Positions 1 to 43,253 of a stretch of DNA of 43,253 nt are shown here, piece by piece (positions within the stretch are counted from its first letter, which is position 1; every line of letters starts with the position of its first letter). The stretch comes from Clostridia bacterium (GTDB taxonomy: Bacteria; Bacillota; Clostridia; Oscillospirales; CAG-272). The stretch spans positions 1-43,253 of the forward strand of contig JAGAMD010000009.1 in the NCBI GenBank assembly GCA_017624905.1, in the 5' to 3' direction. Made by a program: the position numbers and the translations under genes. The notes beneath the pieces are model-generated. The model had not been told where the DNA came from and made no database searches. It saw only the letters and a program-made list of their open reading frames with translations.

Positions 1-62
1 ACCAAGTAGGCTATTAGCAAGCCTATAGCAAGAGCCAAGGTAATTCCATATCCAATTGTCAT
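1..62 (-). CDS. N-terminus of a membrane protein (cut by window edge)
   Basis: Reading the minus strand from 62, an ATG follows a strong AGGAGG ribosome binding site and opens a frame that stays open to the window edge. The roughly 20 visible residues (MTIGYGITLALAIGLLIAYL) are hydrophobic and look like a first transmembrane helix. A TTGAAT-17-TAAAAT promoter lies just upstream at 95-123, so this is probably the first gene of its transcript. The family cannot be recognised from so little sequence. Confidence 0.6.
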   Translation of the reverse strand, partial: MTIGYGITLALAIGLLIAYL

Positions 63-94
63 AGGCTTCCTCCTACCATAAAATTGTTATAATG

Positions 95-123
95 ATTTTA
101 TCATATAATCATAATTAATTCAA
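95..123 (-). promoter_or_regulatory. Sigma-A promoter for the partial membrane gene
   Basis: On the minus strand, TTGAAT (118-123) and TAAAAT (95-100) are separated by exactly 17 bases, about 30 bases upstream of the start codon at 62. Confidence 0.6.
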
Positions 124-465
124 GGTTTTCTTTGATTTTTACATCCTTAAAAGATAAATCAAAATTTCAAAAAAGCACTATTTTAAGGTAGTTTTGACTT
201 GTAATTTTACATTTTTGGCAAAAATCAGCGGTTTTTCAAAAAAAGACCTTATGGCAAAAGAAATCAGGGCACTTTTTCAGGCAGGGTTCGAGTCGGGTAT
301 TTCCACTTCGGCCATAAAAACGACTTACTCATTTGAGTAGGTCGTTTTTATTTTTGAAATAATGGAAGGATGAGAATCGAGGTTCGATAATGAGTTTCCA
401 TTTTAGTCTCCTTGTGATTTTTTATAAGTTGATTATACTACCATTTACTTTTGTAAATGATATTT
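124..465. other. Intergenic stretch with a tRNA T-arm-like remnant and a terminator
   Basis: I see no gene here. The interval is AT-rich. At about 280-314 there is a stretch containing GGTTCGAGTC followed about 20 bases later by GGCCA, resembling the 3' end of a tRNA gene. The T-stem halves do not pair and no matching 5' acceptor strand lies upstream, so it is not a working tRNA. A strong hairpin follows at 316-349. Confidence 0.4.
316..355. terminator. Bidirectional rho-independent terminator
   Basis: A 16-bp stem (316-331 with 334-349, one T.G wobble) is flanked by A and T runs. It contains ACGACTTACTC and its complement. It can serve the minus-strand gene ending at 466. Confidence 0.75.
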
Positions 466-912
466 TTATTCGCATTTTTTGTAATAGTAATTTTCGTTGT
501 TTTTAAGGTCTGTCACTATTTCCATAGCGATTGCTTTTATTTGACTCTCGTATTTTGAAAGGATATCTTGTGAGCCGTCATATGGATTTGCTGTGAATTT
601 GGCTTTTGAAATGTATTTGAAGGCTTTGATAATAACGTCGAGTGCTTCTTTTTCTTCAATGACTATATCTGAAAAGTAAAGTGATGTATAGGGCTTTTCG
701 ATAAAATGGTAATCGGTATTGTCCTTACTCACCTCAAGGTCTGAAACCTTACTTATTACTTCACGCAAAAGAACTGCCATGATTTTTGCAAATTCAATTT
801 TTGTTCCGCTTATCTCGCTTTCACGAAAGCAAATTAAAATGTTAGTTCTGTTGTTGTCTTGCTTTGCTATTGTTGTAATACGTACTCTTTGTTCACTTCT
901 AATATATTTCAT
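466..912 (-). CDS. Hypothetical protein, 148 aa
   Basis: I do not recognise this family. The protein is soluble, with no signal peptide or membrane segment, and is predicted to mix alpha and beta structure. Lys, Glu and Ile are frequent, and it ends in a Tyr/Lys-rich tail (NENYYYKKC). The first 30 residues (RVRITTIAK, TNILICFRES) look like beta strands; the rest looks helical. It is a stand-alone gene: the nearest upstream gene on this strand ends at 1120 behind its own terminator. The start codon is preceded by GGGGGAT, a purine-rich but closely spaced binding site. I saw no convincing promoter. A real gene is likely because the frame is long, the start is clean, and a terminator lies downstream. 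Confidence 0.6.
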   Translation of the reverse strand: MKYIRSEQRVRITTIAKQDNNRTNILICFRESEISGTKIEFAKIMAVLLREVISKVSDLEVSKDNTDYHFIEKPYTSLYFSDIVIEEKEALDVIIKAFKYISKAKFTANPYDGSQDILSKYESQIKAIAMEIVTDLKNNENYYYKKCE

Positions 913-1084
913 ACCTTATCCCCCATTTTTTCAACTTACTTTCTGTTTTTTGTGACTCCTTGCACTTGTATATACGTAAGAATTCGAGAAAATTACTTTT
1001 TTATTTGATGCTGTTTTTGAGCATAGCCATATAATGTCGCATTTTTTGCACATTCGCATTTTTAGGGATAGAATAATCATATAA

Positions 1085-1118
1085 GAAAAGCCTTGAAGTA
1101 TCGCTTCAAGGCTTTTTC
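1085..1118 (-). terminator. Terminator of the glycosidase-like gene
   Basis: AAAAGCCTTGAAG (1086-1098) pairs perfectly with 1104-1116 around a 5-base loop, directly after the stop codon at 1120 on the minus strand. It is symmetric enough to work in both directions. Confidence 0.8.
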
Positions 1119-1119
1119 A

Positions 1120-3024
1120 TTACTTTGCAACAGATGTATGCTCCACTTTATATTTACCTGTATAGGCAGAAAGCAAGAAATAATAGTTGTCAGCTAGATA
1201 GTTGTAGCCACAACGAACACCCTCCTTTGTACGCCAGTCAACGCTTTGGCAATAGCCCGGCATAAGTCCTGAGTGAGTCATTTCCTTTTCATAGGTGTCC
1301 ATTATTGTGAATAGAATTTTATCAGCTTCCTTGGTGAGTCCCACCTTATACATAGCGGTTAGGAAGTGATATCCGTTCATACCATTTAAACCACCATTTT
1401 CGTATCTACCCCAATCACTCATACAAGGCCAACAAATTGTATCCTCTTGTGCAACCGGCATAGCATTTCCGGGGATACCAAAGCGAAGGTCACCATAGCC
1501 TTGCTTTTTCATTATATTAAGTAGGGTTTTGAGCATTTCTCTGCCCTTATCGTCCGGAATTAATCCCTCGTTAATGCCCATAGATACCGCAAATGTAAAT
1601 GCGTAGTCGTGTGCCTTACCATTTTTGCTTATCCAACCCGCCATTAAGCCTGTTTTGGGATTATAGAATGTATCAAAGAAGCTTTTGTCAAATTTTTCAA
1701 GCTGGAGTCTATATTTTTTAGCCTCGTCTTGTCTGTTTAGCTTTTCAAGTAGCTCACAAAGAACACGCAAGGCACGATGGCATAGATAGTTAAAATAGAT
1801 GTCCTTATGTCCAAAAGCGAAGTTATCCCACCAGTTTGTTTGTAAGCCAAATTCGCTTGGTTGGAACATATAGTCGCCCGGATACGGGGACTCAAATATT
1901 CCATCACCATCAACATCTCTTGACATAAGATAGTCCGCTGCTTTTATCGCGTTAGGAAGTAGTTTTTTTGCAAATGGTAAATTCCATTTTGAAATACCAA
2001 CCAAAGAAATAATTGCTCCGGGAGTTGAGTCAACTGCACAGCCAAAGCCATTTACCTTGTCTTTTCCAAAGTAGCTTACACTAACCTCACCGTCGTGTGC
2101 TTGGGACTCCTTGAAGCTCCTTTCAACTTGCTTTTCAAATGTGCGGCGAATAATTTTAAATTCATCGTAATCCTCGTTCATTATTTCAAGCAAATCGGAT
2201 TTCATATGTATTGCTAGGTGGCCTGTGCCGTGGAAATAGATATTGTCGCCCAAATCATAAAGCTCTCTATTCATAGCAAAGGCATTCATCCAGTTACGCT
2301 TTAGCCCATTAAAGCTTTCATCGTTATCATTTGGAAGCTTTGGATATATCTCCTTAAGAACCTTAAAGGTTAGGTCTGCTTTATCAAGTGGTTTGCTTGA
2401 TTTAAAGGTTAGATATGAGCTACCGAAGTGTAGTGCATGGATTCTATTGTGATTGTATGAGAAGTTCTTTCCGCCGAGCTCTATGCCAAAAAAGTCCTTT
2501 GACATTTGAAGCTCCTCAATACAGAAAATGTCCTTGGACGTGGATGAAATCTCTATTCTGCCAAAGTCAGGAAAATGTATAATAAGTGGGAGGGAGTATC
2601 TGGTTTTGTATGTTGTTAGTGGGTTTTTAGACTTGAGCTGTATCGGTGCTTTTTTTGTCCAAATTGTAGGAGGAGCTGTCTTGATTGACAGTCTTGTTGA
2701 AAAAATATCTTTATGGTTGATTTTATCAAGCTCAACTCTCATTGTCTTGTCATCAAGAAAATTGTAAAGAACAGAGCTTCCCTCTTTGTTTTCAAAAAAG
2801 GCAGTGTTATCCTTTATTTCCATATTTACAGGCAAGGACCTTTTGAACGCTCCAAAAACTCCGCCATAGCCAGGTAGCATCAAATTGTAGCTTGCATGCT
2901 TATCACGGTCTCTTCCACCTGACTCAACGCCAAAAAAGGCTATTCCTCCTGTTTGCTTATTAAATGTTACCGAGAGAAAATCGCTCTCAAATGGTGCATA
3001 TTTGTCGTGTTTGTTCTCTATCAT
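1120..3024 (-). CDS. Six-hairpin glycosidase-like protein, family unassigned
   Basis: This 634-residue protein has no signal peptide, so it is probably cytoplasmic. Residues 1 to about 230 are strand-rich and look like a beta-sandwich. Residues from about 240 to 620 are helical, with repeated aromatic/Gly-rich loops typical of (alpha/alpha)6-barrel glycosidases. Examples are DGDGIFESPYPGDY, NWWDNFAFGHKD, GLMAGWISKNGKAHDY, EDTICWPCMSDWGR and NGGLNGMNGYHF. Acidic residues in such loops are candidates for catalysis, but I cannot name the pair. It lies downstream of uxuA-uxuB in the same direction, behind their terminator and with its own promoter. The context suggests an intracellular hydrolase releasing uronic acid or a related sugar from an oligosaccharide; that substrate is inference. 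The ATG follows AAGGAG. Confidence 0.65.
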   Translation of the reverse strand: MIENKHDKYAPFESDFLSVTFNKQTGGIAFFGVESGGRDRDKHASYNLMLPGYGGVFGAFKRSLPVNMEIKDNTAFFENKEGSSVLYNFLDDKTMRVELDKINHKDIFSTRLSIKTAPPTIWTKKAPIQLKSKNPLTTYKTRYSLPLIIHFPDFGRIEISSTSKDIFCIEELQMSKDFFGIELGGKNFSYNHNRIHALHFGSSYLTFKSSKPLDKADLTFKVLKEIYPKLPNDNDESFNGLKRNWMNAFAMNRELYDLGDNIYFHGTGHLAIHMKSDLLEIMNEDYDEFKIIRRTFEKQVERSFKESQAHDGEVSVSYFGKDKVNGFGCAVDSTPGAIISLVGISKWNLPFAKKLLPNAIKAADYLMSRDVDGDGIFESPYPGDYMFQPSEFGLQTNWWDNFAFGHKDIYFNYLCHRALRVLCELLEKLNRQDEAKKYRLQLEKFDKSFFDTFYNPKTGLMAGWISKNGKAHDYAFTFAVSMGINEGLIPDDKGREMLKTLLNIMKKQGYGDLRFGIPGNAMPVAQEDTICWPCMSDWGRYENGGLNGMNGYHFLTAMYKVGLTKEADKILFTIMDTYEKEMTHSGLMPGYCQSVDWRTKEGVRCGYNYLADNYYFLLSAYTGKYKVEHTSVAK

Positions 3025-3072
3025 ATCTTACTCCTTGGCTTTTGCCAAATTATTGTTTTCATAATTATATTT

Positions 3073-3101
3073 AGTTTACCATATATAGCCACATAATTCA
3101 A
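3073..3101 (-). promoter_or_regulatory. Promoter of the glycosidase-like gene
   Basis: On the minus strand, TTGAAT (3096-3101) and TAAACT (3073-3078) have a 17-base spacer. Just before the ribosome binding site the transcript also holds a small inverted repeat, TTGGC AAAA GCCAA. Confidence 0.55.
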
Positions 3102-3120
3102 TCCATTTTGAGATTTTCTT

Positions 3121-3156
3121 AAAAGAAAATCCGAGCGAAATAGTTCACTCGGATTA
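3121..3156 (-). terminator. Terminator of the uxuA-uxuB operon
   Basis: On the minus strand AATCCGAGTGAA pairs with TTTCGCTCGGATT around a 3-base loop, followed by TTTTCTTTT. It lies immediately after the uxuB stop codon and separates uxuAB from the glycosidase-like gene. Confidence 0.75.
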
Positions 3157-3161
3157 TTGCT

Positions 3162-4007
3162 TTATACTCCTGAATATGATGCAAAGCCGCAGTCAATAGG
3201 TAAAACTACGCCTGTGATTGCTGAAGCTGAGCGATCATCACATAGAAATAGTGTAGCTCCCAATAGTTCACTTGCATCAACATAGCGATCCATTGGTGTA
3301 CCCTTTAAAATCTTTGCACTGCGTGGTGTTGGAGTGCCGTCCTCATTAAACAGAAGTGATCTGTTTTGTGCTGACACTAAAAATCCCGGGGCAATTGCGT
3401 TACAGCGAATGCCTGTACCTGCAAAGTGAGTTGCTAACCACTGTGTAAAATTAGATATACCTGCCTTGGCTGCTGAATAAGCAGGGATTTTTGTAAGAGG
3501 TGTATATGCGTTCATTGATGAAATATTAAGAATACAGCCATTCTTTTTATCTACCATATCCTTAGCAAAAACCTGTGTTGGCAAGAGTGTGCCTTGGAAG
3601 TTGAGCTTGAATACAAAATCAACGCCCTCTGGGGATAAGTCAAAGAAGGATTTTCCTCCCTCCTTTGCCTCGTGCTGATACTCGTTATCTGTTGTGGCAC
3701 GTGGATTGTTTCCGCCTGCTCCATTTACAAGTATATCACAAGTGCCAAGGTCGTTTAATACCATTTGGTGTACGCTTTCAAGTGCGTCTTTATCGAGTAC
3801 ATTTGCTGAATAGCCCTTACAAATAAAGCCCTCGCTGGTTAGTTCATCAGCTAGTGCTTTTACTGTAGCTTCGTTTAGGTCAAGTGCGGCAACCTTAGCA
3901 CCGGATTGTGCAAAAGCACGAGCCATAGCGCCACAAATAAGTCCGCCGGCTCCTGTTATTACAACTACTTTGCCTGTGTAGTCTATATTTAGTGGAAGAT
4001 TTATCAT
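3162..4007 (-). CDS. uxuB: D-fructuronate reductase (D-mannonate oxidoreductase), SDR type
   Basis: Short-chain dehydrogenase of 281 residues that would interconvert D-fructuronate and D-mannonate with NAD(P)H. The glycine-rich nucleotide site (VVITGAGGLICGAMA) is near the N-terminus. It is followed by LDLN at the second strand, NGAGGN, a catalytic Ser in ISSMNAY, and the YSAAK Tyr-Lys pair. This is the short SDR form, not the longer mannitol-dehydrogenase-type UxuB of E. coli. The frame extends upstream to 4172, but that part lies inside uxuA. ATG at 4007 has AAGGAG seven bases ahead, and the following residues (INLPLNIDYTGK) are typical of the family. It starts one base after the uxuA stop codon, so the two are translationally coupled. 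Confidence 0.85.
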   Translation of the reverse strand: MINLPLNIDYTGKVVVITGAGGLICGAMARAFAQSGAKVAALDLNEATVKALADELTSEGFICKGYSANVLDKDALESVHQMVLNDLGTCDILVNGAGGNNPRATTDNEYQHEAKEGGKSFFDLSPEGVDFVFKLNFQGTLLPTQVFAKDMVDKKNGCILNISSMNAYTPLTKIPAYSAAKAGISNFTQWLATHFAGTGIRCNAIAPGFLVSAQNRSLLFNEDGTPTPRSAKILKGTPMDRYVDASELLGATLFLCDDRSASAITGVVLPIDCGFASYSGV

Positions 4008-4008
4008 T

Positions 4009-5097
4009 TTATTTCTCCTTGTTATCGTACTTTTCAAGTGAGTCCCATACGCCCAGCATATACATAATGCCAAGTGCTCGGTCATATAGTCCATAGCCCG
4101 GACGGACATTGCCGGGACCCTCATTCCAAAGGTGTCTGCCGTGGTCGGGACGAATATATCCCTTAAAGCCACAATCGTGGTATGCCTTCAAAATATCAAG
4201 TATGCCTGTATCTCCATCACAATCTCTATGACTCGCCTCTGAAAAATCACCATTTTCAAAATGCTTTACATTTCTTATATGAGCAAACGCTATTCTATCA
4301 CAATGTTTACGCACTATGTCGGCTACATTGTTTTTTGGATCGGCATTTAAGCTGCCTGAACAAAGGGTTAAACAGTTATACTCGTCATCTACCATTTTTA
4401 AGAAACGGTCTATGCTCTTTTCGTCAACCAATAGTCGTGGCAATCCAAAGATGTCCCACGGTGGATCATCCATATGAATAGCCATTTTAATATCACACTC
4501 ACGACAGGTTGGCATAATAGCCTCTAGGAAGTACTTTAAATTTGCCCACAATTTTTCGTGGTCAATTCCCTCGTAGGCACGGAATAGCTCATCAAGCTTT
4601 GCCATACGCTCCGGCTCCCAACCGGGAAATGACATATTATACTTTTCTGTAAAGTCAAGTATATATTTTGCCATTGCATTGTAGTCGTCTTGAATCATAT
4701 TCTTTTCATAGAAAAGAGCTGTTGAGCCATCGCCTACCGGATGGAATAGGTTGCTCCTTGTCCAGTCAAAGATTGGCATAAAATTGTAGCATATAACCTT
4801 AACGCCAAATTTTGATAAATTTCGTATACAGGTCTTATAGTTTTCTATATACTTATCTCTTGTTGGCAAGCCTATTTTTATATCGTCGTGAACATTTACT
4901 GACTCAACAACATCCATATTAAAGCCATACTCGTCAAGCTGTCGCTTAACCTCGGCTATTTCGTCTATTTCCCAAATTTCTCCTGGCATTTTATGGTGTA
5001 GTGCCCATACAATACCATCAACTCCCGGTATTTGCTTTATGTCGGAGAGCTTTATTTTATCGTTTCCCTCTCCGTACCAGCGAAAACACATTTTCAT
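4009..5097 (-). CDS. uxuA: Mannonate dehydratase
   Basis: A 362-residue TIM-barrel dehydratase converting D-mannonate to 2-keto-3-deoxy-D-gluconate, the last uronate-specific step of the glucuronate branch. The N-terminus (MKMCFRWYGEGND) and the blocks GVDGIVWALHH, AIHMDDPPWDIFGLPR, LCSGSL, FAHIRNV and RPDHGRHLW are characteristic. They supply the His, Cys, His and Asp that bind the catalytic metal in this family. The frame can extend to 5166, but ATG at 5097 is preceded by AAGGAG and lies 37 bases downstream of a good -10 box, so I use it. It is first in an operon with uxuB. Confidence 0.93.
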   Translation of the reverse strand: MKMCFRWYGEGNDKIKLSDIKQIPGVDGIVWALHHKMPGEIWEIDEIAEVKRQLDEYGFNMDVVESVNVHDDIKIGLPTRDKYIENYKTCIRNLSKFGVKVICYNFMPIFDWTRSNLFHPVGDGSTALFYEKNMIQDDYNAMAKYILDFTEKYNMSFPGWEPERMAKLDELFRAYEGIDHEKLWANLKYFLEAIMPTCRECDIKMAIHMDDPPWDIFGLPRLLVDEKSIDRFLKMVDDEYNCLTLCSGSLNADPKNNVADIVRKHCDRIAFAHIRNVKHFENGDFSEASHRDCDGDTGILDILKAYHDCGFKGYIRPDHGRHLWNEGPGNVRPGYGLYDRALGIMYMLGVWDSLEKYDNKEK

Positions 5098-5133
5098 TTG
5101 CGTTTCAACTCCTTTTTTAAGTCCGTTGTATCT

Positions 5134-5162
5134 ATAATAGCACAGCTTTTGTTTCTTTTCAA
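5134..5162 (-). promoter_or_regulatory. Promoter of uxuA-uxuB
   Basis: On the minus strand, TTGAAA (5157-5162) and TATTAT (5134-5139) are 17 bases apart. A TG one base before the -10 makes it an extended -10 promoter. Confidence 0.65.
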
Positions 5163-5173
5163 GCAATTTAATC

Positions 5174-5204
5174 CAACAAATGCCCTATTTTCCACATTTT
5201 GTTG
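5174..5204. promoter_or_regulatory. Inverted repeat upstream of the uxuA promoter (possible operator)
   Basis: CAACAAATG (5174-5182) and CATTTTGTTG (5195-5204) form an inverted repeat with one extra base in one arm and a 12-base spacer. It ends about 11 bases upstream of the uxuA -35 box. The position suits an activator or a distal operator. The regulator is unknown. Confidence 0.35.
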
Positions 5205-5223
5205 CTTTAATCACTAATATCTT

Positions 5224-5275
5224 GAAAATTTGTCAAAATTTTCGAATTTTTTTCAAAAAATCGTGAAAAATTCGA
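5224..5275. promoter_or_regulatory. Two overlapping inverted repeats upstream of the reductase/pls-like operon
   Basis: GAAAATTT-GTCA-AAATTTTC (5224-5243) is a perfect 8-bp inverted repeat with a 4-base centre. Overlapping it, TCGAATTTTT (5242-5251) pairs with AAAAATTCGA (5266-5275). Both lie 20-70 bases upstream of the -35 box of the operon starting at 5370, where a regulator could bind. AT-rich DNA gives such symmetry by chance fairly often, so this is tentative. Confidence 0.35.
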
Positions 5276-5295
5276 TAAGTTTTTATCAAAATCTC

Positions 5296-5323
5296 TTGTA
5301 AGATAAATTTTTTATGCTATAAT
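5296..5323 (+). promoter_or_regulatory. Promoter of the reductase/pls-like operon
   Basis: TTGTAA (5296-5301) and a perfect TATAAT (5318-5323) have a 16-base spacer. TG one base before the -10 gives an extended -10 element. It lies about 46 bases upstream of the GTG start at 5370. Confidence 0.65.
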
Positions 5324-5369
5324 ATAAAATGATTTTATATGTCTAATTTTTAAAAACGAGGATCTAACT

Positions 5370-8315
5370 GTGAACAGAATGATTGACGATTTACAAGAGT
5401 ATGTAAAAGAAATTGAAAAAGCATATGGTGACAGAGATGCTTATCGATACATAGTTGAAAATACTGTTGTAAGCAAAACATTTAAGAAATTCAAGAAGGA
5501 TATAGATGCTGTTGCCTCTTGGCTTGTCGAAAAGGGCTGGCAAGGAAAGCATATTGCTATTATTGGTTCATCAAGCTACTATTGGGTTACTACATTTTTA
5601 GGTATTGCTTGTAGTGCCAATGTTGTTATTCCTATTGACAAGATGCTACCTGAAAATGAAATTCTTAATCTCTTAGTAATGGGAGATGTTGATTTTGTTT
5701 TTGTATCAGAGGAATTTGAGCCAATGATGAACAGCATTTTAAAGGCTGACAATAAGGTTACTGAGGTTATAAGCTTTTCCGGTACTCGCTACCGTGAGAT
5801 TTTGCGTACAAAGCCTGTAGAGCTACCTAAGATTGATCCAGATGCTTTAGCCGAGATTTTGTTCACGTCTGGCACTACCGGTGTAAGCAAGGGCGTTATG
5901 CTTAGCCAAAGAAACATCGTTTCTAATATTAATGACATATATAGAATGGATTTTGCACAGAACATAAAAAGGGATCCTGTTGTTATGTCTGTTCTTCCAA
6001 TCCATCACACATTTGAGCTAACAGTTGACAACCTTGGTGTTCTCTTCTGCGGTGCTACTGTTTGTATTAATGATAAAATCGAAAACATCGTTGACAATCT
6101 TAATAGATTTAAGCCATCGGTTATTCTTGTAGTTCCTACTATTGCTGAGGTTTTCTATAAAAAGGTTATGGAAAGCATTTCAACCGGTAAGAACAAGCGC
6201 AAGATTGCTTTTGCAAAAAAGGTCAATCACGTGTTCAAAAAATTAAAAATTGATGTTAGACGTCGCCTATACAAGCAGCTTCTTAGTAGGTTTGGCGGCA
6301 ACTTAACCAACGTTATTGTTGGTGGTGCTGCATTACGCCCTGAGATTGCCGAGGCTTTTGATGAATTTGGAATTAATATGTTCCAAGGATATGGTATGAC
6401 TGAGTGCGCTCCACTTATTTCAGCTAACTATCCAAAGGAAAACAGATACGGCTCTGTCGGTAAGCCTGTTTCATATATGGATGTAAAAATTGAAGGTGGC
6501 GAAATCCTCGTTAGAGGCGATGGCGTTATGCTTGGCTACTACAATAATCCAGAAGCAACTAAGGAAGCTTTTTCAGACGGTTGGCTACACACAGGAGACC
6601 TTGGATATTTTGACGAGGACGGCTATTTATACATAACAGGTCGTTCAAAGAATTTAATCATCCTTGATAATGGTAAAAATATTTATCCTGAGGAAATCGA
6701 GGCTCAGATTGGTGTAATCGAGGGCGTTAAGGATGTTATGGTCTATGAAAGCAAGGGTAAGCTATGCGCTGCTATTCAACCGACCGATATAAATGACAAA
6801 TCACTTACACAAAGCATTAGAATAGCTCTAAAGGAAGTAAATGCTCTTTTACCATCATATAAAAGAGTTGTTTCTGCTTCATTTATAGCAAGAGACTTCC
6901 CTAAAACAACTACTCTAAAAATCAAACGTAAGGAAGCTCTTAAGATGATTGAGGAGCTTGTTACAAATCAAACTGTTGTATATGTTCCACCAACAACGGA
7001 GGAGCAAAAGCGTATTATTGCTGCGTTTGAGAACGTGCTTGGTCGTAAGAACATTGGTATAAAGGACGATTTCTTTGATATTGGTGGTTACAGCCTAGCT
7101 GCATTTGAGGCTGCTGCGCTTATTGGTATTCCTGCACAAGAGATTTATGAAAATCCAACTGCAGAGTTACTTGAAAAGGCTATGATTGAGGCTAAGCAGG
7201 ACAAGGCTGAGGAGAGCGAAATAAACGTAAACGAGCTTATTAAGCACAATTCAAGCTTACTACATAATGTAGACGAGGTTAAATATGTTCTTCTTACCGG
7301 TGCTACCGGCTTCTTAGGTGCTCATATTCTTAGTGAGCTGCTTAAGAGAAATATGTATGTAATATGTCTTGTTCGTAACGAGGCAAAGCTTAAAAAGGTT
7401 CTTAGATATTATTTCCCTAAGGAATATCAATATTTTAGATACAAGGTTATGATTGGCGATATTGAAAAGCCAAAGCTTGGTTTAAGTGATGAGAACTATG
7501 CTGTGCTTGTAAAACGTGTTGATATGGTAATCCATACAGCTGCCAATGTAAGCCATGCAGGTAATTACAAGGATTTTGAAAGCACAAACGTAATCGGTAC
7601 TCAAAATGTAATCGATTTCTGTATGAAATCAGGTGCTCTTCTACAACACACCTCAACTGCAAGTGTACACGGTGCGGGTACTGTTGCACAAAACAATCCG
7701 GATGCGACCTTTGACGAGTTTAGCCTTGACATAGGTCAAAACCATACACAAAACGTATATATTCACTCTAAATATAAGGCTGAGGAGCTTATACTTCTAG
7801 CAAGAGAAGCCGGTCTTAAGGCGAACATTTTCCGTATTGGTAACCTTACCTGGAGAATGAGCGACGGTAGATTCCAAAGAAACTCTCAAGACAACGGCTT
7901 TGTTGGTCGTTTTAGAGGTTTATTAAAGGTTAAAAAATACAGTAAGGAGCTCGCTGAGTATCCTATCGACTTTACTCCTGTTGACGAGTGTGCAGATGCT
8001 TATGTTCGTCTTGCACTTTACAACAAGGTAAATAACATTTACAACTTGTATCATCCACAGCTATTTACTGTTGACCAAATCAAGAGAAAATTCTTTACTC
8101 GTATTAAGAAGGTGCCTCGTGAAACCTTTGAGCAATCACTTAAGGCATCAATTACAGATAAGGACGTAGCTATTTTGTCATTCTACAACTCTATTGCATC
8201 TAACTCAAAGAACATTCCTATGAGCAACGAGTTTACTGTAAACGAGCTTAAGAATCTAGGCTTTAAGTGGTCACGTATTGGTATTAGATACCTAAGCTAT
8301 ATTAAAAAGATTTAA
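5370..8315 (+). CDS. Carboxylic acid reductase-like protein: adenylation, carrier and thioester-reductase domains
   Basis: A 981-residue protein with three domains. Residues 1 to about 530 are an acyl-activating adenylation domain of the long-chain acyl-CoA ligase type: FTSGTTGVSKG at 165-175, GYGMTEC at 340-346, TGDLGYFDEDGY at 408-419, and a catalytic Lys in TTLKIKR (K517). Residues about 540-610 are a carrier domain with the phosphopantetheine Ser in DIGGYSL (S575). Residues about 635-981 are a thioester reductase with LLTGATGFLGAHI, STASVHG and the YxxxK motif YIHSKYK. Such an enzyme would adenylate a carboxylic acid, load it on the carrier and release it as an aldehyde with NAD(P)H. The adenylation type suggests a fatty acid; that is inference. 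There is no condensation domain, so it is not a peptide synthetase. GTG at 5370 is chosen because GAGG sits eight bases ahead; the ATG at 5379 is too far away. It is first in an operon with two pls-like genes. Confidence 0.8.
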   Translation: MNRMIDDLQEYVKEIEKAYGDRDAYRYIVENTVVSKTFKKFKKDIDAVASWLVEKGWQGKHIAIIGSSSYYWVTTFLGIACSANVVIPIDKMLPENEILNLLVMGDVDFVFVSEEFEPMMNSILKADNKVTEVISFSGTRYREILRTKPVELPKIDPDALAEILFTSGTTGVSKGVMLSQRNIVSNINDIYRMDFAQNIKRDPVVMSVLPIHHTFELTVDNLGVLFCGATVCINDKIENIVDNLNRFKPSVILVVPTIAEVFYKKVMESISTGKNKRKIAFAKKVNHVFKKLKIDVRRRLYKQLLSRFGGNLTNVIVGGAALRPEIAEAFDEFGINMFQGYGMTECAPLISANYPKENRYGSVGKPVSYMDVKIEGGEILVRGDGVMLGYYNNPEATKEAFSDGWLHTGDLGYFDEDGYLYITGRSKNLIILDNGKNIYPEEIEAQIGVIEGVKDVMVYESKGKLCAAIQPTDINDKSLTQSIRIALKEVNALLPSYKRVVSASFIARDFPKTTTLKIKRKEALKMIEELVTNQTVVYVPPTTEEQKRIIAAFENVLGRKNIGIKDDFFDIGGYSLAAFEAAALIGIPAQEIYENPTAELLEKAMIEAKQDKAEESEINVNELIKHNSSLLHNVDEVKYVLLTGATGFLGAHILSELLKRNMYVICLVRNEAKLKKVLRYYFPKEYQYFRYKVMIGDIEKPKLGLSDENYAVLVKRVDMVIHTAANVSHAGNYKDFESTNVIGTQNVIDFCMKSGALLQHTSTASVHGAGTVAQNNPDATFDEFSLDIGQNHTQNVYIHSKYKAEELILLAREAGLKANIFRIGNLTWRMSDGRFQRNSQDNGFVGRFRGLLKVKKYSKELAEYPIDFTPVDECADAYVRLALYNKVNNIYNLYHPQLFTVDQIKRKFFTRIKKVPRETFEQSLKASITDKDVAILSFYNSIASNSKNIPMSNEFTVNELKNLGFKWSRIGIRYLSYIKKI

Positions 8316-8328
8316 TGAAAGGAAAGCT

Positions 8329-11250
8329 ATGAGAATAGGTATAGATATAGGTTCAACAACAATTAAGTGTGTTGTACTTGACGACCAAGGTAATCTCCTA
8401 CATAAAAGCTATGAGCGACACTTCGCTATGATTAAGGAGAAAACCCGTGAGGTTATAAAGGGACTTATAGATAAATTCAATATAAATGAGCCTGTAGTAT
8501 GTGCCGTTTCCGGTTCGGCGGGTATGGGCCTTGCTGAACGAGCAGGTATCCCTTTTGTACAAGAGGTTTATGCTACTAAGGTAGCTATAAGTCATCGTCT
8601 TCCAAGCACTGATGTTGTTATTGAGCTTGGCGGAGAGGATGCCAAAATCCTCTTCCTAAAAGGAAATCTTGAGGTACGTATGAACGGTACGTGCGCAGGT
8701 GGTACAGGTGCATTTGCTGACCAAATGGCAAGCTTAATGCAAATTACACCGGATGAAATGAATGAGCTTGCAAAAAATTATGAAAAAATCTACTCTATTG
8801 CATCACGTTGCGGTGTATTTGCAAAAACTGATATACAGCCTCTTCTTAACCAAGGTGCAAGAAAAGAGGATATTTCCGCAAGTATTTTCTACGCAATAGT
8901 TAACCAAACAATTACAGGCTTGGCTCAGGGCCATCCTATTGAAGGTAATATTGTATATCTTGGCGGTCCGCTCACCTTCTTAACTGAGTTAAGACGAGCT
9001 TTTGATAAAACACTAAATTGTGAGGGCATTTGTCCCGAGGACTCACTTGTTTTTGTTGCACTTGGTGCAGCATATTATGCCGAGGAAAAGGTTGACCTTT
9101 CTAAAGCGTATGACATAATCGGTGAAAAATCAGATTTTGGTGTTGAATCCTCTCTTAAGCCTCTTTTTGCAAATCAAGAGGAATTTGATGAGTTTATCGA
9201 AAGACACAATAAAAATAGAGTTCCAAGAAAGGAAGGCATTGAGTACGAGGGTGATGCTTATCTAGGTATCGACTCCGGCTCTACAACCTTAAAGGTTGTT
9301 CTTACTGACAAGGACGGTGCTATTATCTTCTCTAAATATCAATCAAACCAAGGTAAGCCTATTGATGTAGTTAGAGAAACACTGCTTGAAATGTATGAAA
9401 AATATCCTAATGTCAAGATTGTATCCAGTGCAGTTACAGGCTATGGCGAGGATATGATGAGAAATGCTTTAGGCATTGATATTGGAGTTGTTGAAACAGT
9501 TGCTCACTTTACTGCTGCTAAGTATTTTATGCCTGATGTTGAGTTTATTATCGACATCGGTGGTCAAGATATGAAGTGCTTTAAGATACGCAACGGAGCT
9601 ATTGACAACATATTCCTAAACGAGGCTTGTTCTTCCGGATGTGGCTCTTTCTTACAGGCGTTTGCATCCTCGCTTGGATATCCAATTGACGAGTTTGCAA
9701 GGCTTGGACTTTTTGGCAACAATCCTGTTGACCTTGGCTCAAGATGTACTGTATTTATGAACTCCTCCGTAAAGCAAGCACAAAAGGAAGGTGTAACTGT
9801 TGAAAACATTTCAGCAGGTCTTTCCATCAGCGTTGTTAAAAATGCCCTTTACAAGGTTATTAGAGTTCACTCGGCTGATGAGCTTGGCAAGAAAATCGTT
9901 GTTCAAGGTGGAACATTCTTAAACAATGCCGTTCTTCGTGCATTTGAGCAAGAAATCGGCGTTAATGTTATCCGTCCTGACATTGCCGGAATGATGGGTG
10001 CATACGGTGCTGCTCTTTATGCAAATCAAATGAAAAAGCACAGCGGTTACTCTACAATTCTTTCTTATGAGGAACTAAAGAATTTCAGCTACACAATAAA
10101 AAATGTTACTTGTAATGGCTGTAACAACAAATGCCACTTAACCGTTAATGATTTTGGTAACGGACGCAAGTTCATTGGTGGCAACCGTTGTGAAAAGCCC
10201 GTAACAAACAAGGCTCAAGACGATTCACTCAATCTATATGAGTATAAAATCAAAAAGCTGGCAGAATTCCCTGAGGGAGATGGAGCTCGTGGTGTTATAG
10301 GTCTGCCTATGGGACTTAATATGTACGAGATGTATCCATTTTGGAATACTTTATTCAGAGCTCTCGGCTTTAAGGTTAAGATGAGCGGATTCTCAAACAG
10401 AAAGCTATATCTAAAGGGACAAGGTACTATTCCATCTGATACAGTATGCTTCCCTGCTAAGCTTATGCACGGTCATATTCAAAAGCTAATTGAAATGGAT
10501 GTTGATGCTATCTTCTATCCTTGTATGACCTACAACTTTAACGAGAAAAAGGCTAAAAACAACTTTAACTGTGCAGTTATTGCCGGATATCCGGAGGTTA
10601 TTGAGGCAAATACACTTAATTTTGGTGATATTAAATATATCAACGATTATGTTGGCCCTCATAACAGACGTGGCTTTGCCACAAGATTCAAAAAGGTGCT
10701 TCAAAAGCATTTTGGCACATTTACTGTCGGCGAGGTTAAAAAGGCTTGTAAGTTAGCTTATAAGGCTTATGATAGCTATATGGCTGATATTAACCGTGAG
10801 GGATTAAAGATAGTAAGCGAGGCAAGAGCACAGGGCAAGAAGATTATCGTTCTTTCCGGTCGTCCATACCACGCAGATCCTGAGATTAACCACGGTATAC
10901 ATAAGCTTATTTGTGCACTCGGCTTTGCAGTTGTATCCGAGGATGCAGTTGCATCTATGGTGCCTAAATTCAAGGTAAATCTACTTAGCCAATGGACATA
11001 TCACCAAAGACTGTTCTCCTCTGCTAAGTATGTTGCAGGGCAAGATGATATGTATCTTGTACACCTTGTTTCCTTCGGTTGCGGTCTTGATGCACTTACA
11101 ACCGATGAGGTGCGTAGTATTCTTGAATATTATGGTAAGCTATATACACAAATTAAGATAGACGAGGTTACTAACCTCGGTGCAATTAAGATTCGTCTAA
11201 GAAGCCTAATTGCCGCAATCGAGCAACAAAGTAAGGAGGGATTAAGATGA
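8329..11250 (+). CDS. plsA: Tandem ASKHA activase with a Cys-rich C-terminal domain; PlsA-like plasmalogen synthase subunit
   Basis: A 973-residue protein. It has two copies of the BadF/HgdC-type ATPase activase, each starting with a phosphate loop (GIDIGSTTIK at 4-13, GIDSGSTTLK at 313-322). Each copy also has two Cys at the positions that hold the [4Fe-4S] cluster in HgdC: C122 and C161, C434 and C473. One chain therefore holds all four ligands that a HgdC dimer would. Residues about 585-960 are a DUF2229-like domain with C595, C598, C602 and C621. This layout matches the large activase/reductase proteins related to benzoyl-CoA reductase and 2-hydroxyacyl-CoA dehydratase, including the clostridial plasmalogen synthase that reduces ester lipids to vinyl ethers. 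Which of the two pls names belongs here is my inference. It starts 13 bases after the upstream gene and overlaps the next by ATGA. The function could also be reduction of another acyl substrate. Confidence 0.7.
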   Translation: MRIGIDIGSTTIKCVVLDDQGNLLHKSYERHFAMIKEKTREVIKGLIDKFNINEPVVCAVSGSAGMGLAERAGIPFVQEVYATKVAISHRLPSTDVVIELGGEDAKILFLKGNLEVRMNGTCAGGTGAFADQMASLMQITPDEMNELAKNYEKIYSIASRCGVFAKTDIQPLLNQGARKEDISASIFYAIVNQTITGLAQGHPIEGNIVYLGGPLTFLTELRRAFDKTLNCEGICPEDSLVFVALGAAYYAEEKVDLSKAYDIIGEKSDFGVESSLKPLFANQEEFDEFIERHNKNRVPRKEGIEYEGDAYLGIDSGSTTLKVVLTDKDGAIIFSKYQSNQGKPIDVVRETLLEMYEKYPNVKIVSSAVTGYGEDMMRNALGIDIGVVETVAHFTAAKYFMPDVEFIIDIGGQDMKCFKIRNGAIDNIFLNEACSSGCGSFLQAFASSLGYPIDEFARLGLFGNNPVDLGSRCTVFMNSSVKQAQKEGVTVENISAGLSISVVKNALYKVIRVHSADELGKKIVVQGGTFLNNAVLRAFEQEIGVNVIRPDIAGMMGAYGAALYANQMKKHSGYSTILSYEELKNFSYTIKNVTCNGCNNKCHLTVNDFGNGRKFIGGNRCEKPVTNKAQDDSLNLYEYKIKKLAEFPEGDGARGVIGLPMGLNMYEMYPFWNTLFRALGFKVKMSGFSNRKLYLKGQGTIPSDTVCFPAKLMHGHIQKLIEMDVDAIFYPCMTYNFNEKKAKNNFNCAVIAGYPEVIEANTLNFGDIKYINDYVGPHNRRGFATRFKKVLQKHFGTFTVGEVKKACKLAYKAYDSYMADINREGLKIVSEARAQGKKIIVLSGRPYHADPEINHGIHKLICALGFAVVSEDAVASMVPKFKVNLLSQWTYHQRLFSSAKYVAGQDDMYLVHLVSFGCGLDALTTDEVRSILEYYGKLYTQIKIDEVTNLGAIKIRLRSLIAAIEQQSKEGLR

Positions 11251-12530
11251 AGAAAGATTCACCTTACAGAGACAGAGTAAAATTCACTCTAAAGATGAAA
11301 AAGGACTACACTATTCTCTCTCCTGCTATGGCTCCTATACACTTTAAAATACTTAAGCCTATTCTATTAAGACAAGGCTTTAAGATTGAAATTATGGATG
11401 CTGAAGGGCCTGAGGTATTGCAGCTCGCACTCAAATATCTACACAACGATATGTGCTATCCATCAATGCTTACAACGGGACAAATGCTGGCTACTATTAT
11501 GAGTGGCAAGTACGATCCTGACAAGGTGGCTATGGTTATCACTCAATCCGGTGGTGGTTGTCGTGATAGTAACTATATCAACCTTATGAGAAAGGCATTT
11601 GAAAAAGCCGGTTATCCTAATGTACCATTTATTTCTGCTAACATTTGGGGGCTTGAGCTTAACTCCGGTGTAAACCTTACAGCAAAGTCACTTCTTATGG
11701 CACTTGCCGGTCTTATCTATGGCGATATGATTATGATTGTTAGCAATCAAGTACGTCCATATGAGGTTAACAAGGGCGAAACAGATGCAATGATAGATAA
11801 GTGGACTACTAAGCTTGGCGAGGGCTTTTTCAAGGGTCGTGGCTTTACCACTAAGGCTATAAAGAAAAACCTCAAGGCTATTGCAGATGATTTTGCATCT
11901 ATCGAGATAAAAAAGACTCCTAAGGTTAAGGTCGCAGTTATTGGTGAGCTATTCTTAAAGTATTCTGCTCCCGGTAACAACCACTTAGAGGAGTTCTTGG
12001 CTGAGCAGGATTGCGAGGTATATGTACCAAGTATTTTAGGCTTTGGAATTTACAAGACAAATGGAGCTTTAGAGGATTTAAGGCTTTATGGTGGCAACAA
12101 GGCTAAAAAAGCCATCTTAGAGGTTGCTATGAAATATATGTTCAAGATGGAGGATATACTAATATCTGCTATTGAAAACAATCCTAATTTTGTGCCGCCG
12201 GAAAGAGTAAATGACCTTAAAAAGCGTGCCGAGGGTGTTATTGGTATTGGCAATAGTATGGGCGAGGGTTGGTATTTGGCAGCTGAAATGCTTGAGTTTG
12301 CTGACCACGGCTATGAAAATATTGTTATCGTTCAACCATTTGGCTGTCTACCTTGCCACGTTGCAGCTAAAGGTATGATGAACAAGGTTAGACGTATTGA
12401 CCCACGACTCAATATCGTAGATATTGAATACGACCCGGGTGCAACCAAGGTAAACCAAGAAAACAGAATAAAGCTTATGCTTGTAGTTGCCAAGGAAAAT
12501 CTTAACAAAAAAGAAGCTGAAAATAAATAA
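11247..12530 (+). CDS. plsR: 2-hydroxyacyl-CoA dehydratase-like subunit; PlsR-like partner
   Basis: A 427-residue protein of the HgdB/BcrC-like superfamily, expected to carry a low-potential iron-sulfur cluster reduced by the upstream activase. Conserved Cys occur in NDMCYPS (C70), SGGGCRDSNY (C105) and FGCLPCHV (C367, C370). MGEGWYLAAEM and the C-terminal EYDPGATKVNQENR are also typical. Together with the 973-residue upstream protein it makes 1,400 residues, about the length of the single-chain versions of this family, so here the chain is encoded as two genes. The start overlaps the upstream stop (ATGA, 11247-11250) and has its own GGAGG six bases ahead, so the split is a real gene boundary and not a sequencing frameshift. 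It ends at a strong terminator. Confidence 0.7.
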   Translation: MKKDSPYRDRVKFTLKMKKDYTILSPAMAPIHFKILKPILLRQGFKIEIMDAEGPEVLQLALKYLHNDMCYPSMLTTGQMLATIMSGKYDPDKVAMVITQSGGGCRDSNYINLMRKAFEKAGYPNVPFISANIWGLELNSGVNLTAKSLLMALAGLIYGDMIMIVSNQVRPYEVNKGETDAMIDKWTTKLGEGFFKGRGFTTKAIKKNLKAIADDFASIEIKKTPKVKVAVIGELFLKYSAPGNNHLEEFLAEQDCEVYVPSILGFGIYKTNGALEDLRLYGGNKAKKAILEVAMKYMFKMEDILISAIENNPNFVPPERVNDLKKRAEGVIGIGNSMGEGWYLAAEMLEFADHGYENIVIVQPFGCLPCHVAAKGMMNKVRRIDPRLNIVDIEYDPGATKVNQENRIKLMLVVAKENLNKKEAENK

Positions 12531-12563
12531 AAAACAGACACAGGGCACCCTGTGTCTGTTTTT
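12531..12563. terminator. Bidirectional terminator between convergent operons
   Basis: AAAACAGACACAGGG (12531-12545) pairs with CCCTGTGTCTGTTTT (12548-12562), a perfect long stem with A and T runs outside. It closes the plus-strand pls-like operon and the minus-strand araM-HAD operon, whose stop codon it touches. Confidence 0.85.
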
Positions 12564-13285
12564 TATAGTAAATCCTTTACTACGTCTTCAAAATTTCTAT
12601 AATCGTCAATGGTTAGATAATTGAAGTCGGCTTTATATACGCTCTCGTCATTACCGCCCACGCCGTAGTCATCACCTATATAGGCTACCTCGCTGTGTGA
12701 TATACCATTTTCCTTACAATAGAGGTCTAAAGCATAGTATTTATTGTATGGCTTTGGGGACATATCAAAGGATGACGAGCCACCGACAAAAACATTGTAA
12801 TTAGCAAAGCAATCAGAAACCTCGTCATATATGGCTCTACGCTTTTCTCTTGTTGGATCAAAGGCTAGCTTTTCCTCTTGAATTGCCTTTGTACCAAGAA
12901 TTGGGAAGGTAATGCAGCCTGATGGATGAAATTCAACACTTTCACCACGGAACGAGGTAAAGCCATATTTTTCTCTAAAATATGCAACCTTTTCTTCTAT
13001 ATAAGATTTATCAACGTCAAAGGTAACATCTCTTTTAATATCCATCTTACCTGTTTGATGGTTATATGTAGCATACTGTAAGCCATAGTTACCTATTATA
13101 TCAATAGGGTATTCATTCATTTGATTGAAAATTCTAGAAGTTTGACCTGCACCAACCATAATAAGCTTATACTTTTTTGATAGCTTGTCTAATACGCTTT
13201 TATTTTTCTCATCAAGCTTTTCTCTATGCTGTGTAAGTGTGCCATCTAAATCCATAGCGATTAATTTTATTTTTGTCTTGTCCAT
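12563..13285 (-). CDS. HAD-superfamily phosphatase, phosphomannomutase-like
   Basis: A 240-residue HAD-IIB protein. Motif I is MDLDGTLTQ near the N-terminus with two catalytic Asp. Motif II is the Gly of VGAGQTS, and the C-terminal motif is YIGDDYGVGGND. GGSSSFDMSPKPYNKYYAL resembles the substrate loop of eukaryotic-type phosphomannomutases, but bacterial relatives of this length are usually phosphatases. It follows the glycerol-1-phosphate dehydrogenase gene 25 bases downstream on the same strand, so it may act on the product of that enzyme or a sugar phosphate linked to it; that is inference. AGAGGA precedes the ATG. Confidence 0.8.
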   Translation of the reverse strand: MDKTKIKLIAMDLDGTLTQHREKLDEKNKSVLDKLSKKYKLIMVGAGQTSRIFNQMNEYPIDIIGNYGLQYATYNHQTGKMDIKRDVTFDVDKSYIEEKVAYFREKYGFTSFRGESVEFHPSGCITFPILGTKAIQEEKLAFDPTREKRRAIYDEVSDCFANYNVFVGGSSSFDMSPKPYNKYYALDLYCKENGISHSEVAYIGDDYGVGGNDESVYKADFNYLTIDDYRNFEDVVKDLL

Positions 13286-13310
13286 TTTAATTCCTCTAGC
13301 TTTTATAATG

Positions 13311-14567
13311 TCATTCTCCTAGGTCATAGTTATACCACAAAACAGTATATCTATCCTTTAAATCCTTTGCATATCTAACTGCGTTTTCTATCTTTTTCTT
13401 GCCGTACAGCTTGTAAAACTCGCTTATGTCAAGTTCACAAAGCGATAGCATTTCCTTGATTTGTTTTGATGTCGGCATTTTACTTAAAATACCTTTGATT
13501 TCTTGCTCTTTTTCTTTATAAATAGGTAGTCTGTTTTGATTATATCTGCCCATTTTTTCTTGTAATTTTATACAGCCGTTTGCTACCTTGCCATATGTTG
13601 CTTGCATATTTTTTAGGTACTCTTCTCTTGGCTCTGTATATTGCTCACTTGGAAGCTCTTTTTTAAGTAGATTTTCTCTAATTTCGGCAGTTATAACGGT
13701 TGAATATACAACATCTATTCCGTGTGGAAAATATGGCTCATTTTTAACTATTCCTGTTATTTCAAAATAGTGTGAAAGATGATGCTCACTACCTGAGGCC
13801 GGACGGGAGGTGGTTGCAAATGACATCATAATGCCGACTACAATAAGAGCCTCGGTTAAATTCTTTACACTCTCTTCCTCTCTTTTTAGAAGTCCATTGG
13901 CAGTTTTCAAGGTTTTCTCTATCATTTTGTAAGTAGTATCATATATGTACTGACAGAAATATTCATCATTTACAGCACGGGAAAGCTCCCAATCATTTAG
14001 TGCGGAATATTTACCAATAATATCACCATAGCCCGCCTTTATCATTTCCATTGGGGCATTTTTTAAAACTTTAGTGTCGGCTATTATAGCAAGTGGTAAG
14101 CCGGCTGGCACTGTTTCCTTCATTCCATTTAAAATCATAGCAGCACCGCTTGAGGCATAGCCGTCCATTGATGGAGCTGTTGCAACTATCATATATGGAA
14201 TACCCGAAAAATGAGAAACATATTTACAAAGGTCCTGTATAACACCTGAGCCAATGCCGACAATTAAATCAATGCCCTCTATATTTTCGTTTACCTTGTC
14301 TATTGCTCTTTCATCAGGAATTAAGACTGTTTTGCCAGAAAAAATCACTCTGCTTTTTACCTTATTATAAAGAGCCTTTTCTGTTTCTTTTCCACATGCA
14401 GAGTATGTATTATCATCAGCAACTATCAAAACATTTTTGTATTTTTCTGTCAGGTGGGAAAGGTGCTTTGTAGCATTGCTTTCGATATATACATTTTCAA
14501 TTGGGCATTTATGCTCCTTGCCACAAGAATTGCATTTGACGCCCTTTAAAATTCGATTAATATCCAT
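13311..14567 (-). CDS. araM: Glycerol-1-phosphate dehydrogenase (AraM/EgsA type)
   Basis: A 418-residue metal-dependent dehydrogenase of the iron-alcohol-dehydrogenase/glycerol dehydrogenase superfamily, which would reduce dihydroxyacetone phosphate to sn-glycerol 1-phosphate. The nucleotide site is GIGSGVIQDLCKY, followed by ATAPSMDGYAS. Metal ligands are visible as Asp in GYGDIIGKY, His in GSEHHLSHYFE and His in YFPHGIDVVYS. The N-terminus has CNSCGKEHKC, a CX2CX3HXC pattern at C12, C15, H19 and C21 that may bind zinc. In Bacillus, AraM supplies glycerol 1-phosphate for an archaeal-type ether-linked prenyl glycerol. No arabinose genes are present here. It is first in an operon with the HAD phosphatase and converges on the pls-like operon. 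Confidence 0.85.
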   Translation of the reverse strand: MDINRILKGVKCNSCGKEHKCPIENVYIESNATKHLSHLTEKYKNVLIVADDNTYSACGKETEKALYNKVKSRVIFSGKTVLIPDERAIDKVNENIEGIDLIVGIGSGVIQDLCKYVSHFSGIPYMIVATAPSMDGYASSGAAMILNGMKETVPAGLPLAIIADTKVLKNAPMEMIKAGYGDIIGKYSALNDWELSRAVNDEYFCQYIYDTTYKMIEKTLKTANGLLKREEESVKNLTEALIVVGIMMSFATTSRPASGSEHHLSHYFEITGIVKNEPYFPHGIDVVYSTVITAEIRENLLKKELPSEQYTEPREEYLKNMQATYGKVANGCIKLQEKMGRYNQNRLPIYKEKEQEIKGILSKMPTSKQIKEMLSLCELDISEFYKLYGKKKIENAVRYAKDLKDRYTVLWYNYDLGE

Positions 14568-14597
14568 TGCCTCTCCTTTTTAACACATTATAAAACA

Positions 14598-14626
14598 AGT
14601 ATAACCTATTTTTAGAATTATTTCAA
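14598..14626 (-). promoter_or_regulatory. Promoter of the araM-HAD operon
   Basis: On the minus strand, TTGAAA (14621-14626) and TATACT (14598-14603) have a 17-base spacer, about 30 bases before the araM start. Confidence 0.65.
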
Positions 14627-14635
14627 TAACATAAG

Positions 14636-14663
14636 AAAAAAAGAGCCAAAAGGCTCTTTTTTA
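14636..14663 (-). terminator. Terminator after rubredoxin
   Basis: AAAAAAGAGCC (14637-14647) pairs with GGCTCTTTTTT (14652-14662) around AAAA. It overlaps the rubredoxin stop codon and closes the oxygen-defence operon on the minus strand. Confidence 0.8.
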
Positions 14664-14816
14664 TTCCTTTGAGAAGCTAATTTTTCCAACTCCGCAGAGT
14701 GGGCAAACAAAATCCTCAGGTAGATCCTCCCATTTTGTGCCAGGAGCTATACCGTTATCAGGATCGCCTACCTCTTCATCATACTCGTATCCGCATACAT
14801 CACATACGTATTTCAT
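14661..14816 (-). CDS. Rubredoxin
   Basis: A 51-residue protein beginning [19 protein letters not shown]. Two CxxCG pairs (C5/C8 and C38/C41, the second as VCPLCGVGK) bind the single iron, and [12 protein letters not shown] is the classic rubredoxin loop. It would carry one electron to the flavodiiron protein encoded two genes upstream on the same strand. GGAGGAA lies seven bases ahead of the ATG. A gap of 78 bases separates it from the ZIP gene with no clear promoter, so it is probably co-transcribed with it. Confidence 0.93.
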
Positions 14817-14894
14817 TTTTTGTTCCTCCGTTTTTATTTATTTTATGCCCTTTAGTGGGCTTTTTATGCTTATTTTAGACACGTGCCGGACTTT

Positions 14895-15650
14895 TTATCC
14901 TAAAAAGTAGTCAAATCCAAGCATCGTGATAAAGCCGATTATAAGTGCATAGGTTGCATATCTTTCATTACCGTGTGAATGGGTTTCAGGTATCATTTCA
15001 TCACTAATTACATAAATCATTGTACCACCTGCAAATGCAAGAGCAAATGGTAGAATTGCTGATGAAAGGCTAACTGCGAAATAACCAATAAGTGTGCCAA
15101 CCACCTCCACAACGCCTGTCAACAGTGCTATACCAAGCGTACGCCTTTTTGAAATACCGGATGATATCATAGGTGCAATAATAACCATTCCCTCCGGTAT
15201 GTTTTGAAGTGCTATACCACCTGCAATTGTTAGTGCGTGAGCAACATTGTCAGAACCGAAGCTGACACCTGCTGCAATTCCCTCCGGTAAGTTATGTATT
15301 GCTATTGCAATAACAAATAGCAACACCTTGGAAAGCTGTTTCGTTTTGTGTGGGTGCTTTTCAATATCTACACCGGTCATTTTATGAAGGTGAGGTACCA
15401 CTTTATCAATTAAGTTTAGGCAAAGAGCACCGGCTACAACACCAATAGCTGTTATAAACAGCGAACCATTTTTCTCCTCAATAGATGGCATAATTAAGCC
15501 AACTACCGAGGCACAAAGCATAATACCAGCGGCAAAGGATAAAATTACATCATTGAATCGCTGTGATGGATTTTTGAACACAAAGCCTATCAAGGCTCCT
15601 ATCATTGTAGCTCCACCAACGCCAAGTGCTGTCAAAAGTACAATGTCCAT
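14895..15650 (-). CDS. ZIP-family divalent metal transporter
   Basis: A 251-residue integral membrane protein with about eight hydrophobic segments. The fourth and fifth carry the metal-binding signatures AIHNLPEG (H119, N120, E123) and ALQNIPEG (Q149, N150, E153). A cytoplasmic loop around 86-103 is His-rich (HLHK, EKHPHKTK). Relatives (ZupT, GufA) import Zn2+, Fe2+ or Mn2+. It lies 18 bases downstream of the flavodiiron gene and upstream of rubredoxin. Both of those products need iron, so Fe2+ uptake is an attractive guess, but the metal cannot be read from the sequence. The start ATG has GGAGG ahead of it. Confidence 0.88.
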   Translation of the reverse strand: MDIVLLTALGVGGATMIGALIGFVFKNPSQRFNDVILSFAAGIMLCASVVGLIMPSIEEKNGSLFITAIGVVAGALCLNLIDKVVPHLHKMTGVDIEKHPHKTKQLSKVLLFVIAIAIHNLPEGIAAGVSFGSDNVAHALTIAGGIALQNIPEGMVIIAPMISSGISKRRTLGIALLTGVVEVVGTLIGYFAVSLSSAILPFALAFAGGTMIYVISDEMIPETHSHGNERYATYALIIGFITMLGFDYFLG

Positions 15651-15668
15651 TTTACCCTCCTTCTGCTC

Positions 15669-16829
15669 TTATTTGCAAAGCTCCTTTGCAAGAAGCTCTA
15701 TCTCTTTTTTGTTTTCCTCTGTCATAGCAGAGCGTATTGTTACACCATTTTCAAGAATTTCAAGACCTTTTGCTTCCTCAAGAATTGCTAATATTCTCTT
15801 TCTTGCATTTGGTGCCCAGGTTCCATTTTCAATAATTGCTATTTTTCTGTTTTTATAGCCTCTTTCAAGAAGCTCATATAAAAACTCACGCATAAATGGG
15901 AAAATATCATTATTATATGTTGTAGTTGCCAAAACTAGTGTGCCGTATCTAAATGCATCCTCAACTGCCTCGTGCATATCGTCTCTTGCAAGGTCGGTAA
16001 CTGCAACCTTAGGACATCCCGCCTTTTCTAGTTCTTCCTTTAATAGCATAACTGCTTTTTTTGTATTACCGTAAACCGAGGTGTAGGCAATTACTATGCC
16101 CTCACTTTCCACTCCATAGCTAGTCCATATTTTATATAAATCAATGTAATAGCTTAAATTTTCACTAAGAACAGGACCGTGTAGTGGGCAAATAGTATTT
16201 ATTTCAAGATTGCTTATCTTTTTAAGTAGATTGCTAGCTTGCATACCATACTTTCCTACGATACCAAAATAATATCTACGTGCTTCACAAGCCCAACCTT
16301 CCTCGTCTTCGATGTCAAGTGCACCGAACTTACCAAACGCATCTGCTGAAAATAGAACCTTATCGTAGCTGTCATAGGTAACGATAACCTCAGGCCAATG
16401 TACCATTGGTGCTGAGAAAAACGTCAAGTTGTGCTTACCAAGAGACAATGTGTCTCCCTCTTTTACTACTAGTCTATTGTCAATATAATCGACGTCAAAG
16501 AACTGCTTCATCATTGCAAAAGCCTTATCACTTGCTACAACCTTAGCATTTGGATATTCATTTTTAAATGTAGTAATATTTGATGAGTGGTCAGGCTCCA
16601 TATGCTGTACTATTAAATAGTCAGGGCTTTTGCCATTTAGTGCTTTTTTTAGATTGTCAAGCCATTCTTTACCAAAGCGTGCATCAACTGTATCTAAAAC
16701 TGCAATCTTCTCGTCTAATATAACATATGAATTGTATGCCATACCATTTGGTACATCATACTGTCCCTCAAACATATCTATTTCGTGGTCGTTTACGCCA
16801 ATATATCTTATATCATTTGTAAGTTGCAT
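15669..16829 (-). CDS. fprA: Flavodiiron protein (oxygen or NO reductase)
   Basis: A 386-residue cytoplasmic enzyme that reduces O2 to water, or NO to N2O, using electrons from rubredoxin. The metallo-beta-lactamase domain (about 1-245) carries the diiron ligands in QHMEPDHSS (H76, E78, D80, H81), with further His in MVHWPEV and PLHGPVL. The flavodoxin domain (about 250-386) starts with IVIAYTSVYGNTKKA, the FMN phosphate loop, followed by TTYNNDIFPFM and ENGTWAPNARK. Length matches the family. It is first in the operon fprA-ZIP-rubredoxin and divergent from the beta-lactamase-fold gene. Confidence 0.93.
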   Translation of the reverse strand: MQLTNDIRYIGVNDHEIDMFEGQYDVPNGMAYNSYVILDEKIAVLDTVDARFGKEWLDNLKKALNGKSPDYLIVQHMEPDHSSNITTFKNEYPNAKVVASDKAFAMMKQFFDVDYIDNRLVVKEGDTLSLGKHNLTFFSAPMVHWPEVIVTYDSYDKVLFSADAFGKFGALDIEDEEGWACEARRYYFGIVGKYGMQASNLLKKISNLEINTICPLHGPVLSENLSYYIDLYKIWTSYGVESEGIVIAYTSVYGNTKKAVMLLKEELEKAGCPKVAVTDLARDDMHEAVEDAFRYGTLVLATTTYNNDIFPFMREFLYELLERGYKNRKIAIIENGTWAPNARKRILAILEEAKGLEILENGVTIRSAMTEENKKEIELLAKELCK

Positions 16830-16858
16830 ATAATTCTCCTTGTTTTTTATCTAATAAA

Positions 16859-16887
16859 ATTTTATCACATTATTTTCGTTTTTTCAA
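16859..16887 (-). promoter_or_regulatory. Promoter of the fprA operon
   Basis: On the minus strand, TTGAAA (16882-16887) and TAAAAT (16859-16864) have a 17-base spacer, about 30 bases upstream of the start at 16829. Confidence 0.65.
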
Positions 16888-16908
16888 TATTAATTATTAC
16901 CATTTATA

Positions 16909-16937
16909 TTGTAAATTTTAATACTTTGTGGTAAAAT
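16909..16937 (+). promoter_or_regulatory. Promoter of the beta-lactamase-fold gene
   Basis: TTGTAA (16909-16914) and TAAAAT (16932-16937) are 17 bases apart, about 31 bases upstream of the ATG at 16969. It is back to back with the fprA promoter. Confidence 0.6.
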
Positions 16938-16968
16938 TTTTATATCAAATTATAAGCGAGGATTTTAT

Positions 16969-18447
16969 ATGTTTGAAAATGTAACACCTGAGTCTGTCGG
17001 TATTAGCTCAAAATATGTAAAAGAGTTTATTTCAAAGCTTGAAAAAAGAAATATACATATGCATAGCGTTCTTCTGTGCCGTGGAGACAAGCTTTTTGGT
17101 GAATATTATTGGGCACCTTACAATAAAGACTCTTTACATAGAATGTACTCTCAAACAAAGAGCTTTGTATCAGTTGCTATCGGTCTTTTAGTAGAAGAAG
17201 GCAAGCTTTCTCTTGACGACAAAATTATAGACTATTTTGAGGATAAAATAGACACTCCCCTTAGTAAATCTCTAAAAAATCAGACCATCAAAAATATGCT
17301 TATGATGTCAACCACTAGTTTTGGTCAAGTTTGGTTTGGGAATGAGGACAGGGACAGATGCCATATTTATTTTAATAAGCGTGGCGAGTCGGTAAGATAT
17401 CCCGGCACAATTTGGGAATATGATAGCCAAGGCTCACAGGTCCTTTCGTGTCTTGTTGAAAGGCTAAGTGGAAAATCACTATTTGATTATCTAAACGAAA
17501 AAATATTTACTCACCTTGGCACATTTAAAAGGGCTACTATTTTAAAAATCCCTACCGGAGAGAGCTGGGGCGACTCTGCTCTGCTTTGCACAACTCGTGA
17601 TATGCTATCGTTTGGTCGCTTTGTAATGAACTATGGCTTATGGGATGGCAAAAGACTAATGAATGAGGAATATTTAAGGGTTGCAACCTCTAAGCTGATT
17701 GACAATCAAGAAACCGCGTTTGAGGATGTAATAGGTCATGGCTACGGCTACCAAATTTGGAGAACTGAGAAAAACGGCTTTGCCTTTGTTGGTATGGGTG
17801 ACCAACTGACAGTTTGTTTACCTGACTACGACCTTATTTTTGTCTGCACAGCTGATAATCAAGGCTGTAATTTCTCTCGTGAATTGCTACTTTCCAGCTT
17901 TTTTGATATTATTGTTGAGAATATAGAAAGCAAGCCTCTTTGCGAAAATGAAAAAGCATATAATGAGCTTAAAAATCTAACACAGGGTCTATCTCTTTTT
18001 AGAGTAAAGGGAGAAAAATGCTCATCTTGGACTGACAAAATCAATGGCACAAAATATGTATTTCCAAAGAACGAGCTGGGACTTAAGGAGCTAACCTTTG
18101 AGCTTAGCAAAGATGGTGGTGAACTACACTACACTAACGAAAATGGCAAAATGGTCCTACCATTCTTATATAATAAAAATTATTTTGGTAAGTTTCCTGA
18201 GCTTGGTTATTCTCAGGATGTTGGTGGTGTTAAAACAACAGATGGCTCAAAATATGATATGGCGTGCTCCGGTGCATGGCTGTGCGACAACAAGCTGATG
18301 ATTTTTGTTCAAATCATTGATAGATATCTTGGAAATGTATCTATGTGCTTTGGCTTTAATGACGAGCATATTACAGTTACTTTTTATAAAACTGCTGAGG
18401 ACTTTTTGTGGAATTACAATGGTCAAGCATATGGTATAAAAGCATAA
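16969..18447 (+). CDS. Serine hydrolase of the class C beta-lactamase fold
   Basis: A 492-residue protein. Residues about 1-320 have the penicillin-binding/esterase fold: the nucleophile motif is SQTK (S61, K64) and the second motif is YDS (Y151, S153), with HGYGYQIWR later. Residues about 330-492 form an extra beta-rich C-terminal domain that I do not recognise. There is no signal peptide, so it is probably cytoplasmic. It is therefore more likely an esterase, amidase or D-amino-peptide hydrolase than an antibiotic-resistance enzyme. It is monocistronic, with its own promoter and terminator. GCGAGGA precedes the ATG. Confidence 0.8.
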   Translation: MFENVTPESVGISSKYVKEFISKLEKRNIHMHSVLLCRGDKLFGEYYWAPYNKDSLHRMYSQTKSFVSVAIGLLVEEGKLSLDDKIIDYFEDKIDTPLSKSLKNQTIKNMLMMSTTSFGQVWFGNEDRDRCHIYFNKRGESVRYPGTIWEYDSQGSQVLSCLVERLSGKSLFDYLNEKIFTHLGTFKRATILKIPTGESWGDSALLCTTRDMLSFGRFVMNYGLWDGKRLMNEEYLRVATSKLIDNQETAFEDVIGHGYGYQIWRTEKNGFAFVGMGDQLTVCLPDYDLIFVCTADNQGCNFSRELLLSSFFDIIVENIESKPLCENEKAYNELKNLTQGLSLFRVKGEKCSSWTDKINGTKYVFPKNELGLKELTFELSKDGGELHYTNENGKMVLPFLYNKNYFGKFPELGYSQDVGGVKTTDGSKYDMACSGAWLCDNKLMIFVQIIDRYLGNVSMCFGFNDEHITVTFYKTAEDFLWNYNGQAYGIKA

Positions 18448-18449
18448 TT

Positions 18450-18478
18450 AAAAGGTGGGAAAAATCCCACCTTTTTTA
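18450..18478. terminator. Bidirectional terminator between convergent genes
   Basis: AAAGGTGGG and CCCACCTTT pair around a short A-rich loop and are followed by a T run. It sits between the beta-lactamase-fold gene (plus) and the flavoprotein gene (minus). Confidence 0.8.
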
Positions 18479-19006
18479 TATTCCTTTACCCATTTCATAT
18501 GCTTGTCGCATATAATCTGTATCTTTAACGTCGCCCTTGTCGTTGACTCCGCCACCACTTATATATCCTTTTTCTACACTTCCCTCACAGCAGTCAAGAA
18601 AGCCTCTCATACAGCCAAGAGTACCATTCATTGTGTTTGGCTCATTTTCCCCTGCTGTCATTATGTAGTAAAACTCCTTATTTGTAATTTCTGTCCATCT
18701 TGCAACTGTACGGTCGATTACTGCCTTTAGCTGTGCGTTCATTGAGTAAAAATACACCGGGCTTGAAAGCACAATAACGTCTGCATCTATCATATTTTGC
18801 AAAATTTCTGCCATATCGTCCTTTTGTACACATTCGCCCTTAGTACAAGCATCGCAGCCAAGACATGGTGCTACCTTCTTTTCACATACACGGATTTTGG
18901 TAACCTCGTTACCTGCCTCCTTAGCTCCTTTTAAAAATTCATCGCATAAAATGTCAGAGTTGCCGTTTTTTCTTGGGCTACCTGATAAAATTAAAACCTT
19001 TTTCAT
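18476..19006 (-). CDS. Iron-sulfur flavoprotein / NADPH-dependent FMN reductase family
   Basis: A 176-residue flavodoxin-fold protein. The N-terminus (MKKVLILSGSPRKNGNSDIL) is the FMN phosphate-binding loop, and SSPVYFYSMNAQLKAVIDR is the family's second FMN contact. C48, C51, C54 and C59 in APCLGCDACTKGEC give the compact CX2CX2CX4C motif that holds a [4Fe-4S] cluster in archaeal iron-sulfur flavoproteins. It would pass electrons from ferredoxin or NAD(P)H to an unknown acceptor, often linked to oxidative stress. It lies two bases downstream of the alpha/beta hydrolase gene in one operon. Confidence 0.85.
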   Translation of the reverse strand: MKKVLILSGSPRKNGNSDILCDEFLKGAKEAGNEVTKIRVCEKKVAPCLGCDACTKGECVQKDDMAEILQNMIDADVIVLSSPVYFYSMNAQLKAVIDRTVARWTEITNKEFYYIMTAGENEPNTMNGTLGCMRGFLDCCEGSVEKGYISGGGVNDKGDVKDTDYMRQAYEMGKGI

Positions 19007-19008
19007 AA

Positions 19009-19746
19009 TTATTTCTCCATTATATTTGATATTTGCTCTGCTGTGATTTTTATTTGTTCCTCGTTTGTTATTGTAGCTTTTCCGTCGCCCTTTTGCTCAC
19101 CATATAAACCAAAGCCTGCGTGGTTACCACCCGGTATTTTATATTCCTCCGGGTTTGGCAAATTGCTTTTGTATTTATCATATTTTTCCTTGTTCATTAC
19201 CTTGTCGTTTTCGCCATAGATTGACAAAACATTGAGGGATGTGTCCGAAAAATCAACTGTTGAATATGAGCCTAAAAGAATTAATCCATCAAAATCATCT
19301 ATGTTTTTTTCAAGATAGGATGATGCCATTGAGCCACCGAGTGAATGTCCACCTATATACCATTTTTCTATATTGGGATATTGCTCTCTTATTCCATCGG
19401 CTGCGTTTATATTGAAAACTGCAAGATTAAACGGCATCTTTATTGCTATACTCAAAATATCATTTTTTGCACATTCCGCCATCAAGGGATAATATGCGTC
19501 AACCTCAACCTTGCCTCCGGGGTAAAATATAAATCCCGCTTTTGGTGTTTGGGGCACGAAAGCTACTGTGTTTTTGTCTAATTCTACCTTTTCTATACTG
19601 CTATCTTGCAAGAATGTTTGAACTGATACTTCATCTGCATGATAATAAGTGCCTAGGTATATGCCAATACCAACTACAAGCGCAATTAAAAGAACACCCA
19701 ATGTACTCAGTGATGATATTAAAATAATGCGTTTTTTCTTTGACAA
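19009..19746 (-). CDS. Membrane-anchored alpha/beta hydrolase
   Basis: A 245-residue protein. A basic start followed by a hydrophobic segment (about residues 7-33) makes a signal anchor, so the hydrolase domain probably lies outside the membrane. The nucleophile elbow is GGHSLGGSMAS, the acid is likely Asp in YGENDKV, and the His is in PGGNHAGFG. It resembles the alpha/beta hydrolase 5 type. The start is TTG at 19746, preceded by AGAGGTG; no ATG fits as well. It shares an operon with the iron-sulfur flavoprotein. The substrate is unknown. Confidence 0.8.
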   Translation of the reverse strand: MSKKKRIILISSLSTLGVLLIALVVGIGIYLGTYYHADEVSVQTFLQDSSIEKVELDKNTVAFVPQTPKAGFIFYPGGKVEVDAYYPLMAECAKNDILSIAIKMPFNLAVFNINAADGIREQYPNIEKWYIGGHSLGGSMASSYLEKNIDDFDGLILLGSYSTVDFSDTSLNVLSIYGENDKVMNKEKYDKYKSNLPNPEEYKIPGGNHAGFGLYGEQKGDGKATITNEEQIKITAEQISNIMEK

Positions 19747-19769
19747 TTGTCTTCACCTCTTTAGCAAAA

Positions 19770-19798
19770 ATTATATCATTTTTTTAATTGAAATTCAA
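19770..19798 (-). promoter_or_regulatory. Promoter of the hydrolase-flavoprotein operon
   Basis: On the minus strand, TTGAAT (19793-19798) and a perfect TATAAT (19770-19775) have a 17-base spacer. Confidence 0.7.
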
Positions 19799-19821
19799 TA
19801 CAAAAATATGTTTATTTGTAA

Positions 19822-19850
19822 TTGACATACGATTTATATTATGTTATAAT
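19822..19850 (+). promoter_or_regulatory. Consensus promoter of the aryl-acid operon
   Basis: TTGACA (19822-19827), a 17-base spacer and TATAAT (19845-19850) match the sigma-A consensus at every position. The symporter gene starts 42 bases downstream. The divergent hydrolase promoter lies 24 bases away. Confidence 0.85.
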
Positions 19851-19892
19851 AATTTTATTATTTTAAAACACTAAAGCGCAACGAGGGACACT

Positions 19893-21440
19893 ATGCATTG
19901 GATTGACTACGTCATAATGGGAATTTTTGCACTTGCTATGGTTGGCATTGCAGTTTATACAAGAAGCCGTTCAAAATCAGTTAATGACTTTTTACTTGCG
20001 GGTAAAAAGGGGCTTAACGGTTGGATGACGGCGTTTGCATACGGCACTACATATTTCTCAGCCGTTATATTTATAGGATATGCAGGAAAATTTGGAAGCT
20101 CATTTGGTCTTGCTTCCGTTTGGATTGGCATTGGAAATGCAATAATCGGTACACTTATCGCTTGGCTGGTTCTCGCTAAGCGTACAAAAAACATGACTGC
20201 ACGACTTGGTGCAAAAACAATGCCGGAATTTTTCGAGAAAAGATACGGCTCAAACAAGTTAAAAATTGTTAGTGCTATTGTAATTTTTATTTTCTTAATT
20301 CCATATTCTGCATCAGTTTACAGTGGAATCAGTAGCCTTTTCGAGACAATTTCGCCTATTCCCGGTTGGGCTATAATGATAATTCTGGCAGCTATCACTG
20401 CTCTATATCTATTCTTCGGTGGATATTTTGCAACTGCGCTTTCCGACTTTATTCAAGGAATCGTAATGATTATCGGCGTTATATTGATGATTATATTCTT
20501 TATGAAGCATGAAAATGTAGGTTGGGACATAAGCGAGCTTGTTAATGACAACAACCTTACATGGTTCACATTCAATGCTGATAACAATCATATTATTTAT
20601 GGTAATACCACATCGCTTCTTGCACTCATTGGACTTACATCCTTTGGTGTATGGGCTCTTCCACAAACAATTCACAAATATTATGCAATCAGAGACAAAA
20701 AGGCGATTTATCAAGGTATCGTAGTTAGTACGGCTTTTGCTCTTTTGATTGGATTTATAGCATATTTTTCCGGTGCTCTTAGCCACTATTTCCCTGATAT
20801 AATCGGCGACAATCCGGACAAATATATTCCAAATATGTTAAGCGTTGTTATTCCCGCGGGACTAATGGGAATTATCGCTGTACTTATATTGTCGGCAAGT
20901 ATGTCAACTCTTTCTTCAGTTTCACTTGCGAGTGCCTCTGTTGTTGCGGTTGACCTATACAAAGGCGCAATTGACAAAAAGGCTAATGACAAAAAAGTAA
21001 ACTGGATAATGAGAATACTATGCATTGTATTTATTACAATTTCAGTTGTTCTTGCAATTTTAAATGAAGAGTTTGGCTTCTCTGCTATTGCTTATATGAT
21101 GGGAATCAGCTGGGGCACACTTGCAGGTTGCTTTATGGGTCCATATGTGCTTGGTGTTATTTGGAAAAGAGTAACTGTTCCTGCTGTTTGGACTTCAATT
21201 ATAAGTTCACTTGTTTTAACGGTAGTACTTATTTTCACACTTGGTTGCAACCATCCTGCATATATAGGTGGCTTTGGAAACGCACTCAAGCTAGGTGTTT
21301 CCTGCTCTCCACTTATAGGTGTTATTTGTATGGCATTCTCACTTGTTATTACTGTTATTGTAACTCTACTAACAAAGAAACCAAGCAAAGAAATTTTATA
21401 TAACGCATTTGATAAGCCACTTGAGGGCGAAATAAAATAA
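19893..21440 (+). CDS. Sodium:solute symporter (SSS family)
   Basis: A 515-residue membrane protein with about 13 hydrophobic helices. The family signatures are a first helix followed by SVNDFLLAGKKGLNGWMTA, then FGSSFGLASVWIGIGN, FFGGYFATALSDFIQG and the Ser-rich LILSASMSTLSSVSLASAS, which contributes the Na+ site. It would bring in a solute driven by the Na+ gradient. It is the first gene of the aromatic acid operon, 18 bases before paaK. Its cargo is therefore probably an aromatic amino acid or aryl acid; the sequence alone does not show which. Confidence 0.88.
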   Translation: MHWIDYVIMGIFALAMVGIAVYTRSRSKSVNDFLLAGKKGLNGWMTAFAYGTTYFSAVIFIGYAGKFGSSFGLASVWIGIGNAIIGTLIAWLVLAKRTKNMTARLGAKTMPEFFEKRYGSNKLKIVSAIVIFIFLIPYSASVYSGISSLFETISPIPGWAIMIILAAITALYLFFGGYFATALSDFIQGIVMIIGVILMIIFFMKHENVGWDISELVNDNNLTWFTFNADNNHIIYGNTTSLLALIGLTSFGVWALPQTIHKYYAIRDKKAIYQGIVVSTAFALLIGFIAYFSGALSHYFPDIIGDNPDKYIPNMLSVVIPAGLMGIIAVLILSASMSTLSSVSLASASVVAVDLYKGAIDKKANDKKVNWIMRILCIVFITISVVLAILNEEFGFSAIAYMMGISWGTLAGCFMGPYVLGVIWKRVTVPAVWTSIISSLVLTVVLIFTLGCNHPAYIGGFGNALKLGVSCSPLIGVICMAFSLVITVIVTLLTKKPSKEILYNAFDKPLEGEIK

Positions 21441-21458
21441 ATTAGGAAGATAACAAAA

Positions 21459-22760
21459 ATGATTTGGTCTAAAGAAGAAACTCTACCAAGAGAAGAATTA
21501 GAAAAAATACAATTAGAACGTTTGAAGGAAACCGTTAATCGTGTTTACGAGAAGGTGCCGGCTTACAGAAAGAAAATGGACGAGGCAGGAGTTAAGCCCG
21601 AGGACATAAAGACACTTAAGGACTTAGCCAAGCTGCCATTTGTAACAAAGCAAGATATGAGAGACAACTATCCTTTTGGTCTTTTTGCAGTGCCAAAGGA
21701 TAAGCTTGTTAGAATACACGCATCGAGCGGTACAACCGGTAAGCCAACTGTTGTTGGTTATACACAAGGCGACCTTGAAACCTGGACTGAATGTGTATCA
21801 AGAATTGCTTGTATGGGTGGTGCCAGTGAAAAGGATGTTGCTCAAATATGCTTTGGCTATGGTATGTTTACAGGTGCACTTGGTCTACACTATGGTCTTG
21901 AAAAGATAGGTGCTGCTATTGTACCATCTTCAACCGGTAATTCACAAAAGCAGATTATGTATATGCAGGATTTTGAAACCTCGCTCTTGGTTGCAACACC
22001 ATCATATGCTCTACGACTTGCCGAGGTTGCCCGTGAGATGGGAGTTGAGCCACAAAAGGATTTAAAGGTTAAAATTGCTCTTGTTGGTAGTGAGCTGCTA
22101 ACTGATGCTATGCGAGAGGAAATGCATAAGTTTTGGGGTAAGGATTTACTTATCACAACCAACTATGGTATGAGTGAATTAATGGGCCCCGGTGTTTCCG
22201 GCGAATGTCTTGAGCATTGCGGCTTGCATATAAATGAGGACTACTTTATCCCTGAAATAATTGATCCAAAAACAGGCGAGGTTCTACCGGCAGGTGAGCA
22301 GGGTGAGCTTGTAATCACTTGTATAAAGAAAGAGGGCTTACCTCTTATTAGATATAGAACAAAGGACATTACTCGCTTGTTCTACGATAAATGTAAGTGT
22401 GGCAGAACGCTTTGCCGTATGGAAAACCTGTGTGGCAGAAGTGATGATATGCTTAAAATACGTGGTGTTAATGTATTTCCAAGCCAAATTGAGGAGGTTA
22501 TTCTCTCAGTTTCCGAGCTTGGCCCACACTATGAAATTATTCTTGAGCGTGAGGGCTATCTTGACAAGCTAACTGTTAAGGTTGAGCTTGCACATTCAAC
22601 AGACTCATTTAGTGAGCTTGAAAGAATTAAAAAGCTTGTTCAAAGCAAGCTTAAAATCATTCTTGGTCTTGATGCCAAGGTAATGCTTGAATCTCCAAAC
22701 ACATTACAGCGTTTTGAGGGTAAGGCAAAAAGAGTTAAGGATTTAAGAGGTATAAAATAA
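21459..22760 (+). CDS. paaK: Phenylacetate-CoA ligase, first copy
   Basis: A 433-residue adenylate-forming enzyme of the PaaK family. [18 protein letters not shown] is the phosphate-binding motif, followed by TNYGMSELMGPGVS, RYRTKDITRL and the hinge region [12 protein letters not shown]. Aerobic relatives make arylacetyl-CoA at the cost of ATP. Next to iorAB in a fermenter the reaction probably runs the other way, making ATP, arylacetate and CoA; that direction is inference. Its TAA overlaps the iorA start (TAATG). A second ligase of nearly the same length lies downstream of iorB. Confidence 0.9.
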   Translation: MIWSKEETLPREELEKIQLERLKETVNRVYEKVPAYRKKMDEAGVKPEDIKTLKDLAKLPFVTKQDMRDNYPFGLFAVPKDKLVRIHASSGTTGKPTVVGYTQGDLETWTECVSRIACMGGASEKDVAQICFGYGMFTGALGLHYGLEKIGAAIVPSSTGNSQKQIMYMQDFETSLLVATPSYALRLAEVAREMGVEPQKDLKVKIALVGSELLTDAMREEMHKFWGKDLLITTNYGMSELMGPGVSGECLEHCGLHINEDYFIPEIIDPKTGEVLPAGEQGELVITCIKKEGLPLIRYRTKDITRLFYDKCKCGRTLCRMENLCGRSDDMLKIRGVNVFPSQIEEVILSVSELGPHYEIILEREGYLDKLTVKVELAHSTDSFSELERIKKLVQSKLKIILGLDAKVMLESPNTLQRFEGKAKRVKDLRGIK

Positions 22761-24499
22761 TGGCAAAGAAAACTATAATGCTCGGTAACGAGGCTATCGC
22801 AAGAGGTGCATACGAGGCAGGTGTTAAGCTATCAAGTGCTTATCCCGGAACTCCAAGCACGGAAATAAGTGAATATTTAGCAAAATATGATGAAATTTAT
22901 ACAGAATGGGCTCCTAATGAAAAGGTGGCAACTGAGGTTGCCATTGGTGCTTCCTTCTCAGGCGTTCGTAGCTTAGCTTGTATGAAGCACGTTGGCTTAA
23001 ATGTAGCATCAGATCCGCTTTACACATTTGCATATACGGGTGTAAATGGCGGTGCTGTTATTGTTGTTGCTGACGACCCGGGTCTTGCATCATCTCAAAA
23101 TGAGCAGGACACTCGTATGGTAGCAAGAAGTGCACACGTTCCTGTTCTTGAGCCATCCGACAGCCAAGAGGCAAAGGATTTTATGAAGATTGCTTATGAA
23201 ATAAGTGAGGAATATGATACACCTGTTATTTTAAGAACTACAACTAAGCTTGCACACTCACAAAGCATTGTTGAGCTTTATGACAGAGTTGAAGTTAGTG
23301 ACAAGGAATATAACAGAAACACAGCTAAATATGTTATGATGCCGGCATCAGCTATTGGCAGACATTTAGTTGTTGAGGCAAGAGAAAATCGTCTAGCTAA
23401 GGATGCTGCTAACCTATCTGTAAATAAAATGGAAATGGGCGATACTAAGGTTGGCTTTATTACCTCCGGTATTGCATATCAATATGTACAAGAGGTTTGT
23501 CCAAACGCAAGTATCTTAAAGCTTGGTCTTGTCAACCCGCTATCTAAGGATTTAATTGCTGACTTCTGCTCTCGTGTAGAAACAGTTTACGTTTTTGAGG
23601 AGCTTGAGCCTGTTATTGAGGAGCAAGTAAGAGCTTGGGGCTTTGACGTTATTGGCAAGGGAGCATTTACTCGTCAAGGCGAATATAGTGCTAACCTACT
23701 TAAGCGTGTGCTCTATGGTAATGACGATTGTGTATTTGATAAACAAGAAGCACCGGCACGTCCTCCAATTCTCTGCCCGGGCTGTCCACACAGAAGTGTT
23801 TATTCAGTTCTTAACAAATTAAAGATTCACGCATCCGGCGATATTGGATGCTACACTCTTGGTGCAGTTCCACCACTTGGTGTTGTTGACACCTGCGTTT
23901 GTATGGGTGCATCAATCTCTGCTCTACACGGTATGGAAAAGGGCAAGGGCAAGGATTACATAAAGAATTGGGTTGCTGTAATCGGAGACTCAACATTTTT
24001 ACACACCGGTGTAAACTCACTTATTAACCTTGTTTATAACAAGTCAACTGCAACAGTTATGATTCTTGACAACCGTACAACAGGTATGACAGGACATCAA
24101 GACCACGCAGCAACCGGTAAAACACTAAAGGGCGAGGAAACATATGCTATCGACATTGCTGAGCTATGCCGTGCTATTGGTGTTAAAAATGTTATTGAGG
24201 TTAATGCCTTTGATGTAAAAGAGCTTGAAAAAATAGTTAAGGAAAGCACACAAAGTGATGAATTGACTGTTATTATTACTAAAGCTCCTTGTGTACTTTT
24301 GAAGGGACAAAAGTTCCCAAATGTATGTAAGGCAAATCCTGAGGCTTGTAAAAAATGTGGTATGTGTCTAAAGATTGGATGCCCTGCTATTACAAAAAAT
24401 GCAGATGGCACAATTAAAATTGATGGTACTATGTGTAATGGCTGTGGCCTCTGCAAGAATTACTGCAAATTCAATGCTATTGAAACGGTGGAGAGATAA
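22760..24499 (+). CDS. iorA: Indolepyruvate:ferredoxin oxidoreductase, alpha subunit
   Basis: A 579-residue thiamine-diphosphate enzyme that decarboxylates aryl pyruvates (indolepyruvate, phenylpyruvate, hydroxyphenylpyruvate) to aryl-acetyl-CoA and reduces ferredoxin. The pyrimidine domain starts with GNEAIARGAYEAGV and SAYPGTPSTEI. The C-terminal half has CPGCPHRSVY, DIGCYTLG and the TPP/Mg motif starting GDSTFLHTG and ending in LDNRTTGMTGHQDH. Residues about 525-575 hold two [4Fe-4S] motifs (KKCGMCLKIGCP and CNGCGLCKNYC). Length is usual for the family. It is coupled to iorB two bases downstream. Confidence 0.95.
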   Translation: MAKKTIMLGNEAIARGAYEAGVKLSSAYPGTPSTEISEYLAKYDEIYTEWAPNEKVATEVAIGASFSGVRSLACMKHVGLNVASDPLYTFAYTGVNGGAVIVVADDPGLASSQNEQDTRMVARSAHVPVLEPSDSQEAKDFMKIAYEISEEYDTPVILRTTTKLAHSQSIVELYDRVEVSDKEYNRNTAKYVMMPASAIGRHLVVEARENRLAKDAANLSVNKMEMGDTKVGFITSGIAYQYVQEVCPNASILKLGLVNPLSKDLIADFCSRVETVYVFEELEPVIEEQVRAWGFDVIGKGAFTRQGEYSANLLKRVLYGNDDCVFDKQEAPARPPILCPGCPHRSVYSVLNKLKIHASGDIGCYTLGAVPPLGVVDTCVCMGASISALHGMEKGKGKDYIKNWVAVIGDSTFLHTGVNSLINLVYNKSTATVMILDNRTTGMTGHQDHAATGKTLKGEETYAIDIAELCRAIGVKNVIEVNAFDVKELEKIVKESTQSDELTVIITKAPCVLLKGQKFPNVCKANPEACKKCGMCLKIGCPAITKNADGTIKIDGTMCNGCGLCKNYCKFNAIETVER

Positions 24500-24501
24500 T
24501 T

Positions 24502-25074
24502 ATGACAAAGAATATAATGATTGTAGGTGTAGGTGGACAAGGTACACTTCTCACTAGTAGAATTATTGGAAAAACTGCTCTTGAAGCAGGTTATGACGTG
24601 AAAATCTCCGAGGTGCACGGTATGGCACAACGTGGCGGTAGCGTTGTTACCTTTGTTAGATACGGAGATAAGGTTTGCGAGCCTGTTTGTGAGGAAGGTC
24701 AGGCAGATGTAATTATTGCATTTGAAAGGCTTGAGGCTTTAAGATACTCACATTTCCTCAAAAAAGACGGTGTTTTGATTGTAAACGATTGTAAAATTGA
24801 ACCTATGACCGTTGTTATAGGTGCTAAGGAATATCCGGAAGAAATTTTAGAGGGACTAGAGAAAAATCATACTCTTTACGCTATTGACGGACAAAAAATA
24901 GCTCTTGAGCTTGGCAATTCAAAGGTGCTTAACTCTGTTGTTCTCGGCTTTGCTGCTCCTTATATCGGCTTTGGCAAGGATGCTTGGCTCAATGTAATTG
25001 AGGCTACTGTACCACCTAAAACAATTGAAATAAATAAAAAAGCTTTCGCATTTGGCTACGAGGCAGAAAGATAA
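24502..25074 (+). CDS. iorB: Indolepyruvate:ferredoxin oxidoreductase, beta subunit
   Basis: A 190-residue gamma-type 2-oxoacid oxidoreductase subunit. The start GVGGQGTLLTSRIIG is the conserved CoA-binding-domain loop, and HGMAQRGGSVVTFVRYG is the family signature. It pairs with IorA to form the catalytic heterodimer or tetramer. The ribosome binding site GGAGAG lies within the last codons of iorA. Confidence 0.95.
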   Translation: MTKNIMIVGVGGQGTLLTSRIIGKTALEAGYDVKISEVHGMAQRGGSVVTFVRYGDKVCEPVCEEGQADVIIAFERLEALRYSHFLKKDGVLIVNDCKIEPMTVVIGAKEYPEEILEGLEKNHTLYAIDGQKIALELGNSKVLNSVVLGFAAPYIGFGKDAWLNVIEATVPPKTIEINKKAFAFGYEAER

Positions 25075-25089
25075 AAAGAGGAAAAAGCA

Positions 25090-26388
25090 ATGATTTGGAA
25101 TGAAACAAAGGAATGTATGTCAAGAGACCAAATGACAAACCTACAAAGTGCAAGACTAGTTAAGCTTGTTGACTATGTTTATCACAATGTAGAATTTTAT
25201 CGCAAAAAAATGCAGGCTATTGATCTTATGCCCGGTGATATTAAGTCTATCGAGGATATCACAAAGCTTCCTTTTACTACAAAGGATGACCTTCGCGATA
25301 ACTATCCATTTGGACTTTTTGCTGTTCCTAATTCTGAAATAGTTAGAATACACGCATCTAGTGGCACAACCGGAAAAGCAACCGTTGTTGGTTATACAAG
25401 ATATGACCTAGATGTTTGGGCTGAATGTGTTGCAAGATGCTTATCTATGGCCGGTGTCGGCAAGGACGATATTATTCAAATTGCATACGGCTATGGCTTA
25501 TTTACAGGCGGTCTTGGTGCACACGGCGGTGCTGAAAAGATTGGAGCTACCGTTGTTCCTATGAGCACAGGTAACTCAAAGAAGCTGACAACTATGATGG
25601 TTGACTTTGGTGCAACTGCAATTGCTTGTACACCATCATATTTACTACACATTTCCGAGGTGCTTGAAAACGAAGGACTTCTTGACAAAATCAAGCTAAA
25701 GGCTGCTATTTGTGGTGCTGAGCCTTGGACTGAAAAGATGCACAAGGAAATCGAATCAAAATTGAACATTAAAGCATTCGATATCTATGGTCTATCCGAG
25801 GTTATGGGTCCTGGTGTTGCCTGCGACTGTCAATATCACAAGGGTCTACACGTTTGCGAGGACCACTTCTATCCTGAAGTTCTTAATTCTGCTACATTAA
25901 CCCCTGTGGCTGATGGAGAAACCGGTGAGCTTGCGTTTACTACTCTTACAAAAGAAGGTATTCCTCTCATTCGTTATAGAACCAAGGACTTAACAAGCAT
26001 TGACCACTCTACCTGTGAGTGTGGACGTACAAGTGCTCGTATTTCAAGATTCAAGGGCAGAGTTGACGATATGCTTATCATTAGAGGAGTTAATGTATTC
26101 CCAAGCCAAATTGAGGCTGCTCTTTGTGAGGTTGAGGAGGTTACACCTCACTATATGATGATTGTAGACAGAGTTAACAACCTTGATACTCTTGAGGTTC
26201 AGGTTGAGCTTGACTCTAAGTTCTACACAGACGAGGTAAGGGCTATTGAATCACTTACAAAGAAGATTTCACACGTTATTTTACAAGCACTTGGAATTAA
26301 TGCTAAGGTTAAGATTGTTGAGCCACAAACTCTTGTTAGAAGCGAGGGTAAGGCTGTTCACGTTCTTGATAAGCGCAAATTATATTAA
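25090..26388 (+). CDS. paaK: Phenylacetate-CoA ligase, second copy
   Basis: A 432-residue PaaK-family ligase, co-linear with the copy upstream of iorA. It shares [33 protein letters not shown] and [12 protein letters not shown]. Differences lie mainly in the substrate half ([13 protein letters not shown] and [11 protein letters not shown] against GALGLHYGLEKIG and SELLTDAMREE). This suggests a tandem duplication with divergence toward another aryl acid, for example indole versus phenyl or hydroxyphenyl acids; that is inference. AGGAAA precedes the ATG. Confidence 0.9.
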
Positions 26389-26399
26389 GGAGAAAATTT

Positions 26400-26828
26400 A
26401 TGTTTGCTAAACAATTAACTGTATTTATTGAAAATAGAAATGGTCGTTTATCCGAGGTTTTAAACGTACTTAAAGAAAATAATGTTAATATTCTTTCACT
26501 TAGCCTAGCTGACACAACAGAATTCGGTCTTCTCCGTCTTATCGTTGACAAGGCTCAGCTTGGCAAGGATAAGCTACAAGAAAGTGGCTTTTCTTCACTT
26601 CTATCCGATGTTTCAATCATTGAAATTCCACACAAGGCGGGTAGTCTACAAGCTCTGCTTAAGGTTATTGATAACAATGGCATAAACATTGAATATATGT
26701 ATGGCCTTTCAATTGGGTCAAGCGAGGCACATGTTGTATTAAAGGCAAATGACACAAAAAAGGTTGATGATATTTTAACAGAAAACGGTGTTAAGACCAT
26801 CACCTGTGAGGAGCTTGCAAAGCTATAA
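26400..26828 (+). CDS. Double ACT-domain protein
   Basis: A 142-residue protein made of two ACT domains (about 1-66 and 68-142). The first begins QLTVFIENRNGRLSEVLNVL and the second IIEIPHKAGSLQALLKVI, each with the Gly-containing ligand loop. ACT domains bind amino acids. As a free-standing protein beside paaK and ior it probably senses an aromatic amino acid and regulates the ligases or oxidoreductase by contact. There is no DNA-binding domain. It starts 11 bases after the second paaK. Confidence 0.88.
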   Translation: MFAKQLTVFIENRNGRLSEVLNVLKENNVNILSLSLADTTEFGLLRLIVDKAQLGKDKLQESGFSSLLSDVSIIEIPHKAGSLQALLKVIDNNGINIEYMYGLSIGSSEAHVVLKANDTKKVDDILTENGVKTITCEELAKL

Positions 26829-26846
26829 CTTTAGTCGAGGCAAAAA

Positions 26847-27647
26847 ATGATAATAGATTTTCACACGCATATTTTTCCTGACAAAATTGCGTCAAAAACT
26901 ATCGAGTTTTTATCCGGTAAGGGTGGCATTCCTCCTTTTGCTGAGGGGACTAGCGCTTCTCTTTCTTCTAAAATGGATGAAGCAGGAGTTGATATTTCAG
27001 TTACCCTACCCGTGGTTACAAATCCACATCAATTTGATAGTATAAATCGCTTTGCCTGTGAAATAAACAATGCATATAATGGTAAGCTTATTTCCTTTGG
27101 TGGCATACATCCTCTTTGCGATGATATTGAGGGCAAGATGAAATATATAAAGGAATGTGGCTTTAAGGGTGTTAAAATTCATCCCGACTATCAAGGCGAA
27201 TTTATTACACACGAGGGTTATGTAAAAATTCTTGAGTGTGCACGTTACCTTGATTTAATTGTTGTTACCCATTCCGGCGTTGACTGTGGATTTTTGGGAG
27301 AGCCTGTTAAATGTACGCCTTCTCTTGCCAAAGAATTAATTAAAAGGGTTCCTCATTCAAAGCTTGTTTTAGCACACTTAGGTGCTAATGAAATGACAAG
27401 CGAGGTTATAGATACTCTTTGTGGTGAGGATGTATATTTTGACACAGCCTATGTTTTACGTTTCACTGACGAAAAAACATTTAAAGAGGTTGTAAAAAAG
27501 CATGGTAGCGACAAGATTTTATTTGCAACCGACTCTCCTTGGAGTGATATTAAAAATGATGTTAATATTTTAAAATCATACAATCTCGACAAGGAAACTG
27601 AAGAAAAAATTCTTTATAAAAATGCGAAGGCTTTGCTTTCGATATAG
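26847..27647 (+). CDS. Amidohydrolase (metal-dependent TIM-barrel, amidohydrolase-2 type)
   Basis: A 266-residue barrel enzyme. Metal-binding positions are visible: the HxH of IDFHTHIFPDKI at the N-terminus, His in GVKIHPDYQG, His in VVTHSGVDCG, His in VLAHLGANE and Asp in FATDSPWSD. Relatives hydrolyse amides or decarboxylate aromatic acids (the ACMS decarboxylase/gamma-resorcylate decarboxylase group). Inside an aromatic amino acid operon either role is possible; I cannot choose. It is spaced 18 bases from the ACT gene and eight from the aminotransferase, so it is clearly part of the operon. Confidence 0.85.
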   Translation: MIIDFHTHIFPDKIASKTIEFLSGKGGIPPFAEGTSASLSSKMDEAGVDISVTLPVVTNPHQFDSINRFACEINNAYNGKLISFGGIHPLCDDIEGKMKYIKECGFKGVKIHPDYQGEFITHEGYVKILECARYLDLIVVTHSGVDCGFLGEPVKCTPSLAKELIKRVPHSKLVLAHLGANEMTSEVIDTLCGEDVYFDTAYVLRFTDEKTFKEVVKKHGSDKILFATDSPWSDIKNDVNILKSYNLDKETEEKILYKNAKALLSI

Positions 27648-27655
27648 GTATAATT

Positions 27656-28852
27656 ATGAAATATAATGAAAAAATGTATGGGCTTGGCAGTAAGCGCTCA
27701 ATAATTAGAGAAATTTTTGAATATAGCAAAGCAAGGGCTAAGGAAATCGGTGCTGAAAATGTGTATGATTTCAGCCTTGGAAATCCTAGTGTACCGGCAC
27801 CCAACGATGTAAATGATGCTATTCGTGAATTACTTGACACTGAAAGCTCTGTGCTTTTGCACGGATACACCTCGGCACAAGGTGATTTAGGAGTAAGAAC
27901 TGCTATTTCAAACAATATAAACGAAAGATTTGGTGCTGAAATCAATCCAAATCTAATCTATATGACTTGTGGTGCCGCTGCTTCTCTTTCCATCTGCTTG
28001 AAGGCTGTCTTTGACGAAAAAGGTGGGGAGGAGTGTATAGTTTTTGCTCCTTTCTTCACAGAATACAGAGTATTTATTGAAAATGCAGGTGGCAAAATTG
28101 TTGTGAGCAAACCGCAAGAAAAAACCTTTCAGGTTGACATTGCTGATTTTGAAAGCAAGATAAGTGAAAACACAAAGGCTGTTATTGTAAACTCCCCTAA
28201 CAACCCTAGTGGAGTTGTTTACTCTGAGGAAACTATCAAAGCACTTTGCGAGGTTTTAAACAGAAAGCAAAAGGAATATGGCAAGGTTATTTATTTAATT
28301 GCTGACGAGCCATATAGAGAGCTTGTTTACTCGGGAGTTGATGTTCCTTATCTTATGAACTACTACGACAACACCTTAGTGTGCTACTCATATTCAAAAT
28401 CTCTTTCATTACCAGGCGAAAGAATTGGCTATATTGCAGTAAATCCCAAAATGCAAGATGCTGAAAAGATTTATCTTTGTGTTTGCGGTGCAGGAAGAAG
28501 CCTTGGTTATGTATGTGCACCTAGTCTATTCCAACAAGTAATTAAGCGTTGCTTGAATGCTAAGGTAAACATTGAGGCTTACAAGGAAAACCGTGATTTG
28601 CTTTATGACAACCTAACCGAGTATGGCTATGAGTGTGTAAAGCCTGACGGTGCTTTCTATCTCTTTGTAAAAGCACTTGAGCCTGATGCTTACAAATTCT
28701 ACGAGGCAGCTAAAAAGCATGAGATTTTAGTTGTTCCTTGTGATGACTTCGGTGTAAATGGCTATGTAAGAATTGCTTATTGCACATCAAAGGAAACAGT
28801 TCTTGGTGCTTTGCCCGCATTTAAGGCATTGGCTGAGGAATATAAGAAATAA
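27656..28852 (+). CDS. Class I/II aminotransferase (probably aromatic amino acid)
   Basis: A 398-residue PLP enzyme of the aspartate aminotransferase fold. VNSPNNPSGVVYS and ADEPYRELVY contact the cofactor; the Schiff-base lysine is K248 in SYSKSLSLPGERIGYI. The C-terminus has PDGAFYLFVKA and the substrate Arg in GYVRIAYC. It would convert Phe, Tyr or Trp to the arylpyruvate used by IorAB, giving the operon its first catabolic step. Substrate assignment rests on context. It is the last gene before a strong terminator. Confidence 0.88.
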   Translation: MKYNEKMYGLGSKRSIIREIFEYSKARAKEIGAENVYDFSLGNPSVPAPNDVNDAIRELLDTESSVLLHGYTSAQGDLGVRTAISNNINERFGAEINPNLIYMTCGAAASLSICLKAVFDEKGGEECIVFAPFFTEYRVFIENAGGKIVVSKPQEKTFQVDIADFESKISENTKAVIVNSPNNPSGVVYSEETIKALCEVLNRKQKEYGKVIYLIADEPYRELVYSGVDVPYLMNYYDNTLVCYSYSKSLSLPGERIGYIAVNPKMQDAEKIYLCVCGAGRSLGYVCAPSLFQQVIKRCLNAKVNIEAYKENRDLLYDNLTEYGYECVKPDGAFYLFVKALEPDAYKFYEAAKKHEILVVPCDDFGVNGYVRIAYCTSKETVLGALPAFKALAEEYKK

Positions 28853-28857
28853 AATCG

Positions 28858-28887
28858 AAAAGCACCGAAAAATCGGTGCTTTTTTAT
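28858..28887 (+). terminator. Terminator of the aryl-acid operon
   Basis: AAAAGCACCGA (28858-28868) pairs with TCGGTGCTTTT (28873-28883) around AAAA and is followed by a T run, six bases after the aminotransferase stop codon. Confidence 0.85.
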
Positions 28888-28904
28888 ACAAAATTGTGGG
28901 AAAT

Positions 28905-28927
28905 TTTTCTTCTCAAAAAGAAGAAAA
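28905..28927 (+). promoter_or_regulatory. Hairpin/inverted repeat upstream of the uxa operon
   Basis: TTTTCTTCT (28905-28913) pairs with AGAAGAAAA (28919-28927) around five bases. It is followed about 55 bases later by a possible -10 box (TAAAAT, 28983-28988) without a clear -35. It could be an operator of uxaBAC, but a chance repeat in AT-rich DNA is also possible. Confidence 0.25.
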
Positions 28928-29020
28928 GTAAAAATTTTCAATTATTTTCTTTAAGGTACTATCTTTTTTTGTATTTTTATATTAAAATATCTATAGATTT
29001 GATTTTTATGAGGGGTTACT

Positions 29021-30280
29021 ATGAAAAGAACAGAAAGATTTATTCAATTTGGTGAGGGAGGCTTTTTGCGTGGCTTTGCCGATTGGATGATACAAAAAAT
29101 AAATGACTCAACCGACTTTGAGGGTAGCGTTGTCGTTGTACAGCCTATCAAGGACGGTCTTTGTGATATTTTGACAAGTCAAGATTGCAAATATACTCAC
29201 CTTGTGCGTGGTAAGGAAGGCTATGAATCTAGCGTTATTGATGTTATTTCAAGATGTGTAAAGCCTTATGATGATTTTGATAGTTATCTAAATCTTGCCT
29301 CTCAGCCTGAATTAAGATATATTATTTCAAACACAACTGAGGCAGGTATTACATATAACAAAAATGATAAAGCAACCGATACACCACCTGCATCCTTCCC
29401 TGCTAAGGTTACTCTTTTGTTAAAAAAGAGATTTGATTTAGCTCTTGATGGCTTTATATTCTTGCCTTGTGAGCTCATTGACAGAAACGGCGATAATCTA
29501 AAAGCTTGTATTTTAAAGTATGCTGACCTTTGGGGATACAGTGATGATTTCAAGGCTTGGGTTGAAAACGAAAACGTGTTTACAAATACGCTTGTTGACC
29601 GTATAAACACAGGCTATCCAAAGGGCGAGGAAATTGAGCTTTCCTTTGATGATAAATTGGTAAACACATCAGAGTTTTTCCATCTATGGGTAATTGAAAC
29701 TGATTATGACCTAGAAAAGGAGCTACCATTCAAAAAAGCAGGGCTTAATGTTATAATTACACCAGATGCACTTGAAAGATATAGAACAAGAAAGGTGCGT
29801 ATTTTAAATGGTGCACACACCTCACTTGTGCCTTTTGCGTTACTCTCCGGCTTTGACACAGTTAAATCCTGCGTTGACAACGAGGAAATGAATGCTTACA
29901 TTAGAAAATGTGTTTTTGACGAAATTATACCGACTCTTGACTTGCCAAAGGACGAGCTTATAGGCTATGCCAACGATGTGCTTGTTCGCTTCTCTAACCC
30001 ATATATTAAGCACTATTTAAGCTCTATTGCTCTAAACTCTGTTAGTAAGTTTAAGGTTAGAGTGCTCCCTTCAATTTTAGAGTACAAAAAGCGTTTTGGC
30101 ACTTATCCAAAGACTTTAGTCTTTGCTCTTAAAAAGCTACTTGAGTTTTACAAGACTGATATGACAAATGACTTGCCGGAAATTTGTGCATTTTTAAAGA
30201 CTGCAACAACAGCTGAGGCTCTTGCTAATGAAAAGCTATGGGGGCAAGATTTAAGCTGTCTTTTAGGAGAAATGGAATGA
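29021..30280 (+). CDS. uxaB: Tagaturonate reductase (mannitol dehydrogenase family)
   Basis: A 419-residue polyol dehydrogenase-family enzyme reducing D-tagaturonate to D-altronate with NADH. The N-terminus has the nucleotide loop FIQFGEGGFLRGFADWM, then ISNTTEAGITY. The catalytic region is KVRILNGAHTSLVPFALL, with the conserved Asn and His; the catalytic Lys of this family lies upstream of it. Its length is shorter than the roughly 480 residues of E. coli UxaB, but no frameshift is seen, the C-terminus ends cleanly and the next gene overlaps by ATGA. AGGGG-type binding site precedes the ATG. Confidence 0.85.
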   Translation: MKRTERFIQFGEGGFLRGFADWMIQKINDSTDFEGSVVVVQPIKDGLCDILTSQDCKYTHLVRGKEGYESSVIDVISRCVKPYDDFDSYLNLASQPELRYIISNTTEAGITYNKNDKATDTPPASFPAKVTLLLKKRFDLALDGFIFLPCELIDRNGDNLKACILKYADLWGYSDDFKAWVENENVFTNTLVDRINTGYPKGEEIELSFDDKLVNTSEFFHLWVIETDYDLEKELPFKKAGLNVIITPDALERYRTRKVRILNGAHTSLVPFALLSGFDTVKSCVDNEEMNAYIRKCVFDEIIPTLDLPKDELIGYANDVLVRFSNPYIKHYLSSIALNSVSKFKVRVLPSILEYKKRFGTYPKTLVFALKKLLEFYKTDMTNDLPEICAFLKTATTAEALANEKLWGQDLSCLLGEME

Positions 30281-31644
30281 TAATTAATAAGCTTGACAAT
30301 GTTGAGATAAATCTTGACAACGGGCATAAATATGCACTTTGCGATATTAAATCGGGCGAAAATATTATTAAATATGGCAACCCTATTGGTCATGCAACCT
30401 GTGACATTAAAACGGGCGACCATGTGCATACACACAATATGAAAACAAACCTTAGTGGGAACCTTGAATATGAATACTCCGGTGGTATGCCATATTCTTT
30501 CAATGAATGTGGCAAGACATTTCTTGGTTATGTGCGTGAAAATGGCGACGTCGGTATAAGAAATGATATTTGGATTATTCCAACTGTTGGTTGCGTAAAC
30601 AAGATTGCAGAAAAGCTAGCTCAAAAAACAGGTGCCTTTGCTTATACTCATCCGTTTGGTTGTTCACAGCTTGGAGATGACCAAAAAACAACTCAACTAA
30701 TTTTGCGTGGGCTTGTAAACCACCCAAACGCAGGTGGTGTTTTAGTTCTTGGTCTTGGTTGTGAAAACAATAACATAGACGAGTTCAAAAGAGTGCTTGG
30801 TGAGTGGAATGAAAACAGGGTAAAATTCCTTAACTGTCAAGATGTTGAAAACGAAATCGACGCAGGCGTTGATTTAATATATGAATTAAAGGAATACGCC
30901 TCGAAATTTGAAAGAATACCCTTACCCGTGTCTAAATTACGCATAGGACTCAAGTGTGGTGGCAGTGATGGATACAGCGGAATATCAGCTAATCCATTAC
31001 TAGGTCGCTTAAGTGATAAATTAACCTCTTTTGGTGGTTCGGTTGTTCTTACTGAGGTGCCGGAAATGTTTGGTGCTGAGCATCTTTTGATGCAAAGAGC
31101 CGAAAATGAGAATGTATTTAATAGAACCGTTGCTCTTATTAACAACTTTAAAAGCTATTATATTTCACATAATCAGGTTGTTTATGAAAATCCATCTCCG
31201 GGTAACAAGGCAGGTGGAATTACAACTCTTGAGGAAAAATCTCTTGGTTGTGTGCAAAAGGGCGGACTTTCCGTTGTCCGTGATGTGCTTGACTATGGCG
31301 ATACTATAAAAAAAGAGGGACTTTCCTTACTTAATGGCCCGGGAAATGATATTGTAGCTATTACAAATTTAACTGCCTGTGGAGTACATATGATTTTGTT
31401 TACTACAGGTCGTGGCACTCCTCTTGGTGCACCTGTACCAACGGTTAAGGTAGCAACAAATAATGTATTGGCTACTAAAAAAGAGTCTTGGATTGACTAT
31501 GATGCTTCCCCTACTCTTTTGGGTAAGGATTTAGACAATGACTTTTTTGATTTTGTTATAGATGTTGCTAGTGGCAAGGAAACAAAAAACGAACAAAACG
31601 GATATCGTGAAATATCAATTTTTAAGGATGGTGTTACACTATGA
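30277..31644 (+). CDS. uxaA: Altronate dehydratase
   Basis: A 455-residue iron-dependent dehydratase converting D-altronate to 2-keto-3-deoxygluconate. An N-terminal SAF-like domain (about 1-90, with HATCDIKTGDHVHTHN) precedes the catalytic UxaA domain, marked by TVGCVNKIAEK, THPFGCSQLGDD, LGLGCENNNI, LKCGGSDGYSG and FTTGRGTPLGAPVPTVKVATN. The frame could extend to 30238, but ATG at 30277 has AGGAGA ahead and overlaps the uxaB stop as ATGA, so it is used. It overlaps uxaC the same way. Confidence 0.92.
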   Translation: MIINKLDNVEINLDNGHKYALCDIKSGENIIKYGNPIGHATCDIKTGDHVHTHNMKTNLSGNLEYEYSGGMPYSFNECGKTFLGYVRENGDVGIRNDIWIIPTVGCVNKIAEKLAQKTGAFAYTHPFGCSQLGDDQKTTQLILRGLVNHPNAGGVLVLGLGCENNNIDEFKRVLGEWNENRVKFLNCQDVENEIDAGVDLIYELKEYASKFERIPLPVSKLRIGLKCGGSDGYSGISANPLLGRLSDKLTSFGGSVVLTEVPEMFGAEHLLMQRAENENVFNRTVALINNFKSYYISHNQVVYENPSPGNKAGGITTLEEKSLGCVQKGGLSVVRDVLDYGDTIKKEGLSLLNGPGNDIVAITNLTACGVHMILFTTGRGTPLGAPVPTVKVATNNVLATKKESWIDYDASPTLLGKDLDNDFFDFVIDVASGKETKNEQNGYREISIFKDGVTL

Positions 31645-33008
31645 AAACAATTATAAATGATGATTTTATTCTCGGCAACAAAACTGCCAAGGAGTTATAT
31701 AATAATGTAAAGGATTTGCCTATAATCGACTATCATTGTCACCTAGACCCAAAGCTTATTGCTATGGACTATAAGTTTGACAACCTTGGTGAGCTTTTAC
31801 TTGGTGGTGACCACTATAAATGGCGTATGATGCGTTCATTCGGTGTTGACGAGAAATTTGTAACAGGTAATGCTACATTTAAAGAAAAATTTAAGGCGTT
31901 TGCAAAGGCGCTTGAATACGCAATAGGCAACCCTCTCTACCATTGGACACATCTAGAGCTTAAAAGATATTTCGGCATTGACGAAGCTCTAACTGAGGAA
32001 AATGCTGACGAGATTTACGAAAAGTGCACAGCTCTATTAAGAACAGATGACTTCTCTGCTCGTAATCTTATTAAAAACTCAAATGTTGAGGTTGTTTGTA
32101 CAACTGATGACCCAATCGACACTCTTGAATATCACGACCAAATTAAAGCAAGTGGCTTTAGTGTAAAGGTGCTTCCTGCTTTTCGTCCTGACAAGGCAGT
32201 TAATATTCATAAGGAAACATTTTTACCTTACATTGAAAAGACAGGTGTTAAAACCTACGAGGAATTAAAAGCTTGGCTTTCAAGCCGTCTTGATTTCTTC
32301 CACGAAAAAGGATGTCGTCTATCTGACCACGGTCTTGACTTTGTGCCATATACACTTGGTGATGCATCAGCTATCTTCAACAAGGCACTAAATGGTGCTA
32401 GTCTTTCAAAGGATGAAATTGATGCATATATGACTGATCTGCTTGTATTCTTTGGTAAGGAATACGCAAAGCGTGGTTGGTGTATGCAAATCCATGTTGG
32501 TGCCATTAGAAACAACAATACAAGAATGTATAAATTGCTAGGTCCTGATACCGGTTATGATAGCATAGCAGAAACCAACCTTGGCGAAAATCTTGCAAGG
32601 CTACTTGACACCTTGGAGCAAGATAATGCTTTGCCAAAAACAATTCTCTACTCCTTAAATCCTAAGGACAACTATGTGCTTGCCACTCTTATGGGATGCT
32701 TCCAAGGTAGCGAGGCAAGAGGCAAGCTTCAGCTTGGCTCCGGTTGGTGGTTCAATGACCAAAAGGACGGTATGGAGGAACAGCTGAAGGCACTTGGCAA
32801 TCTTGGTGTGCTTGGCACCTTTGTTGGTATGCTGACCGACTCTCGTAGCTTTGTTTCATACACAAGACACGATTACTTCCGTAGAATACTTTGTAATCTA
32901 ATTGGCGAGTGGGTTGAAAAGGGACTTTATCCAAACGATGAAAAAATGCTGAAAAAAATCGTATGTGGTATTTCCTACGAGAATGCGAAGAATTATTTTA
33001 ACTTTTAA
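31641..33008 (+). CDS. uxaC: Glucuronate/galacturonate isomerase
   Basis: A 455-residue uronate isomerase of the amidohydrolase superfamily. It converts glucuronate to fructuronate and galacturonate to tagaturonate. Typical blocks are IIDYHCHLDPK (metal-binding HxH), TTDDPIDTLEYH, MQIHVGAIRNNNTRM, GSGWWFNDQKDGM and TDSRSFVSYTRHDYFRR. Its two products feed UxuB-UxuA at the left of the window and UxaB-UxaA immediately upstream. It is translationally coupled to uxaA by ATGA. Confidence 0.95.
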   Translation: MKTIINDDFILGNKTAKELYNNVKDLPIIDYHCHLDPKLIAMDYKFDNLGELLLGGDHYKWRMMRSFGVDEKFVTGNATFKEKFKAFAKALEYAIGNPLYHWTHLELKRYFGIDEALTEENADEIYEKCTALLRTDDFSARNLIKNSNVEVVCTTDDPIDTLEYHDQIKASGFSVKVLPAFRPDKAVNIHKETFLPYIEKTGVKTYEELKAWLSSRLDFFHEKGCRLSDHGLDFVPYTLGDASAIFNKALNGASLSKDEIDAYMTDLLVFFGKEYAKRGWCMQIHVGAIRNNNTRMYKLLGPDTGYDSIAETNLGENLARLLDTLEQDNALPKTILYSLNPKDNYVLATLMGCFQGSEARGKLQLGSGWWFNDQKDGMEEQLKALGNLGVLGTFVGMLTDSRSFVSYTRHDYFRRILCNLIGEWVEKGLYPNDEKMLKKIVCGISYENAKNYFNF

Positions 33009-33055
33009 CTTTTCATAATTTGTTCTACTCTTCTGCTAGGGAAGGCTAATTTGAT

Positions 33056-33087
33056 AGAAAAGCACTTGCAAATGCAAGTGCTTTTCT
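33056..33087. terminator. Bidirectional terminator between uxaC and the lipoprotein gene
   Basis: AGAAAAGCACTTGCA (33056-33070) pairs perfectly with 33073-33087. It serves both the plus-strand uxa operon and the minus-strand gene ending at 33089. Confidence 0.8.
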
Positions 33088-33088
33088 G

Positions 33089-35650
33089 TTATTCTCCAGC
33101 CTCAATATCGACTATTTCACCTGTTGACTTGTTTATGATATAAGTGAAGCAACCACCAACAATAAGATTCTCGGGATTGTTTATATCCTTTTGATAAATT
33201 AATATATACCAATAGTCATCATTCTCGCCGTCTATCCATTTTGCAGTATATATAAAGCCCTCCGGTAAGGTTGTATCGTATGTTGCGAAAAAGTGATTTT
33301 GTGCAATTAAAATCGCATCGCCTATATCTATTGGAGTTTTCACATTCCCGTCAATATAAACACCTACCTGCATATCTATTACTGATGATATATCATTTGG
33401 AAGCTCTCCAAGCTCTTGTTTTGGAACAAGCACGATGCAATAATCTGTGGCTTGCCACATATCGTGAATTCCACTCTTTATATACTTGTTAGTTGTGAAA
33501 AACACTCTGTTTCCATCAACTTTTGCATCGCTTATATCAAATCCGTAAGTACCGCCAGAATATGTGCTTATAATCATAAACACATAATAGCTTTCAAAGG
33601 TTTCAGCTGTTATTACATCTAATTTTTCGGCAGATGGAAGTCCGTTTTCAAACGCTTCGCAAAATTCCTCATACGTACTAAAAAGCCTGTTTTCCTCTTC
33701 TAGCTTGTAATAATAGCCTAAATTGATATACTCATATGGGTTTTCAACAGCATCAGAGCCATCCTGTATATTTAGATAGCTAACTTTAATTTTTAGAACA
33801 GAGTCAAGCTCACTAAGCTTATTTAAAAGCTCCTCTTGGCAAAGTGCATAGCTATCAAAATCAGGAAATGTTATTAGTATTTCGCTATCAAAAAGCTCTA
33901 CTGTGTCTATGTGCATTTCATCATTGCTTCCAGTGTGTGCTCTATTAAAATAGTCAAATTCTATTTTTCTGATAACATCGACAACATCACTAAAATCATC
34001 TGTGCATTTTATAGATACATAATAAGAATAAACATTAGGTGCATATATTATATATTTATTTCCACTTTCATTTGTGCCTATATATCCAAATTGGTGCTTG
34101 GTGATATCTGCTTCTGTTTCTTCCTTTTCAAGCATATCACCCATTTCGTGATAATCAAGATCGATTGTAACCTTTTCGTTTCTTAACTCAGCTACTGTTT
34201 TTACCGGTTTGCCATCCTCTAAATCACGAGGGTTGTATGCAAGCGCACAGGCAATTGGAATTTTGGTTTCGTCCCAGCTTGGTTGAATTTCGTTTTTATC
34301 AATCTTTTCTGCTCTTTCCTTATCTAAAACGAGGTAAATGATTTCGCCATCGTACTCGTCAAGACTGACAAAATCACCTTCTCTGTTTAGAATCACGTAA
34401 TAATCTCCCCAACGGAAATCATACTTATTTCTTATAGCTTCGCTATCAACCTCTTCGCCAAATAGTGTATATACCGTTGAATATTCAAACCTATATGAAA
34501 CAACCTCTCCGTTATACAAGCTAGTTGAACCCGGATAGGTTTCCGCCGTTATAAAGTCTCCCGTATGCTCCACGATAAGCATATCTCCTGCTGTAATGTT
34601 AAGTGGCTCTTGAATGTCTATATTTATATAAGAGTCGTCACAAAGCAAGGTTGCATAGGCTTCACCGGTTAGAGTATCATATATATGCCAATACGCAAAT
34701 GTATACATAAAGCGTGAGGTTTTTATTGAGTCGTCTATCAAATTGTCTTTTTCTATTGATATACTAAGTATTTCACCAGTGGCTTTATCAATGGTATAAT
34801 AATACGCCTCGCCGATTGTGCCGTTTGTATAAAGTTTTTTGAAAAATACTTCCCAGTTGCCGTCGGAGTGGTCGCCCATTCCCGTTGAATATTCAAAACC
34901 AATGCCGTCTTCGGCATAATTATAGTAAAAATGCTCCTCAGCTATTCTAAGCGCCTCTGACGAAGATATACTCGTCACCTGCCCATCCTCTAAATCACGT
35001 GGATTGTATGCAAACATAGAGGCAATTGGAATTATTTCATCGGGTGCTTCCTTATCAGCATTGGAGCTTGCTCCATTTTGTTTATACTGATATTTTTCTT
35101 GGTCAACAACAAGATATATTTCGTCACCCGTATATTCATCCAAGCTAACATATTTGCCTGTTCTATCAAGAATTACATACGCATCGTCATAGTCATATGA
35201 ACTTTTAATAGTTTCAATATTAAAAGTTTCTTTCATATAATGGATAACATATGCGTAGCTAAACGAATATGATATTACCTCGCCATTTTCTAAATAGGAT
35301 TGACCAGGATACGATTCTAGTGTAACTATGCTTCCTGTATGAACTATATTTATTATATCACCTGCAACAATATCATCCGGTATTTCTATGCTTTCAAATC
35401 CTCTTCCTAAATGAGAAGAATCAACAAGCAAGGTTAATTTGTTTTCTATATGGAAGCCGTAATCATAATTGAATTGAAGCTTGGAAACATTTCCCTCTAC
35501 CTTATCGGGAGAATTATCAGTTGTGGTATTTGTATTAGCAGTGTTTGTTCCACTATCTGTTTTATTATTTGTTGGAATATGAATTACACAAGAACTAAAA
35601 AGAGATAAAATTATTAGAAAGGTTAATGTAAGAGATAAAAGCTTTTTCAT
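33089..35650 (-). CDS. Large lipoprotein with duplicated modules, function unknown
   Basis: An 853-residue protein with a lipoprotein signal (hydrophobic 5-17, then LFSSC with C21 as the lipidated residue), then a Thr/Asn-rich linker to about residue 50. I do not recognise the family. The body is built from repeats. Module A (about 67-224) recurs at about 325-481: both contain a GD-I/L-VEHTG-like segment, YVILxRxGxxVSLDEY and the identical AYNPRDLEDG (214-223 and 471-480). Module B (about 229-300, EALRIAEEHFYYNY to IDKATGEILSI) recurs at the C-terminus (about 775-853, DAILIAQNHFFATY to INKSTGEIVDI). B resembles PepSY-like domains. It is acidic and anchored outside the cell. It is monocistronic, and AGGAGG precedes the ATG. 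Confidence 0.8.
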   Translation of the reverse strand: MKKLLSLTLTFLIILSLFSSCVIHIPTNNKTDSGTNTANTNTTTDNSPDKVEGNVSKLQFNYDYGFHIENKLTLLVDSSHLGRGFESIEIPDDIVAGDIINIVHTGSIVTLESYPGQSYLENGEVISYSFSYAYVIHYMKETFNIETIKSSYDYDDAYVILDRTGKYVSLDEYTGDEIYLVVDQEKYQYKQNGASSNADKEAPDEIIPIASMFAYNPRDLEDGQVTSISSSEALRIAEEHFYYNYAEDGIGFEYSTGMGDHSDGNWEVFFKKLYTNGTIGEAYYYTIDKATGEILSISIEKDNLIDDSIKTSRFMYTFAYWHIYDTLTGEAYATLLCDDSYINIDIQEPLNITAGDMLIVEHTGDFITAETYPGSTSLYNGEVVSYRFEYSTVYTLFGEEVDSEAIRNKYDFRWGDYYVILNREGDFVSLDEYDGEIIYLVLDKERAEKIDKNEIQPSWDETKIPIACALAYNPRDLEDGKPVKTVAELRNEKVTIDLDYHEMGDMLEKEETEADITKHQFGYIGTNESGNKYIIYAPNVYSYYVSIKCTDDFSDVVDVIRKIEFDYFNRAHTGSNDEMHIDTVELFDSEILITFPDFDSYALCQEELLNKLSELDSVLKIKVSYLNIQDGSDAVENPYEYINLGYYYKLEEENRLFSTYEEFCEAFENGLPSAEKLDVITAETFESYYVFMIISTYSGGTYGFDISDAKVDGNRVFFTTNKYIKSGIHDMWQATDYCIVLVPKQELGELPNDISSVIDMQVGVYIDGNVKTPIDIGDAILIAQNHFFATYDTTLPEGFIYTAKWIDGENDDYWYILIYQKDINNPENLIVGGCFTYIINKSTGEIVDIEAGE

Positions 35651-35744
35651 AATTATTCCTCCTTTGGTGTATCTAACTCTTCACTTATTATGACGAGATT
35701 TACTATTTATTGGTTACACCCTCTAATTATATATTACACTTTGT

Positions 35745-35773
35745 ATTTGATACTTAAGTGTTGATTTTGTCAA
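35745..35773 (-). promoter_or_regulatory. Possible promoter of the lipoprotein gene
   Basis: On the minus strand, a perfect TTGACA (35768-35773) lies 17 bases from a weak -10 TCAAAT (35745-35750), leaving a leader of about 90 bases. A TATAAT further down lacks a -35. Confidence 0.4.
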
Positions 35774-35801
35774 CATTATATGAATTTTGAGAAAAATTAG
35801 T

Positions 35802-35831
35802 AAAAAAAGAAACCTGTTTTTACAGGCTTCT
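35802..35831 (-). terminator. Terminator of pepD
   Basis: On the minus strand AGAAGCCTGT pairs with ACAGGTTTCT (one mismatch) around a short A loop and is followed by seven T. It lies just after the pepD stop codon at 35840. Confidence 0.7.
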
Positions 35832-35839
35832 TCTGGTGG

Positions 35840-37267
35840 CTATTTAGATAAAAAGGTGCATACAGTGTCGTATATACGATCCATTGAGTCTATTTCCATT
35901 GTTTCCCTTGGTGTGTGTAGATCGTGTACATTTGCACCGACAGAAATTGCACTAAGTCCTTTGACATTAGAGGTTATAAGACCACATTCAAGACCTGCGT
36001 GAATTAGTGTTGGCACAGTTGTCTTGCCTGTTGCTTTGTTGTATGCTTTTTGCCACTTTGTAACAAGCGGAGAGTCTGCCTCATCCTGCCAAGATGGATA
36101 TCTTTCGTGATGATAGTAGCTTGCGTCTATCTTACTTGCAAGGCTTTCAAGCTCGTCTGTGGAAAAGTCAAGTCCCTCTTTAGTGTATGAGCGAGAGGAA
36201 AATCCTATTTTAATATTGCTTTCCTCTGTTCTAATTCTAGCTAGATTTCTAGAAATTGATGGCAAGATTGGAGCTACATCACGATATTTTAAAACTGCAT
36301 TAGGTATAGATAGAAGTTTGAGCATTTTTTCGGTATCTTTAGAGGAAAAAGTGCTGGATGTGTCTGTTTTTTCGATATTAATAGTTAGATTTTCATCCTC
36401 TTTAGCTACTACTTTATTTAAAATTATTTTCTTTATTTCTTCTATTTTGTCATCAAACGAAGCGTTTGGAACAATTATACATTCGCACTCTCGTGGAATT
36501 GCGTTGTCCTTATCTCCGCCGGAAATATAGCTGATTTTAAAGTCAGTTATTTCTTTTATTAGCATCAGCACCTTGCCCATCAAAATATGAGCGTTTAGTC
36601 TACCCTTGTCTATATCCTCGCCGGAATGCCCACCGCAAAGGCCGCCTATTGTAATTTTATAAGCATCACTTGTGTTTTCTTCCCTTGTGCAAGACAAGGT
36701 CATTTCGGTTCTTACACCACCGCAACAGCCTATAATAACTGTGTTTTCCTCAGCAGAATCTAGATTTATCATTTGCTTTGCTTTTATTTTTGTATAATCA
36801 AACTTACCGGCACCAACAAGTCCTATTTCCTCGCTTGAGGTAAACAAGCACTCAATATATGGGTGAGAAATTTCATCGTTTTCCAAAATTGCAAGCATAA
36901 TTGCTACACCAAAGCCATCATCAGCACCAAGAGTTGTACCATTAGCTCTTAAAATATTGCCCTCTTGAATCAACGCAATTGGTTCACTCGAAAAATCGTG
37001 CTTGGTTGCAAGATCCTTTTCGCACACCATATCTGTATGTGCTTGTAGCATAACACCTAGGTCGTTTTCCCTACCCTGTGTCGCATTTTTGGTAATTAAG
37101 ACATTGTTTGCTTCATCTATGTAAGCAGGTAAATTGTGCTTTTTGGCAAAATCAACTATATAGTTTGCAATTTCCTTCTCGTTGCCTGAGCCACGTGGAA
37201 TTTTTGAAATTTCTTCAAAATAATAAAATGGTCTTTCGTTTTTTATGCCTTTTATAACATTGGTCAT
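35840..37267 (-). CDS. pepD: Aminoacyl-histidine dipeptidase (PepD/M20 family)
   Basis: A 475-residue zinc dipeptidase, close to the 485 residues of E. coli PepD. Zinc and catalytic motifs are QAHTDMVCEKD (HxD), LGADDGFGVA (bridging Asp), FTSSEEIGLVGAG (general-base Glu-Glu), NLDSAEEN and the C-terminal HAGLECGLI and NVHDLHTPRE. The frame continues upstream to 37303, but that ATG lies on the -10 box of the promoter. ATG at 37267 has AGAGGT ahead and the family's N-terminus (FEEISKIPRGSGNE) follows, so I use it. The protein is cytoplasmic and single-gene. It would cut dipeptides and so could feed amino acids to the fermentation operon. Confidence 0.9.
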   Translation of the reverse strand: MTNVIKGIKNERPFYYFEEISKIPRGSGNEKEIANYIVDFAKKHNLPAYIDEANNVLITKNATQGRENDLGVMLQAHTDMVCEKDLATKHDFSSEPIALIQEGNILRANGTTLGADDGFGVAIMLAILENDEISHPYIECLFTSSEEIGLVGAGKFDYTKIKAKQMINLDSAEENTVIIGCCGGVRTEMTLSCTREENTSDAYKITIGGLCGGHSGEDIDKGRLNAHILMGKVLMLIKEITDFKISYISGGDKDNAIPRECECIIVPNASFDDKIEEIKKIILNKVVAKEDENLTINIEKTDTSSTFSSKDTEKMLKLLSIPNAVLKYRDVAPILPSISRNLARIRTEESNIKIGFSSRSYTKEGLDFSTDELESLASKIDASYYHHERYPSWQDEADSPLVTKWQKAYNKATGKTTVPTLIHAGLECGLITSNVKGLSAISVGANVHDLHTPRETMEIDSMDRIYDTVCTFLSK

Positions 37268-37301
37268 TTTGGTTAGTACCTCTTTTCGCTTTCTATGTTT
37301 C

Positions 37302-37330
37302 ATTTTATCACTTTAGGTCAAAAATGTAAA
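37302..37330 (-). promoter_or_regulatory. Promoter of pepD
   Basis: On the minus strand, TTTACA (37325-37330) and TAAAAT (37302-37307) have a 17-base spacer. The -10 overlaps the upstream ATG, which rules that start out. Confidence 0.6.
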
Positions 37331-37356
37331 TACCTTATTAAAAGTATTTAATTCCC

Positions 37357-37385
37357 TTGACACAGAAATAATATTATTATATAAT
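37357..37385 (+). promoter_or_regulatory. Consensus promoter of the ATP synthase operon
   Basis: TTGACA (37357-37362), a 17-base spacer and TATAAT (37380-37385) match the sigma-A consensus exactly, 45 bases upstream of atpI. A GGAGG lies before the start codon. Confidence 0.85.
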
Positions 37386-37430
37386 ATTAACTAGAATATA
37401 AAATTCTACAGCTTTTGAAAGGAGGTCCAT

Positions 37431-37851
37431 ATGAAAAAAATCGATCCTATTGTATTAAAGGAAACAGGCTTTGTCGCCATTGTTTCGTTAATACTCAGCG
37501 TGTTTATGCAAGCTGTTTTCTTGATAGTCAGCTTTGCTACCTCTTGGGATTACACCTACAAGGTGTTGCTTGGTAATTTGCTTGGCTATATTGCTGCTGT
37601 TGGTAACTTTTTCTTAATGGGACTTACCGTTCAAAAAGCCCTTGGCAAGGAACAAAAGGATGCGGCAAACCTGATGAGATTATCTCAAATGCTACGTTTG
37701 CTTATGCTTTTCGTGGTTGCTTTGGTTGCTTATTTATTAAGAGATTATGCTTTTAATATTATAGCTGTTATTATTCCTTTTATTTTCCCAAGAATCGGAG
37801 TAACTCTCCGTCCTCTTGCTTCAAAAATAAAGCAAAGGAGGAACGGCAAAA

Positions 37852-37859
<8 letters not shown>
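37431..37859 (+). CDS. atpI: ATP synthase protein I
   Basis: A 142-residue membrane protein with four hydrophobic helices (about 15-35, 45-65, 85-105, 110-125), consistent with AtpI, which helps assemble the c ring. Sequence conservation in this family is low; the call rests on its place ahead of atpB and its topology. It ends in a basic tail (KIKQRRNGKN) and overlaps atpB by eight bases. A perfect AGGAGG precedes the ATG. Confidence 0.75.
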
Positions 37860-39086
<1,227 letters not shown>

Positions 39087-39097
39087 TAGGACTTAAT

Positions 39098-39616
39098 ATG
39101 TTTGCTGGAGTTGAGGTTCAATCATTAGGTGTCATCTCCGTCAACTTTTGGTCTATTCTCTTTTCACTTCTCAATCTTGTAATTCTGTTTTTACTTGCTA
39201 GATTTTTATTCTACAAGCCTGTTAAAAAGATGCTCACCGACCGTCAAGCAACTATTGATGGCAACTATGAAAGAGCAAAAGAGGCTGAAGATTTAGCAGA
39301 AGCACACAAGGCGGAATACGAAAAGAAGCTAGAGAGTGCTAAAGACGAGGCTGATGACATTATAAAGGATGCTGTTGTTACCGCTAAGGCTAGAGAAAAG
39401 GAAATTATTGCATCTGCCAAGGTGGAATCTGAGCATATTGTAAATCAAGCGAGGGAAAATGCCGAGCTTGAAATTAAAAAGGCACAAGAGGTTATCAAGG
39501 ATGAAATCGTTGATGTTTCGACCAAGCTAACCGAAAAATTGCTTGAAAGAGAAATCAATATGGATTCAAACAAGGATATTGTTGACTCCTTTATTGACGA
39601 AATAGGTGAAGAATAA
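39098..39616 (+). CDS. atpF: ATP synthase subunit b
   Basis: A 172-residue stator subunit: one N-terminal membrane helix (about 12-35, ending RFLFYKPVKKML) followed by a long charged coiled coil rich in Ala, Glu and Lys (EAEDLAEAHKAEYEKKLESA). It ties Fo to F1 through the delta subunit. Its TAA overlaps the atpH start (TAATG). Confidence 0.92.
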   Translation: MFAGVEVQSLGVISVNFWSILFSLLNLVILFLLARFLFYKPVKKMLTDRQATIDGNYERAKEAEDLAEAHKAEYEKKLESAKDEADDIIKDAVVTAKAREKEIIASAKVESEHIVNQARENAELEIKKAQEVIKDEIVDVSTKLTEKLLEREINMDSNKDIVDSFIDEIGEE

Positions 39617-40143
39617 TGGCAGAATTAAGTAAGGAATACGCCTCTGCCTTATTTTCACTTGCCTGTGAAAAGGAATTATTAGGTGAAATCAAGAGTAACA
39701 TTGAGGAAATCAAGACACTCCTTGACCAAAACAAGGGATATCTTGATATTTTATCCTCCCCTGCTCTTACTATTTCAAATAGACATTCCTTGATTGACGA
39801 GGCATTTGGTAATAAGAATGAATATGTAGTTTCATTTTTGAAGTTACTTTGCGACAATGGTTATATCTCATCATTAAACGAATGTATAAATGACTTTTTT
39901 GCACTCGTTAAGGAGCTTGAGAACCGTGCCGTTGCAAAAATATATTATGCCTTTGAGCTAACTAGTGAGCAAAAGGAAAAGCTAGTTAAAAAGCTAATGG
40001 GCATTACTAAAAAAGAAATTGATCCTATTTATATAGAGGACAAGGACTTAATCGGTGGCATTAAAATTGAGCTTGATGGCAGAGTGCTTGATGGCTCTCT
40101 TTCAAGTCGCTTAAATAACATAAAGGGAGTGATTGGTAAATGA
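39616..40143 (+). CDS. atpH: ATP synthase subunit delta
   Basis: A 175-residue soluble F1 subunit (OSCP family). The N-terminal [18 protein letters not shown] and the C-terminal [28 protein letters not shown] are the family signatures. It sits on top of F1 and binds subunit b. It overlaps atpA by ATGA. Confidence 0.92.
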
Positions 40144-41630
40144 GCACACCTGGAGAAATCAGTAATGTAATAAAATTACAGATTGAAAACTATAAGGAAC
40201 GTGCAAAAATGCTCGAAACCGGCAAGGTTATCCTTGTTGGCGATGGTATTGCTCGTGTTTATGGTCTTGAAAACTGTATGGCTAACGAGCTACTTGAATT
40301 TGATGATGGTAGCTTTGGTATGGCACAAAATCTAGAAAAGGAAACTGTATCCGTTGCAGTTTTATCAAATAAAAACAATATCAAGGAAGGCTCTATTGTT
40401 AAAAGAACAGGCAAGGTTCTATCTGTTCCTGTTGGCGAGAAGTTTCTTGGTAGAGTTGTAAATGCTCTTGGTGAGCCTATTGATGGCAAGGGTCCCGTTG
40501 AAAACAGTGGCTATCGCCCTATTGAGTCCGAGGCTCCCGGTATTATTGAAAGAAAGAGCGTTTCAGTTCCTCTTCAAACAGGTATTAAAGCTATCGACAG
40601 TATGATTCCTATTGGTCGTGGTCAGCGTGAGCTTATCATTGGCGACCGTCAAACAGGTAAAACTGAAATTGCTATTGATACAATTATAAACCAAAAGAAT
40701 ACAGGCGTTATATGTATATATGTTGCTATTGGGCAAAAAAGCACGTCTGTTGCTCAGCTAGCTTCAGAGCTTGCCCACAATGGTGCTATGGATTATACAA
40801 TTATCGTTTCAGCAACTGCTGCCGAGAGTGCTCCGTTACAATATATCGCACCATATAGTGGCTGTGCAATGGCTGAATATTTCAGAGAGCAAGGTAAGGA
40901 TGTTCTTATTATTTATGATGATTTAAGTAAACACGCTGTTGCTTATCGTGCACTTTCCTTGCTAATCAGACGTCCGCCGGGTCGTGAGGCTTATCCGGGC
41001 GATGTATTCTATTTACACTCAAGACTACTTGAGCGTGCCGCTTGTGTTGATGAGGCTTATGGTGGTGGCTCTATCACTGCTCTTCCTATTATTGAAACAC
41101 AGGCAGGCGACGTTTCTGCTTATATTCCTACCAATGTAATTTCAATTACAGACGGACAAATATTCCTTGAAACTGAGCTATTTCACTCCGGAATTATGCC
41201 AGCTATCAACCCCGGTATTTCAGTTAGCCGTGTTGGTGGTTCTGCTCAGCTTAAGGGTATGAAAAAGGTTGCCGGTGAGCTTAAGCTACTTTACTCACAA
41301 TATCGTGAGCTACAATCCTTTGCTCAATTCGGCAGTGACCTTGATGCTGATACTAAAAAGCGTCTTGCCCTTGGCGAAAGAATTGTCGAGGTATTAAAGC
41401 AAGGTAGAAATGCACCTGTGCGTGTTGGCTGTCAGGTTGCTATTGTTTATGCTGTTATTAACGGCTATCTAGACTCTGTACCTGTTAAAAGAGTTCCTGA
41501 GTATGAAAGTAACTTATATGCTAAGCTGGAAAATCAGCACACCGATTGGCTAAAGCGCATTGAAAATGGATACTTTGATGAAAGCGATATTGAAGCTCTT
41601 AAATCCATTTTACAAGAAATGAAGGTGTAA
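40140..41630 (+). CDS. atpA: ATP synthase subunit alpha
   Basis: A 496-residue non-catalytic nucleotide-binding F1 subunit. It has the Walker A loop [11 protein letters not shown], the Walker B region [13 protein letters not shown], and the alpha-subunit signature around [15 protein letters not shown] with its conserved Arg. The N-terminal beta barrel contains [10 protein letters not shown]. Length is near the usual 500. The ATGA overlap with atpH suggests coupled translation. Confidence 0.96.
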
Positions 41631-41634
41631 GCTT

Positions 41635-42438
41635 ATGCCTAACACAAAAGCACTTCGTGTGCGTATTAAAAGTGTTAAATCTACTGAGCAACTAACAAAG
41701 GCAATGGGGCTTGTTGCTTCGTCTAAAATAAGACGTGCAAATGAGGCAATGTATAGAGCTAGAGACTATCTAAAATCTCTTGAAAAATCTATTTCGCTCT
41801 TAACATCTCAACCGGAAGCCCAAAAAAGCCCTTATATGCAAAATCACGACACGTCTCGCACTAAAATTATTGTTATAGCAGGAGACAGAGGCTTAGCCGG
41901 TGGCTACAATGCTAATGTTTTCAGACTCTGTAAGGAATATCCGAATGCCGAGTTTATACCTATTGGTAAGCGTGCCTGCGAAAGATATTTATGCCCTATT
42001 AATTCTTCAGAAAGGTACACATTTGATGATGCTATGGCATTATCAACAAAGCTTTGCGAGGAATTCAAAAACGGCGAATATGACAAGCTTGGCATTATAT
42101 ACACCGAGTATCGCTCTGTTATGACACAGGAGGCTAAGTTAAAATGGATTTTACCTCTTGAAAGAGGCGTGGCTGAGGGTGTAAGCGGTATTATTTATGA
42201 GCCTGACCACCTAACTGTTTTAAATATGAGTGTGCGTGAATATGTGGCAGGAAATATTACCTCCTATGCTCGTGAAAGCTTTGCTTGTGAGGTTTCTGCT
42301 CGTCGTATGGCTATGGACTCAGCAGGTAAAAATGCAAAACAAATGATAAATGATTTAAGTCTTGAATACAATCGTGCAAGACAAGGTGCTATCACTCAAG
42401 AGATTACAGAAATTGTCGCGGGTGCTGGTGAAAATTAG
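41635..42438 (+). CDS. atpG: ATP synthase subunit gamma
   Basis: A 267-residue central shaft subunit. The N-terminal RIKSVKSTEQLTKAMGLVAS and the C-terminal ARRMAMDSAGKNAKQMINDL, LEYNRARQGAITQEITEIV form the coiled-coil shaft, with VIAGDRGLAGGYNAN in the middle domain. It is about 20 residues shorter than typical gamma, with the shortening in the middle domain and not in the shaft. Confidence 0.94.
   Translation: MPNTKALRVRIKSVKSTEQLTKAMGLVASSKIRRANEAMYRARDYLKSLEKSISLLTSQPEAQKSPYMQNHDTSRTKIIVIAGDRGLAGGYNANVFRLCKEYPNAEFIPIGKRACERYLCPINSSERYTFDDAMALSTKLCEEFKNGEYDKLGIIYTEYRSVMTQEAKLKWILPLERGVAEGVSGIIYEPDHLTVLNMSVREYVAGNITSYARESFACEVSARRMAMDSAGKNAKQMINDLSLEYNRARQGAITQEITEIVAGAGEN

Positions 42439-43253
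<815 letters not shown>

Follow-up and report, generated by a model that had tools for sequence, protein, structure and literature searches.

A carboxylic-acid-reductase-like gene joined to a PlsA/PlsR-type gene pair as a candidate ether-lipid operon of gut bacteria

Introduction

PlsA/PlsR plasmalogen synthase is a two-gene enzyme in Clostridium perfringens, with accessions Q8XL48 for PlsA and Q8XL47 for PlsR (PMC8788747), and a single gene encodes it in Enterococcus, Lactococcus and others. In the window analyzed here (the whole stretch of 43,253 nucleotides from a Clostridia bacterium, contig JAGAMD010000009.1), a gene pair resembling this enzyme lies behind a gene resembling carboxylic acid reductases, which raises the question of whether the three genes act together and on which substrate. 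An earlier note on this DNA had read them as one ether-lipid or fatty-aldehyde pathway and had held such a joint system to be undescribed; no description was found in openly licensed papers.

The three-gene operon

The proposed three-gene operon is real. Re-examination of the open reading frames confirmed the three genes, the gap of 13 bases between gene 1 and gene 2 and the ATGA overlap of gene 2 and gene 3 (11247-11250), and a purine-rich Shine-Dalgarno-like stretch, judged by eye, precedes all three starts. The features are as follows:

5296..5323, + strand: promoter-like site TTGTAA-16-TATAAT with TG extension (consensus match only)
5370..8315, + strand: gene 1, carboxylic-acid-reductase-like protein of 981 aa, GTG start, orthologues found
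8329..11250, + strand: gene 2, PlsA-like protein of 973 aa, two activase parts and a DUF2229 reductase part
11247..12530, + strand: gene 3, PlsR-like reductase/dehydratase subunit of 427 aa
12527..12566, no strand assigned: 18-pair stem resembling a terminator, located where the operon meets a convergent gene

Promoter-like sites in the region (29) were not in excess over shuffled sequences (26.5, sd 5.8), so it is position that speaks for a single promoter; the stem is present and can also serve the convergent gene (12563-13285).

Gene 1 and enzymes that turn acids into aldehydes

The gene 1 protein has the three parts that had been assigned to it, in the order adenylation, carrier and thioester reductase:

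5418..6962, + strand: adenylation domain, long-chain acyl-CoA-ligase-like, residues 17-531 (PF00501, PF23562)
7092..7094, + strand: Ser575, predicted phosphopantetheine attachment site (Ser in 87/87 aligned gene-1 proteins, the window's included)
7287..8159, + strand: thioester reductase domain, residues 640-930, with TGATGFLG and YIHSK motifs (PF07993, TIGR01746)

The Pfam matches of gene 1 reached 4.2e-63 for PF00501 and 2.9e-44 for PF07993. The carrier domain of gene 1 itself had no Pfam match at E 0.001, a value reached by the carrier domain of a fused gene-1 relative (L126). Ser575 sits in GGYSL in the window's protein, and GGDSL is found in 67 of the 87 aligned proteins. The key motif residues of carboxylic acid reductases are present in the adenylation, carrier and reductase parts, and the SGTTG motif, the first lysine of TLKIKR, Ser575, the glycines of TGATGFLG and the Y and K of YIHSK are kept in 86 or 87 of the 87 proteins. 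A phosphopantetheinyl transferase, which the earlier note had proposed to look for, is represented by a family match in all 13 genomes searched, including that of the window.

The domain order of gene 1 is that of carboxylic acid reductases (NF041592; PDB 5MSC) and of AusA-type NRPS reductases. It differs from the former in scoring 164.5 bits against the curated carboxylic acid reductase family NF041592, far below the cut-off of 1300, and in having the AusA reductase as its best PDB match. An NRPS remnant was considered and rejected, since the adenylation domain is closer to the family's FadD-like ORFs (34-47% among those listed) than to the NRPS-like module L061 (28%), and no condensation domain was matched in Pfam. 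Homology and conserved motifs support the assignment of gene 1 to the enzyme class that turns an acid into an aldehyde, and we infer that its substrate is fatty.

By description, gene 1 can also be likened to ElbD of Myxococcus xanthus, in which acyl activation, carrier and acyl reductase are joined in ether-lipid making, and i15:0 aldehyde was reported in the wild type and was absent in elbD mutants (PMC9131029). ElbD, from an aerobic host, carries its FAR-like domain at the N-terminus and has an acyltransferase domain too, whereas the reductase of gene 1 is C-terminal and no acyltransferase match was found in Pfam.

Genomic partners of gene 1

In a scan of named genomes, 80 loci with a gene-1 relative were kept and adjacency was recounted by tblastn. 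The three families proved to be conserved neighbors: gene 2 lies directly behind the gene-1 relative in 45 of the 80 loci, gene 3 is present in 39/39 loci whose contig extends beyond gene 2, and the gap between gene 1 and gene 2 is below 100 bases in 41 of 43 loci measured. The three-gene set was found in dozens of gut bacteria, among them Lachnospiraceae AB2028 and G41, whose records carry strain titles, and its flanks vary by lineage, the commonest flanking family occurring in 10 of 36 operon loci. Among 196 same-family genomes, a linked-type gene 3 was present in exactly the 6 having an operon-type gene 1 (Fisher p 9.6e-11 on manually entered counts), and another of these genomes (G142) holds a gene-1 piece and no linked-type gene 3. 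Across 34 operons, the identities of gene 1 were correlated with those of genes 2-3 (Mantel r 0.90), with none of 1000 permutations equally high.

An iron alcohol dehydrogenase (Fe-ADH, checked by Pfam on two loci) is fused to or beside gene 1 in 27 of the 80 loci, and gene 2 is found in none of these 27; the two partners occur together in 0/80 loci. Gene 1 stands without either partner in 5/80 loci, so it can function independently of genes 2-3; a single Pls gene lies elsewhere in three of these genomes, and no Pls gene is present in the other two, which are Bacteroidales bins. The roles offered earlier for gene 1 fared differently: making fatty aldehyde fits the alcohol dehydrogenase partners in other genomes, recycling of aldehyde found no support, and delivery of an activated acyl group may also apply.

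In a gene-1 tree of 40 chosen rows with NRPS reductases as the outgroup, the PLS-linked branch (moderate support, 84/87) falls among the Fe-ADH-linked ones, so the partner of gene 1 seems to have been swapped. On this rooted tree, genes 2-3 seem to have taken the place of an aldehyde-using alcohol dehydrogenase in this branch. One locus within the PLS-linked branch (L105) has an Fe-ADH gene on the opposite strand and no gene 2. A further tree of loci excluded 8 as repeated or short and L095 because of its length, and L082, which has gene 2, is labeled there as a contig end.

Family placement of genes 2 and 3

Two BcrAD_BadFG stretches and DUF2229 were matched in gene 2 by Pfam, the latter as follows:

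10297..10950, + strand: gene 2 DUF2229 (PF09989)

Gene 3 gave a weak HGD-D match in Pfam (20.5 bits, cut-off 28.4) and no PDB match by sequence at E up to 1. For its predicted structure (pLDDT 83.4, pTM 0.86), the first 14 PDB fold matches were 2-hydroxyisocaproyl-CoA dehydratase, benzoyl-CoA reductase and double-cubane subunits, and all 11 fold matches at E <0.001 belong to the BCR/HAD superfamily, consistent with a catalytic-subunit fold in the model. The gene 2 domains and these fold matches agree with the activase/dehydratase layout read earlier. With two BcrAD_BadFG parts and DUF2229 in gene 2 and an HgdB-like second reductase part in gene 3, the pair has the PlsA/PlsR-type layout, sharing both domain order and two-gene split, and the cysteines of the Pls family are kept (15 cysteine columns common to 60 or 61 of 61 rows).

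Two trees placed genes 2-3 inside the PlsA/PlsR-type family and not in a non-lipid clade. The first contained 62 rows with 34 operons (the window, 4 same-family and 29 named loci, after removal of partial and near-copy ones), and in the second 21 of these 62 rows were left out. The linked pairs form one clade in each (34 rows, support 100; 19 rows, 100/100), which adjoins a Subdoligranulum pair without gene 1. Gene 2 is 59% identical to that of Subdoligranulum. A second PF09989 gene is present in 25 of 31 operon genomes.

The PlsR sequences of C. perfringens and of lactic acid bacteria are reported to be 41-42% identical (PMC12838417). Here, Listeria is 39-42% identical to the non-linked split pairs and 47-51% to the fused ones, so C. 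perfringens PlsA/PlsR, judged by its published identities, may share the split group of the non-linked pairs; those for PlsA (48-55%) speak for neither grouping. The glycerol ester reductase Ger (alkyl ethers; Thermotogota, Desulfatibacillum) is described as PlsA-like with two activase domains, as in gene 2, and as not yet separable from PlsA by sequence, and the cited sections on Ger do not mention a gene-1-like partner (PMC13274423). The number of activase stretches was tried as a mark of Ger and rejected, since two were found in 7/7 Pls proteins tested, Listeria's included.

Residue changes in gene 3 of the linked pairs

Three residues distinguish gene 3 of the linked clade:

11565..11567, + strand: Asp107, two residues after C105 (Ala in 55/55 non-linked relatives)
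12354..12356, + strand: Cys370, three residues after C367 (Asn in 55/55 non-linked relatives)
12426..12428, + strand: Glu394 (Asp in 55/55 non-linked relatives)

Linked gene 3 proteins have D at 107 (34/34), C or S at 370 (33/33) and E at 394 (33/33), and non-linked ones have A, N and D in 27/27 and 28/28 of two sets, the second recovered from 28 of 29 loci; no identical stretch in common between the sets was found by a simple check. A107D, N370C/S and D394E thus occur in the linked clade only, a mark found here and not part of the published definition. A107D and N370C/S adjoin cluster cysteines, their nearness to the cluster being argued from C105, C367 and helix starts in the gene-3 model.

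Of the columns invariant in 27 non-linked pairs, 5/36 are changed in linked gene 3 versus 1/160 in linked gene 2 (p 8.5e-4). No such changes occur in gene 3 of the two control clades, patatin-linked and main fused, but a distant fused pair (L194 and L195, one bin) is likewise changed, at 6/22 of its otherwise invariant gene-3 columns. Identity to 12 fused Pls is 34.6% for linked gene 3 versus 39.1% otherwise, and 45.9% versus 45.3% for gene 2. Judged from these comparisons, it is gene 3 alone, not gene 2, that evolved faster in the linked pair, and the changed active site could signal a substrate other than glycerolipid. The linked pair is therefore set apart from PlsA/PlsR by its own clade, the three substitutions, the faster change of gene 3 and the carboxylic-acid-reductase-like gene in front. 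Adjacency, tree and transferase support the interpretation of the earlier note in part, but the separate clade and the altered residues by the gene-3 cysteines make the label of plain plasmalogen synthases too far-reaching.

Possible function of the operon

The reading preferred here, to which we give an even chance, is that the three genes form an ether-lipid module in which fatty aldehyde from gene 1 is turned into ether lipid by a remodeled PlsA/PlsR pair. Gene 1 would adenylate a fatty acid, load it onto its own carrier Ser575 and reduce the carrier thioester to fatty aldehyde, which would presumably be handed over to genes 2-3. Through its ATPase activase parts, the pair would drive electrons of low potential to a [4Fe-4S] reductase/dehydratase of the superfamily described above, the reaction itself being a predicted one. 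The aldehyde would form a hemiacetal with the hydroxyl of a lyso- or glycerolipid, and dehydration or reduction of this hemiacetal would give a vinyl or alkyl ether. The module would act beside the other Pls enzyme of the cell. In this branch the pair would have replaced the alcohol dehydrogenase, and the residues around the cysteines of gene 3 are altered. For bacterial plasmalogens, aldehydes are reported to be used and alcohols not, while whole-cell labeling favors direct conversion of diacyl lipid, which counts against an aldehyde route (review PMC9702350). Also weighing against the preferred reading are the gene-1 loci without either partner, the L105 locus, the GGYSL carrier motif of the window's gene 1, the gene-3 changes in L194 and L195 and the moderate support for a single PLS-linked gene-1 branch.

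Two plasmalogen routes in anaerobes were proposed in 1965, one acting directly on the lipid and one by acyl removal and introduction of an ether chain via aldehyde (PMC3587585). PlsA/PlsR supplied the genes for the first, and the operon offers a specific candidate for the second that can be cloned. We suggest, tentatively, that it is the enzyme basis of that route, the sn-1 chain being replaced by an ether chain derived from free fatty acid through the aldehyde, which gene 1 would make and the remodeled genes 2-3 would fix on the glycerol oxygen. If so, rumen and hindgut bacteria could route dietary or biohydrogenation-derived fatty chains directly to ether lipids, and the operon could bear on the 18:1 dimethylacetals of rumen lipids, which have been taken as a sign of biohydrogenation intermediates entering microbial lipids (PMC3587585). 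The clade-specific gene-3 residues would also offer a direct mutational handle on substrate choice in Pls-type enzymes, which reportedly has no sequence mark so far (PMC13274423).

It is possible, if rather doubtful, that genes 2-3 are ordinary PlsA/PlsR (or Ger) acting on a diacyl-lipid ester, with gene 1 as chain supply or as a separate source of fatty aldehyde or alcohol and co-transcription as joint control. The retained Pls cysteines and the PlsA-like nature of Ger fit this, as do Pls clusters of another kind (L181 and L183, from two genomes also holding the operon; Pfam on L181), which carry PlsC-like acyltransferase, AMP ligase, carrier protein and patatin-like phospholipase; the L179 cluster is similar, its carrier gene not being called. 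Acyl activation close to Pls is therefore not necessarily a sign of aldehyde. However, the three gene-3 substitutions are confined to the linked clade, most operon genomes (25/31) already have another Pls, and two activase stretches are not diagnostic of Ger.

As far as is known, solved members of the BCR/HAD superfamily act on acyl-CoA thioesters. This, together with the altered residues by the gene-3 cysteines of the linked clade, would agree with genes 2-3 having left lipids to dehydrate or deoxygenate the acyl thioester or aldehyde chain of gene 1 into a new fatty product, which we consider improbable because Pls-type pairs, such as that of Subdoligranulum, are their nearest relatives. Passive retention of an old neighborhood by descent, with no joint function, would explain the one common history of the linked genes but is very unlikely, since the three genes stay together while flanks are exchanged between lineages and the gaps between gene 1 and gene 2 are short.

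The preferred ether-lipid module comprises the three genes. The convergent HAD hydrolase gene and the glycerol-1-phosphate-dehydrogenase-like gene behind the terminator were considered as further parts and rejected, as neither was seen by eye at the corresponding place in the four same-family operons.

Operon layout and domain composition

The three open reading frames, 13-base gap, ATGA overlap and terminator described in the earlier note were all found in the window sequence.

5370-8315, + strand: gene 1, carboxylic-acid-reductase-like
8329-11250, + strand: gene 2, PlsA-like
11247-12530, + strand: gene 3, PlsR-like

The promoter claimed there held in part: a promoter-like site is well placed, but the number of such sites is not above chance. 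Gene 1 does carry the proposed AMP-binding domain, carrier serine (Ser575) and thioester reductase; Ser575 is common to 87/87 aligned gene-1 proteins, and other key motif residues are kept in 86 or 87 of them. A phosphopantetheinyl transferase, which the note advised looking for, was matched at family level in 13/13 genomes searched. Gene 2 contains DUF2229 and two activase stretches. The HGD-D match of gene 3 was weak; the first 14 PDB matches of its predicted structure (30 sequences; mean pLDDT 83.4, pTM 0.86) were 2-hydroxyisocaproyl-CoA dehydratase, benzoyl-CoA reductase and double-cubane proteins, with E < 0.001 for 11. Fifteen family-wide cysteine columns are retained in the linked proteins, i.e., gene 2-3 pairs behind a gene-1 orthologue.

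Elsewhere in the window, an Fe-ADH_2 family protein convergent to the operon (13311-14567, - strand), which we take to resemble glycerol-1-phosphate dehydrogenase, and an indolepyruvate ferredoxin oxidoreductase-like pair flanked by two PaaK-like ligases (21459-26388, named by eye) were observed.

Partners of gene 1 in named genomes

GTDB contigs of named genomes were scanned with a carrier-reductase alignment; 214 loci were confirmed and the top 80 (L handles) kept, 6 of these 80 coming from genomes also present in the family and order samples (G handles). Conserved adjacency was confirmed by tblastn, with gene 2 immediately downstream of gene 1 in the same orientation in 45/80 loci; gene 3 was seen in 39 of these 45, and in the other six (L066, L082, L086, L090, L095, L097) the contig end falls inside gene 2. 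Of the 45 record titles, 20 or more name the gut of a herbivore (rabbit, horse, cattle, goat, sheep, deer, buffalo, yak).

Another 27 loci have an iron alcohol dehydrogenase (Fe-ADH) at most 500 bases from gene 1, confirmed by Pfam in L053 and L126. It shares one ORF with gene 1 in 19 loci, is without an ORF call in L134 and is a separate gene in seven, six ahead of gene 1 on the same strand and one (L105) behind on the opposite strand. Both partners occurred together at 0/80 loci and neither at five (L079, L096, L102, L107, L117), while three were not assigned: L129 and L133 (contig ends) and L130, where a reversed gene-2 piece (3757-3981) just behind gene 1 reflects an inversion or an assembly join.

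Nineteen Clostridia loci between L118 and L141 encode single proteins with adenylation, carrier, thioester reductase and Fe-ADH parts (about 1360-1520 aa where complete), and such fusions are predicted to be one-chain acid-to-alcohol enzymes. The gene-1 orthologues of L096, L102 and L105 lie in Bacteroidales bins with no linked Pls and may reflect transfer or misbinning. L117 (737-6942) holds a tandem of two gene-1-like proteins.

Functional linkage and occurrence in related genomes

Operon linkage is more than a shared neighbourhood. The commonest flanking family occurred in 10/36 operon loci, and neighbours vary by lineage (thioredoxin genes, amidohydrolase, tryptophanyl-tRNA synthetase and others, named by eye). 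Across 34 operons, gene 1 and gene 2-3 identities were correlated (r 0.90), with 0/1000 permutations as high. The three genes almost certainly form a real, functionally linked module.

Among 196 same-family genomes, full-length gene 1 was found, besides the window's, in G176, G118, G115 and G068 (70-77% identity), all with genes 2 and 3 in order, and gene-1 pieces in G158 and G142. Linked-type gene 3 (E ≤ 1e-155) was present in 6/196, namely the window's genome, these four and G158, which are the genomes with gene 1, G142 excepted (Fisher p 9.6e-11, hand-entered counts). The G142 piece shares its neighbours, by eye a two-component system, with G228.

The order sample (394 genomes) added gene-1 orthologues of about 1000 aa only from G228 and G469, where genes 2-3 were not found beside gene 1; its remaining matches at E 1e-40 were fragments or, judged by open-frame length, probable NRPS reductases. 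Gene-3-like matches at E 1e-30 occurred in 268/394 genomes, the best after the window's own copy having 53% identity among the matches listed.

Phylogeny

Linked gene 2+3 pairs formed one clade inside the Pls-type family, in agreement with the proposed plasmalogen-synthase likeness (support 100 with 34 rows, 100/100 with 19 rows). Subdoligranulum variabile supplies the sister row, a split pair that lacks a gene 1 within 6 kb on either side. Split pairs of Fusobacterium, of two Oscillospiraceae bins and of Lachnospiraceae follow, the last preceded by a gene for a patatin-like phospholipase. Fused Pls proteins, among them those of Listeria and Collinsella and the second copy in the host bin, fell outside the split-pair groups.

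With 12 NRPS reductases as root, the carrier-reductase tree grouped fused-ADH rows with a tandem pair on one side (98/92) and, opposite them, the PLS-linked branch with adjacent-ADH rows (99/97). Within the PLS-linked branch (84/87) fell 21 linked rows, L105 and three rows lacking both partners. On the simplest reading of the trees, ADH would be the older partner, replaced once by the Pls pair, with later losses.

Remodelling of gene 3

Columns invariant in 27 non-linked pairs but changed in the linked clade numbered 5/36 in gene 3 versus 1/160 in gene 2 (Fisher p 8.5e-4). Control clades had one (patatin-linked), two (nine-row fused), three (L190/L191), one (S. variabile) and none (Fusobacterium), all outside gene 3. 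The counter-case was the distant fused pair L194 and L195 (one Paludibacteraceae bin), with 22 changed columns, 6 in gene 3.

A107D lies two residues past C105, N370C/S three past C367, and D394E further along; changes at 50 and 235 are conservative. A, N and D were also found at 107, 370 and 394 in 28 further relatives (48-53% identity), and therefore in 55/55 non-linked proteins; a simple check found no sequence identical between the two sets. Linked proteins had D107 in 34/34, C or S370 in 33/33 and E394 in 33/33, one being cut off before the last two positions. Compared with 12 fused proteins, linked gene 3 had a mean identity of 34.6% (33.3-35.8, n=33), below the 39.1% (38.0-40.1, n=15) of other split pairs; for gene 2 the means were equal (45.9% vs 45.3%).

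Proposed function

Gene 1 likely makes fatty aldehyde; since ADH, the apparent older partner, uses aldehyde, there is indirect indication that gene 1 hands aldehyde on. Genes 2-3 probably make an ether lipid, vinyl and alkyl alike being compatible with sequence. That genes 2-3 use the gene-1 aldehyde is suggested tentatively, at slightly under an even chance.

According to a review (PMC9702350), bacterial plasmalogen formation uses long-chain aldehydes and not alcohols, and labelling favours an origin from diacyl lipids. A rumen study (PMC3587585) recounts two 1965 hypotheses, direct conversion, or chain removal and replacement via an aldehyde from a fatty acid of the medium, and raises the possibility that intermediates of biohydrogenation pass into microbial lipids. 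Myxobacterial ElbD (PMC9131029) offers a precedent, combining acyl activation, a carrier and a reductase in the synthesis of ether lipids. As the earlier note had supposed, no joint system was found described in searches of openly licensed PMC literature (in the broadest one, among the titles listed), and these gave no paper on plasmalogen with thioester reductase, or on carboxylic acid reductase with 2-hydroxyacyl-CoA dehydratase or plasmalogen.

Other Pls copies and gene contexts

The host bin (1.5 Mb, 75% complete; the window is contig 39) encodes on another contig a second, fused Pls protein of 1432 aa, which shares 47.8% identity with gene 2 and 36.6% with gene 3. PF09989 was searched in 48 genomes. 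A second match was present in 25/31 operon genomes, and none in 6/6 genomes with fused gene 1-ADH. Five Clostridia genomes with adjacent ADH had one match each, 0 beside gene 1; L105's bin had two fused PF09989 proteins; and of the five genomes in which gene 1 stands without either partner, three had one match and two had none.

In Lachnospiraceae, L181 (5627-13544; Pfam run) and L183 (1745-9699) carry a row of PlsC-like acyltransferase, AMP ligase, carrier protein, patatin-like phospholipase, PlsA and PlsR, as does L179 (3812-11680), its carrier protein not called; the row resembles a set for deacylation and reacylation around Pls. In L061 (8160-13588), genes for a FadD-like ligase, a short carrier-like protein, an NRPS-like adenylation-reductase protein and a PPTase-like protein lie together (named by eye).
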